DNA from: Ilex aquifolium
Lineage: Eukaryota > Streptophyta > Magnoliopsida > Aquifoliales > Aquifoliaceae
Assembly: GCA_951799425.1 (NCBI GenBank)
Contig: OX637392.1
Span: forward strand, 55,938,093-56,002,092
Reading direction: 5' to 3'
Length of the DNA: 64,000 nt
Shown here: in pieces, positions 1-64,000 of the stretch
Numbering within the stretch: position 1 is the stretch's first letter
How the letters are laid out: each line of letters starts with the position of its first letter
Position numbers and translations under genes: made by a program
The notes under the pieces: generated by a model
What the model was told of the DNA's origin: nothing
Databases searched by the model: none
What the model saw: the letters and a program-made list of their open reading frames with translations, nothing else

Positions 1-580
1 CCATAAGGAAATAATGTAGATGGTGCCAATAGGCCAATTGTCAATGAAGAAATCAGCAGCGGTAGGGCAAGGTGGGAAACTATGGAGGTGGAAGAGGAGC
101 TATTGTCAGTGGATTTTGCAGTTTAAATGGAAGTGGCAAAAACCTTGGAGACTTTCAGAATTGATTAGGCACAGTGATGAAACAATCATGAGGGCAAGGC
201 CTCGTCCACAGGCCCAGCCGAATGTGATACATAATAGTCGTTAGCTTAGATGTCACTATTGTATATAAGTTTTATCTCACCTTCAGCCCCAACGCTTGGC
301 ACAGGGAAAAGATAGAAATAAGTGAAGGTAACATCAAATTAATATTAACCTTACATCCTCACTGAGTTATCATGTTTTGTTATTCACCTTTTGCATACCT
401 GTGGTTCCTAACATATATGACATATCACTTTATGTTTATGATAAACAATGCATATAATTTGACAATTACCCTTGAGAGTAAGCTCTTAATTTTATGTGGA
501 GTCATGATAAGTCAAACTTGTCTTAGAAGGTAGCCAATTGAAACACTGTTTTCCCATGAAACGATAGTTCATTTCATTGT

Positions 581-815
581 CAGGGGCGGAGCTAAGTTTC
601 TAGTTGAGGGGGGCCAAAACAGGAACAAAAGATTTACCATGTCACATAAAAGAAAAAATAATAGGGTCATTTATAAATTTTGAAAAAATAAGGGGGGGAG
701 GGGGTAATGTGTCAAATTAGGTAAAATTATGTCTTTTTTACACTATATGTACAATGCCTACCAAAAGTCAGTGACTCAGTGCCTCCCCCCAACCAAGAGT
801 GTAGCTCCACCACTG
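581..815. mobile_element. hAT-type MITE nested in CACTA A
   Basis: The left end CAGGGGCGGAGCTA and right end TAGCTCCACCACTG are near-perfect inverted termini of the widespread plant hAT type. The 7-mer TCATTGT occurs directly before the left end (574-580) and 3 bp after the right end (819-825). This may be a slightly eroded target-site duplication. The element is about 235 bp and has no coding capacity. Confidence 0.6.
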
Positions 816-1439
816 GACTCATTGTTATTCATAGTTTGATTGGATTACCAAAATCCTTTTTCTTGTCAAAATTAAGTAACTGCATCAAGTTTTTCAGCTT
901 AGAATTTAATATACCTGGAAAAATTTAGATTCTCTTTATTTTGTTATAGTTTAATTTTTTGTTCTTCTTCCTCTGTTTTATGCTTCATATTTTATAAAAA
1001 ATTTATGATGCAGAATGCGGCATAAATGGCAGAAGGGGGATCTCTGCTTATCTTGGACATGATGGATGAATTGGTGATGGTAAATTTTGCACCTCGTGGT
1101 GGTCTCAAATACTGTGGTATACTTTTCTGCAATAGCCATTAATTCTTCTGAGCAAAGTTCTTCCACCGAATCACAGCGGTCTGTGGAATGGTCCATCTGA
1201 ATTGTTTTTATAATTGTTTGTTATTTTGGCTCGTCTGTTCTAGTGTATATAGTATCTGCAGCATATTTGTTTATAAGAACAGAAAAAGGGTTGTTTCTTC
1301 TCTTATTGTTTTTTTTTTTTGGCGCCAAGTGTGTCTGATAGTATAGATTATGATGTAAGAAACTGACCTTGTACCATTCTGTTTCATAACAAAGGAAATT
1401 TAATTCTTCAACTTTTTGATTGGTACTTTACATTCTTCA

Positions 1440-1895
1440 ACTCTGTTTCAGGCCTGCCTAATATGGTCAAGATGATCCTTATTCAGGATCAGAGAAGGAT
1501 TCCAGCTGCTAGGGTGAGGAGAATGATAGTCTTTGATGATAAAGGCTGAGTGTTGGCTTGGAAGCAGTTTCTGCTATGCAGTAGCACCTGTTGCTATGCT
1601 GCTGTACTGGTTCTGTTCAAATGCTGGGGTGTATGAGGCTGCAATGGTACTGGGTCTATGCTGATATGTTGCCTACTGCTAGGATGCAAATGATGGTGAT
1701 TTGTGATCCAAGGGCCAGAAGTTGAAGAGATGGTGATGTATCAAGATCTGGTCAAGGCATTTTTTGCACAAAATATAATCAAAATTGGCTTAAGTCCTCT
1801 TGAAGGATTAAAGCCTTGTTTTGTATTTTTTAAAACAGGTTGTTCTTTGATTCTTGTAATTCATTCTTTTTGGAAATAAAATTTCTGTTTAAAAA
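1440..1895 (+). other. LINE-like 3' transcript end within CACTA A
   Basis: The stretch ends with GGATTAAAGCCTTG, then TTTGATTCTTGTAATTCATTC, GGAAATAAAA and an A-rich run. It looks like the 3' UTR, polyadenylation signal and A tail of a plant LINE or of a transcript with such an end. The same blocks recur in reverse complement at 6465-6580 in CACTA B, and more loosely at 34270-34360 after an RNase H-coding exon in the third CACTA element. No coding frame is preserved here. Confidence 0.5.
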
Positions 1896-1984
1896 AAAAT
1901 AAAATATTGAAACACCCAATACACCAAAGTGCATTCAAGACTTGACTTGTAAATGGGTATTAATTATTAATTTTTGCATTTTTT

Positions 1985-2510
1985 ATTTATTTAAAAAATT
2001 ATTTTCGACGATTATTTTACGTCGCTAAAATTAATTAAATTATTTTTTTAAAATTTTTTATTTATGTAAAAATTTATTTACGACGATTTTTTTACTTTTC
2101 GCGACGTTTTTTTTTCGTCGCTAAAAATTAATTAAATTATTTTTTTAAAAATTTTTTATTTATTAAAAATTTATTTGCGACGATTTTTTTAAGTCGCGAA
2201 AAATTAATTAAATTATTTTTTTACGAGAAATTTATTTGCGACGATTTTTTTACGTCGTGAAAAATTAATTAAATTATTTTTTTAAAATTTTTTATTTATG
2301 TAAAAATTTATTTGCAATGATTTTTTTACTTTTAGCGACGTTTTTTTTTCGTCGCAAATTTTTTTTTTTTTTGTGATGAAAATAAAACTGCGTCGCAAAA
2401 TTCTTTCTACGACGAGGCTATTACGACGAAGACACGGCGAAAAAAAAACGTCGCAAAAAATAATTAGCGACGATTTTTTTGAATTTAGCGACGAAAAAAA
2501 TCGTCGTAAA
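1985..2510. repeat. Subterminal repeat array of CACTA A
   Basis: Repeated blocks contain GCGACG or CGACGA, a run of T, and CGTCGC. They are separated by AT-rich spacers such as AAATTAATTAAATTATTTT. The inverted GCGACG/CGTCGC pairs could form short hairpins. This layout is typical of CACTA subterminal regions. Confidence 0.75.
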
Positions 2511-2530
2511 AAACAATTTTTGTTGTCGTG

Positions 2531-4261
2531 TGTTTTGCTATTGATCGTCTGTTTATTGCTCATTAATTGCACCATTACGTATACTCGGCTGTTGATCTTG
2601 CGTAATACCGATTTGTGCATCATCATTTGTGATTGTGGTTGATTTGTTTTGTTTCGATTTTGGGTAAATCACATTTATTTGATATTATGATTGTGGATGT
2701 ACTCATATTAGGTATTTTCTTTCAAAAATCCTTGATTGTTGCACTGTATTGCTATTTAAGTTTCATAAAATACACAAATCATATAATTATTGAACCCTAG
2801 TTTGTATGGATGATTGTGGTTTTTTTTTTTTTTTTTTTTGGTTTTTGGGTAAATCACATTTTTTTGAGTTAATAATTGTGAACGTAGTACACTGTATTGC
2901 TACACTTTTAAGTTTATGACTTAAAAGTGTCAGTTTATGAAGTAATTTTTTCAATGAACACTGTGTTGACACACTTTGAAGCCGCACATCCAATATTGTT
3001 TGGAAATTGTTTAAATGTATGAATTCACTTTTTAGAATGTGATGATTGTAAATATTTTTTCCTTCCTCAGTCATGGCCAAAAAAAGAATGTCATCCAACA
3101 AAAAAAATGAAAATCAGATGGAGAAATTCGATGTTGGACCAAAGTGTGGGGAAATCATCGACGGACAACATTCCTTCCGAAACCAATAGGAAAATAACAT
3201 GCATAGCAATATTCAATGTGTTCAAATACGAAATTGTGAACAAAAAATCACATTAATAAAAAAATGTTAAAATTGACAAACAATATTTTGAACAAAACAG
3301 ACAAACAAAAAACGTGACCACTCAAACAATCAGTTGAAACGAAAAAATAGAAACAAACAAAAGAACCAAAAATGAATGAAAGTATAATTTCAAACTTAAT
3401 AATGGCTGAACGTTGGAGAAGAAGAATAAAAAAGAAAACTGATTGGTTAAGAATAAGGACGATTACTTAACGTTAAATAGTTAGAAAAGAAGGAGAAAAA
3501 AAAATAAACAATGGAGAAGTAGAACAATAATAGCTAATAGTTGGATAAGAAAGAAGAATATATGTTTGATAGCAAATATACTGAAAATATAATTTAAAAT
3601 TCAAAACGTATGAGGATGTAAAGAATAAACGTTAATGGCAATATACATATTATTTGGTGTACCCCTTCACAATTCTCCATTACAAAAACAAGGTTCATTT
3701 TGTTAGCAAAAATGTCATTATAAAGGATAGGCAAAGCCCATTTGTGGCAATCAAATTTGGAACCGTTCATTAATATTTTTGGACAAATAAATATACCACG
3801 TTAATCTTCTCACGAAGAAAAATACGTTTAAACTTGATCTCGCCAATTTGGAGGTGTAAGTCCCACTTTAATGTAAACCCAAAATTATTTAAATACACTT
3901 TGTCAAAACCATTTTTTCCAACAATCATAACCTGAATGTAATCCGAACACTTCAATTTGAGAATTATTGATACTTAAGTTTCGACCTTGGACAAAATTGG
4001 AGTCACACAACTCTTAACTACAACTCAAGGTTAGATTCTTGAATTCGGTTTTCGAGTTTTGATTAGGGTTTTATCTCAAGTTTAAATCGGGTTAGTTTTT
4101 GCTGTTATACAACTAGGACTGAATTAGGTTCAATTCGGGGTGAATTCTAATTAATTAATTTGGGGTTTGAAAATTCGAGACTCTAATCCAAATAGTATCT
4201 GAATATATGGCTTTGATTGTTCCCGAATCCAGTTCAAGTATGAGACATCCTTGTCCAGATA
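2531..4261. other. Spacer between two CACTA elements, no gene seen
   Basis: AT-rich DNA without a credible reading frame. A short motif around GGGTAAATCACATTT with a following ATTGTGGATG or ATTGTGAACG block is repeated at about 2663 and 2847, so a local duplication is present. A T homopolymer lies at 2820-2839. Nothing else was recognised. Confidence 0.6.
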
Positions 4262-4475
4262 TTTTTTTTTTGGATTCAACGGCCAGGGATGTTCAAATCA
4301 GTTTACACGCATTTTGATTAATCTCATCCCTGGTTTGGTTTAAGGTAGACCATCTACACCGGAACTAAGGTATTCGTGAGGGATAAATCTTTCATGGCCT
4401 AACTCTAAGGAGTTGTCAAGATTCGAACTCAGAATGTTTGAATTTACAGCTCGTCTCTGTTTTCAGATATTAACA
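4262..4475 (-). mobile_element. tRNA-derived SINE, copy 1
   Basis: In reverse complement this reads as a diverged copy of the SINE seen best at 23762-23975 and 26844-27052: an AGAGACGAG-TGTAAA start, a B-box-like GAGTTCGAATCTT, then GACAACTC, a GGCC-ATGA stretch, GAATACC, CCGGTGTAGATGGTCTACC, and a tail of A (T on this strand at 4261-4270). Family membership rests on the shared block order. Confidence 0.7.
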
Positions 4476-4654
4476 AATATTTAGAAATGAATTCGCTTAA
4501 TGATGAAGTAATTTGCCACCAAGCCGGTGTCTCTAAGTCAATTAATAGCACCTATTGGCTTAAAAATCCATCATAATCCATTGAACTTTAACCCTATGAC
4601 TTTCATTGCACTTCATGTTTTTCAACTTCCTTGGTAGGTCCCCTACCTTTGAAT

Positions 4655-5335
4655 GTAGCATATCACATGCAAAACTCCTTAACCAGAAAATTTGGGTCGT
4701 ACACGGAAACATCGGCCATTTGAATTTTCGGAACTATATTTTTGTATTTTACTTGTTTTAGAGCATTTAATTGTGTATTAATAGAGATTTTCCATATTGA
4801 ACTAAGCATGTCACATGACAAAACCCGGGTGCTATAGGGGAACATTAGCTTCTTCATTTGAATCATGAGATTGGAGAATTTTCTTTGAAACTATATTTTC
4901 TGTATTTCACCCATTTTAAATCATCTATCTTGTATTGGTAGAAACTTTTCATCTTCATTTGAATCATGAGAATGGAGAATTCCTTCGGAACTATATTTCT
5001 GTATTTTACTCGTTTTAGAGTATTTATCGTGTATTGATAGATACTTTCCATATTGAACGAAGCATGTCACATGACAAAATTTGGGTGCTATAGGGGAACA
5101 TCAGCTTCTTCATTTGAATCATGAGATTGAAGAATTTCCTTCGAAACTATAGTTCTGAATTTCAGCTATTTTAAATCATCTATCTTTTATTGATAAAAAC
5201 TTTCCATCTTCATTTGAATCATGAGATTGGAGAATTCCTTTAATTTGGAACTATATTTCTGTATTTCACTCGTTTTAAATCATCTATCTTGTATTGATAG
5301 AGACTTTCCATTGAATGAAGCATATATCACATGAC
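4655..5335. repeat. Alternating tandem repeat, about 100/155 bp units
   Basis: The block CTTCATTTGAATCATGAGA starts near 4853, 4952, 5107 and 5210, giving spacings of about 100, 155 and 103 bp. The pair forms a roughly 255 bp higher-order unit, which also contains CATGTCACATGACAAAA and GTGCTATAGGGGAACAT. A more diverged unit precedes it from 4655. Short frames on the minus strand here are by-products of the repeat. Confidence 0.8.
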
Positions 5336-5586
5336 AAAAATCTTCATGACAAAATTTGTGTGCTATTTGGATAGTACAAGTACTTGAATATGCGATAGAC
5401 ATCATGTATTCAGTATTTAGGAAGTCTCTATCGGACTAAAAGTTACGACTAAATCAAATTAAGTAAGATTCAAAAACACTAAGTCGCAACTTAATTGGAC
5501 CGAGTTAAGATTGATATGAAAACTTAGGATAGTTCAAATTACTTATTAAGATTTGAAACTTTATTGAGTAATGATTTTGACCTTAT

Positions 5587-6312
5587 CACTACAACAAAAA
5601 TCGTTTTTTGCGACGATTTTTTTCGTCGCTAAATTAAAAAAAATCGTCGCAAATTATTTTTTGCGACGTTTTTTTTTCGTCGCGTGTTCGTCGCAATAGC
5701 CTCGTCGCAAAAAGTATTTTGCGACACAAATTTATTTTCATCGCAAAAAAAAATTATTTGCGACGAAAAAAAAACGTCGCTAAAAGTTATAAAAACGTAG
5801 CTAAAACCTGTTCCACCAGCGTAACAAAATAAAAAATAATAATTTAATTAATTTTTCGCGACGTAAAAAAATCGTCGCGAATAATTTTTTACAAAAATAA
5901 AAATGTAAAAAATAATAATTTAATTAATTTTAGCGACGTAAAAAAAATCGTCGCCAATAATTTTTTACAAAAATAAAAAAATAAAAAATAATAATTAAAT
6001 TAATTTTTAGCGACGAAAAAAAATCGTCGCCAATAGTTTTTTACAAAAATAAAAATATAAAAAAATAATAATTAAATTAATTTTTAGCGACGTAAAAAAA
6101 TCGTCGCAAATAGTTTTTTACAAAAAATAAAAAATAATAATTTAATTAATTTTTAGCGACGTAAAAAAAACGTCGCAAATAATTTTTTACATAAATAAAA
6201 ATGTAAAAAATAATTAAATAAATAAATTTGCGACGTATAAAAATCGTCGCGAAAAATATTGTTCCTACAATTTTCGCGACGATTTTAATTTCGTCGCAAA
6301 AAAGTTCTTTTT
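5587..6312. repeat. Left subterminal repeat array of CACTA B
   Basis: About nine blocks of GCGACG-(T/A run)-CGTCGC are separated by AT-rich spacers such as TTTTTTACAAAAATAAAAA and TAATTTAATTAATTTTT. Block spacing is around 75-80 bp. The array is the mirror image of the array at 1985-2510 in element A. Confidence 0.85.
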
Positions 6313-6464
6313 TTTTTTTAAATAATTCATAAAAATTGATATTCCAATAAAATTTTTCACCTGTACACCAATAATATATGTGTTCAATAAAAAACTAACA
6401 TAATTAATACATTTCACATATTTTCCATTCAACATACATTTCACATCTTTTAAAAAAAAAAAAA

Positions 6465-6910
6465 AAATTTATTTCGAAAAAGAATGAATTACAAGAATCA
6501 AAGAACCAAAAGTTCTAAAAATTAAAAAAATGGCTTTAATCCTTCAAGAGGATTTAAATCATCTCCAATTACATTTAATGTCTCTTAAACTTGAACAGCT
6601 CCAGCAGTCCAGCTCCATGCCTTGAAATCGACTTTTCCAAGGTCAACAGATCAGTACCAACCCAGACTGAAGTCGGATCAGATAAATCAGGCCACAGTGC
6701 AGGTGCCTGATCCATTCAGCTCCAGGCACTTTACAACAAACAGCACCCTCTGAACATCATTCCATCTCAGCATATCTACAACATTCCAGCTTCACCTGCT
6801 GCTCATCAGCACTGCACAGACTGCAATAGTACAGACTGCTAAACATGCACTCCTCATTCTAACAAAAACTGCACTTCAGAATTCAGCTCATGAAATTAAC
6901 TCAACACTGC
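6465..6910 (-). other. LINE-like 3' end in CACTA B
   Basis: Read on the minus strand the segment contains CCTCTTGAAGGATTAAAGCC, GGTTCTTTGATTCTTGTAAT, TCATTCTTTTT and GAAATAAATT. These blocks match 1785-1890 of element A in order. It would supply the poly(A) signal for any minus-strand transcript of the element. The preceding 300 bp, rich in CTG and CAG, has no open frame. Confidence 0.55.
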
Positions 6911-7415
6911 AAATATGGCAGTAGCTTATTGTAGAGGTTTTCATATATATCATGATGCAGACACACCAACTGCCAGAAGTTGAACACATCTACATATACA
7001 CGCGGTGGTCGACATGATAAAAAGAGAAAAAAAAAGTGTATTAATTACAGACCTATGATTATGGTATAAGCAGAGCAAAAGAACCGATCAGAAGGCTCAG
7101 ATATGTGCTATTGGGGAACAAAACAGAAGAAAAAGGAAACTTCTAGTCAATGGATCACTTAGTCTGAGCTACATTTTTTTTTGGGTCATTAGTTTGAGCT
7201 ACATGACACAAAGTTCTTCAAGCTTATACATAAATTACAGGAAACAAAGTCTCTGGAATCTAAGATCAAAGAGCAAACTAAAATGCTCAACGAAAAAGAA
7301 AACAAATTGATTAGTTCGTAGAATACTGAAAAGTATAACCACAAAGGGCGAATAAAATAAAAGCTCAAGTGCACAATAGTAGAAAAAGGAAAAGAAAAGA
7401 GAGTTTAATAGGTAC

Positions 7416-7466
7416 CTGCAACTATTAGAGCAGCTATAATTGCTTTGACTCTTCTATCATTTGAAT
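7416..7466 (-). pseudogene. Isolated exon-like segment, origin unknown
   Basis: A 51 bp minus-strand segment is bounded by a TTTCAG acceptor and a GCAG/GTACC donor. One frame reads SNDRRVKAIIAALIVA. It lies between the ClpP exons and the LINE-like 3' end, so it could be another captured exon of the chimeric transcript. The gene of origin was not recognised. Chance splice-like boundaries cannot be excluded. Confidence 0.3.
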
Positions 7467-7870
7467 CTGAAACAATTAATCGTGTCATTTTTTCAGACAA
7501 GCATTTTATGATGGCAGAAGGAATTGGGGTAAAAGAATCTCAGCAAAAATACATAAAAATTTTGATTTCTAAAATCTGATCCTAGAATAATTTGGAGAAG
7601 CATAACATGGACTTCTCAATAGATCGAAGGATTAGGTTTGTTGAAGCAAAATGATGGCAGGCAGCAAAAAACAATATTGGGGTGCTAACGAAAGATACAA
7701 TATTTGATGTTTGATCGATTTCTCAAGCTTGACTAGAAATGGAAAACAAAGCAAAACTTGTTTAACCTATGGTGCACTAAGATAACATCATTCGGCAGCA
7801 AAAAAAAAACGTAGTACACCATTAATGTAGCGAAGGCTGGGTAAAGTTTACACACCAAGAATTGTCATTG

Positions 7871-9438
7871 TTACTGGTCTGCAGTAGCCGCCAGAGGCTG
7901 GAGAGCTTTTAGAGGATTCATGATAACACCATCTATAAGCCCATATTCTTTAGCTTCTTTAAATTGATGAAAAAGTCACGATCAGTATCCTGATTGATCT
8001 TTTCTAGGCTTTGACCAGTGTGGTAAGAAAGATATTCATTCAAGTTTGTCTTGTGATGCAACATTTCATTAGCCTAAGCAATAAACATGATCGCTACTGA
8101 TCAGAGCCGTGAGCAACACAACAAACAAAGTCAGAAGGTCCAGCAGAAAATACAAATAGACAAGTTCCAACAGGAGAGACCTTTTCAAACCAATACTCAA
8201 TCAAAAATATAACTACCTATTTAAACAGTCACATTGGGTTTCCTTTGACCTCTTATTACAACATGTTGCCCATGGAAAAAACCTCAAGATGTTATTAACG
8301 TATTGTTCCAATTTCTTTTTACACCATCTCAGGAAAAGTCATTCCAATTAAATTAACAGCTCCAACATATATGAGGACATGCTTAATTGCTATTTCATGA
8401 AGCTTGAAGGAAAAATAGAAACTAGATAAAAATGAAAATCCATATGCAAAGTCATAAAGAAAAATTGTAGCTCATTAACAGAAATCATAGAGGTCCTAAA
8501 CACAAGATAAAATCAAATCAAATGCGAAGCAAAAAAGGAACTGGTCAACTGAATGAAAAGAAAATGGAGCCAGTTCACATCAAATTGTTGACCACTGTGC
8601 CTTCAAGAATCTACACATATAATGAACACCGGACTTCCTCAAAAAATGGGTAATTTAATTTCCCAATAGATCACATGCATTTTATTGTGTCTGCTGTATT
8701 AAATTAGACGTGCAATATGTGATAGACTAAGAAACAAAGATCCCTAGCAAGAAATAATGGGCAGTTGCATACCTGAATATCTATGTCAGTCTGTCCACCT
8801 TGTGCTCCACCAAGAGGCTGATGGATCATTATCCTTGAGTTTGGAAGGCTATATCTTTTTCCTTCAGTAACCGTTACGAATAGAGAGAGAATTGATTTAA
8901 GCAAGAAAAAGTCATAAAATAGAATTCAAATCACTCATAAATTTGTCAAGTTATTTACCTTTGGTGCCAGCACTGAGCAGAAAAGCCCCCATACTGTTCA
9001 TAAGAAATAGAGAATATATCCATTATGAAAAGCATATTCTTGTAACATGACTAACAAAAAAGAAATGCAATATAAAATTTCCCCATAAATTATAAAATTA
9101 AATGCTGGAATGTACATCTGCAGATAGGCTAGAAATAATGAGAGAAGAAATAGCCAGCCAGCCCCATGACAGCAACAGTGCACATAAAAAAAAACTTCAT
9201 GAAGTATTTTACATGAACTAATGTTCTAATAGGTGGCATGAAAATTGTTCAACAATTTTATTGTATTATGACTATACGCACCGATCAAGTATTGAATAAA
9301 AGCTTTATAATTATTAAATATCCCCTTTTATTATTGTTCACAAAACATGCACCAATGAATCTTTTACCTAGCCGCTAGTCCAACACATACAGTGGAAACA
9401 TCAGGTCGGATATGCCTCATTGTGTCGAATATGGCCCC
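7871..9438 (-). pseudogene. Captured ClpP protease gene fragment (nuclear CLPP5-like), four exons
   Basis: Minus-strand exons at about 9438-9368, 8993-8959, 8861-8773 and 8073-7871 spell the C-terminal part of a plastid-targeted ClpP catalytic subunit: [34 protein letters not shown] (containing the catalytic Ser context), [18 protein letters not shown] with [11 protein letters not shown] (catalytic His), and ANEMLHHKTNL with YLSYHTGQSLEKINQDTDRD (catalytic Asp region), then GLIDGVIMNPLKALQPLAA and a TAA stop. The introns have GT/AG borders and the phases join. Exon 4 carries a 1 bp deletion after RDFF (around 7960), so the frame is broken. The N-terminal part (transit peptide and first half of the domain) is absent. 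Its position inside a CACTA element shows capture. As a protease gene it is dead; transcription is possible. Confidence 0.9.
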
Positions 9439-11574
9439 ACTATTCAACACCCATTCATCCCATCAAGAAAGGCAATCATGCATTATGATTATCCACGTTG
9501 AGTGTCACAGTCATCCAACAGCATCATGACTAATGGAGAGATGAAAACAGGTAAACTTGATTACCTCTTGTCAACAGTTTGTTGAATCCTAGTTTCTAAA
9601 ACCTTCATTTAGATAATCTCTTCTTCGTGTTTCCAAAAACCCAACTGAACATGCTCACCTCTTCATGTCATTCCCACACATGTCATCTGCATGTTGTTTC
9701 TTAACAGGATTGCATTCTTTTTCACAACATATAATTTATTTTACTAATTATGCAACGGAATTATCCTTTCAAATCATCCAATAATTGTTTATCAAACAAC
9801 ACTCTGGGAAACATGTCTCCACATCATTATTCATGCCCTCATTTAGGCACCCACATATTTATCTGACCCTTTTTTAATTATAAACAAGAAAAGAAAGCGG
9901 ACACTCTCATATTGTCACTTGGACATTCATCTTCACATTCAATCAGTTGGAGAACTGATATTACTTAATAACGATCTGAAATACTTTCTATTACATTGGT
10001 AAGTCTTATACGAATTAAAGTTGATTCATCTCTTCATTTCCTAGACCACCGACGTAAGACCCATAGCTGCAACCTTGTGTAATGTTCTGTCAACAAAATT
10101 ATTGAACATGAACAAAATTTTCCTTTTTCCTAGGAAAAAAGGGCATAATGTCTAATTACTAATATCCCTTTCGATTTCCATGAATCATAAAGAATCAAAG
10201 CAAATAATTAAACCATTCTATTAACCACAAGCAAGATAAATATACAATCATTGGTTCATATGAACTCTCGAAATCAAACACCAACACTTACAAATTGGCA
10301 ACCTAGTCTTCCAACCTCACTCTAATCCGAAAATATCAGCAAAATTGTTTGAGACCGCCTCTGAAGAGCATCTTCTTATCACTTGTTTACACTTGTAACC
10401 GTTCCAATTTCCACTTTCCATATTTGACTTGTTTTTTTCTATTTCCACCCACCATATAAATAAAACTTAAGAATTATTCTTGTACTAGTGCCACTACATA
10501 AGATCTCAAATCCAAAGAGGCCATTTGAAGATTAAATGACATCCACCACGAAAATTGTAGAAGTTCCATAAAATAGGATAGCATAGTCAAACACATAGGA
10601 TATTCATTTTCATGAAGGACATTCAGGAACCCCTTTCATTTAGAAACACAATAGTTAGCTCACTACGACATAGGCTAGGGCTAGTGACTTACATCAGCTA
10701 GATGAATCCTCTATTTTCCACCCCCACTCCCTTCTAAACAATTAGTACCTCCAACTTCCCTCCAGTCCATTCATTCACGCACCTATACTTTCTTGTTTTG
10801 CCAGTCAACAATCTAAATATCCACAATTCAATTCTTCCATCTAATAAATGCATACTCCTGTAGCTACTAAATTATAAACACAACACAATTTTCTATTTAT
10901 TTCATGCCTACTGCCATTGCAACCAAAAAATTTATACTCTTGAGTCTTGATCATTACGAACTTTGCTATATTCTCATTCTCTCTTAGTCCACAAATTTCT
11001 ATGCCCTTAATCTCCAACAACAAGGCATCAAGTCCATGCAGCATGAGCATGAACATATATCATAAAATTATGAGTATACACTGTCCACATATAAACAAAT
11101 ACTCATATACATTCACACATACAATGTGTGCGGGGACGCACCCATACAAAATCAAGAGATAGATATCGTGGTGAAAGTTGAAATTAACCGCTCTCCCAAT
11201 AAAGGGATTCAGGGTATGCTGTTAAAAGTAGTAGGTCTGTTGAATTTTAGTCCAACATTTATGGGTTCAAAATCATTGTAATTTATAAAACTTCCCCCAA
11301 ATGAGAATTGAAACCTTTGAGCTCAAATTTCCAACACAATGAACAAAATTTTTCTAACATTTTCAACCCACCAAACTTCATCGCGCATAATTTCCACCAA
11401 ACTTCATTTTGATTTCAAAGAATTCAAGCACTGTGTGTTCACTGTGTTGTACAATTGCAAAATTAAAAAAAAAAACTGCAACATAAAATACCCAAACTAA
11501 GAGAGACATATATTGGACTGAGACAGAGAAAAGAAAAAGGGGGAGTGACCGAGAGAGAGGGGGAAACTCACTTC
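9439..11574. other. Interior of CACTA B, no recognisable gene
   Basis: AT-rich, with only short open frames lacking domain resemblance. It sits where an intron between the GC-rich exon-like stretch (11575-11790) and the ClpP exons would lie. CACTCTCATATT-like and other scattered motifs show no repeat structure that I can see. Confidence 0.5.
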
Positions 11575-11790
11575 ACCGGTTTATGACTGGATTCGCGGCT
11601 GGGCACTGGACTGGACCTCGACTGCCTATTGCTCGCTCGGTGGACTGGTGGAGTCGCTGCACTGGATCGTTGGTGGTGGAAGTTTGGAACCGTGGAGGCG
11701 AGGCTGTGCCGCTGTGCTGCGAAGTCGCCTGGTCTGGAGGAGTGGAGTCGGCTGGACTGGAGTCTGGATCGATTTAGATGTTAGGGCAAC
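11575..11790 (-). other. GC-rich exon-like stretch in CACTA B
   Basis: This 215 bp stretch is markedly more GC-rich than its surroundings and lies at the 5' side of the minus-strand ClpP fragment. It has no convincing frame on either strand; the plus-strand frames are short and lack domains. It may be a 5' UTR, a first exon of a captured gene, or the element's own promoter-proximal exon. Confidence 0.35.
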
Positions 11791-11904
11791 AAAACAAAAC
11801 AAAAGGAGAAAAAAGAAAAGGGGAAAAAAATATAAGATTTATACTAATGCAATCAAACTGTCCGGTTTGTCTAACTCGGCCGGTTTTAATTTACAAAAAA
11901 TTTT

Positions 11905-12195
11905 ACTATCTGCGACGTTTTTAGAAAACGTCGCGAGAAAATAAGAAAATTGCTATTTATTTGCGAAAAGGTTAGTATTAGCGACGTTTTTTTAAAAACG
12001 TCGCGAAAAAATAATTGCCTTAAAATTTTCAATTCCCCCCATTTCTCTCGCAAAAAGATTACTCAGAGGGAATTGCCTTTTCGCGACGTTTTTAAAAAAC
12101 GTCGCAAAAAATAATTATATTTTTATCGTTTAAATTTTTAATTTACGAAAAAAGTTTACTATTGGCGACGTTTTCCAAAAACGTCGCGAAAAAAT
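11905..12195. repeat. Internal GCGACG/CGTCGC repeat block of CACTA B
   Basis: Four GCGACGTTTT...AAAACGTCGC palindromes occur at about 11911, 11980, 12083 and 12163. They belong to the right subterminal repeat family. They are cut off from the main right array (17335-18350) by the minisatellite at 12305-17310. Confidence 0.8.
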
Positions 12196-12304
12196 TAGTA
12201 GATTATTATTTTTTAAATTTTTATTTATGAAAAAAGTTAGTATTAGCATAAATTTTTAAGTAGATTGTTATTTTTAAAATTTTTATTTTTTAGTACTTAC
12301 GAAA

Positions 12305-15300
12305 AAGTTTACATTTATCAAATTAACACTAAAATAACATTCAGATTCTTATTTTTAACATTAAACTAATCAAATAAACTTTCAATTTCATTCAATTAAA
12401 ACTCAAATTCATCAAATTAACATTCAAATTATCAAATTAACATTCAATTTCATCAAATTAACATGTAATTTCATCAAATCGACTTTCAATTTCATTAAAT
12501 TAACATTCAATTTATCAAATTGACATTCAATTTATCAAATTAACATTCAATTTATTAAATGTACATTCAATTTCATCAAATTAACATGTAATTTCATCAA
12601 ATCGACTTTCAATTTCATTAAATTAACATTCAATTTATCAAATTGACATTCAATTTATCAAATTAACATTCAATTTATTAAATGGACATTCAATTTCATC
12701 AAATTAACATGTAATTTCATCAAATCGACTTTCAATTTCATTAAATTAACATTCGATTTATCAAATTAACATTCAATTTCATCAAATTAACATTCAATTT
12801 ATCAAATTGACATTCAATTTCATCAAATTAACGTTCAATTTATGAAATGTATATTCAATTTCATCAAATCGACTTTTAATTTCATTAAATTAACACCCAA
12901 TTCTTCAAATTAACATTCAAATTATCAAATTAACATGTAATTTCATCAAATCGACTGTCAATTTCATTAAATTAACATTCAATTTATCAAATTGACATTC
13001 AATTTCATCAAATTAACATTCAATTTATCAAATTGACATTCAATTTCATCAAATTAACGTTCAATTTATGAAATGTATATTCAATTTCATCAAATCGACT
13101 TTCAATTTCATTAAATTAACACCCAATTCATCAAATTAACATGTAATTTCATCAAATCGACTTTCAATTTCATTAAATTAACATTCAATTTATCAAATTG
13201 ACATTCAATTTATCAAATTAACATTCAATTTATTAAATGTACATTCAATTTCATCAAATTAACATGTAATTTCATCAAATCGACTTTCAATTTCATTAAA
13301 TTAACATTCAATTTATCAAATTGACATTCAATTTATCAAATTAACATTCAATTTATTAAATGGACATTCAATTTCATCAAATTAACATGTAATTTCATCA
13401 AATCGACTTTCAATTTCATTAAATTAACATTCGATTTATCAAATTAACATTCAATTTCATCAAATTAACATTCAATTTATCAAATTGACATTCAATTTCA
13501 TCAAATTAACGTTCAATTTATGAAATGTATATTCAATTTCATCAAATCGACTTTTAATTTCATTAAATTAACACCCAATTCTTCAAATTAACATTCAAAT
13601 TATCAAATTAACATGTAATTTCATCAAATCGACTGTCAATTTCATTAAATTAACATTCAATTTATCAAATTGACATTCAATTTCATCAAATTAACATTCA
13701 ATTTATCAAATTGACATTCAATTTCATCAAATTAACGTTCAATTTATGAAATGTATATTCAATTTCATCAAATCGACTTTCAATTTCATTAAATTAACAC
13801 CCAATTCATCAAATTAACATGTAATTTCATCAAATTGACTTTCAATTTCATCAAATTAACATTCAATTTATCAAATTGACATTCAATTTATCAAATTAAC
13901 ATTCAATTTATTAAATGTACATTCAATTTCATCAAATTAACATGTAATTTCATCAAATCGACTTTAAATTTCATTAAATTAACATTCAAATTATCAAATT
14001 AACATTCAATTTCATCAAATTAACATTCAATTTCATCAAATTAACATGTAATTTCATAAAATCGACTTTCAATTTCATTAAATTAACATTCAATTTATCA
14101 AATTGACATTCAATTTCATCAAATCGACTTTCAATTTTCATTAAATTAACATTTGATTTATCAAATTGACATTCAATTTCATCAAATTAACATTCAATTT
14201 CATCAAATTAACATGTAATTTCATCAAATCGACATTCAATTTCATCAAATTAACATTCAATTTATCAAATTGACATTCAATTTCATCAAATTAACATGTA
14301 ATTTCATCAAATCGACATTCAATTTCATCAAATTAACATTCAATTTATCAAATTGACATTCAATTTCATCAAATTAACATTTAATTGATCAAATTGACAT
14401 TCAATTTATCAAATTAACATTCAATTAAACATTTAAAGTAATCATATAAACTTTCAATTTCATTAAATTAACACCCAATTCATCAAATTAACATTCAAAA
14501 TATCAAATTAACATGTAATTTCATCAAATCGACATTCAATTTCATCAAATTAACATTCAATTTATCAAATTGACATTCAATTTCATCAAATTAACGTTCA
14601 ATTTATGAAATGTATATTCAATTTCATCAAATCGACTTTCAATTTCATTAAATTAACACCCAATTCATCAAATTAACATTCAATTTCATCAAATTAACAT
14701 GTAATTTCATCAAATCGACATTCAATTTCATCAAATTAACATTCAATTTATCAAATTGACATTCAATTTCATCAAATTAACGTTCAATTTATGAAATGTA
14801 TATTCAATTTCATCAAATCGACTTTCAATTTCATTAAATTAACACCCAATTCATCAAATTAACATGTAATTTCATCAAATCGACATTCAATTTCATCAAA
14901 TTAACATTCAATTTATCAAATTGACACTCAATTTGATCAAATTAACATTCAATTTATGAAATGGATATTCAATTTCATGAAATCAATTTTCAATTTCATT
15001 AAATTAACATTCGATTTATTAAATTAACATTCAATTTATCAAATTGACATTTAATTTCATTAAATTAACATGTAATTTCATCAAATCGACTGTCAATTTC
15101 ATTAAATTAACATTCAATTTATCAAATTGACATTCAATTTCATCAAATTAACATTCAATTTATCAAATTGACATTCAATTTCATCAAATTAACGTTCAAT
15201 TTATGAAATGTATATTCAATTTCATCAAATTGACTTTCAATTTCATTAAATTAACACCCAATTCATCAAATTAACATGTAATTTCATCAAATCGACTTTC

Positions 15301-17310
15301 AATTTCATTAAATTAACATTCAATTTATCAAATTGACATTCAATTTCATCAAATTAACATTCAATTTATCAAATTGACATTCAATTTATCAAATTAACAT
15401 TCAATTTATTAAATGGACATTCAATTTCATCAAATTAACATGTAATTTCATAAAATCGACTTTCAATTTCATTAAATTAACATTCAATTTATCAAATTGA
15501 CATTCAATTTATCAAATTAACATTCAATTTATTAAATGGACATTCAATTTCATCAAATTAACATGTAATTTCATCAAATCGACTTTCAATTTCATTAAAT
15601 TCACATTCAAATTATCAAATTAACATTCAATTTCATCAAATTAACATGTAATTTCATAAAATCGACTTTCAATTTCATTAAATTAACATTCAATTTATCA
15701 AATTGACATTCAATTTCATCAAATTAACATTCAATTTATTAAATTGACATTCAATTTCTTCAAATTAACATGCAATTTCATCAAATCGACTTTCAATTTT
15801 CATTAAATTAACATTTGATTTATCAAATTGACATTCAATTTCATCAAATTAACATTCAATTGATCAAATTGACATTCAATTTATCAAATTAACATTCAAT
15901 TAAACATTTAAAGTAATCATATAAACTTTCAATTTCATTAAATTAACACCCAATTCATCAAATTAACATTCAAAATATCAAATTAACATGTAATTTCATC
16001 AAATCGACATTCAATTTCATCAAATTAACATTCAATTTATCAAATTGACATTCAATTTCATCAAATTAACGTTCAATTTATGAAATGTATATTCAATTTC
16101 ATCAAATCGACTTTCAATTTCATTAAATTAACACCCAATTCATCAAATTAACATGTAATTTCATCAAATCGACATTCAATTTCATCAAATTAACATTCAA
16201 TTTATCAAATTGACACTCAATTTGATCAAATTAACATTCAATTTATGAAATGGATATTCAATTTCATGAAATCAATTTTCAATTTCATTAAATTAACATT
16301 CGATTTATTAAATTAACATTCAATTTATCAAATTGACATTTAATTTCATTAAATTAACATGTAATTTCATCAAATCGACTGTCAATTTCATTAAATTAAC
16401 ATTCAATTTATCAAATTGACATTCAATTTCATCAAATTAACATTCAATTTATCAAATTGACATTCAATTTCATCAAATTAACGTTCAATTTATGAAATGT
16501 ATATTCAATTTCATCAAATTGACTTTCAATTTCATTAAATTAACACCCAATTCATCAAATTAACATGTAATTTCATCAAATCGACTTTCAATTTCATTAA
16601 ATTAACATTCAATTTATCAAATTGACATTCAATTTCATCAAATTAACATTCAATTTATCAAATTGACATTCAATTTATCAAATTAACATTCAATTTATTA
16701 AATGGACATTCAATTTCATCAAATTAACATGTAATTTCATAAAATCGACTTTCAATTTCATTAAATTAACATTCAATTTATCAAATTGACATTCAATTTA
16801 TTAAATGGACATTCAATTTCATCAAATTAACATGTAATTTCATCAAATCGACTTTCAATTTCATTAAATTCACATTCAAATTATCAAATTAACATTCAAT
16901 TTCATCAAATCGACGTTCAATTTATGAAATGTATATTCAATTTCATCAAATCGACTTTCAATTTCATTAAATTAACACCCAATTCATCAAATTAACATTC
17001 AAATTATCAAATTAACATTCAATTTCATCAAATTAACATGTAATTTCATCAAATCGACATTCAATTTCATCAAATTAACATTCAATTTATCAAATTGACA
17101 CTCAATTTGATCAAATTAACATTCAATTTATGAAATGGATATTCAATTTCATGAAATCAATTTTCAATTTCATTAAATTAACATTCGATTTATTAAATTA
17201 ACATTCAATTTATCAAATTGACATTTAATTTCATTAAATTTACATGTAATTTCATCAAATCGACTTTCAATTTCATTAAATTAACATCCAAATTAACATG
17301 TTCATTAAAT
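12305..17310. repeat. 5 kb AT-rich minisatellite, 20-21 bp unit
   Basis: Roughly 240 units are variants of CAATTTCATCAAATTAACATT (21 bp) and CAATTTATCAAATTGACATT (20 bp). Longer-period copies are present: the rare variant GACTTTTAATTTCATT recurs at 12871 and 13549 (678 bp apart); ATTTAAAGTAATCATATAAAC recurs at 14431 and 15906 (1475 bp apart); TCGATTTATTAAATTAAC recurs at 15011, 16300 and 17185. The array has expanded by duplication of large blocks as well as single units. It is non-coding. Confidence 0.95.
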
Positions 17311-17334
17311 TGATATTTTTTATTAAAGTAAAAT

Positions 17335-18350
17335 GATTATTGGCGACATTTTTTAAAAACGTCGCGAAAAGTCAATTACATTTGATTTTTTTAAAATTTT
17401 TTATTTAAATAAAATGATTATTGGCGACGTTTTTAAAAAACGTCGCGAAAAGTCAATTACATTTGATTTTTGTTGTAAATTTTTTATTTAAGTAAAATGA
17501 TTATTGGCGACTTTTTTTAAAAACGTCGCGAAAAGTCAATTGCATTTGATTTTTTTTAAAGTTTTTATTTAAGTAAAATGATTATTTGCGACGTTTTCTA
17601 AAAACGTCGCGAAAAGTCAATTCCATTTGATTTTTTTTAAATTTTTTATTTAAGTAAAATGATTATTTGTGACGTTTTCTAAAAACGTCGCTAAAAGTCA
17701 ATTGCATTTGATTTTTTTTAAATTTTTTATTTAAGTAAAATGATTATTGGCGACGTTTTTTAAAAACGTCGCCAAAAGTCAATTGCATTTGATTTTTTTT
17801 AAATTTTTTATTTAAGTAAAATGATTATTGGCGACGTTTTTTAAAAACGTCGCGAAAATTCAATTGCATTTGATTTTTTTAAAATTTTTTATTTAAGTAA
17901 AATGATTATTGGCGACGTTTTTTAAAAACGTCGCGAAAAGTCAATTCCATTTGATTTTTTTTAAATTTTTTATTTAAGTTAAATGATTATTGGCGACGTT
18001 TTTTAGAAACGTCGCGAAAAGTCAATTTCATTTGATTTTTTTTAAATTTTTTATTTAAGTAAAATGATTATTGGCGACGTTTTTTAGAAACGTCGCGAAA
18101 AGTCAATTCCATTTGATTTTTTTTAAATTTTTTATTTAAGTAAAATGATTATTGGCGACGTTTTTTAAAAACGTCGCGAAAAGTCAATTGCATTTGATTT
18201 TTTTTAAATTTTTTATTTAAGTAAAATGATTATTGGCGACGTTTTTGAAAAACGTCGCGAAAAGTCAATTGCATTTGATTTTTTTAAAATTTTTTATTTA
18301 AGTAAAATGATTATTGGCGACGTTTTTTAAAAACGTCGCTAAAAATATTG
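17335..18350. repeat. Right subterminal array of CACTA B, 13 x ~81 bp
   Basis: Thirteen near-identical units of about 81 bp start near 17337 and end near 18340. Each holds AAGTAAAATGATTATTGGCGACG, a T/A run, CGTCGCGAAAAGTCAATT and CATTTGATTTTTTT. The GCGACG-TTTTT / AAAAA-CGTCGC halves form a perfect palindrome in most units. Three shorter GCGACG motifs follow up to the terminus. Confidence 0.95.
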
Positions 18351-18867
18351 CTAAAACTGAAATTTGCGACGAAATTAAAAAATCGTCGCTAATAATAAAC
18401 TATTTGCGACGAATTTAAAAACGTCGCAAAAAAAAAACGTCGCAAAAAATGATTTTTGTTGTAGTGTTGAATCGTAACACGTTTCACACTCGTGGGATGG
18501 AATTAATGAGGCATCACTACAACTTTGAAAGTAACACGTTTTGGACTAATACCAACAAATATGTTACTTGTTGAATGGGCAAAGCCCCCATTCACCAATG
18601 TTGATTCTTTCTTGTCCTTAACAATGGCCTAACAAGGTTGCTTGTCAAGCTTTCCCAGTCCTTGTTCATAGTTTCTTCGCTTATCCATTAATACAAGATC
18701 TCATGGAGGACTATAGCTAATCAAGTACACATGCATTTTATTATTTAAGCTTGTTTGTTGACCAAGCTTAATTGACCAATATATATATATTGTTGGAGAC
18801 AAAAATACAGGATTGGTGGCATCCAGCCTTCTGTCCATAAGAAACTAGGAAAATTATTGAAAATACG

Positions 18868-19085
18868 AATAACCTAAAAGGAATAGTCTAGTGGAGACAA
18901 GAATGAGGTGTAAACTTAGATATTCTAAGTTTGAAATTTGATAACTTTTCTTTAGGAATAGGTCATGAAGGATTTATCCCTAATAAATATTTTAGTCTCG
19001 GAGTGGATAACTTGCCTTTGATCTGACGGAAAAAGAGATTAATCGAGGTACGCATAAACTTATTCAAATATCCCTGACTGTAATA
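18868..19085 (+). mobile_element. tRNA-derived SINE, copy 2
   Basis: The block order matches the family: TAGTCTAGTGG (A-box-like), GAGGTGTAAACTTAGAT, a B-box-like TAAGTTTGAAATTTGA, TAGGTCATGAAGGATTTATCC, TCGGAGTGGATAACTTGCC, TTTGATCTGACGG, GATTAATCGAGGTACGCAT, AAACTTATTCAAATATCCCTG, and an A-rich end. Confidence 0.7.
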
Positions 19086-19842
19086 CTAGAAAAATAAGAC
19101 TAACAGTACTAACTTGATATGAAATTATCGAGCATGTTTAAGTTGTAATGGATTTGCGTCATAATCCAGTTAATCCATCGAACCTGCTTAATAAATGACT
19201 GATACTAATTTGGCTGCATCCGTCATAAATTTGATCATACAAAATTATACATGAACTGTGCATGAGTTGAGTCAATTTTAATATAACATGACCCATTTTC
19301 CGACTTAGAGACAATTAAAAAATAACACGACATGACCCATTACCGATTCTAGATCACCAATGAGGAAAAAGGAACTCGAACCCAAGATCTTGTACTAAAA
19401 AGTCGAGTGATCAATGGTTTTCCCAATATGGTTTCTATTGAGAGGAGCCAATGGTTTTCTCTTTTCCATCAGCTGGTTTTCTTTTCGAGGTTGTGCTGAG
19501 TCATGACCAGTTAAGCATTGGAGAGTCTAAATTTCCTCTAAAGAAACTATAATAATCAACTTGCATTAGAAAAAAAGGTAATCAACTTGGCCATCACCAG
19601 CTGGTTTTTTCAGACAGTCAGCCGAACTTGGCTCTTCTTTGTTCCTATGAAGCTCCCTATTTATTATTTTGTTAGGTCTTATCACGACTCATGCCTTCTC
19701 TTAGTTAAATACATGAAACTTTGTTCACACTAACCGTGAGAATATGATTATCAAATAATGAGAGAGATATGAGAATGAAAAGAGAAGAGACAGTACTTAA
19801 CTACTTGAATAGGTTTAAAAAAAGGACTTAATAAAAAATTTG
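19086..19842. other. No gene seen
   Basis: AT-rich intergenic sequence. A tRNA-like or repeat-derived fragment around 19365-19440 (GGAACTCGAACCCAAGATC) suggests old repeat debris. Nothing else is supportable. Confidence 0.4.
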
Positions 19843-19847
19843 ATTTC

Positions 19848-20537
19848 TGATGGTGTAAACCCTTGGGAATGAGCTATGGGACTAGTTTATTGGGTACGAA
19901 CGATCTGTGTAGGGCTTGGTATGATTTCTGAGCTACAAGGCTAGTGAATTAATGGAGGAATGCTCTAATTAATCGATGTGTAATGTACGAAATACGGTAG
20001 AAGTATAGTGGTTCACCGGCTCATGAGCTCAGCTAGTCCACTCTCCAATGGAGGCTCTTGCTCCTATATTTTTATTGATCAATTGGGTGTGTTACAGCAG
20101 AATGTTCACGGCCCTCGAGTTTCAAGCTGTCCCCCCCTTTTATGGCCTCGTGCTTACCTCTAATACGGAATTACTTCCTATATTGAAGGGACCGTGCCCT
20201 ATCTTCATCCATAATTCCGGAGTTATCCAAACTCCTTATGGCTGGTTTCTGATGGAGAGATCTTTGCCTTCTTCTATGGGATTCTCCTTAGTTTTAGGAG
20301 GGGATCATGGTTAAATACGGGTTTTCTGTCTTGGAGTGGATCTACTTCCTTTATAAGGGTATCCGCTGTTATCTCGTTGTCCCCTTAGCATTTCTCATCC
20401 CGCGCCTTCAACTAGGAGCCCTTAGCGCCGACTGGATGAGCTCTGCCCATGGCTAGGGGAGCTCAGCTTATTTTGCCTGAGCTCTCGAGCTGAGCTCACT
20501 TACTAAGCACGTGTCCGTTTTATTCTAGGTATCATCA
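19848..20537. mobile_element. Solo LTR (690 bp) with 5 bp target duplication
   Basis: The segment begins TGATGGTGTAAACCC and ends GGTATCATCA, giving TGATG/CATCA inverted ends as in LTRs. It is flanked on both sides by ATTTC (19843-19847 and 20538-20542), a perfect 5 bp target-site duplication. No second LTR or internal region is adjacent, so this is a solo LTR left by recombination. The 88-codon frame inside it (20048-20314) has no domain and is most likely LTR sequence, not a gene. Confidence 0.85.
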
Positions 20538-20636
20538 ATTTCTTCCCTCTAAAATTTATTACTTCAATGAATATTTTTATAATTTTTACGGGTTATTTTA
20601 CAATTAAAAAATTTATCACTTTGATAGAAATATATA

Positions 20637-20815
20637 TATTTTTGGTTTAATGGTCAAGGGTGTTCGAATTAGCTTAAGCGTACATCGACTAATCCCTTCC
20701 TCGATCTAGTCAAAGACAAATCATCTACGTCAGGACTAGAGTATTCATGATTTATCCCTCATGGTCTAACCTCAAAGAATTGCGAATATTTGAATTTAAG
20801 ACGTCTGGCCCTTAG
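20637..20815 (-). mobile_element. tRNA-derived SINE, copy 3
   Basis: The reverse complement matches the SINE blocks: GACCATGAGGGATAAATC, GAATACTCTAGTCCTGACGTA, TTTGTCTTTGACTAGATCGA, GGGATTAGTCGATGTACGC, TTAAGCTAATTCGAACACCC, TTGACCATT, then an A-rich tail. The head region is degraded. Confidence 0.7.
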
Positions 20816-21104
20816 AGTTTTTATGGATGTTTTTACCATTGTTGTAATAACTATTCTTTTCACTTTTTTGGTACCATAACGGTGGTAAAATACCACAATA
20901 ATGATAAAAATATCTATAAATGTATTAAATGAAAATATAATACCGATTTTTTTTTTCCCGATACCATAGACAGCTTAAAAGAAAGTTATTTGTGACTTTT
21001 TAGAAAGAAATAGGTTAAAGAAGGTCATCATTTGAGATAAATAGTATAAACATTTTATGAGTGGACACCAAACTCCACCCCCTTCCTTTATAATTAATAA
21101 TATA

Positions 21105-21330
21105 TGAGGTGTGGTTCAATGGGATATGTGCGGAATTTCTCATCGTGAGGTTAGATGTTTGAGTCTTGAAATCCACATTAAGGCACGGTGGTTGACCGCT
21201 ATATTAGTCTAGTTAGGTTCATTTTCGAGAGGAATAACGGACGTGATCATGAGCTTCATAATCCCACCAATAAAGGCCTATCGGAGTGTTCTCTGGACAC
21301 TCTTCTTTGTCTCCACCCCTTCTTTTCAAT
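21105..21330 (+). mobile_element. Second SINE-like family, tRNA-like head
   Basis: The head GGTGTGGTTCAATGGGATATG followed by GTTTGAGTCTTGAAATCC resembles spaced A and B boxes of a pol III promoter. The body is unrelated to the main SINE family. It ends near an A-rich stretch (21332-21350). Only one copy is visible here. Confidence 0.4.
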
Positions 21331-21764
21331 AGCAAAAAAAATGAAAAAAATATGAGGTTAATTGCTATCTTAGCCTACTCAGATCCAGGTCTACTAGAAT
21401 ATTTTGTTATTCGGTAAGTCTACTAGAATATATATATTTTTTCAACCATAGATCACTGGTTTTCCATAAGTGTGAAATCTCTATTTATATACAATAGATG
21501 GTATTTAAATTCATTGTAAGTGGACCAATTCAAAGCCACACCTTATCCTCTTCAACCAAAGCATATCCTTTTAATTTATAAACACGAAGCTGATGCGGAC
21601 TATCTGACTTCAATTTCATAATATTAATTATCATTATCTTCTATCGTTATTTAAAAACAATTGTCTGCCAATTAATTAAACTGACTTTTTTGTTTTTTGT
21701 TATAATCTAGTCTTGCGTCAACTACTCTTTCGAACTTACGTATTGATTACCGTAATCTGAACGA

Positions 21765-21880
21765 AATTTAGAACATGTTTATTGAGGAACAAATGTGACT
21801 GATTCTTAATGGGTATGAGAAGTATTGAACCTGAGATGGGTTATCAGACGCTACGCTCAGCTACTGAACCACCCATAAGA
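21765..21880 (-). mobile_element. tRNA-like SINE head fragment
   Basis: In reverse complement, GGTTCAGTAGCTGAGCGTAG and, 20-odd bases on, CAGGTTCAATACTTCTCATA resemble the A and B boxes of a tRNA. There is no cloverleaf with a proper acceptor stem, so it is called SINE-like, not a tRNA gene. Confidence 0.4.
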
Positions 21881-22462
21881 GTTATGAATGTGAATGTTTG
21901 ACCAATTGTTCAACTTATTATTGGGTTAATCTCATTTCGCATCCTACAAAATACTAAGGTTTTAATTCATAAATTGAACCCTGAAAATCATAAAAAAAGT
22001 TACATTTACTCTATGGTTTGATATCGCAATCTATTACCTTGTTTGCGCCTCTTATTATAATAGAAAAGTTAATGGTGATTTGGGTCGGGGACACATTGCA
22101 ATTGTTTTATATTTCCAAGTATGCAATTTGAGAACTAAAATCTTTTAAGATATAATTAAATTAAAAATTTAAGCATCTGTTGAGGTGCAAAGTGTGATTA
22201 ATTCTTTATTAATTAAGTAATTCTCACTAACAATTCCATCTTACAATTAAATCTACAATCAAACACGAGGAGTAATTTGAAAATAGTTATCGTCGATCTA
22301 ATATTAAGAGGTTAAATTGATAATTTATAAAAACACAATAACAGTTAAGATTTATCTAATTTTCATCTACTATGACCTAATACGAATCCCAGTTTTTTTT
22401 CTCACTTAAAAACATCTTTTTCTTTGCATGGTTCCTGTCAAACAACCCCACTAATCTGCACA

Positions 22463-22468
<6 letters not shown>

Positions 22469-22493
<25 letters not shown>
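22469..22493. repeat. (CT)n microsatellite
   Basis: An uninterrupted CT dinucleotide run of about 12 repeats. The surrounding 21900-23130 is AT-rich and holds no gene I can support. Confidence 0.9.
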
Positions 22494-23137
22494 ATTTTCT
22501 CTTTGTTTATTTTAATTTTAAATTATGTAATTAAAAAAATTAATTATTATTTAAAATATAAATATTATATGATCAATGCTCGATTTTTGATATTACAAAA
22601 TATTTTCAAACAAAGAATTATTGCTAATAAACTCATACTCTCCCCCATCTTATTTTCTCTCTATCTAAATCATGTAATGGATTGAGTCGCATGCACTGAA
22701 TTGTCGTGTTTTAAAAAAAATAATGTTATTAAGACTTAATTTATTGATTTAATTTATTATAACCATTAGATTGACTATGCTCCTGGTCTCATCAAACATT
22801 AAAACTTGATATTAATTAATCCAATAATTATAAGAAATCACATTATTAAATTAATAAATTAGATCAATTTTTTAAATTTAAATAACATTAATCTTTTAAA
22901 AAAATGTTTGATCTCATCACATAAAAATTAAGAGAGAGAAAATTAAGAGAAACATGCAGTTGCTTAGTCATGTGAAAACCCATCAATTACGAGGCTAGTC
23001 AATGGTCTCCCCAAGTTGCCCCGGTGCATATTTCAAGGTGTGATGGCTTTAAATAAACAATCAAGCAGAATAGGAGAAGATTAAGCAATTAATTAGATAG
23101 GGACCCAAGTTGCATAAAATAAAACTGGGACTCATAT

Positions 23138-23280
23138 TTTTTTTAGTGGGGTGTCCGAGCTAACTTATATGTATCTTTACTAATTTCCTCTCCGGTCTGG
23201 TCAAAGATAAGATATCCATACCGAGATTAGGGTATTCATGAGGGACTCGTCTTTAAATTTACAACCCGTCCTTATTATCA
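23138..23280 (-). mobile_element. tRNA-derived SINE, copy 4 (truncated)
   Basis: The reverse complement contains the family blocks CCTCATGAATACCCTAATC, TCGGTATGGATATCTT, ATCTTTGACCAGACCGGAG, AGGAAATTAGTAAAGATACA and TTAGCTCGGACACCCC with an A-rich tail. The 5' head is shortened. Confidence 0.65.
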
Positions 23281-23761
23281 CTTGAGATACCTTTCATTGT
23301 GACTTGTTTTTCGAATCGTCTTGGTTTTGCACTTGAAGTTCTTGACCAGAAAGATAAATTGTAGAATGGGTACCTTTTCATACATAAAGCTCCTTGATGG
23401 CATCACCAAGGCTAGAAATAATAAGGATTTGGTGAAACTAACCACTTAATGACAAAATCACCATAAGAGAACATTGTGCCCACTGGCAAATTTGCTGAAT
23501 AATCCTCTTACTAACTTTGTATTAGCATCTAGCCGCCTTGAACTCTTATGCAGAGATAAGTTGGGTAAGAGCCCACTATTCTATACTCGACCTTTTTAAA
23601 TTTGTATTGTATAATATTATTTGTGTTATATTAAATTTGTAGGATTTTAAAAATTAAAATGCATTATGCAATGACGATTTAAAACGAAACATTAGTTAGA
23701 GTAAACATTTTTCTTGATTAACATGTGTAAATGTTTACATGTTGCATTACATTTGTATTAA

Positions 23762-23975
23762 AACTAGCTCAAGTGATAATAGGGATGAAGTGTAAACCTA
23801 TATGTTCTGAGTTATAATTTTAGCAACTTATTGAGGCCAGATTATGAAAAATTTATCCTTTATGAATACCCTAATTTCGGTGTGGATGAGACTGTCTTTG
23901 ATCGGACCGGGGAGGTAATTAGTTAAAGTTGAATTAGTTGGCCCGAACATCCTTGACTGTTGAAAAAAAATAAAA
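23762..23975 (+). mobile_element. tRNA-derived SINE, copy 5, just upstream of PPO
   Basis: One of the best copies: TAGCTCAAGTGATAATAGGG (A-box-like), GTGTAAACCTATATG, a decayed B box at GAGTTATAATTTTAG, GGCCAGATTATGAAAAATTT, GAATACCCTAATTTCGGTG, TGGATGAGACTGTCTTTGAT, CGGACCGGGGAGGTAATTAG, GGCCCGAACATCCTTGACTG and an A tail. It ends about 260 bp before the PPO start codon, so it lies next to or within the PPO promoter region. Confidence 0.8.
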
Positions 23976-24100
23976 ATTTCAATGTACTTACCACCCAATT
24001 AAAGGATAACAATATTAGTAATCATAATTAAGCCCAAGAAGATTTGTGTGGCCCGGAAACATTTTTCTTTTTAACCTAAAAGTATTTAAACTTTCTTCTC

Positions 24101-24188
24101 CACGTGGGCTTTTGTACTTCTTTAACTTTGTCAACTTTGGGAACCCTCCAGGCTGCTGAGAAATGTCTTAGGCAAAACCTTATATAAA
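24101..24188 (+). promoter_or_regulatory. PPO promoter: G-box, W-box-like site, TATA box
   Basis: A TATA box TATATAAA lies at 24181-24188, 44 bp before the start codon, which predicts a very short 5' UTR of about 20 bases. Upstream are a palindromic G-box core CACGTG (24101-24106) and TGTCAA (24129-24134), the reverse complement of a W-box-like TTGACA. G-boxes are bound by bZIP/bHLH factors and W-boxes by WRKY factors. This would fit the wound or defence induction known for many PPO genes; the link here is inference. Confidence 0.65.
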
Positions 24189-24231
24189 CACAAGTCCATT
24201 ACTTCATTGATGACACCATAAACAAGTTTAC

Positions 24232-26058
24232 ATGGCAATGGCTTCTCTTCCATCTCCAACCACCGCCACCGCCAATGGCCGCTCTTCCTCCTCCACCACC
24301 ACCCCTCATTCCACCTTGCTTTCCTCTCCTTTCTTGGCCAAGACATCAAGATTTTCCGTACATACAAAGCGTAACTATCGCTTCAAAACTTCAATCAAAG
24401 ACATTGATGGTGAGAGAAACCCTACTCCAATCTCTAAGAATGGTGAACCTCCTATGGGAAAGTTTGATCGGAGAAATTTGCTTATTGGGTTAGGAGGGCT
24501 CTACGGTGCTGCTAGTCTCAGTTCTGACCCATTAGCCTTTGCAGCACCAGTGTCAGCGCCGGACCTTACAAAATGTGGTGCCGCAGACTTGCCGGCCGGA
24601 GCAAAACCCACCAATTGTTGCCCTCCTCCGGCGACAAAGATCGTCGACTTCAAGCTTCCGCCGGTGAACGCCATGCGTGTCAGACCGGCTGCTCATTTGG
24701 CCGACGCTGAATACAAAGCTAAATTTAACAGAGCCATTCAACTCATGAAGGCTCTTCCTGACGATGATCCTAGGAGCTTCAAGCAACAAGCCAATGTTCA
24801 TTGTGCTTATTGCGATGGAGCTTACGATCAAGTTGGGTTTCCAGATCTTGAGCTTCAAGTTCACAGTTCATGGCTGTTCTTTCCATTTCATCGGTACTAT
24901 CTCTACTTCTTTGAGAGAATCTTAGGAAAATTGATCGATGACCCAACTTTCACAATGCCATTTTGGAACTGGGATGCTCCCGGCGGCATGCAGTTGCCGG
25001 CGATGTATGCCGATAAGAACTCACCACTCTACGACAGTCTTCGTGACGGGAAACACCAGCCTCCTACTATGATTGATCTGGATTACAACGGTTCTGATCC
25101 AAATATAAGCAATGCACAACAACAGTCACAAAATCTCACTATCATGTATCGTCAAATGGTGTCTAATACAAGGAGTGCTCGTCTTTTCTTTGGAAGTCCT
25201 TACCGTGCCGGCGATGAGCCAAATCCCGGTGCTGGCTCCGTCGAGAACATCCCTCATGGTCCAGTCCATATCTGGGCCGGCGATCGAACCCAACCTAATA
25301 TAGAAGACATGGGTAACTTCTACTCAGCTGCTCGAGACCCTATATTCTATGCTCATCACTCGAACATTGATCGAATGTGGACTATATGGAAAACCCTGGG
25401 AGGAAAAAGACAGGACTTGACCGACCCAGATTGGTTAAACGCTTCGTTCGTCTTCTACGACGAGAACGCCAATCTGGTTCGTGTTCAGGTCAAAGACTGT
25501 CTTGATACCACAAAGCTCGGATATACCTACCAGAATGTGGACATTCCATGGCTGAACTCTCGTCCAACACCACGTTTAACGAGGGTTGTGAGGAAGATAA
25601 AGAAGCTCGGATTGGCCAAAGCCGCCGACACTTACATGGCCGACGATGTTTTTCCGGCGACCCTTGACAAAGTATTGAAAGTAATGGTCAAGAGGCCGAA
25701 GAAATCGAGGAGTAAGAAAGAGAAAGACGAAGAGGAGGAGGTACTGGTGATAGAGATAGAGGTGGACAGAGACGTGTTTGCGAAGTTTGATGTGTTTGTG
25801 AACGATGAAGATGAGGCGACTAGTGGACCGGAAAAGAGTGAGTTTGCAGGGAGCTTTGTGAATGTGCCTCATAAGCATAAACATTTGCATTTACATAAGC
25901 ATGGGAAGAAGATAAAGACTCGTCTGAGGATAGGGTTAACAGAGCTGTTGGAGGACTTGGGTGCTGAAGATGATGAGGGAGTTATGGTGACCTTGGTGCC
26001 AAGAAAAGAGTGCAATGGTGTCACCATTGGTGGTATCAAGATTGAGCTCGATGATTGA
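24232..26058 (+). CDS. Polyphenol oxidase (catechol oxidase), thylakoid lumen
   Basis: Intronless 608-residue type-3 copper oxidase that oxidises o-diphenols to o-quinones (browning, defence). Residues 1-75 are a Ser/Thr-rich plastid transit peptide. A twin-arginine lumen signal follows (DRRNLLIGLGGLYG, R80-R81), with likely cleavage after AFA at 104. Cys115, 129, 130 and 191 fit the conserved disulphides. CuA ligands are His190, 211 and 220, with Cys194 for the Cys-His thioether. CuB ligands are His342, 346 and 376. Glu338 fits the water-guard position and Phe363 the gate residue. A DWL linker domain (about 396-446) and a C-terminal KFDV shielding domain (about 470-608; KFDV at 518-521) complete the usual architecture, so it should be functional. 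Oddities: a strongly acidic/basic stretch at 486-503 and a His-rich run at 547-557 with six His. The first ATG lies 44 bp after a TATA box; a second ATG two codons on is possible. Confidence 0.97.
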   Translation: MAMASLPSPTTATANGRSSSSTTTPHSTLLSSPFLAKTSRFSVHTKRNYRFKTSIKDIDGERNPTPISKNGEPPMGKFDRRNLLIGLGGLYGAASLSSDPLAFAAPVSAPDLTKCGAADLPAGAKPTNCCPPPATKIVDFKLPPVNAMRVRPAAHLADAEYKAKFNRAIQLMKALPDDDPRSFKQQANVHCAYCDGAYDQVGFPDLELQVHSSWLFFPFHRYYLYFFERILGKLIDDPTFTMPFWNWDAPGGMQLPAMYADKNSPLYDSLRDGKHQPPTMIDLDYNGSDPNISNAQQQSQNLTIMYRQMVSNTRSARLFFGSPYRAGDEPNPGAGSVENIPHGPVHIWAGDRTQPNIEDMGNFYSAARDPIFYAHHSNIDRMWTIWKTLGGKRQDLTDPDWLNASFVFYDENANLVRVQVKDCLDTTKLGYTYQNVDIPWLNSRPTPRLTRVVRKIKKLGLAKAADTYMADDVFPATLDKVLKVMVKRPKKSRSKKEKDEEEEVLVIEIEVDRDVFAKFDVFVNDEDEATSGPEKSEFAGSFVNVPHKHKHLHLHKHGKKIKTRLRIGLTELLEDLGAEDDEGVMVTLVPRKECNGVTIGGIKIELDD

Positions 26059-26278
26059 ATGAAGTTTTCATCCGAAAAAGTGTCAAATTTCTTGGAGAAT
26101 TAGGATTTCTTAAAGCAATTGGAAGGTGTTTAGATTAAAGTGGACTAATCCTTCGAGTTTGATCGCGGGCCGGAATGCTCTTGTTCATTTTTATTATCTC
26201 TTTCCCTTTTCTTTGTCTCCCAATCTTTTGACCATGGGCATATATGCCTATGATCAAAGTTTTGTTGGACAAATGGCA

Positions 26279-26284
26279 AATAAA
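26279..26284 (+). terminator. Poly(A) signal of PPO
   Basis: AATAAA lies about 220 bases after the PPO stop codon, in a T-rich 3' flank. It is the first canonical signal after the gene. A second AATAAA follows at about 26348. Confidence 0.55.
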
Positions 26285-26495
26285 GACTTGGGCTCATTTT
26301 AATCATGTGTTACACACTCGAGTTATTGTTGTTATCACACACCAAAATAAAGGAATGGTACTCAAGCAGTAATCTTTATATCATTTTAGTGCTTAATCCC
26401 TCAAAATTTTCAATTTTATTTTATTTTTGCTGTAATTAACGAACAAAAATGGTCTCAAATGTGTCTTGAGGAGTATTTTTGAAAACTTGAGAGAT

Positions 26496-26708
26496 AACTC
26501 AAGGGTAGGTCAAATGGTAACAGGAACGAGTTGAAACTCAGACGTCTTGACTTCAAATCTTAATAACATCTTGGGACCAAGTCATGAGAAAATTATCCAT
26601 CATGAATATCCTAATTCTGACGTAGGTGGACTGTCTTTAATTGAACTAGGAAGAGAATAGTCGAGGTATGTGTTAAGCTGGTTCGAACAACTCTAACCGT
26701 TTTCAAAA
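26496..26708 (+). mobile_element. tRNA-derived SINE, copy 6, downstream of PPO
   Basis: Head TAGGTCAAATGGTAACAGG (A-box-like), GACTTCAAATCTTAATAAC (B-box-like), then the family blocks CATGAGAAAATTATCC, GAATATCCTAATTCTGACG, GACTGTCTTTAATTGAACTA, GTCGAGGTATGTGTTAAGC and GGTTCGAACAACTCTAACCG. Confidence 0.75.
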
Positions 26709-26843
26709 TAAGTGATAACATAGACTAACCGATTTCAAAATAAGTGATAACAGAGACGAGAGGGCTACCTTTAACTAGACTGAGAAGGGGAATCGACGAG
26801 GTATGTGTTAAGCTGGTCCGAACAACTCTAACCGTTTTCAGAA
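26709..26843 (+). repeat. Partial tandem copies of SINE 3' half
   Basis: The motif AACCG(A/T)TTTCAAAATAAGTGATAA occurs three times (about 26696, 26727 and 26831), with the SINE 3' blocks CGAGGTATGTGTTAAGCTGG and CGAACAACTCTAACCG duplicated. This is a local tandem duplication or a SINE-into-SINE insertion. Confidence 0.65.
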
Positions 26844-27052
26844 TAAGTGATAATAGAGACGAGCTGTAAACTCAGATGTCCTGAGTTTGAGCATTGAAAA
26901 CCCTTTGGGGCTAGACCACCATGAGGGATAAATCTCTTATGAATACTTTAATCCCGACGTGGATGATCTATTTTTCATCGGACCATGGAAAAGATCAATT
27001 GAGGTGTATATAAATTGGTTCAAACACCCTTAACCGTTGAAAAAAAAAACAC
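26844..27052 (+). mobile_element. tRNA-derived SINE, copy 7
   Basis: Clear family member: GACGAGCTGTAAACTCAGAT, a B-box-like CTGAGTTTGAGCATTG, GGGGCTAGACCACCATGAGG, GATAAATCTCTTATGAATAC, TTTAATCCCGACGTGGATGA, ATCGGACCATGGAAAAGATC, AATTGAGGTGTATATAAATT, GGTTCAAACACCCTTAACCG and a ten-base A tail. Confidence 0.8.
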
Positions 27053-28010
27053 AAAAGCTTGCAGGGCACTTGTGATAAAACTAAAAGAATGAGTATTAAA
27101 TTGATGCAAAACACATACTCTAATGGCCATTATTTTATTGTGTAGATTTTATTTGTTTATTTATAGTTCATTGATTTTGGTCATGGTAGATTGCAACCTC
27201 GATGACTCAATCTAGAGATATTTCCTGGAATGCTCAACTCACGCATTTTATAGCAAAAGTCGTATTAATATAAAATAGATTTAGGCAATTCATGTGCAAT
27301 GAACATGCTATCCCAAGAAAATTGGTTGGACAGCACTGGCCTTTCTTCTTTGAAATAGAGCACATAGTAGTCTATTACACTTTTTTGAATTATTTTATAT
27401 TTAAAAAATGTATTTATAAAAAAAAAAATATTTCAATTACTATTTTACAAAAAAACAAAACATATCTATTACTATTTTCCTTTGGAATTTTTTAATTTTT
27501 TTTGTTTGTGGATTTATGTTTGAACCACGTTATATTTTTCTTAAAATTTATTTCTTTAATCTTTATTTAAAATTTTCTGCTACAAACTAATTCGATAGAG
27601 AGAAAACCGTACAATTTTTCTTTTTTGTGTAAGCATTGTATTGTTAAATTAATTATGTTTACTAAGTCTTAGGATTAATGTGAGGATGCCAATGGATATT
27701 CTTCAGCGATATAGCGTGCCAGTGCCAGTGTTTGAATCTTAATCAATATTTATTTATTATGTTGTAATATTTACATAACTATGGGGTATCTAACAGTAAT
27801 TTATGGTTAGAAAATAATTTTTTAATTCAACAAGTAGTTAATTAAAATTTATAAGTGTAGTGGTTGTCACGCACAATCAGTCATTTTTAATTTAATTATT
27901 CTTCACATCTATTTAATATCTTATCACATAGCCGACCATATCCACAAGAATCAACTTTATTTATGTACATACCTACTTTTTTCAGAAGACAATTAGTTTC
28001 GGAAAACAAA
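27053..28010. other. PPO 3' flank, no gene
   Basis: AT-rich. The part 27130-27360 is the upstream counterpart of 29270-29445: TCATGTGCAATGAACATG, then GTATCCCA or CTATCCCA, then CTTTCTTCTTTGAAA are shared. It is therefore part of the duplicated PPO block. The remainder shows nothing recognisable. Confidence 0.55.
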
Positions 28011-28469
28011 GGTTTGTGAGGAAGATAAAGAAAGCTTGGAATGGCCAACGTAGCCGAAACTTCCATGATCGACGACGTTTTTCCGGCGACCCTAGACAAA
28101 GTACTGAAATTAATGATCAAGAGGCCGAAGAATTCGAGGAGTAAGAGAGAGAAAGAGGAAGAAGAAGAGATACTGGTGATAGAGATAGAGGTGGAGAGAG
28201 ATGTGTTTGCGAAGTTTGATGTGCTTGTGAACGATGAAGATGAGGCGACGAGTGGACCCGACAAGACTGAGTTTGCAGGGAGCTTTGTGAATATGCCCCA
28301 TAAGCATAACCATGGGAAGAAGATAAAGACAAACCTAAGGTTAGGGATAACTGAGCTTTTGGAGGGTTTGGGTGCTGAAGATGATGAGAGAGTTCTGGTG
28401 ACTTTGGTGCCAAGAAATGGGTGTAACAGTGTTGCCATTGGTGGTATCAAGATTGAGCTCCATGACTGA
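28011..28469 (+). pseudogene. 5'-truncated PPO copy: KFDV domain only
   Basis: Homology to PPO starts at the codons for residues 452-455 (GGAAGATAAAGAAAGC against GGAAGATAAAGAAGC) and continues to the same stop codon and into the 3' UTR (AAGTGTCAAATTTCTTGGAG in both). A 1 bp insertion near 28030 breaks the original frame. Downstream, a TTG codon has become ATG at 28041, giving an open 142-codon frame that covers nearly the complete KFDV domain (VFPATLDKVLKLMIKRP..., KFD at about 58-60). The copper domain, DWL domain and transit signals are missing, so it cannot be an oxidase. No promoter is evident. It has HKHNHGKK where the intact gene has a longer His-rich run. Best read as a truncated tandem duplicate; a small expressed KFDV protein is possible but unproven. 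Confidence 0.85.
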
Positions 28470-29445
28470 ATGGAGTTTTTTATGAAAAGAAGTGTCAAAT
28501 TTCTTGGAGAATAAATTATCTTTAGGGTTTGGAGTTTTTTTGTGACGGTTGTTTATTTTTCTTTTCTTTGTCTCTCAATCGTTTTGATTATTAAATATGA
28601 GCTTTGCGTTATTTATATTTAGGGTTTGGAATTTTATGTTTAGGGCAAAATAAAGTAATGATGCTCAAATATATATCAGCTTTTGACAAGGATCAAAAAT
28701 TTATTTTGAAATAATCGAAATGCTCGAAACATTTTTCATTTTCAAGGAAACCAAAATGAATCAATGATGAAATCGAAATTCTAATATTTTGAAATGTTTT
28801 ATAATATTTTGAGATATTTTGTAATATTTTAATATATTTGTACAATTGTTTTGAAATGTTTCAAGGTATTTCAAGATATTTTGATATATTTCGACTAATA
28901 TTTTGAGAAAATAATTTTTAAATTTTTTATTTTATTTCAAAAACATGTCAAAACATTTTCGTTTCCTAGATAACTGAAACAAAATATTGATCATTGACTT
29001 TGGGCTATTTTGATTTTGTTTTAGTGCTTTAAAATTTCAATTTGCACCAATTTTCTCCTTTCAAAAATGAAGGTTTTGACTAACTAAAGTCTTCCTCCTA
29101 TGTGTCACGCATGACCAAATCTTGAAAGATATCTTTTTTTTTTTATCAAATAAAAATAAAAAGTTTCATAAACTAAAATGACAACCTATACGATAAGGGA
29201 ATAATATTTTATTACTCTTGATGTTATTATGAATATTTTAAGAGGACGGCAGGTCCATCTACCCATGATTTATATATAGATACTATTTGTTTATTTATTT
29301 ATAATTAAATTATTTTGGACATGATGACTAAAACTCGTACTAAGATAATAGACTTAATTAGAACTAGGAGTATACTTTCATGTGCAATGAACATGGTATC
29401 CCATGAAAAAAGGATAGCCAGTACTGGCATTTCTTCTTTGAAAAC
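28470..29445. repeat. Duplicated PPO 3' flank
   Basis: Shares ordered blocks with 26059-27365: TTTCTTTGTCTC(C/T)CAATC, AAAATAAAG-AATG-T-CTCAA, TTTTAGTGCTT, and TCATGTGCAATGAACATG with CTTCTTTGAAA. The SINEs of the first copy (26496-27052) are absent here. Instead there is a TATTTTGAAATGTTT-like repeat stretch at 28690-28980 that the first copy lacks. Confidence 0.65.
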
Positions 29446-30715
29446 ACTACCCAGAAGCTAGGGCAGATTAATGAAGATCTATTGTGACTTTGGGTGATCA
29501 CTATTCCCCAGTCAAAATTAGAGAAAAATCTAACATAACAGTTGGTTAGACTTTTTCCAATTATTTTTTTAAGTGAAAAAATTAGTTCATCAACAAAAAA
29601 AAAAACATGCTATTTTGATTCGTATTTATCAAAAGTTATAATCTATAATCATTGTCATGTCCATTCATCTTGGAGAAAGGAGAAAACCCGAAAAAAAATG
29701 AAGGACATAACGAGGGTTGCTCGTTCTACAGCGATCTTTCCTCTGTTTGAGACAAATAGTAAAGATAACAGGCTAAGAGAGGAGCTCTAAACGAAAAGGG
29801 GTTCACACTACATCCATTTTTGTGCTTGCACGATAGTCATCATTTCACATGATTGCTTACAAAGTACTAAAAAAAAATACAAAAAATACTAGGAAAACGT
29901 TATGAAAGAGTACTTAAAAGTAATTTGTAGCTAATGTGAGGGGGATGCATTGAAATTACCTTTAATACTGCAGCCATAAGTTCAGCCCTCCACTTTTGAA
30001 GACGACGGCAAGTTCACCAAAACCCTGACAACCCTTTGAATTTGATCTCTCTCTCATACACTGTCGTTTATATTACAAGTGATTGTCCAAGGTTTGGCAA
30101 AAAAATTTGTACTTTGTACTGCATGATTTTGTAGTACAAAATTTTCCATGTTATGTATGCATCGTCATGTCTTTATTTTTATAATGGTATGTGTTACTAA
30201 TATATTTTTCTAATCAGTTTATCTCGACAATCTCTTTACTTAAACTTATCGTCTACAACTAATACAATAAAAAAAAAAGGAAAAAAAATAACATGATGTC
30301 CTAATTCGTGATTTCTGGGATATACCCATATTGACCACTCTTCTATTTATCTAATAATGGTTCGATATGAATCTGATTAAATATGACTTATACATGAGAT
30401 GACATAAACTTGATTATACATATTTATAAAGGAGTTGGGTATAACTTGCATCCACGTGCAATTATAAATGCACAAAATTAAATTCACAATCATCTATTTT
30501 TCTCCTATTTTTCCTTCTTCACACTTCCCCACTCTCTTATCCTTATTAATTAATGGGGGCATTATGAGGGATAAGAATTAAACTTTTGAAAATATTCAAA
30601 TGAGTGATGATTAGTTGGTGAGAAATAGAAGAGTGATTATAGCATCTAAGTGTTAATGGTGATTGGAGGAAACTTAAGTTTAGTAATAAAAAAATTAATT
30701 TTTTCTTAGAAATAG
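29446..30715. other. No gene seen
   Basis: AT-rich intergenic sequence. The frame at 29542-29790 has no domain and a lysine-rich composition typical of chance frames. No repeats with clear borders were found. Confidence 0.4.
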
Positions 30716-31060
30716 GGACAGAAATGTCTGGCCCAAATCACAGATGCTTACACGATGGACTTGACCTTCTGATGGGTCTGGCCCAAATCACAGATGGAAA
30801 CCAACAAAAACTTAGTCTTAATTTTAATTGGCTCAAGTCCATCATAAAGGCAACCTATGCTCTAGTTCACAAGATCTTCAAAGAGTGTTATTGGTTTAGG
30901 TTTAGGTTTTGTGGTGGTGTTGTGAAGAGTAGTGTGAGGCAAAAAGGTGCTTGTCCTACTGCCACTCGGCAAAGGAGGCCTTTCCTATTATCACTCAGCT
31001 AAAGGCTCCTCTAAGCCAAGCAAGAAGGCTTCTCCTACTACCACCAAGCAAAGTGGCCTC
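30716..31060 (+). mobile_element. LTR-retrotransposon debris, left of CACTA-like element 3
   Basis: The motif TCTGGCCCAAATCACAGATG is duplicated at 30728 and 30777. Motifs such as CCACTCGGCAAAGGAGGCC and TCACTCAGCTAAAGGC resemble those on the other side of the CACTA element (34540-34640). The CACTA element thus seems to have inserted into an older retroelement. Confidence 0.4.
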
Positions 31061-31516
31061 CACTACAAAAAAAAATCACTTTTAGTCACTAGATTTAGAT
31101 TATACCTATAAATATTGTCACTGAATGAATATGTTTAGTGGCAAAAAATTATTATTGTCATTGAAAGTATGATATTGAAATTATTTAGTTGCCATAATTA
31201 TTTGTCACCACTAAAGATATATAATTAGTGGTCAAAAAATGTTGTTGTCACTGAAGATATGATAATAAATCTAATTAGTAACAATTTAAATGTTGCAACA
31301 AAAATACATTATTAATTCATCACTAATTTCAAATATTTAGTGACAATAATTTAAATTTTTTCACTAATAATATAAATTTTAGTGATAACATTTTTCAATT
31401 GCAGCAACTATGACCTATTTTAAGCTGCAATTTATTTTTTTTGCCACTGAATGTCAATATTAATACACTATGCCCTTATTTTTATTCCTTACTTTTCTTA
31501 TTTCGATGGTGATAAT

Positions 31517-32207
31517 TAGGGGTGTCAATCGTGTCGGGTTAAACGGGTAACGAGTGAAAAATATACAAACCTATACACGACACGTTTAATAAACGGATAA
31601 AAATTTTAAACACGAACACGAACCGTTTAATAAACGGGTAACACGACACGACTCGTTTAACCCATTTAAAAATTAAAAAAAAACAAAAAAATTATTATTT
31701 TTACAAACTTTTATACTCCATTTTTTTTTTAACTGTACTTTCCTCAATTAGAAGAATTCCAACCAACAATAGGCAGCCATTTTATAAGCCAGCCAACAAT
31801 GGGCAGCCACTTTACAAGCCACACGACAATCCACATGATAAGGCAACATCCACTATTCTCTTCACTGCCAAGCGATGTGGGATTCAAAGAAGTGGTACTC
31901 TCTTCACTCCCTAGCCAACAACCACTGCCTCTTATATAAGCCAATATTTTCTTTACTGTTTTTTCTTTAATCATTCATTATTTTATATATATATATATAA
32001 TAATTATTAATTTATTATTATATTAATTTTATTTAAACGGGTAAACGTGTGGTTTGGCAGGTCTCACCCGAACACGACCCGTTTATTAAACGTGTTTGGC
32101 GTGTCAACCCGTTTATCACCAAAACCCGTTAAGGTCTCACCCAAACCCGCTTAATTTGTGTCGATTCGTATCGGTTAATCGTGTCGTGTCGGATTTTGAC
32201 AGCCCTA
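31517..32207. mobile_element. Non-autonomous hAT element, 8 bp target duplication
   Basis: Begins TAGGGGTGTCAATCGTGTCG and ends GACAGCCCTA, with longer subterminal inverted matches (GTGTCGGGTTAAACGGGT against ACCCGTTT and CGACACGATTAACC). It is flanked by GTGATAAT at 31509-31516 and 32208-32215, a perfect 8 bp target duplication as expected for hAT. It has no transposase frame. Confidence 0.92.
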
Positions 32208-32552
32208 GTGATAATGCATGAAAGATCCAAAGTTTGGGGGAGGTATGTGTAATAAACCGGATTCTAATTTGCCTCCCTTTTGTGTCCCCGTCTCATGATA
32301 CTAGCAGGTTCCCGAAGATTCTAATTTCTCTTTCTTTTATGACACTCGCTCGTTCTCTCTTCTAGGAACCAGGTTGAGCTTACAGCTCCACTTCTCTATC
32401 TCGGCGATCTTTCACAAGTTAGGTTTCTTTCTCATCTTGATCTTTAGTCTCCCTCCGTTGCGTCCTACCTTTTTATGATTCATTAGTTTGGAGTTCATTT
32501 TCTATTAGATTCTATGTTTGGTTGCTAAGAAAACTGTGATTGTACGCATATA

Positions 32553-32555
32553 CTT

Positions 32556-32587
<32 letters not shown>
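32553..32587. repeat. (CT)n microsatellite in 5' leader
   Basis: A CT run of about 16 repeats lies in the presumed untranslated leader of the CACTA-like element 3 transcript. Such CT runs are common in plant 5' UTRs. Confidence 0.85.
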
Positions 32588-32589
<2 letters not shown>

Positions 32590-33518
32590 CGCACAATATC
32601 AATGATGATCTCTCAACCTCTAGGTGATTGCAGATGAATCTATTCAGCAACTGATTTTCTTTGATTGCAATTTTCAGCTTATGTGTGGAGTAATGGAGTT
32701 TTACGAATTGCCTTAGTAAGCTTCTCTCTATACTTTCTGATTTGCTTCTCTGTTCTCCATCGAGCATTGATTTGTGTTTGGCAGATAATTCAGAAATTTT
32801 CTTTTATTCGAATTAAGTTTCTACAATCAGATCCCTAAATTGCAGATTTGTTTTAGGAAAAACACAAATCAATGTGGTGGTTTTGCATAACTTTTGTGAG
32901 TTTTGTTAGTGGCAAACCAATTTATTCATGGATTTCGAAATTGTGTTCAAGTTCGCGTACTGATTGAGAAATAGTACCTGCAAGCCTTTCCCTTAGTTTG
33001 ATTGTCACAAACACTAGGATTGAGCAAATGTTGTTCTTAAATTGTTCAGGGATTAAGGAATGGTGCTATTGATTTTCTTTAGCTCATTTATCTGACATCA
33101 TTGGAAGAGATTATCGCAGTGGTAATAGCCTGATAGTACTTCAGCTTTCTTTTAGAACATTTACCACAAAAATTGTCTTAATATTTATCTATTTCACTAA
33201 CTGTGTAATCTGAAGAATTGGTTTCCTTTTTATTTTTTTTATTTTTTTATTAGGCCATTGTTTAGCTCTTAAGACCCTTGATGATGACTTATATCTCAAA
33301 AATGGTTTAGATGCTTAGAACTAGTTTTTCAGCAAGTTGAGATGGTTTTGCCCCCAAGCATCATTAACCTGTGCAAACCAATGTGATAATGATTGATAAC
33401 ACTTTTAATATGGGTGTCTTGAACCTTTGAACCCTAGAAGTTAGAACCTTGGAACCCTAGAAATTGATTTTTTTGACTTGTCTTCTAGTTTCATTGTTTA
33501 GTTCTTTTGTGTTGTTAG

Positions 33519-34143
33519 GTACTTACATACATTGAAGTGTTATGTGAGTAACAAAGCTTTTCCAGAAGGGTCAATTGCAGAAGGCTATCTTGCAACAGAA
33601 TGCCTAATGTTTTGTTCAATGTACTTGCATGGGATTGAGACAAGATTCAATAGAATAGAGAGAAATTATGATGGAAGTAACAAACAAATGCATCAAGGGT
33701 TGTCAATTTTTTCCCAGAATTGTCGTGCATTGGGGAAGGGAGACTATGAGTATATTGATGACAGAGCTTGGCAGCAGGCTTGTATCTATGTGTTGCAAAA
33801 TTGTGATGAAGTTTTGCCCTTTCTTATGTAAGGAAATTATGCAAATGCATTTGATGAAATTTATTTCTCTCCCATTGCCAAACGATTCTTATTCCTTATT
33901 ATCGTGTTTAGTGAACACAGAAAGGAGATAGAACAAGAGTTTCTAAGGAATGTTCAAAAGAGGATTTGTCTCACAGAAGATTCTGATGAATTGGTTTGGA
34001 AGCTAAGTGAGTCTGGTAGATTGAACTTCAGTTTGGTGCATGTGTATAGGGAGGCAAATGGCTTAGCTGATTTTTTTGCTAACTGGGCTGTGCAGCAGGA
34101 GGCTTTTACTGATTTTTCCTGTCTGTTAAACATTCCTGATTAG
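33519..34143 (+). pseudogene. TNP2-type transposase C-terminus (DUF4218) fused to RNase H domain end
   Basis: Exon 1 (33519-33827, after a GTTAG acceptor) reads YLHTLKCYVSNKAFPEGSIA, then EGYLATECLMFC and GIETRFNRIERN, and ends NCDEVLPFL. This is the DUF4218 region found near the C-terminus of CACTA (En/Spm, TNP2) transposases. An 84 bp intron (33828-33911; GTAAGG ... GTTTAG) joins it in frame to exon 2 (33912-34143), which begins EHRKEIEQEF, as expected for the DUF4218 end. It then passes into LVWKLSESGRLNFSLVHVYR and EANGLADFFANWAVQQ, matching the C-terminal part of the RNase H (RVT_3) domain of plant LINEs, and stops at 34143. The open frame before 33532 has no ATG, so the true start lies in an upstream exon not identified. 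The catalytic transposase part is absent. A protein product is uncertain. Confidence 0.75.
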
Positions 34144-34360
34144 GCCAGAAAGTTGTAGCAGCTAGATCAGTAGGGTACCAAAGTTTTAAGGAAGAAGACT
34201 GTTATACTGCCTCTTCATGTCTCTGGACAGGGGGATAGAAGACTGTATAGATTGGTTGAGTTTTTTTTGGAGTGATTAAAGCCTTGAATTTTAGGCTTTT
34301 CATTATTTTGATTCTTGTAAAATCTGCTTCTTGTAATACTTGATTTCAATAAAAAAAATA
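34144..34360 (+). other. LINE-like 3' UTR after the chimera
   Basis: Contains GTGATTAAAGCCTTGAATTTT, TTTTGATTCTTGTAA, CTTGATTTCAATAAAA and an A-rich end, in the same order as the 3' ends at 1785-1890 and, inverted, 6465-6560. The RNase H exon immediately before it supports a LINE origin for all three. Confidence 0.6.
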
Positions 34361-34533
34361 AATCAGCCACAATTAATTGTACAAATGGGTTTTTATCTGC
34401 TTCTTGTACATATAGGTTTCTTTGTTTATTTTAATGTATTAATTAGTAACGACAATAAATTGTCAAAAAAATTTAGTGGTGATTTTAATTGTGGATAAAA
34501 TATATACTTTTAGCCGCAATTAATTGTTGTCAC

Positions 34534-35335
34534 CAACTCCTTCACACCACTCGGCAGAGTGGCCTTCTCCTACTAAGGACCTACCTCACATCACTCAGGT
34601 CGAGGCTCCACTAAGCAAACATAAGGAGGTTTTCCGTGCCACTCAGTTAGTAAGGACTAAGGCATTTCAACTAACAAGAGACTTGGGCAAGTTCATCATT
34701 GTCCATGCCTGGCATGCAAGGCAACTAAAGATGAGTCACGCTCAATAATGATCAACCAAGGACTTAGAGTCTTAAGTGAAATACTACTCTGAGTAACAAG
34801 GGGTTAGCAAAAAAGACCGAGGACCAAGAGTCATAATCTAACTCAACCCCAAATTTCTAGGACATGGTGACGAGGTCAAGCCAATCATCCAAGAGCTTGG
34901 GTTCTAGTGGGACCCATCTTCTTACTACTATAAATAAAGGTTCAGGGTATCAGGTAAGATATTCAATTCTAGCCAATTTACTCTATACTTTTCTTTGACT
35001 CGCTTATTGACTTAAGCATTAGAGTCTCTTTGAGTGTCTCTGGCCATCAATTCACTTTAGTGTTCTCTTGTCTTGCTAGTTCATTAAGACTTTTTTGTCA
35101 TCCTCTCCGTCTGTACACGTAGATTTATCCCCGCACAAGTATTGCTGTGTCAAGTGATAATGACAACCACCTTTGGGATGAAAAGGGAGAGCTAGAATAG
35201 AATGGGATTGTGGGCTTGAGCTTGAACGGGTCAGAAAAAGACAATGTGGTAGACAAAATTGGGAAGATTGGTGTTTCAATAAATGGGGTGATTGTGACTA
35301 TTGGAGGACTTGATGTCAATGATGGGTAGGATTCA
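34534..35335 (+). mobile_element. LTR-retrotransposon remnant, right of CACTA-like element 3
   Basis: A TATA-like ACTATAAATAAAGG at 34928 is followed by TCAGGTAAGATATTCAATTC, GACTCGCTTATTGACTTAAG and CATTAGAGTCTCTTTGAGTG, a layout typical of the R/U5 part of a plant Gypsy-type LTR. The 74-codon frame at 34524-34748 has no domain. No second LTR or target duplication was found, so borders are unknown. Confidence 0.45.
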
Positions 35336-35340
35336 AACAG

Positions 35341-35390
35341 AGACGAATATGAATATGAATATGAATATGAATATGAATATGAATATAAAT
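35341..35390. repeat. (GAATAT)n hexanucleotide repeat
   Basis: About eight GAATAT units, grading into GAATATAAATATAGATAC. The Tyr/Ser-rich minus-strand frame here is an artefact of the repeat. Confidence 0.85.
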
Positions 35391-36064
35391 ATAGATACAA
35401 ATATGAGTATGATATAATACGAATACAACAATATGATAAAACTTAAAAAAAAAGATATGAATATGATCAAGATAAGTTTATAATAGAATTTATTATATAT
35501 TTTATCATTATTGAACAACTTAAAAATTATAATTTTTAATAATTCTTTAATAGTAGTAAACAAAATTAGCAATTTTTACATTGAAAAATGTGTAATATTG
35601 TCTTATTATAATATATCCATAAAATGAACATGACCAATTAAAAAAATTGGAAGGGTTAATTACAAAATGCCCCCTCTATGTTTGGGTCATATTGCAATTG
35701 ACTCCTTCTGGTTTTAATTTAAACAAATCACCCCTTAAAGTTTGAATATGTTACAATTTACTCTCACCGTTAAGTTTGACTATAAAAAATGATAAAAATT
35801 AGTCATGTGCAAGTCACATGATCTCAAATCTTATGAAAATGCAAGATTACCCTTGACAAATTCCTCATAATTTTTTTTTTCCTAAAATATCTATGAACAT
35901 TTTTATGTATAAAAAAATTAAACCATTTCCACATCCCCAAAACCAGCACCACCTTCACCATTTTCTCCACTTCCAACTATACCAACCAAAACCAAGGAAA
36001 GTCAAACATCCATACCCAAAATCTGCATCAACCAAAACCTCTTTCTACACTGCATCAACGAAAA

Positions 36065-37581
36065 AAATGAAACATCCAAACCCAAAATCTGTCACCACCA
36101 TCTTAGATCTGAACCATCACCACCAGGGGCGGAGCCAGAAATTTTGTTCAGGGTGGGCACTTTAATTACGCACTATAATTTTTTTCTTCTTAACCAATCA
36201 CGCTATATAATATATTTATATTTATTATATCACATTTGATACATAAATTCCATTTAACATAAAAAAATGCCAAAAAATAATGCATATTATATATGTACAA
36301 AAAATGACTAATTATCACCATCGTAAAAAATGAAGCTAATTGTCATTTTTGTAATTAAAAAATATCAGTTATTCACTAACAATCAATTAAATTTATTCAA
36401 TAAATGATGTTCCAAACACACTGAGATATTAACATAGTAAAATTATTAAACTAAAATCTAAGAGTTAAACATAGTAAAAAAATTTAAAATCGATTAACAC
36501 ATAGTAAAGACTATAATCAATACTTAAATAAAAATAGAGATGATTTCTCGTAAAAAAAAAAAAGTTAAATGAAGGTCAATTGCAAGAACTTTCACTTGCA
36601 AAAATTCATAAATAATAAAATTAAGGTCATCTGGAGAAAACCTTAATAAAATAAAAAACTTGTCTCATTGTTCTATTTGTCTTTACAATATTGCTCTACA
36701 TTATCTCTATGACTACAAATATTGCAGAAAAATCTAAAATTTCATACCATACCCATAAAAAATTGAGAATATATGATACACCATGATCAGCTAACAACTA
36801 AATCAGTTAAAAAATTGAATTGATACCAAATTTCAACAATTTGGATTCCATCCCAAGTTTTGGGGATCAATCCTAACTCAATTCCATTGAGTCGCAACTT
36901 AACGTGATTAAGTTTTATTTTTTGTACGATACTCATATTTCAACAATATGGGCCCAAAGATTTTTTTGTTTTATGTGGGCTTGGTTTTTTAATTTTTTTT
37001 GGGTGGAGGTGGTGAGCCTAGCATTTTTGACTTTAGTTTTACGTGGGCACAAGTGATATATTATACAAATATACAATATATATACCTAGGTAATAAAAAA
37101 AAAAATTTTGAGAGGGGGCACTTGCCCACCCTGAACCATACATGGCTCCGCCCATGATCACCACTCACGGTTGAACCATCACCACCCCTCTATCCCCCCA
37201 CCACCTCAGATCTACCACCATATTGAGGCAGAACGTTTCTACGATTAAGGTTATTTGTTTGGTGGGTGGATGGATGTCACTGCAGTGGTTTCGTTGGGGT
37301 GGGTGGAGCGATACATGTGTGTGTGTGTGAGAGAGAGAGAGGGGGGTTTCACCGGTGTGAGTTGGTGGGGAAATTGGAACATCCAAACCCAAAATTTGTC
37401 ACCACCATCTTAGATCTGAACCATCACCACCCACGGTTGAACCATCACCACACCTTTATCCCCCCACCACCTCAGATCTGCCACCATATTGAGGCAGAAG
37501 GTTTCTGCGATTAAGGTTATTTGTTTGGTGGGTGGATGGATGTCACTGCAGTGGTTTCGTTGGGGTGGGTGGAGCGATACA

Positions 37582-37612
<31 letters not shown>

Positions 37613-37650
37613 TGGGGGTTTCACCGGTGTGAGTTGGTGGGAAAATTGGA
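36065..37650. repeat. Tandem duplication in Mutator-like element, first copy split by hAT
   Basis: The unit starts AAACATCCAAACCCAAAAT or GAACATCCAAACCCAAAAT. It contains CACCACCATCTTAGATCTGA, CCACCTCAGATCT, CATATTGAGGCAGAA and GGTGGGTGGATGGATGTCAC, a (GT)n(GA)n run, and TTTCACCGGTGTGAGTTGG. Copy 1 is 36065-36123 plus 37157-37378. Copy 2 is about 37379-37650. Frames in this region are low-complexity. Confidence 0.85.
36124..37156. mobile_element. hAT element (CAGGGGCGGAGC type), 8 bp target duplication
   Basis: Ends are CAGGGGCGGAGCCAG and TGGCTCCGCCCATG, and internal GGGTGGGCAC matches TGCCCACCCTGAA. Both sides carry ATCACCAC (36116-36123 and 37157-37164). No coding frame. It lies inside the Mutator-like element and is therefore the younger insertion. 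Confidence 0.92.
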
Positions 37651-37981
37651 TATTTGCCGAAGGGAATAGGGGTTCTCGTAAAAAATGGAGGTCCGGCGCC
37701 GGTCATAGGCTGATGTAGTTCTTGGAGGGGAATAGACAATTTTTATATGTAAGGGAAAAAATTCAGATTAAGGGTAAGTTTGTCTTTTTAATATATCTAA
37801 GATCAGGTGCAATACAAATGACTAGTTTTTCGTCACTTTTAACGGTCAAAGTTAACGATAGGAGTAAATTGTAACATATTCAAACTTTAAAGGGTGATTT
37901 GTTTAAATTCAAACCAGAGGGAGTCAATTGCAATAAGATCCAAATTTGGAGGGGTTATTTTGTAATTAACCCAAATTGGAA

Positions 37982-38764
37982 CAACATTTAACTAGTTGGT
38001 TGCTTACAAGTATTTGTTTCAAATGTTATAGTGCAACTAACTCATTTTTTTATACTCTTTTGGCATGTTATTATAGATAATATTTAAAAAAATACTCGCG
38101 TTTTCAAAGTCAAATCGAATTTTGTTAATATTTTATATTGTATTTAAACTCAAAAGAAAATTTATAGATTAAAATTAAAAATTATACATCTGGCTTCATG
38201 TGTAAAAATATCCGCGAAGTATCCACATATTTTATTAATTATTGGATATGCATGATACGTATCCCATATATATCATTGAGTATTCGATGAATATCGTATC
38301 CAATACGAGTACATCAATTTAGATGAAATATCCGTATTTCATAACTCAAATTCAATCTAGAACAAATCGTTCTTCTCGAATTGTTTAATTAAAGAATATA
38401 TATGACTATTTTTTATTTTCTTATTGCCTACACTTGTCAGAAGTGATGGCCATGGCAGTTATGGAGAATGTGGCAGTTATAGTGGCGTTGGCCGCAACAG
38501 CAGTGGAAATGGAAAGGATGACAACGATAGACAGTGGAAATGGAAAGGGGGATTTTGAGGGAAAGAGGTGATTGGGAAGTGTCGGATTAGTGGCAGTGGC
38601 AACGCTGGCGGTTCATACATGGACGATCGGAGTTTAACCTTACTATCAGCCTAAGTTGTGTGATTGCTTATGCTGTGCAATGAAATTACAATGGCAGTAG
38701 TAGCAAGTGCAATTGTGGTACAAAAAGTGGGAATAGTGGTAGAATTAGTCTTGAAGGCCTTGTT
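37982..38764. other. No gene; Gly/Ser-rich fragment
   Basis: 38438-38540 is GC-richer and can be read as SDGHGSYGECGSYSGVGRN, a Gly/Ser-rich stretch that might be a coding relic. The frame is short and no domain is recognisable. 38200-38340 carries GGATATGCATGATACGTATCC and related blocks; similar ones occur at 63480-63600, so this is probably an old repeat. Confidence 0.4.
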
Positions 38765-39691
38765 TAGGGATGTCAGTAGACCGAAGCGGGGGTGGGGAGT
38801 GTAGTCTTCATCCCCGTACCAGCTTAAAAAAATTTCGTCCATCCCCGGTCCACCCCTGTTAACGGGTATAGTTTTCATCCCCATCCCCGTCCGCGGGAAA
38901 ATTTCTAATCCCCACCCCCGTCCCCGCTTCCCCCGTACCCGCCCAAACCTAAGTCCAAGCCAACATAATGATCATAACTCATGCTCAGATTATGTACAGA
39001 TTCATCATAACTCATGCTCAGAACCAGTATTACACCAAGCAAGCATACATACACAGACACGCACATACACACATACAATTATTTAAAGCTATACCATCTA
39101 TATGACAAGGTTACGCAGGACGGTTGATCAGGAAATTAAGTGACTGTTATCCACTTTAAGCAATCCTATTGATCAAAAATAGCATACTGTAATCCATAGG
39201 CATTTTTAGCTTGCGATTTTGCTGAACCTTTTTTTGTAGCAAATTTGATGTTATTTCATAGTATTTCCTTGCATTACACTAATATTGAAGTTATGAGCAT
39301 GCATGGACAAGACCATTGTATGGACATAACTACCATCAAGAGAAAAAATCAAGATTTGCATCACAAACAGCTCAAGAGCTACAAATAAAACAGTAGTAAT
39401 ACTTCACAGCAGTAGAAAAAATTTTGCCACTAAACCACATTCTACAAATGTAGAACATGAATTAACTATTAAAAATTGGGAGTATATATATATATATATA
39501 TATATATTTAACGGGTAACGGGGGAGGGGTGGGGCGGAGGTAAGGTTAAGTCCATCCCCGCCTTCATTCCCGCACGGGTTTATACGGGTATTCCCGTATA
39601 CGTCCACTGTCCAATACGTATAGTCCATCCCCGGTCCAAACGGGGCGGGTTTGGACGAATACCCGTTTTTCCCGGTCCACTGCCATCCCTA
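38765..39691. mobile_element. Non-autonomous hAT element, 8 bp target duplication
   Basis: Ends are TAGGGATGTCAGTAGACCG and CGGTCCACTGCCATCCCTA, with GC-rich subterminal GGGTACGGGG/CCCCGTACC motifs. Flanked by GCCTTGTT (38757-38764 and 39692-39699). Termini resemble the hAT at 31517. It contains a (TA)n run at about 39484-39507. No transposase. Confidence 0.92.
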
Positions 39692-39776
39692 GCCTTGTTT
39701 GAGGAAATTTTGTTGCCTCTATTGTTACTACCATTTACACTTGTCCCAGATGAGCGGAGGCAGAAATTTATTTTAA

Positions 39777-39935
39777 GGGAAATATTATGTATCCCAAATC
39801 TTTAATCCAAATCTTCATCCCAAATGAAGGGAGATCATTGAATGAATGAATCTTATCAACTTTTTTAAATGGGACCCACTGATACAATGGTCTCCCTTCA
39901 TTTGGGATAAAAATTTGGGATACATAGCATTGCTC
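39777..39935. mobile_element. Mutator-type MITE with imperfect 9 bp duplication
   Basis: Inverted ends GGGAAATATTATGTATCCCA and, reversed, GAGCAATGCTATGTATCCCA; inner CTTCATCCCAAATGAAGGGA is also self-complementary. Flanks are TTATTTTAA and TTATTTTAG (8 of 9). It has inserted into what looks like an older hAT remnant (GCGGAGGCAGAAATTTA ... TTTTAGAGTGGGCAC). Confidence 0.75.
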
Positions 39936-39944
39936 TTATTTTAG

Positions 39945-41064
39945 AGTGGGCACACTTAACTTACAAAATTTAATTTTTTTTCTCCAATCAATTTGTATAT
40001 TTAAAGACTCATTAAACACAAAAGAGTCAAACGTTAATATATGTAGTCTATGAAAACAATACTCATAAAAAAAAGACTATTTACAATCTTTTGCAAAAAA
40101 AATGAGGTTAATTACAGCCATGTACAGTAGACTCCAACAATTTTTCATATTTTGAAAGGATTGTATGATAACGTTATCAATAATGTTATCAAAAATACAT
40201 TTTCATATATAAGCAATTAAGTTAATAGTAATAAATTTCAGGTTAAATCGAGCAATTATGAATTGTATTAGATTGAGAGTTATCGAAAAAATAAGTTCAA
40301 TCACTAGCCGCAGGTCGCCGAAATTACGGAAAAGGAACACGCACTCACTAGTTGTTGCGTATGTCTTGAATTCAAAAGGACAAAACGGTTAGGGTCAATT
40401 TGTGCAAATAATCAAAATAAAACTCAATAAAATCCCAACAAAAATTACAACCCAATACAATTTATCGAGTTCTTCACTTCACTTGTGTGTACATGAGTGG
40501 GCAGTGGACCCAATTTTTCATCAAAATTTTTAATATATTTTCACATTTCTTTGAGTGAAAAGTGGCTCGATTATTTTTTTACAAAAGATTTATTGGTCCA
40601 ACCTTATTAGAGTGGGTCTAATATTTTTGATTTTTGGTCGGAAGGGCCTAATTTCTACTACTTAATAAAAAATCATAAATATACAAAGGTAAAATTAAAT
40701 TTTTTTTTTTCGGGTTTGGGCCCATTTGTGAAAAAGATAGACATTAAAGGCGACACAGGGAGAGTTGAGTAAGACCCATTGTATCCATCAAAAATATTTC
40801 CTTGCTGAAGTGTTTTTTCATGAAAGAACTATTGGAAATTGGGAGGAAAACCTGAAAATGAACGTGGAAGATTTAGATTTTCTTTGATATATTTTTTTCT
40901 TACATTTTTTCATTAGTAGATCATTCACCTAGAATTAGTTTGGGATTTACTTAAAGTCACAGTAAATGATTTACTAAGTGAAAATAAAAAAAGTGAAAAT
41001 TGGAAGTGAGTATCCCTAGATGCACATAAAATATCCATCATAAATTTAAAATTCAAATTCAAAG

Positions 41065-41099
<35 letters not shown>
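39945..41099. other. No gene seen
   Basis: AT-rich intergenic sequence ending in a (CT)n(AT)n microsatellite (41066-41099), into which the first Helitron inserted. The short minus-strand frame here is a shadow of the microsatellite. Confidence 0.45.
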
Positions 41100-41100
<1 letters not shown>

Positions 41101-41708
41101 CTATATAATAAAGTAGCTTACAATTCAAATTTCAAAAGATAAACAAAATGACTTTTGCTATTTGCGGTTGAGATCGCTTTAAATTTTACTTTAAAGTTAA
41201 TTTAACGGCTAATATTAACACCTTATATTTAATAGGAAAAATAGGTCCATAAGGGTGTGTTTGAAGTGACTTTTTAAAAGTACTTCTATAAATTATTTTT
41301 CATAAGTACTTTAAAAAAAAAATAGTGTTTGAAACCGCCCCACCACTACCTCTACCACCACCGCCACCGCCGCCATCACCACCACCATTACCCCCGCCAC
41401 CACCATCGCCACAACCCCCACCACCGTCGTTGCCCCCACCACCACCACCGCCGCCACCATCACCATCACCACCACCACCACCACTGTCGCCGCCACCACC
41501 ACCACCGCCGCCGTCGTCACTACCATCATCGTCACTCAAAACTCACCACCACCATCACTATTGTCGCCCACCATCGCTCACCCCACTACAATCGATGCTT
41601 AATTTTTTTTATCTCTCTTCTATATTTGCGATTTGATTTTGGGTGTGAATACAAATATGTTGACATTTTTTTTATTACTCTGTGCCTTCAGGCACGGGAA
41701 ATAACTAG
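41100..41708 (+). mobile_element. Helitron 1 (non-autonomous)
   Basis: Starts TCTATATAATAAAGTAG and ends with the hairpin GTGCCTTCAGGCAC followed by GGGAAATAACTAG. This is the plant Helitron 5' TC and 3' stem-loop plus CTAG layout. It is inserted in a TA-rich site without target duplication, as expected. The interior (41335-41545) is a GC-rich CAC/CCA/CCG triplet tract whose Pro-, His- and Gly-rich frames are low-complexity and not treated as genes. Confidence 0.85.
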
Positions 41709-42216
41709 TATATATATATACCAAGTATAGTGGTGGTGGTGGTGTAAAGTAAAAAAGAGCTATCGAAGTGGAACTTGAATGACTTTTGTGTGGTGGTGAA
41801 CGTTGTTGTGGAGGTGATGACAACGTGATGGTTGACGTTGCTCGGGAGGTGACGATGGTAAGATGATGGCAGTGCTATGGTGAGGAAAGTGGTAGCCGAA
41901 TATATATATTCAAATTCATGTTACTATTTTTTTTATTATGTTACTGTTCTTTTTTTTTGGTCAAGTATTATGTTACTGTTCATGTTACGTGCTTTTGTTA
42001 AGCACGTTACTATTTTTGTTGAACATGTTAATATTTTTGTTAAACATGTTACTGTTGTTATTTTTTAAAAATATTAATATTGAATGTTTCAATTTTTTTT
42101 ATGTTTAAATGTTACTATTTTTTTGTGTTTAAATGTATTATTTTTTGTGTCCAAATGATAACTTTTTTTTTGTATTTGAATGTTACTATTTTTTATTTTT
42201 AATGTTACTATATATA
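41709..42216. other. Spacer between Helitrons
   Basis: Begins with a TGG/GGT-rich stretch (41730-41880), the complement in style of the CCA tract of Helitron 1. An AT-rich part follows with repeated ATGTTACT and TTTTTGTT motifs. No gene. Confidence 0.45.
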
Positions 42217-45200
42217 TCTATATAATAAAGTAGAGCGAAGTTTGAATCTAAAAGACAAAGAGAGGTCCAGATCGTTTTGAGACAAATCTAACGGACAATG
42301 TAATCCCAACATAAAAGACGGTTCAGATCAACTCAAAAATTTTGATCCAATAGTCTACAGTTAGTCCTAAATATTTTTTTCCCGCCCAAAGGCTATCTCT
42401 CACGCGTATATGGTCGACGATATATCTCTCACACGTCTCCTCTGCGGATAAAGACCCAACTCAAGCCAAACTCTCTCTCTCTCTCCTCTGTGGATAGACC
42501 TATCACTGCTAAATCCTCTCTATCTCTCCAGATTCACGGTTTTGGATCCCCGAATTCAAGCCCCCTTACTCTCTCTTTCCACTAACCTTCCTTTCTTTCA
42601 CCCAAATCTCATCTCTTCCAAATCTCTTTGGTTTTTCGCCACTGTAAAACACCCACCCCATCCCCCTTTTACTCTCTCAATCTCGCTCTATTTCCAGCCC
42701 TAAAACCCCCTTCCTTCACCGCCACCAACACCAGGAAAATCAACACTCCACACCACACCACACCACCGATGACCCATCTCTCTCAGACCCATCTGTCTCT
42801 CACGCCTTTCTCACTATTCTCAACCTCGAAACCCCCTTCCTTAACCGTCATCAGCAACACGAAAATCATCACTCTACACCAGACCACTGGTGACCAATGA
42901 CCAGAATCAAACTAGCAACGACCACAACAAGAAGTATATCGAACACCCTCAGCCATAGATTCGAAGCAACAAACCCAACCCCCTTCTTGCACATAACCTG
43001 TTTGATGAAATGCAAGTGATTATTTGCTACACCATTGAGCAGTGGAATGAAAGTTGAACAGTTTGTGAAGATCAGATTGGTGACAAACTCGATAAATCCA
43101 ATTTTACAACAATTTAGCAGAACAAAAATGGTAAGACTCTATGTTCGCCATTTTTTGTTGCCTTGATTTTTTGTTATTGTTTCGTCTTCACTCTTGACTG
43201 TCCATTAGTGTGGCAAAAACAACACTAATCTGAATAATGAGATTGGTCAGATACACCCAGACCAGCCCACCACAAACACCCCCGAGTCCCACACTACATC
43301 TATTTGAATAACGCACACGAAGTGTTTGTTGTAATGTCTAAAATAAGTTTATTGACGACAATCGAGGAAGCAGTGTACCATGGATGTCGCAAGTCGGTGG
43401 TTGTGCTCAATTTTTGCATTAATTTTGTAGGTGGTCTCAGATTTACTCCACCACTCAAGGGGAAAATTCATGCCTTTTGGCAATGTAAAGGTACAAGTTG
43501 AATTTTCTGTGTTGAATTAATGATTTATTTTGCTTTCTTAATTTTGATAGTGAATAGGGATTTTTAATCTATGTATATGGTTGGAGAAAAGTTAGTGGTT
43601 AATGATTTATCTATGTATATGGATTTTGATAGTGAATATGTTTGCCATTCTTAATGTTCTCCTTTGATTTTTTTTTTTTTGAACTTTGTTTGACGCCAAC
43701 CTTTATATTTTTGGGTTGAATTTTGCGACGGGATAGCGGCCATCGACATTGTATCTCCAACGATTAGTGAAGGCGCAGCTCCATCGGCTACTGATGGCAC
43801 AGCTCCAATGACGATGATGACCTCCTAAAACACTACTGTCAATCATAAAAACTGGTAAGAGCATATGAAAATTGTTTTTACAATTATTGATTTCTTACAA
43901 TCTATTAAATGTGTGAAGTGAATTTGACATTGCCATGGATTGAATTTGCCTCTGATTTGGTGTTCTTGATTTTTTAATTTTGATGTTGTCAATCCGCGAT
44001 TCTACAAGTAGTTGTTAGTGTTGGTTAGTCTGTAATTCTAATTCTAATGACACAGGTGTTAGATTTAGGTTTTTAGATAATACATTTTTTTATGCTTCCA
44101 TTTCTTTTGTGGAAATAGAACTCCAGTCACGAAACAACTAAGTCGAGAGAGCGAAAACAGGTCTCTTCTATTTGTTTCATGGTTTTACTTTATCTTATGT
44201 TGTTGTTGTACCTTGATTGAATTTGCTTTTGTGATCAATAGAGGCGTACCAAGCCAAGCTAAGCTCATTTCTTAAACGCGAGGCATTACAGGTGAATATT
44301 TATTTTTATATGAACTATGTCATTACAGGAGAATATTTCTTTTTATTCTAATTACACATTTATATCAATATTCAATTACTAATTCTAATTTATAAAACCA
44401 TCCAGGCTTCCGTTAGAGAAAGGAGAAATATTGGCAAAATAGGATGCTTAGTTATGCATCAGGAAAAGACTGATGCTCCTACTCAGATAGTTTTAGAAGG
44501 TAAGGGTTTCGTTAATCGGAAAACTTTGGGTTCTTGCCTTGCACTGTCTAAGTGGGTGGTTAATATTCTTTGTGGTATTGAATTTGTGTATACCTTAATT
44601 AGGCACACTATTTACAAACTTGATGGAAACATGTCCTCCATGGTTTCACTTTTAATTGTCATATGATTTGTATAAACTCATAGTTCGTACACAACTGATG
44701 AGTTTTTATTAGTTCAATAAGATAAAGGAAGAGAAACTTAGTGTTGATTTGATTCTAACAAACCAAACCACTTTAAGTAGCATCTTAGACCATTTTTTTT
44801 TCTTTCTCTTCTAATTTTTATGCGAGCATGTATTTCACTTTTTAAATTGAACAGTTGTAATTACAATTACATTTTGCTGCAAGTAGAGGTACTAAATATA
44901 GTGGATAACGAATGTGTTGATGTTTGGATTGCTTCCAATTGTGTAATAGTAAGAATTCCTCTTGCTTTTTTACTTTCTTTATTCATTGAGGGTTAGATAG
45001 GGAATTTCTTGCTTTATTCATTTGATTGTTTTCATTGATTTTGGTATCGACTAATTGGTTAAAGTGGAGTACTATTAAGTACTATGAGTTTGCTTGGATT
45101 TGTTGAAGTGATTCAAGCATACTTTATGCCATTTCTGATAGTAGAGGATTGAGCAAGAGCTTGGAACTGAGATTGTTGAAATACTTTATGCCTTTTTGTG

Positions 45201-46890
45201 TTCATTGTGTAATTTTGGGAAAAAAAGGTTGAATTTTGTTTGTGGGTTTCAGCACTAGGGGGAAGAATTGTGTTGCATCTCTAACTTTGGATAGAAGGTC
45301 CACCCACTTTTGTCCGTATGCATTTCTGATAAAAAAGTGTGTTGAATGTGTAATTTTTTGGTGCTAACTTTCTAGAAATAGAAAGCGTGGATAACTAGCG
45401 GCGTGGATTTTCTCTGTGTTAGGTGCATAACTTAAAGAAAATAAATAGAGAATTCAAATTATGTTGATGACTATCCTTTGAACAGGGCTAAATTGATGAA
45501 TAACATCAACTAGGTAATAAATTTTGGAGGAGGTAGGATCTCTCTCTATTGAGATAACTTCTCTTCATGGTGTCTAATGTGTTCAATTTGTCTAAGTCAT
45601 GGTGTCTACATCATACTACTATTTCTATAACTCATGGTGTCTTACGTGTTCCATTTGTCTAATTCATGGTGTCTATTACTATTTCTCTAAGCCATGCTAT
45701 CTACTATTATTTGTCTACTGCGTTCAAATTTTGTTTGATTTTTGCAGGTTGTCTTTAATTAACCATTTGCGCTATCATGATATTCATCCATAGTTTTTTG
45801 GTGATTTTTCTATCTCATAACTAAGTTTGTTTCTATCGAAATTAAATCGTTATTTTTTTTGAGTCAAACTATGTTTCAGGTTTTATCAAATGTTGATTTT
45901 TATTCGAATTGTCTTAAGGCTCTATTAATTTGGGATCAATTTCTTAAGTTGTATTAAATCAATTTAATTATATTTCAATTGAAATTACATGATGCGTGTA
46001 ACTCTTATTTCAAAGTTTGCTATCATTGAAATTAAATGGTGTATTTGATATCAATTATGCTTAGGGGATTAAATTTAAATGTCATAATTATTTTTGTGAT
46101 GTTGGTATTTTAGTTTAGGGTGAAACTCTGAGTTGTGGTGTTTATTTTGATGGTTACTACCTTTGTGGTGTTGTATGATGGTGATATGTCATGCTAGAAT
46201 AATTGTAAATCAATTGGTATCAAGGCTTGAGATGAATTGTATGAACAATAATTTTTGACCTCTTTTGTTTTCTTGCAAAAACTACTTTATAGGGGTTTCC
46301 TTTTATTTGTTGTTTCATAGTAGAAATTTTCTCTTGAGCATGATGTGCGCATTGTATTTCTACTCATTTTTTGGTACAAATTCATGCTTCATAGTATTAT
46401 TTTTATTTATTTTTTTGTGACAAGTTGTTAAATTTTGAGAGGTTGTCGGCCTTTGGATTCCTAAATGTTGTGTTATTAGGCTGCATTTTTCTCTTGGAAA
46501 GATAGAAAGATGGAAGTCGTGTGTTTTTATTCATTTTTCTTTCAACTCACATGTTTTTTATTGAGTAATGTGTTATTTTTTTAGCGAGTTGAAAATTTAG
46601 TAATTGAGTTTATATTTATGTTGTATTATTGAGTTGAATGGTGATAGCGGTAATAAATTACATGTGATGTTGTTTTGAAGTATTTGTATATGTGATTTTA
46701 TTTTGGTGATTTTTTTTGTATATTTTTATGATAGTTCCATTAATATGGAGGATACAGTCGACAATATATTTTAAGTCATTTTAAAAGAAAAATTAGTATG
46801 AATGTTTTTTAGCCATTCTTTTTAAATCTAGGCAACTGGTTACAATTTTTTTTGTATTACATAGTGCCTTCAGGCATGGGCAATGACTAG
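42217..46890 (+). mobile_element. Helitron 2 with captured exons
   Basis: Starts TCTATATAATAAAGTAGAGC and ends with the stem-loop GTGCCTTCAGGCAT followed by GGGCAATGACTAG. The first 170 bp and the last 300 bp are closely matched by Helitron 3. Inside lie a CT-rich leader (42370-42900) and a series of exon-like segments on the plus strand. No Rep/helicase frame is seen, so it is non-autonomous. Confidence 0.85.
44119..44499 (+). pseudogene. Captured gene fragment in Helitron 2, three in-phase exons
   Basis: Three short segments with AG/GT borders join without a frame break: 44119-44160 (NSSHETTKSRERKQ), 44244-44291 (AYQAKLSSFLKREALQ) and 44406-44499 (ASVRERRNIGKIG..., then CLVMHQEKTDAPTQIVLE, donor GTAAGG). 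The introns are 83 and 114 bp, typical for plants. Possible further exons lie at 43435-43495 (GGLRFTPPLKGKIHAFWQC) and 43738-43860 (AIDIVSPTISEGAAPS, then an in-frame stop). I do not recognise the source gene. There is no complete frame from an ATG, so it is called a captured fragment. Confidence 0.55.
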
Positions 46891-46894
46891 TATA

Positions 46895-48289
46895 TCTATA
46901 TAATAAAGTAGAGCGAAGTTTGAATGCAAAAGACAAAGAAGGGTCCAGATCGTTTTGACACAAAACATAAACAAATCTAACGGACAACGTAACCCCAACA
47001 TAAAAGATGGTCCAGATCATCTCAAAAATTTTGATCCAATGGTGTACGGTTAGTCTTAAATTTTTTTTTCCCGCCCACTAACATTGGCCGACTCACGCCT
47101 CTCTCTCTCCTCCAAAATCTCTCAAATCTTCCCCAATCTTATCCAAAACCCAAATCCCGCCCAATTTAGTTGCACACACACAGCACTCCAGCCCAAGCCA
47201 AACTCTCTCTCTCTCTCTCCTCTGCGGATAAAGACCCAACTCAGGCCCCTTATCTCATTCTCTCTTACTGATCGCTTCTCTGGCTCAATCAGCAAATGTC
47301 ACCCAGGTACCCCTCTCTCTCTCTCTCTCTCTCACGACACACACATATCGAACCCCTACAAGCAATCCAGCCCCACTCTCTATTTGCCCTACAAGAGAGG
47401 TTGTTTGATGGTGTAGCAACTTGGCTGATATAATAATAGGTGTGAAATTGATGCATAGATATCGCCTACAGCCCGAGTGATGTAAGCCACCGCCTTTGCT
47501 CCTCTCCACCGCCACCGCCCCTAGCCCCTAGCCCCCAGCCACCCACAGTTGAATTATATTAATGGATATTTAGTGATAACAATTCAAAATAATGGTCCAA
47601 GTGGATAAATCAAACAAAACATGCACACCTTAAAATTGTTAGCAATGGCTTCCTGTCGACTGGAAAAGAAAGCTAGGAAGACGATCACAAATTCCATTTA
47701 CACCCCCATAATTTTAGTGTATTTACATTTTGACCCCTAATTTTCAAAAACATCATTATTATCCCTTAAGTTTCAAAAATAATATTATAACCCCAGAACT
47801 TATCTAGAAATTCTTCTTCTTCATAGAATTTTAAGGCATCTCTGACACATTTATTAGAGCATGTGTGGGGTCTATGTCTATAACTAATGCTAGAATTACT
47901 AATTGCTTATAACCAATTCTTTTCTCCCTATTTACTTTTTAGCATAAATTGTATAAGTGGAGTTTAGCCTCATGTGCAGCTTCAATACTCAATTCCTATT
48001 GGTTGGAATTGTGGAGGTGTGTGCTTTATGGAGATTAAATTACTCATTCATCCTCAAATTATATCATAAATTGCATTTCAGCCTTTAAATGAAAATTATT
48101 TCATTTTTACACTTAAAACTCTTCATATATAGATTGACAATCACATACACACACTGCCACATAAGAATTTATGTGTTTTGATTTTTTTGAATTGATTTCT
48201 TTGAAGAATTGTTATAATTTGTGGTTGGTTTTTAGTGTGAATATATAGGAATATAATATATTTGTGGTTAGTTTTGGGTGTAAATATGT

Positions 48290-48366
<77 letters not shown>

Positions 48367-50027
48367 AAGACACACAGTACACACTCTTCACGCACACATA
48401 TTGTCACATGAATTTATGTATTTTGGTAATATAATTTGTGGTTGGTTTTGGGTGTGTATACTTAGATGGAATATAATCTGTTTGTGGTTTGTTTTGGGTG
48501 TGAATATGTATGATGGAATATATATTTGTTGTTGGTTTTGGTTGGCTTTAATTAATATGTGTGTGTTTAGTTTTGGTTGGGGTGTCATGGCTCATCAATT
48601 TTTTCTAGCACTCCACAGAATGCATTGCTTGAACTCTTTACTATTGAACTTTTGTGCCTTTATGTTAAATCTGAAAATTAGGTACCTAAATTCCTCTAGG
48701 ATTTTCATTGACAATGATTTTTTATATAGATTATTTTTGTAGGGTTTTTTTCTTAAGTCTGCTCAATTTATTTTATTTTATTTTATAGATTTTCATTATT
48801 CTCCTATATGTGGATACGAGTGTGGTGGGAGAGGGGTTGTATGAGTGTAGAATTTGATATTTATGTTATTGGGTTATGAGGTGTTTTCATCCTTCTTACA
48901 GATTCAACATACAACTGGTATTGATTATGTTTTATCCATTTGTGATATTTTCTGAGTTTTGCTATATATGGTTGGCGGTGTGAGTGTGGGTGGGCAATGA
49001 TTGTGTGGTGTGAAATTTGATATTTTTTTTATTGCATTTTCAGGGTTGTATGGGTTTCATTCTAAAAGTTTAACTAGACAAGAATTACGAGGTATTTTGA
49101 AGATTTTCTAACATTACTTTTTAATTAGACTATAATTTATTACTATTTTATCTTAAAAGCTTGAATTCTTGTATTTCTAACAATAATAATTGTTAATTAT
49201 GAGGGTTTGTCGGTAACCAAAAAAAGAAATGTGTGCAGGTGTGTTTTTGTGTATACATGTGGGAGATTGAACATTTTGTGATTAAATTTATAATTATATT
49301 TCCATTGGGGTTAAATGGTGAATAGTAGTGCTAAATTCATGAGTTTTATAAATGAGCAAGAATTTGTTGATTTTTTTTTTAAGTTTGCTCAATTTATTTT
49401 ATTTTATTTTGTGGGTTTGCATTCTTCTCCTATATCTGAGTACATGTGTGGTGGGGGAGGAGTTGTTTGAGTGTAGAATTTGATATTTATCTTATTGAGT
49501 TATGACAGACTTTTATCCTTCTTTCAGATTCAACAGACAATTGGTATTGATTATGTTTTATCCATTTTTCATATTTTTTGAATTTTTTTATATATGGTTG
49601 GCGGTGTGGGTGTAAGTGGCAATGATTGTGTGGTGTGGAATTTAATATTTTTTTTATTGCCTTTTCATGATTGTGTGAGTGGGTTTTCATCATTCAAGAA
49701 GTTGAAATAGACAAGAATTATGAGGTATTTTGATGATTTAGTAATTGAATTTATAATTAAGGTGTGTTATTGAGTTGAATGGTGGCAATGACGATAAATT
49801 ACATGTAATGTTATTTTGAGGTATTTGTATATGTGATGTTGTTTTGAAAAGTTTTTGTACATTTTTATGATAATTCTATTAATATAGATGATATGATCGA
49901 TGGTATATTTTAGGTCATTTTAAAAGAAAAAATGGTATGAATGTTTTCGAGCCATTCTTTTTAAATATGGGTAATTGTTTGTAATTTTTTGTGTTACATA
50001 GTGCCTTCAGGCACGGGCAATAACTAG
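46895..50027 (+). mobile_element. Helitron 3, adjacent to Helitron 2
   Basis: Starts TCTATATAATAAAGTAGAGC only 4 bp (TATA) after the CTAG of Helitron 2, and ends with the stem-loop GTGCCTTCAGGCAC followed by GGGCAATAACTAG. It holds CT microsatellites (47205-47225, 47308-47331), a (GAT)n(AT)n run (48292-48360) and a direct duplication (48776-49080 against 49386-49690). No coding gene; Tyr/Ile- and Ser-rich frames here come from the microsatellites. Confidence 0.85.
48776..49690. repeat. Direct duplication inside Helitron 3, ~610 bp apart
   Basis: Blocks GTAGAATTTGATATTTAT, TTGGTATTGATTATG or CTGGTATTGATTATG, TTTTATCCATTT and TATATATGGTTGGCGGTG recur in order at both places with small differences. 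Confidence 0.8.
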
Positions 50028-51998
50028 TAGATAGATAAGAGAGAGGAAAATTTTTAATGTTAGTCAAACTGTTAACATATATATGGATATAGATAGATAT
50101 GAGAGAGAAAAGATTTTAATGTTAGTCAAACTCCTAAGATTTATGAGTTTTTAATTTTTAGTTTTATTTCACTTCTAAAGGGAATGGATAGTATGATAAA
50201 ATTGACAAAAAACGGACTTCATAACAAATAAGTTTCCTTGACGGACTTAAATCCAAACAAGTCTATATAGGGGGACCGGCCTCCAAATTTTTCATAAAAA
50301 AATATATATATTGAGACTGGACCGTCCCAATCACTAGGCTACAAAAACTTGGGCTTTAGGCCCATTCAAATGGAAGGCCCTAAATTTTTGTGTGTATCAA
50401 TGGCAAATGTCAACGCATTCCGACATCTCTCTATCACTCTCTCCCTCTCTCTCTCACACACACACATTGTTATGTGACCCACGCCTTTTCTAGTTAGTTA
50501 GTTTTAATTTTTTCATGATTAGTACAACACAAAAATTTAATAAATTATTATTTTTATGATTCTAACTTGCATCAATTATTATATTTTTGGAGTAAATCAT
50601 CATAATTAAACATTACAAGAAAAATAACATATTTGCTTTGGTCTCATCGAAAGAAATGGAACTTGAAGGAGAAATCTAATTTATTTTTTGTGGCAAGAAA
50701 AAAATTAAATTTGTAGAAAAAAATAATTTGACTAGATTGTGGACGGTGAAATAAATATACGAAAATAATTATGATTTTTTATTTTGTTTCGAAATATTAA
50801 AAATCTATAAATGACTTAGGTATATTATTTATTGGGAATGATATACGAAAAAAAATTGAAATATCGCAACTTAATTTATATTTTTTCATTTCAAATCGAA
50901 AAAATAAAAAAAATATATTTCAAATAAATACAATTTAATATTTATTATTATTATTATTTTATTAAATATTAATAGGACTTCATTTATATATTTCGTTTTA
51001 GGCCTCCCAATTCTATTGGGCCGCCCCTATAGTGGAGAGTTCTCATTCTGAAAGAAATCAAACTGGTTTTAGCGGGCTTATGAGTTTTATGTATTTGGGC
51101 TGCTAGTGAGTTGGATCCTTTCTAGCCGGTTCTTTCTTGTTGGCCCATTTATCATTGGGGTCATTTATTTTCTTATGATTAATCCATAGGTGTGTGAATG
51201 GATCAAACTCTTTGAATAAATGACCCGAATGATAAGAACTAAAACTACTATTAATCTCAAAAGTTAAAAAAATAAAAAAATAAATCCGATTTAGTAGTTA
51301 CTTCATGCACATGTACAATATTGTTATTGAATAGGGATATGATGCATCTTTAATGATGTGGTGTCATCCATTATGTTAAATAATTATCTTTATTCAAAAC
51401 ACGATATTTAAAAACTTCTATATTGTTGGTAGAACTCGAGATAAAATAACCGACATCTTAGTAGAGCTGACAATTCTTAATATTATTCACTAATATGAAT
51501 GATACAATGCTAATGGATAGGAATTTAGTCATAACAAAATTGGATCATAACCATCAAACTCATATAATAAATAAGATGATACGATTTTATTTTATTTTAG
51601 AAGAGGCTCTAATTTTTTTTTTTGATGCATAATTTGTTTATTTTTGTTTTAAAATTTTAAATATTTAAATATATATATTTTTAGTAGGTATATTTATGGT
51701 GTAAAATAACTTATAAAATAAACACTTTGTGTAAATAATTATACTAAGATCAAAATTAACACAAAAATTATAATTCAAAAAAATAAAATTGATTAAATAG
51801 ATTAGAGGAAAAGAGAGTAGGGCCTTGTAATTTTTTGAATGTACATATATTTATGATTTAAAAAAAATATTAATTTTTTTTATCATTTCACGTAACATCC
51901 TAAATTTTTTATATTATTTTTAAAATTCAGTCATATAATTTTATAAAACATATGCGAATGAGGTCATAGACGAGTCTGAGCTAACCGCCTCACTTGTC
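50028..51998. other. No gene; possible TE remnant 50267-51033
   Basis: AT-rich. TATAGGGGGACCGGCCTCC (50267) and, in reverse complement, TATAGGGGCGGCCCAATAG (51033) could be eroded inverted ends of a DNA transposon. No clear target duplication was found. The interior has no gene. Confidence 0.35.
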
Positions 51999-52001
51999 TA
52001 A

Positions 52002-52486
52002 TGCTCCGTTTGGTAGGAATGATGAAAAATAGGAGGGATGAAAAGTAGGAAATATACATTTTTTTATCCTCCAAGAAAAGAAAGTAGAAATGATACACTG
52101 TCTTTCCTTTGTGTTTGGTAGGATGGATGAAAAATAAAAATGATTATTTTTTTTTGTACTTGGTAAGATGGAGAAAATATTTTTTTTATTTTGATTTTTT
52201 ATCATTGTATTTATATATGAAATTAATATATACATAATATATGTATATATCAAAGAATATATAGACAAATAAGATACATTTTAACACAAATAATTAATTT
52301 TTCCTTTACTTTCCCTCCAATTTTGGAGGGATTGATTTTGGTGAGTTGAAAAGAAAACTCATCCATCAACTTTTTTTATCCTTCTTATTTTTCTTCTTTA
52401 CCAAACATGATATTTGATCTATCTTTTTAATTTTTCTTCCTTTTATTTTTTTAATTTTTAATTTTTTTATCGTACCAAATGAAACA
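52002..52486. mobile_element. Harbinger/Tourist-type MITE 1, TAA duplication
   Basis: Ends are TGCTCCGTTTGGTA and TACCAAATGAAACA; flanks are TAA at 51999-52001 and 52487-52489. The interior carries inverted AAAATAGGAGGGATGAAAAG-like and CTTCTTATTTTTCTTC-like stretches. The minus-strand frame across it is not a gene. Confidence 0.75.
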
Positions 52487-52751
52487 TAAAGGTCAAGCGG
52501 GCCGTTAATTAAGGTAGGAAAAATTATTTTTCCTTGCCATACTGTCAAAGTGCAAAAATGTTCTAACTTAGCTATCAAATAATTGATGAAGTCTTACCTA
52601 AAATTGCGCAACGTACAGGAGACAAAAGAAACATAGTAGTACAATGTTTTGAGGCAGACATGTTAGGACAAGCTACATTTATTACAAACATATCAACCTC
52701 AGATTGATTTGAGACACCAAACATTTAACAAGGACAACCTACCAACGATTT

Positions 52752-53276
52752 TAGAAGTGTTAAACGTTTCGAGTTAAACAGTTACGTATTAAATTAAATG
52801 AGTGACAGATAAAAAACATATAAACTCATACCCGACCCGTTTAATAAACGAGTGAAAATCTCAATACAAATACGAACTGTTTAATAAACGGATAACATGA
52901 CACAATTCGTTTAACCCGATTAGTTTTAATTTATTATTAGTTTATTATTATATTTTTGTGGTTGTCACTAAATTAAAAAATAAAATTCTGTGGCTATCAC
53001 TAAAAATAATATATATATATATATTTTCTATGGCTATCACTAAAAAAAAAAATTTGCCTAATTTTTTAAAAATAATTATTAATTTATTATTATATTAATT
53101 TTATTTAAACGGATAAACAAGTGATAAATGAGTTGACATGACTCATCCGAACACGACACGTTTATTAAACGTGTATAACGAGTCAATCCATTTACTATCC
53201 GAACCCGTTAACGTCTCACCCAAACCCGCTTAATTCGTGTCGATTAATTATGTCTTGTCAGACTTCGACATGCCTA
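52752..53276. mobile_element. Degenerate hAT element, relative of 31517-32207
   Basis: Left end TAGAAGTGTTAAACGTTTCG and right end GACATGCCTA align with the TAGGGGTGTCAATCGTGTCG / GACAGCCCTA family. Interior GACCCGTTTAATAAACG and CGTTTATTAAACGTG blocks are shared. No target duplication survives. A SINE has inserted at its right edge. Confidence 0.65.
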
Positions 53277-53279
53277 TAT

Positions 53280-53440
53280 ATATATATATATATTTTTTTT
53301 TTTTATCAGAGAACAACTACATAACTTCTACTTAAAAAGCAGAAATTTGCAGTGTTCAGATAACCCACACACACCCTAAGGCTATTCGACGTGGGATAGC
53401 CCATCCCAACAGCACCCAGGCCCTATATGAACACTGCAGA
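53280..53440 (-). mobile_element. SINE-like insertion with 18 bp target duplication
   Basis: Flanked by ACTTCGACATGCCTATAT at 53262-53279 and 53441-53458, a perfect direct repeat. On the minus strand it begins TCTGCAGTGTTCATATAGGG, passes GGATGGGCTATCCCACGTCG, and ends in an A run plus TA repeats. A long variable duplication and an A tail are marks of LINE-mediated retroposition. It differs from the main SINE family in this window and I do not see clear A/B boxes. Confidence 0.8.
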
Positions 53441-53758
53441 ACTTCGACATGCCTATATGGCTCATCTAAAGATGAGCTTGACCTATTTTAAACTCAAAAG
53501 ATTAGAATAATATCTAAGATTATTATTTCTAGTTTTTAAGTGCGACTATTGTTATAATTTACCCGATATGTATAATTTATTATTGATTGTGTAAAATTTA
53601 AATTTTTTTTTTTCTTCCAAAGCCACAATTCTTTAGAACACAGTTGAGAATTTAGGTAGAATAAGAATTTGGCCGACATTGACGAAAACCAAAATTTCTT
53701 GCTAGCTAAAGTCTCGGTGTTTCGAAAATATTTAAAAGATGTCTTGTAAATATACTAA

Positions 53759-54412
53759 TGTTCCGTTTGGTAGGAAGGATGAAAAGTAGGAAGGATGGAA
53801 AGTAGGAGGGATACACTTTCTATCCTTCAAGGAAGAAAAAGTAGGATAAATACACTTTCCTTATTTCGTGTTTGGTTGGATGGATGAAAAATAAAAATGA
53901 CTAATTTTTTTTTTGTGCTGGATAAGATTAGGAGTTATAATCGAGTCGTATCGTGACAGATTCGTGTTGAATCATTACGAATTTATGTCGAACATTAGTA
54001 AAATCTAACTCAACTCATTTAATTAATTGTGTCGTGTCGAGTTGCGAGTTGACATGTTTATTATTATTATTTTTTATTATTTTTATTTTAAATTTTTTTT
54101 AAAAATATATATATAAATACATATTTTATCATTGTATTTTTATATGAAATTAATGTATATATAATATATGTATATATTAAAAGATATATAGACAAATAAG
54201 ATACATCTCAATACAAATAATTAACTTTCCATCCACTTTCCTTCCGATTTTGGAGGGATTGACTTTGGTGAGTTGGAAGGAAAGTTAATCCATCAACTTT
54301 TTCATCCTTCCTACTTTCCTTCCTTACCAAACATGATGTTTTATTTATTCATCCCACTTTCCATCATTCCAACTTTCCATCCTTCCACTTTTCCATCGTA
54401 CCAAATGGAGCA
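53759..54412. mobile_element. Harbinger/Tourist-type MITE 2, TAA duplication
   Basis: Ends are TGTTCCGTTTGGTAGG and TACCAAATGGAGCA; flanks are TAA at 53756-53758 and 54413-54415. It is clearly the same family as MITE 1, with an additional roughly 170 bp stretch (about 53935-54110) that holds GTCGTGTCGAGTTGCGAGTT and is absent from copy 1. Confidence 0.75.
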
Positions 54413-54567
54413 TAAGTTTAATATAGTTGACCATCCAGATTCTCAAAGAAGTCACGGGTCGATTCTTTTTTATGAAAAAAAATATTGATCTTTCTTGTCT
54501 TTTTTGTGGACTCTATTATGCCATTCTTTTCATCTAATGCAAAAATTTCAAAGGTTTGAAACTTTAG

Positions 54568-56100
54568 TTTTGACATTATTAATGTTTTTCCACTCTACTT
54601 TTGAAAGAGATGACATCCTAAAGTGACCTCCATCATAAATGACTTGATTTATTTCCAGATTTGGCCAATTCAGTCCGTTCTCATTCTCATTTTTATTCTC
54701 ATTCTAGCTAAACTTTATCCAATTAGGTCTACCCCTAATTAATATGTTCTTCATTATTTGGGGGTAAATCCTATTTTATCCCTTGAAAGACAGAAAAATT
54801 CTCAATTTATCTTCTAAATGATTAATTTTTTCACATTGTCTGCTCAAAGAAATAAAAATGTTGTAATATTGTTTATTGTCTTATTTTCGTTTACTTCTCT
54901 ATCTATTTTATGTCAAATCAACTGATCAATAATCACAAAATAGATGAAAATAAGACCGTAGATCACACAAAAATAAAACGATGAACTATATTACAACGTT
55001 TTCTTTTCGTCTTTAGTTGTTGATGCCCCCTTAAGTTGGCATGTGCTTAGACATGTGTAGGGCAGAGCCAACTTGGGACTAGGGTGGGCACTTCCCCACA
55101 TCCCCAATTACTTTTGATTAGACCACCATAATTTTATTCAATGTACTATATTTGTCATCAATTTTTTTTAAAAGTTTTATTAAAGTACTAGTAATCTCCC
55201 CCCCCCCCCCCCCACCCCAAATAAATTAGTGGTTTATTACCTCCTACAACTTTTTTTGTTTTCTTTTTGAGTGAGTAAATTAGATGTAAATGTTGTAATC
55301 TATTTATATATATTGAAAAAAAATAATAATTCTCTTCTATCTAATATAATGCTTCCTATGTTTTAGAAATAATTGTATAGATGTCGATTTGTTATTCTTT
55401 GGTTTGGTTGTAATCTATAGTCAATAAAATGGTATTGGATGCAAAAAGCTACAAGTTATAACCTAAAAAGCATTTTATGTCATTTTAAATATGAAATTTC
55501 TCAACCAGCTTAAGAATGATCTCAACTAGGTTTCACAATTATTAAAAAATAATTTTATTAGAGGACTCTATAATTATACACATTAGTAAGACATTAGTGA
55601 GAATTCTAGCTCTTACACTAAAACAAATATAAAAAATATTAGGAATTTTAAAGAACGTAATATTTCAATGTAACATATAATTAAAACATATTAAAAAAAA
55701 AAAGTCATTTTGTGTCATTTTGTCCAAATTTTATTTAAGAAAAAAATTAATTTTACTATTTCAGTAATTTTGGCTTGAATCTTAGTCTATTTTATCACTC
55801 TTGTACTCAAATTTTTTCCAATATCAATTAGTGAATTATTTTCAGTTAAATTTTGCCCCAACTCATTAGAATTTCTGACTCCACCCCTAAATACACGTGG
55901 TATATTAGTGTGTGTATATATCAATCCAAATGCATTTGGTTAGTTATATTTTGACCTTATATTAATGTTTTTCCAATATGCTTTTGAAATAAATGACATC
56001 CAAAAGTGACCTCCATCAGATATGGATTGATTTATTTCCAAATTTGGCCAACTCAGTGCATTCTCATTCTAGCTAAACTTTGTCCAGTTAGGTTTACTCG
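54568..56100. repeat. Direct repeats (~165 bp) 1.37 kb apart
   Basis: 54568-54735 and about 55940-56100 share TTAATGTTTTTCCA, AATGACATCC, AAGTGACCTCCATCA, TTGATTTATTTCCA, ATTTGGCCAA and CATTCTAGCTAAACTTT in order. They may be remnants of a segmental duplication. No TG...CA ends were seen, so they are not called LTRs. Confidence 0.7.
55058..55888. mobile_element. Eroded hAT-like element
   Basis: Left GTAGGGCAGAGCCAACTTGG with GGGTGGGCACTTCC, and right end (reversed) AGGGGTGGAGTCAGAAATTC, resemble the CAGGGGCGGAGC hAT family. It contains a 16 bp C homopolymer (55198-55213). No clear duplication remains. Confidence 0.45.
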
Positions 56101-56408
56101 TAAGAGCAACTCCTTCCTAACTCTCTATTTTAGAGAGTCATTTTTACAAAGTTTACTCTAACTATATACTCTATTTTAACTAACTACTTCACCTAACTTT
56201 CACTAACTTCCAATAATTTAAAGGAGATTGCAACATATATATAGAGAGAGATAGAGAGAGAAATAGGTAGAGAGAGAATTTAGAAAGGTTGAATGACTCT
56301 CCACATTTGGAGAGCCATTTTGGGTGAAATGAGAAATAGAGAATGAGATAGAGAGTGGATTGGAGAGTTTTTTTTAGAGATAATGAGATGTGAGTATCTT
56401 TTTCAAAA

Positions 56409-56591
56409 GAGTAATGCTGCACTAACCAAATTTTGGGACCAAATTTAGAGCCCAAATGACATGGCAGCATGTCATTTGGAGTATTTATTGGGACCCAAAT
56501 GACATAGCACCAAATAAATAAGCCCAAGTCAGCTGCCATGTCATTTGGGCTCTAAATTTGGTCCCAAAATTTGGTCAGTGTAACATTACTC
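56409..56591. mobile_element. Mutator-type MITE, perfect 9 bp target duplication
   Basis: Ends GAGTAATGCTGCACTAACC and, reversed, GAGTAATGTTACACTGACC; then CAAATTTTGGGACCAAATTT and AGAGCCCAAATGACATGGCA are shared by both arms, about 60 bp of inverted repeat. Flanks are TTTTCAAAA at 56400-56408 and 56592-56600. It should fold into a long hairpin. Confidence 0.92.
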
Positions 56592-56730
56592 TTTTCAAAA
56601 CTTATTTGGCTTTAAGTACCACCTCCAAACTTATCCTCCTTTAAGTCTTCTTTTTCATCAAATAGTTGTCAATAAGTACACATTTTAAAACATTTTCAAA
56701 TTCTTTCTAAATTGTATTCCATAATTACCC

Positions 56731-57345
56731 CTACCATAAATAGTGCATACTTAATATTGAATGTGAGACTTTCAAGATTAAAATGTGAGACTTTCAAGAT
56801 TCCTTTTGATATTTGTGTATCATTTGAATTTTGAAATTTCATATATATATATATATAGATCGTGTCTCTCTTTGGTGACACTGTTTGCATGACAATTTTT
56901 CGACTCCCTTTTTAGGTGTAACTCTTTGAGTGGACAAAATATATATTGTCATCATTTAGGTATAATCTACTGTTATCACTTTTTACTGACACTGTTTTGG
57001 ACACTATGAAGGGGGTATTACATGATGCCATGGTGACACTGTTTGCATGACAATTTATATCGTGTATCTCTTTGGTGACACTGTTTGCATGACAATTTTT
57101 CGACTTCCCCTTTAGGTGCAACTTTTTTAGTGGACAAAATATATATTGTTATCATTTAGGTACAATCTACTGTTGTCACTCTTTACTGACACTGCTTGGG
57201 CACTATGAATGGGGCATTACATGATGCCATTGATTGGACCCTCATTATCATTATATCTTGTCTCTCTTTGGTGACACTGTTTGCATGACAATTTATATCG
57301 TGTCTCTCTTTGGTGACACTGTTTGCATGAATATATATATATATA

Positions 57346-57381
<36 letters not shown>

Positions 57382-57488
57382 AAATTTCAAAATTCAAATG
57401 ATACACAAATATCAAAAGGAATCTTGAAAGTCTCACATTCTAATATTGAAAGTCTCACATTCAATTATGTATGCACTATTTATGGTAG
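56731..57488. repeat. Inverted repeat enclosing ~200 bp tandem repeats
   Basis: Arms of about 110 bp (56731-56842 and 57379-57488) share CTACCATAAATAGTGCATAC, GAATGTGAGACTTTCAA and TTCCTTTTGATATTTGTGTA in opposite orientation. The loop has units starting CGTGTCTCTCTTTGGTGACA at about 56861, 57061, 57259 and 57299, with CACTGTTTGCATGACAATTT in each. A (GT)n run lies at 57351-57378. Possibly a foldback-type element; no target duplication was identified. Confidence 0.7.
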
Positions 57489-58213
57489 AAGTAAAAAGGC
57501 TTTTATGACTTTTTTTTAGCACATGTACTTCTATCCCAATTATTTTAAAAAGAGTACTTTTATCCTATTAAGTTTTTTGGGAGGTACCGGCCTCCCTAAG
57601 TCCCTTTTTTTTAGTGTTTGACAAGCTAAAATAGCTAAAAAGGAATAAATAGAGGGTGAGTTCGAGTTGCTCTAATTAATAAGTTCTTGATTATTGGGGA
57701 TGTCTTCCAATGGCAGTTGAGTACGGTACTAAATTTTTTTTCTAGTACCATACTTTTATTTGTCATATTTATGAGCATTTTTATTTTTATCAAATTTTTT
57801 GTATAATTCTTATTTTTTTTTTGTTTCATAAAACGCAATAGGTATATAACTTTTTTATTTGATTGTTTCACTTGTTACATAAATACATCTATATAATAAA
57901 GTACAAATATTAAAGACAAAAAAAAATAACTTTTATTTTTCGCGAGTTGAGATCGTTTTAACTTTTATTTAAAAATTAATCTGATGATTAATATTAAATC
58001 CCCAAATTTAATAGGTAAAATAGATCCGCTAAACGTTTGTTTGGGGAGACTTTTCAAAAAAAAAAAAAAGGTAGTGTTTGGAATAATTTGTTTTAATTAA
58101 TTTCAAATAAGTCAAAAATATTTTTACCACTTAAATAAGTAAGTAAGTAAAACCAAAAATAAATAAATAAATAATAACTTTTACTTATTTAAAATCACTT
58201 CTCTACAAGCACT

Positions 58214-58660
58214 TCACGAACACCACCGTTGTCGCCACTCCACCTGCACCAGCACCAGCAATACCACCACTGTCACCACCATTACCACTATTGCCACCGC
58301 CGTCACTCCATCACCACCTCTACCGCAACCACCACCCATCACTAGCCTGCTGGCGCCGCCGGCCCTACGCCCGCCTGCCCTGGGTTCGCAGTCACCTCGT
58401 GCCTGGATGGCGCCACCTAGGGCCAAGACCGCTACTCTGGCGGCGCTGTTCCCAGCGCCTTGGGTGCCTGCCAAACGCTCTCCCTCTCTTCGGCTGGCGT
58501 CACCGAGCTGCTGACTGGCGTCGCCCAGCAGCCCGTTGGCGTCGCCAACTGGCCTTCTCGCGTGATCTGCGAAGTCTCCAACTGCCATGACACTACTGCT
58601 TCCACTAATGTTGTCTTCTTCGCCTACTGATCCACCTTTTGGCTCCCCATACCTATACAT
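58214..58660 (-). other. GC-rich open stretch, origin unknown
   Basis: A 148-codon minus-strand frame lies in a GC-rich island. It contains a repeat-like GDANGLLGDASQQLGDAS and a Gly/Ala/Arg-rich middle, then a Val-rich end from the CAC triplet tract. No domain was recognised. It might be captured coding DNA or gag-like debris of the retroelement next to it. The frame may simply be open because of the GC bias. Confidence 0.25.
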
Positions 58661-59088
58661 TGACAGATTTTTCTACTAAAACACTCTTTACGAAATCCCT
58701 CTCTGTAAATCTCTCCCAATCTTCAATGGAGGCTTCGAATACCCAAATAAGAAGAGTTGCAAGGGGGAAGGGGTAAAGTGGGTTGTATAAATATTGACCT
58801 CTTGAAACCTTAGGAAAAAATGCCTTAAATTGGGAAAAGAGGGGTTTTGATAAGGAATCCTCTCTAACCTGGTAGTAGTATCGCAATAAAATGGGAAGAA
58901 CAAGAAAACGAGCTCTCAAGGTTCAAACGGGGTAAGAGGTTAAAGAAGTTAACACCATACGGGACAAGAAACCTTCTTCAGATGAAGAAGCTACCACCGT
59001 GCGGGACAAGAAACCTTTTTCAAATGGAGAGCTCACTCATGCCCTCAAATTTCTTGACACAGCAAGGACTTGGGGCATGAGGGGCGAA

Positions 59089-59684
59089 TGATGAGCCCAG
59101 ATTCAACTAGGTCAGGCCCAATAAATTAAACAGACCTAGATCAGCTAAAAGGATCCTTCAAGCCCAGCTTCTGGGTTCAACCCAATTCATCGATCCAACC
59201 CGGTCTAGAATTCATGGAGTCCAAGAAAATTGAAGCACGTGGGGAGCAATCATCGGGATACCCACTCTCGAAGATCAAGACAATCTTTAATTGTACTTAC
59301 CTTTTTGTAGCTATCCTCCCCGAAGGACTAGTGCCTTTACCCTCACGTCACCGCCTCAACTAAGGCTATGTGCCTATAAATTGTAAACCCTCTTCACATG
59401 AGAGGGACATCTCTCTACACACCCCTCACATAGCTATTTATCTCTCCTAGCTACCATACCTTTCCTAGAGCTCACATTTGCTTTCTCTTTACTTTATTAA
59501 TAAAGGTTCTCTGGCCAACATTGTCGTTTTTGGAGTGAAGTAGGTTCCCTTGACTGAACCACTATACATCTGTGTGTTGACTCAGTACTTGTCTTTTACT
59601 ATTAATTACTTATTGATTGCCTCATTAATTACCCTAAATCACATACTCGACTGTTGACTGTGCATAAGTCTGTTTTGTGCATCA
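59089..59684 (+). mobile_element. 3' LTR fragment inside Helitron 4
   Basis: Begins TGATGAGCCCAGATTCAAC directly after a purine-rich ATGAGGGGCGAA that fits a polypurine tract, and ends TTTTGTGCATCA, giving TGATG/CATCA ends. It contains a TATA-like CCTATAAATTG (59370) and a poly(A)-type ATTAATAAAGG (59496). Upstream 58920-59088 looks like internal retroelement sequence. No matching 5' LTR is in the Helitron. Confidence 0.6.
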
Positions 59685-60258
59685 TCACCATTATCCCACC
59701 ACCACTGTCGCCCACCGCCACCACCTATCGCCACCCACTACCATGACACACCACCACTCGTCGTCGCTCACCATTGTCGCCACCCATTGTCACCCACCTC
59801 CACCACACCTACCACCACCACCGCCATTCGCCACCACCCACCTCCACCGTCTTCCACAAGCATCCATCGTCGCTCACCACCACCACTGCCAACTATCATC
59901 ACCGTCGCCCACCACCACCCACATCCACCATCACTACTGTTGTCACTCATGGCTGTCACTATAACCATCGTCACCCAAAACCCACCATCACCATCACCAT
60001 CACCATCACCGTTGTTACCCACGGCTGTCACTACCACCACAGTCGTCGCCGCCTACCATAACCATCACCGTTTCTCACCATCACCACTATCACCGTTTCT
60101 CACCATCACAACTATCATCGTTCACCCCCATTACAATCGATTTTTAAATTCATTTCTTTCATCTATATTTATGATTTAGTTTTGAATGTAAATACAAATA
60201 TATTTATGATTGACATTTTTTTTATTACTTCATGCCTTTAGGCACGAGAAATAACTAT

Positions 60259-61500
60259 TTATTAATATATTTCAATGCATTTTCTCTGTTATATTTTAGC
60301 TATAGTAATATGTGTTTGTAAAAATTGTGTTTCATTCATTCGAACATAACTTTGTCTTGTTTGAGAGCACTTTGCTTGACAAAATCCTTACAAAAATTGC
60401 AAAAAATCCTTACAAAAATTAGTTGAATGACGAGATAATTTGTTTTTTCTCATTCTTTTTGTGAAAGTGATAATATAATGCCAAAGTTTATTTCGATATT
60501 CAATTAACCATTCTCTCATCCTCATTATCACTTAAAAAAACTGGGCACCATTTGAAGGCAAGGAAATTCTATAGTATTCGAAAAAAAAAAAATTAGTATT
60601 GTACTGTCGATTATTATTTTTTATAGATAAAATTACAATTTTGAAAGAAAAAATTATAATTTTTCAAACAAAGACTATGATTGATCTTAGATACTTATAA
60701 TCGATCATAAAAATTTTGATATTGATCACAAACTTTCATAATCGATCATATTTTTTAAAATTATATCTTACGTATCAAAAAAATTATAACTTAACTTTAA
60801 AAAATTATAATTTTTAATACGATACAGTCAACAATACCTAACCTTTCTCCTGTTTTTGTCTCTCACTGTCTATATGATCTCACCAATCATTCAAAAAGAT
60901 AGAAATGAAAAGTTGGCAACAATCAAAAAAGAAATGATTTGGACAGTATGATCTGTCATTTCAGTTGTTGCAAAAGCTACAAAAAGCCATTTCTGGAAGC
61001 TGAGTGAGAGAAAGTTCTGGAAGCCACTTGTATCTATTTTTAATGGTAATATTATATCTTTAAAAAATAAAGTTACACTTGATTGAAAAAAGTTTATAAT
61101 TCATCGGTGTTTACGATCAATCATAAAATTTTCTTGAACAATTATAATTTCTTTTATATGAATTGTAATTTCCATAATCGATAATAATGTTTTAAAATTG
61201 ATCATATCTTTACAAATTAAAATTTATATTTTCAAATTTTATAATTTTTGATACAATAATCGGTATCATAGATTCTCCAGTACATAGATAGACGACAGGA
61301 AAGGATTTCAATAACAGATCTCAAATCATATTGAAGGACAAACACGGTTAACAATATCATTGAAATAAGAGTACATACGTACATTAGTAAGTAGCCATGT
61401 GAATCTGACCTTTTCTATACGAAAAACTCCACTAAAATAATCATTTGATTATTGGAAGAATCAACAAAAGAATCAATTAGTAAAGACATTTCATTGTTAT
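60259..61500. other. No gene; AT-rich possible MITE pair
   Basis: 60590-60840 and 61040-61275 share TAATCGAT and GATCATA-rich stretches and similar outer sequence (TATTGTACTGTCGATTATTA against, reversed, TATTGTTGACTGTATCGTAT). They may be two copies of an AT-rich MITE. Borders are not certain. Confidence 0.35.
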
Positions 61501-61539
61501 TTGTGTAATGAAGTTTTCCATCTACCATCACTTTCGTCA

Positions 61540-62403
61540 TCACAAAAATTTCAACACTTTTGTGTTTTTTTGTTTCCTGTCCATTCTGTCTCCTTCAATC
61601 TCCATCATGTTCTTCATGACTGCATCTGTAGCGCTTGCCAAGAACTCAGGCCAATCCCTGCATTTCCAATATGGATCAACCAAACCCAGATCAGATATGA
61701 CCCAAAAATGAAAGACATAACTGTAATAAAGTCCCACTGCATAGTCGGAAGTCTGAAATTCTTGGTATGATTAGATTTACGTAATCTTACATTGTATATG
61801 GAATAGTTTTCACTACTCTCAAGGCACAATGAGCAAGCTTATGGCTGCTCGAGGTGTGCCCTCAAACACATAACTATATATTCCAGAAAAATCTAAAAGG
61901 GAAAGCTGAACTTACCCTGTTAAGGTATCAAATGTTAGGCCAACAGTGTACTTGGCCTCCTCAAGAGCTCTGCTAAACCTTTGCAGATCATTAGGAAGAC
62001 AACCTCCATTGTCTTTAACACGAAGCTCAGAAGGTTTCACATCACAAAAAATTGGTATAACCTTCTTCTTTGTCTCCATGATAAGAGACAATTCATGCAA
62101 ACAAAAATATGAATCGCAATAAGTTGGAGAAAACACAGCAATCCCCATTTTAGAATGGCGAATCGCAGTGTCGATTTTATCAAACAGTTTGTCCCCCGGC
62201 TTCAAGTTCTTGCTGTCCAAGAATGGCCGGAACTTTAGCCTACTGAGATGATCATACAACAATCCGGCGACATTTCTCTTCGTATCGATTCCACGATGAT
62301 TGATGAACACATCACAGGGTTGGGGTTTGATCCTTTGGATTTGGTTCTTGTGACGGAGAATTTGGTGAAACACGGCCTTGGAAGAAAAGGATGAACGTTG
62401 CAT
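61540..62403 (-). CDS. TIR-domain-only protein (TX-type immune signalling)
   Basis: Two exons on the minus strand: 62403-61916 and 61657-61540, with a 258 bp GT/AG intron (GGGTAAGT donor, ATGCAG acceptor) joined in phase 2, about 201 residues. Residues about 29-130 form a plant TIR domain: CDVFINHRGIDTKR (31-43, first strand and AA loop), a BB-loop-like DSKNLKPGDKLF (63-74), AVFSPTYCDS (89-98) and CLHEL with Glu104, the position of the catalytic Glu of plant TIR NADases. The tail after the intron (DWPEFLASATDAVMKNMMEI) is usual for TIR-only (TX) proteins. No NB-ARC or LRR follows, and the end of the frame is a clean TGA, so this is not a truncated NLR. Likely role: NAD+-consuming immune signalling or a partner of TIR-NLRs, in the cytosol. 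Residues 1-28 are basic and Ser-rich. The ATG is the first in frame. Confidence 0.87.
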
Positions 62404-62518
62404 GGCCCCTAGAAGAAGCTAAGAATAATGTGTTATGATTGGTTTTTAATACAATGCTTGTGTGTGTGTGTGTTTATATTCTTTTTTTTCGTTTGTGCAG
62501 TTAAGGTAGTTGGGGGTA

Positions 62519-62524
62519 TTTATA
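62519..62524 (-). promoter_or_regulatory. TATA box of the TIR gene
   Basis: On the minus strand, GCTATAAATAC lies about 116-121 bp before the start codon, a good fit to a plant TATA box with an 80-90 bp 5' UTR. A (GT)n run (62459-62472) falls in the UTR. Confidence 0.55.
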
Positions 62525-62749
62525 GCTTGGGACAGTTTGATTAATGACCAGATTGAATTTGATTTTCAAGCAAAGAATTCTAAGTTTTTACTAATCAGAT
62601 TGGACCCAATGAAAATACCAGGTATTTGTTTTAACAGTACAGACGAAAAAGAGTAAAAGGGTTTGAATATCTTGACTCTCTAGGCGTTATTTGGTACTGT
62701 TTGATCCTTCCAACACGCTTATTACAATTGAGGACAGATCTGTTCTTAT

Positions 62750-62774
62750 CCCCCCCCCCCCCCCCCCCCCCCCC
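62750..62774. repeat. Poly(C) tract, 25 bp
   Basis: Uninterrupted run of 25 C, an unusual homopolymer in AT-rich DNA and a site where read length is error-prone. The Gly-rich minus-strand frame across it is an artefact. Confidence 0.9.
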
Positions 62775-62867
62775 AACCCTCCTCTTGAATGTAATTTTTA
62801 TATATTCCATTTGCCATAAACAAACTTTACCCAATTAATAAAACTTTGCTTATCTCCTCCTCCTTTT

Positions 62868-63060
62868 TTTTAATAGTTAGGAATGTTCGGACCAGTTTAT
62901 GTGCATTTCGATTAATAATTTTTTTAGTTCAGTAAAAGACAGACCATCCACGCCGGAATTAAGATATTCATGAAGGATAAATTTCTCGTAACTTGACCTA
63001 AAAAAGTTGTCAAAATTCAAAAAATGTTACCTTAGATTCACAGACTTTGACTCAAAAGTA
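62868..63060 (-). mobile_element. tRNA-derived SINE, copy 8
   Basis: The reverse complement has the family blocks TTTTGACAACTTTTTTAGGT, GAGAAATTTATCCTTCATGA, ATATCTTAATTCCGGCGTGG, ATGGTCTGTCTTTTACTGAA and AATCGAAATGCACATAAACT, then GGTCCGAACATTCCTAACTA and an A tail (T-run at 62861-62870). Confidence 0.7.
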
Positions 63061-64000
63061 ACGTTAGACACATTAGCATGATATACTCTTCCTATTCGAA
63101 CTAGGATTTGAAACCAAACTTCTTCCGAGAAAGATAAATAAGGTGATTGAGGTAAGATTCAATGCAGATCTAACTTTCGATTCAGTTGTACAATTCGATC
63201 AGTCTAGGGGGACCACAAGACTCCTCTCTTTTACCTTGAATGTCATAAAACAATCTCCCCATTAATAAAGTAAGATTGCCAATAAGACTCTGTCTAAATT
63301 TTTGGTAGTGACAGAAGTAAGTTGAATAATGGACTAGTTTTATTATTATTATATATCAATGGTTGAATTGGATTTTGCATTTGACTGTTTCAAAAGCTCT
63401 TGTAGTACTTTTGTCTTGTGGGTTAGTCCTTTGGCTAAACTATTCATATGCACAACAAAAATATCTCTCAAAAGTACGGATACTTCGTTGAGGTTGACGT
63501 ACTCGTGTAGGATATTTTATCGGGTACGATACTCGTCGGATACGTATCGAATACACCTTCTACGTATCCGATAATAATTAAATATTAGGATATTTCACGG
63601 ATACTTTTGTAGTCAAGCAACATATATATTTTTTTAGTTGAACTTTTAACATCTCTTTTCGAATTCACATACCATACAATACATTAACAAAAAATTCATA
63701 TTACTTCAAAAGTACATGAGTGTTTTTTAAGTATTATCTCATGTCAAAAGAGCATAAAATAAAACTATTCCATTATAATCTTAGCAAAATTACTTCTAAA
63801 TACTAGGTAAATATATTAGTTTTGATTCCTTTAATTAATCACTTCACTTTGTGAATATACCACAACGACACGATATATATTTTCTTGAAATTAAAAAGAA
63901 TTATTAATTTTTCTTATTATATGTTAAAGAACTACCAAAATATATAAGTATTAAGTTGGTTGAAAATAATAAAAATATTAAATATATTTTATTATAGTCG
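63061..64000. other. No gene; repeat debris
   Basis: 63470-63610 (GGATACTTCGTTGAGG, GGATACGTATCGAATAC, ACGTATCCGATAATAATTA) resembles blocks at 38200-38340 and is probably an old transposon. The 71-codon frame across it has no domain. The end is AT-rich. Confidence 0.4.

Follow-up and report, generated by a model that had tools for sequence, protein, structure and literature searches.

The DNA analysed here (the window) is a stretch of 64,000 nucleotides from the holly Ilex aquifolium, located at C2:55938093-56002092 in a genome of 800 Mb in 103 contigs. It houses a CACTA element in whose interior lie minus-strand exons of CLPP5, a nuclear gene encoding a ClpP protease of the chloroplast (Table 1). 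The ends of the element fall at 5587 and 18466, and 28 of the 29 terminal bases compared are matched between them, just as an earlier note on this DNA had claimed. At up to two mismatches CACTACAACAAAAA was found at ten places (shuffled sequences average 2.03), with exact copies only at these two positions. Genome-wide, termini of the two types numbered 428 and 409 at up to two mismatches, and a reversed-pattern control gave 0 and 0. Homologous elements elsewhere start at this left base, and those on C18 and at C10:19.19 Mb also stop at this right base. GCGACG palindromes are present in both subterminal arrays. The internal satellite extends over nearly 5 kb; the element on C18 is shorter (10,245 bp), apparently owing to this array. 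No transposase was recognised by eye among the open frames of 9441-12000, and the genome profile search gave no Transposase_21 match in the window among the matches listed; the element is apparently a non-autonomous, gene-carrying CACTA (Pack-CACTA) element. Within the first 2,530 bases of the window a degraded second CACTA-type end lies at 2530-2517 (CACGACAACAAAAA, one mismatch), near repeats of the GCGACG type, and by eye the sequence at about 1800-1900 is similar to the reverse of 6460-6560. On the other side of the element, 24214-26058 is an open frame of 614 codons that has no introns and encodes a polyphenol oxidase of the chloroplast type, with Tyrosinase, PPO1_DWL and PPO1_KFDV domains.

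Table 1. Features of the CACTA element and its CLPP5 cargo (window coordinates)
Feature	Position	Strand	Remarks
Whole CACTA element	5587..18466		12,880 bp; exact CACTACAACAAAAA ends at 5587 (+) and 18466 (-)
Terminal inverted repeat	5587..5615	+	Element's 3' end by transcription, CG type
Subterminal array	5822..6257		76-bp unit x5.8; GCGACG/CGTCGC palindromes
36-bp stretch, possible filler	7461..7496		97% identical to C8:11455413-11455448
Captured CLPP5 genomic fragment	7524..9436	-	Exons, introns, 3' flank
Junction block TTGGGGTAAAAGAA	7524..7537		Also in donor gene, exactly in five of the six loaded copies, and in three other-cargo elements
Last CLPP5 exon, aspartate context	7871..8073	-	Reaches stop codon; frame broken at about 7961-7966
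CLPP5 exon, histidine context	8773..8861	-	
CLPP5 exon SMGAFLLSAGTKG, serine context	8959..8993	-	
CLPP5 exon piece	9368..9436	-	Lacks its 5' edge and acceptor; retains its donor site
Second segment, other source	9441..11400		No coding signal recognised
Transposon family 5' region	11474..11900		Recurs in dozens of genome-search rows (query 2034-2460)
AT-rich satellite array	12355..17291		Basic unit of about 21 bp; higher periods of 41 and 62 bp
Subterminal array	17315..18344		81-bp unit x12.7, 95% matches
Terminal inverted repeat	18438..18466	-	Element's 5' end by transcription, CA type

The four CLPP5 exon pieces together encode the stretch from AIFDT through to the C-terminal LAATADQ. The contexts of the three catalytic residues of ClpP, serine (AASMGAF), histidine (RIMIHQP) and aspartate (DTDRDFF), are free of gaps in the alignments with two solved ClpP chains among the matches listed, as are the first 99 residues as a whole (best E 1.9e-48), and this upholds the original identification of the C-terminal half of CLPP5 with all three catalytic contexts. 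Two of the window exons were matched by a genome-wide Clp profile (E 8.7e-8 and 4.8e-6), so the likeness to CLPP5 is not due to chance. The earlier note had described four exons with intact splice borders; three donor and three acceptor sites are indeed intact, but the first piece begins about 5 nt inside the exon of the donor gene and therefore has no acceptor. The damage to the last exon, read at first as a single 1-bp deletion, is actually a compound lesion, common to four copies, in which three bases are substituted and one is deleted within 6 bp. A functional CLPP5 gene would have an open frame for a transit peptide and the complete protease; the window copy lacks the N-terminal half and has a broken frame. 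The stretch extends beyond the stop codon into the 3' flank of the gene, and since introns and 3' flank were kept, capture was from DNA and not from a transcript, as had been proposed.

A Clp profile search of the whole genome gave 47 matches. Searching the genome with the window fragment returned 15 rows, and all 14 candidates were scored; the matches comprise six elements loaded with CLPP5, on four contigs (the window, C18:13.54 Mb, C10:11.63 Mb, C10:19.19 Mb, C11:15.49 Mb and C2:46.00 Mb), three smaller pieces (344 bp at C4:13.97 Mb, 168 bp at C17:21.33 Mb and 82 bp at C17:13.59 Mb), and two genes. Capture presupposes another CLPP5 gene in the host, as was recognised at the outset, and these two, on C4 (651.5-654.5 kb) and C19 (1.13 Mb), have exons covering the whole protein: both show exon stretches that correspond to residues 1-297 of the 298-residue Arabidopsis sequence, and no stop within exons (splicing judged by eye). 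The C4 gene appears from its sequence to be intact. Its identity to the window, C18, C11 and C2:46.00 Mb copies is 95.4-95.7% across introns and 3' flank, and the window fragment matches C4:652735-654517 at 95% over query 1-1780, with a further 99-bp block at 100%. The C19 gene matches the fragment at 72-73% for the long pieces, and at 90% for one short exon. On the strength of this contrast, which includes the introns and 3' flank, the C4 gene is identified as the donor. The first intron of the fragment measures 374 bp; that of the donor is 1,427 bp long.

The target-site duplication of CACTA (En/Spm) elements is short, at 3 bp. Both ends could be seen in four of the six loaded copies (the window, C18, C10:19.19 Mb and C11), and one end only for C10:11.63 Mb, into which roughly 5.7 kb of other DNA has inserted, and for C2:46.00 Mb. 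Perfect 3-bp target duplications flank the copies on C18 (TAA), at C10:19.19 Mb (TCA) and on C11 (TCT), where the final base of the right end is altered; copies at other sites with such duplications demonstrate mobilisation of the cargo. The window copy itself has no target duplication (TAT at 5584-5586 and TTG at 18467-18469), though its closest copy, on C18, has one, and a search with its joined 300+300-bp flanks found no empty site elsewhere, returning only its own two halves and a 53-bp internal repeat, so that the insertion of this particular copy is not proved from its flanks. The lack of a duplication would suit a resident CLPP5 pseudogene with CACTA ends inserted around it or there by chance. 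That reading is refuted by the dispersed copies, in which the same junction between element and CLPP5 recurs at sites that are unrelated to one another and show perfect target duplications; moreover CLPP5 homology stops inside the ends, at 7524 and 9436, where the earlier note had held that exons running past them would mark a resident gene. Its probability is vanishingly small. With a donor on C4 and six dispersed loaded copies, the capture of a host gene by a CACTA element, as the earlier note had it, is supported, and it is very probable that a Pack-CACTA element captured part of the C4 CLPP5 gene, was then dispersed, and now carries it as passive cargo.

The element on C11 (L013, C11:15484000-15493900) matches the donor without interruption over 3.75 kb at 95.5% (L013:3007-6760 against L009:3257-7018); the match begins partway through an exon, near residue 137, and reaches into the 3' flank. 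At the 5' edge of this cargo, at 2864-3058 of the same locus, exon 1 of a phytocyanin gene stands in frame with the CLPP5 exon, with a nonsense codon further on. The phytocyanin donor lies at C4:2354448-2354854 (96%), and GAAC is common to both sides at the C11 join. Its exons at C4:2354 kb match the Cu_bind_like profile (E 0.0035, a match of 17.7 bits that lies under the cut-off of 20.8, and E 5.4e-11), and it is by these exons that the gene is identified as a phytocyanin. A Pfam scan of the 65-residue phytocyanin-ClpP5 piece of C11, and of a 44-residue exon whose gene is presumably CFL1/WW-like, gave no match. Two elements on C14 match the upstream part of C11 over query 1-1213 of 1227; neither gave a row in the fragment search, and the one that was fetched had no CLPP5 match. 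The latter (L039, C14:7517600-7522900) is a sister element whose cargo includes phytocyanin among several pieces; not far from it, at C14:7554857-7560640, there is another element like it.

The window, C18 and both C10 copies have in common the shortened intron, the compound lesion and the join to the second segment of cargo, 9441..11400. This segment matches four pieces of C20:21836568-21838806 at 98, 94, 98 and 93%, and C13:26658161-26659978 at 94-87%. Relative to C20 it has three deletions, each of roughly 80-110 bp; the idea that these gaps are lost exons was rejected, because the alignment looks like one of simple deletions, two of the three having short matches at their edges as judged by eye, and no coding signal was recognised. 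Its likeness to C20, of up to 98%, suggests that the segment was probably acquired later than CLPP5.

At the opposite edge of the CLPP5 cargo lies the 14-bp block TTGGGGTAAAAGAA, exact in the window, C18, C10:11.63 Mb, C11 and C2:46.00 Mb copies and not in that at C10:19.19 Mb, whose match begins at window 7525, one base inside the block. Three further elements, on C9, C16 and at C2:53.79 Mb, carry the same element sequence up to and including this block. Beyond it the C9 element continues into satellite and the other two into cargo derived from C5, with AAAAGAA shared at the join of that cargo. The sister elements with C5-derived cargo (L036 at C16:13747200 and L037 at C2:53793600) thus hold other host-derived cargo at the junction used by CLPP5, with matches at C5:573950, C12:29408696, C3, C2 and C16. 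In these three elements the block may equally be microhomology used at capture or a leftover stub of CLPP5; the stub reading draws on the 344-bp and 168-bp CLPP5 stubs that stand at the same junction at C4:13.97 Mb and C17:21.33 Mb. A tentative proposal, about which we hold rather more doubt than confidence, is that the family behaves as a serial gene-swapping cassette, in which cargo is repeatedly trimmed from one side and replaced beside the fixed junction at 7524-7537 by template-switching repair synthesis at short matches, the in-frame phytocyanin-ClpP5 fusion being one product.

One relative, L040, is alike at the 3' end (83.6% identity to window 5586-6547 in 988 aligned columns) and bears transposase-type coding on the minus strand (DUF4216 E 9.5e-22, DUF4218 E 2.3e-17 and a Transposase_21 match); the related transposase is represented by this one locus, seen at its 3' end. 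Very probably an ancestral element took up 3.75 kb or more of the C4 gene, introns and 3' flank included, in the interior position where this relative has its transposase, perhaps by copying with template switching while a break, or the gap left by an excision, was being repaired. The loaded element then transposed, with transposase presumably supplied in trans, to give the six dispersed loaded copies and the stub-only copies; in the window-type lineage CLPP5 was shortened, suffered the compound mutation and was joined to the C20/C13 segment before its four copies spread.

The direction of coding in L040 places the CLPP5 exons in sense with transposase, which would fit a reading in which sense chimeric transcripts from CLPP5-bearing elements give rise to small RNAs that tune the C4 gene. 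Also in keeping with such a role, the C4 gene contains exact copies of 1,114 of the fragment's 1,879 21-mers, and of the 313 21-mers in the four C4 exon stretches 253 are matched. Exact matches are, however, expected from common origin alone, and the second gene, on C19, with 76 of 1,879, would be largely out of reach. Regulation of this kind seems improbable, and the captured exons appear to have no present function.

The behaviour of the exons since capture was assessed in an alignment of window 7538-9297 with the five other elements and the C4 gene, the compound lesion being omitted. Among the six elements 10 of 322 exon columns are variable, as are 36 of 1159 columns of introns and flank (p = 1.0); since exon and intron columns vary alike, the captured exons have, by this measure, been free of constraint after their spread. 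Pairwise comparisons without the lesion gave an exon rate below that of introns in 10 of 15 element pairs and above it in the other five (all with C2:46.00 Mb), and none of these contrasts is significant (lowest p 0.22). A higher exon rate seen at one stage in five of six element pairs was discarded: it rested on counting the compound lesion as three changes, and reverses without it.

Columns in which all six elements differ from the C4 gene are distributed otherwise, with 0/322 in exons and 27/1159 in introns (p 0.002). When polarised with C19, the element stem shows no exon changes (0/322) against 10 in introns (10/1159, p 0.13) and the donor branch 0 against 9 (p 0.22), and 8 intron changes could not be polarised. 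Constraint on the donor accounts for part of this scarcity of exon changes; the stem pattern hints at constraint on the captured exons before their spread, or at intron change on the donor side. The former would accord with a working chimeric protein made now or once, for example from the C11 fusion, with its phytocyanin start in frame. Yet all six loaded copies carry disabling changes, namely the frameshift in four, an in-frame stop in the histidine exon of C11, and, at C2:46.00 Mb, replacement of His by Asn in RIMIHQP together with a missing exon. Given also that exons vary like introns after spread, a working chimeric protein is contradicted for the copies in the assembly examined, and is as a whole highly unlikely.

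The earlier note took the capture to be recent. In the four copies aligned, introns have diverged by 2.9-3.7% from those of the donor, which does not fit that view, and what is recent, as judged from the 12 mismatches and two gaps in 5,612 columns that separate the window copy from that on C18, is only the last jump of the window copy. If 7e-9 substitutions per site accumulate each year, an intron divergence of 3% would represent about 2 My, and the split between the window copy and C18 would lie about 0.15 My back, both as orders of magnitude only, as the true rate in the host may differ.

Pack-CACTA elements are known from Arabidopsis, rice and maize (PMC8903248; review PMC13317346). As far as the accessible parts of the first of these reports go, the holly family resembles them in having CACTA ends that enclose coding DNA of the host, cargo drawn from more than one locus and a set of related copies, and differs in the 5-kb satellite array inside the window element, in the retention of introns and 3' flank over 3.75 kb in one copy, and in a target duplication of 3 bp rather than the 5 nt given for rice and maize CACTA elements (PMC8903248). 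Tgm-Express1 of soybean (PMC1947982) is likewise a CACTA element composed of several unrelated gene fragments with exons and introns kept; in the portion of that report available it lies in an F3H intron and its fragments are spliced into transcripts, whereas the element described here is known from sequence alone. The CACTA-like elements of Chenopodium (PMC8978399) also combine gene fragments with internal satellite arrays, but the fragments described in the available part of that account lie beside a transposase domain, one of them (AP2) being only 80 bp, in contrast to the kilobase-size cargo found here. A literature search pairing CACTA with CLPP5 found no report, and one on CACTA, ClpP, transposon and capture apparently gave genome papers only, judged from the listings. 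The CLPP5-bearing family is thus a further, well-documented example of Pack-CACTA, and gene capture of this type was already known.

The donor, an early capture that is still nearly complete (C11), descendants that have been trimmed, siblings with only a stub and a transposase-bearing relative are all found in one assembly, and because all these stages survive together the order of capture, trimming and replacement can be read directly. The order of Pack-CACTA cargo can therefore be set against the published tandem-insertion model. Exon shuffling here went as far as an in-frame fusion and then died, which provides a baseline against over-reading captured genes as functional.
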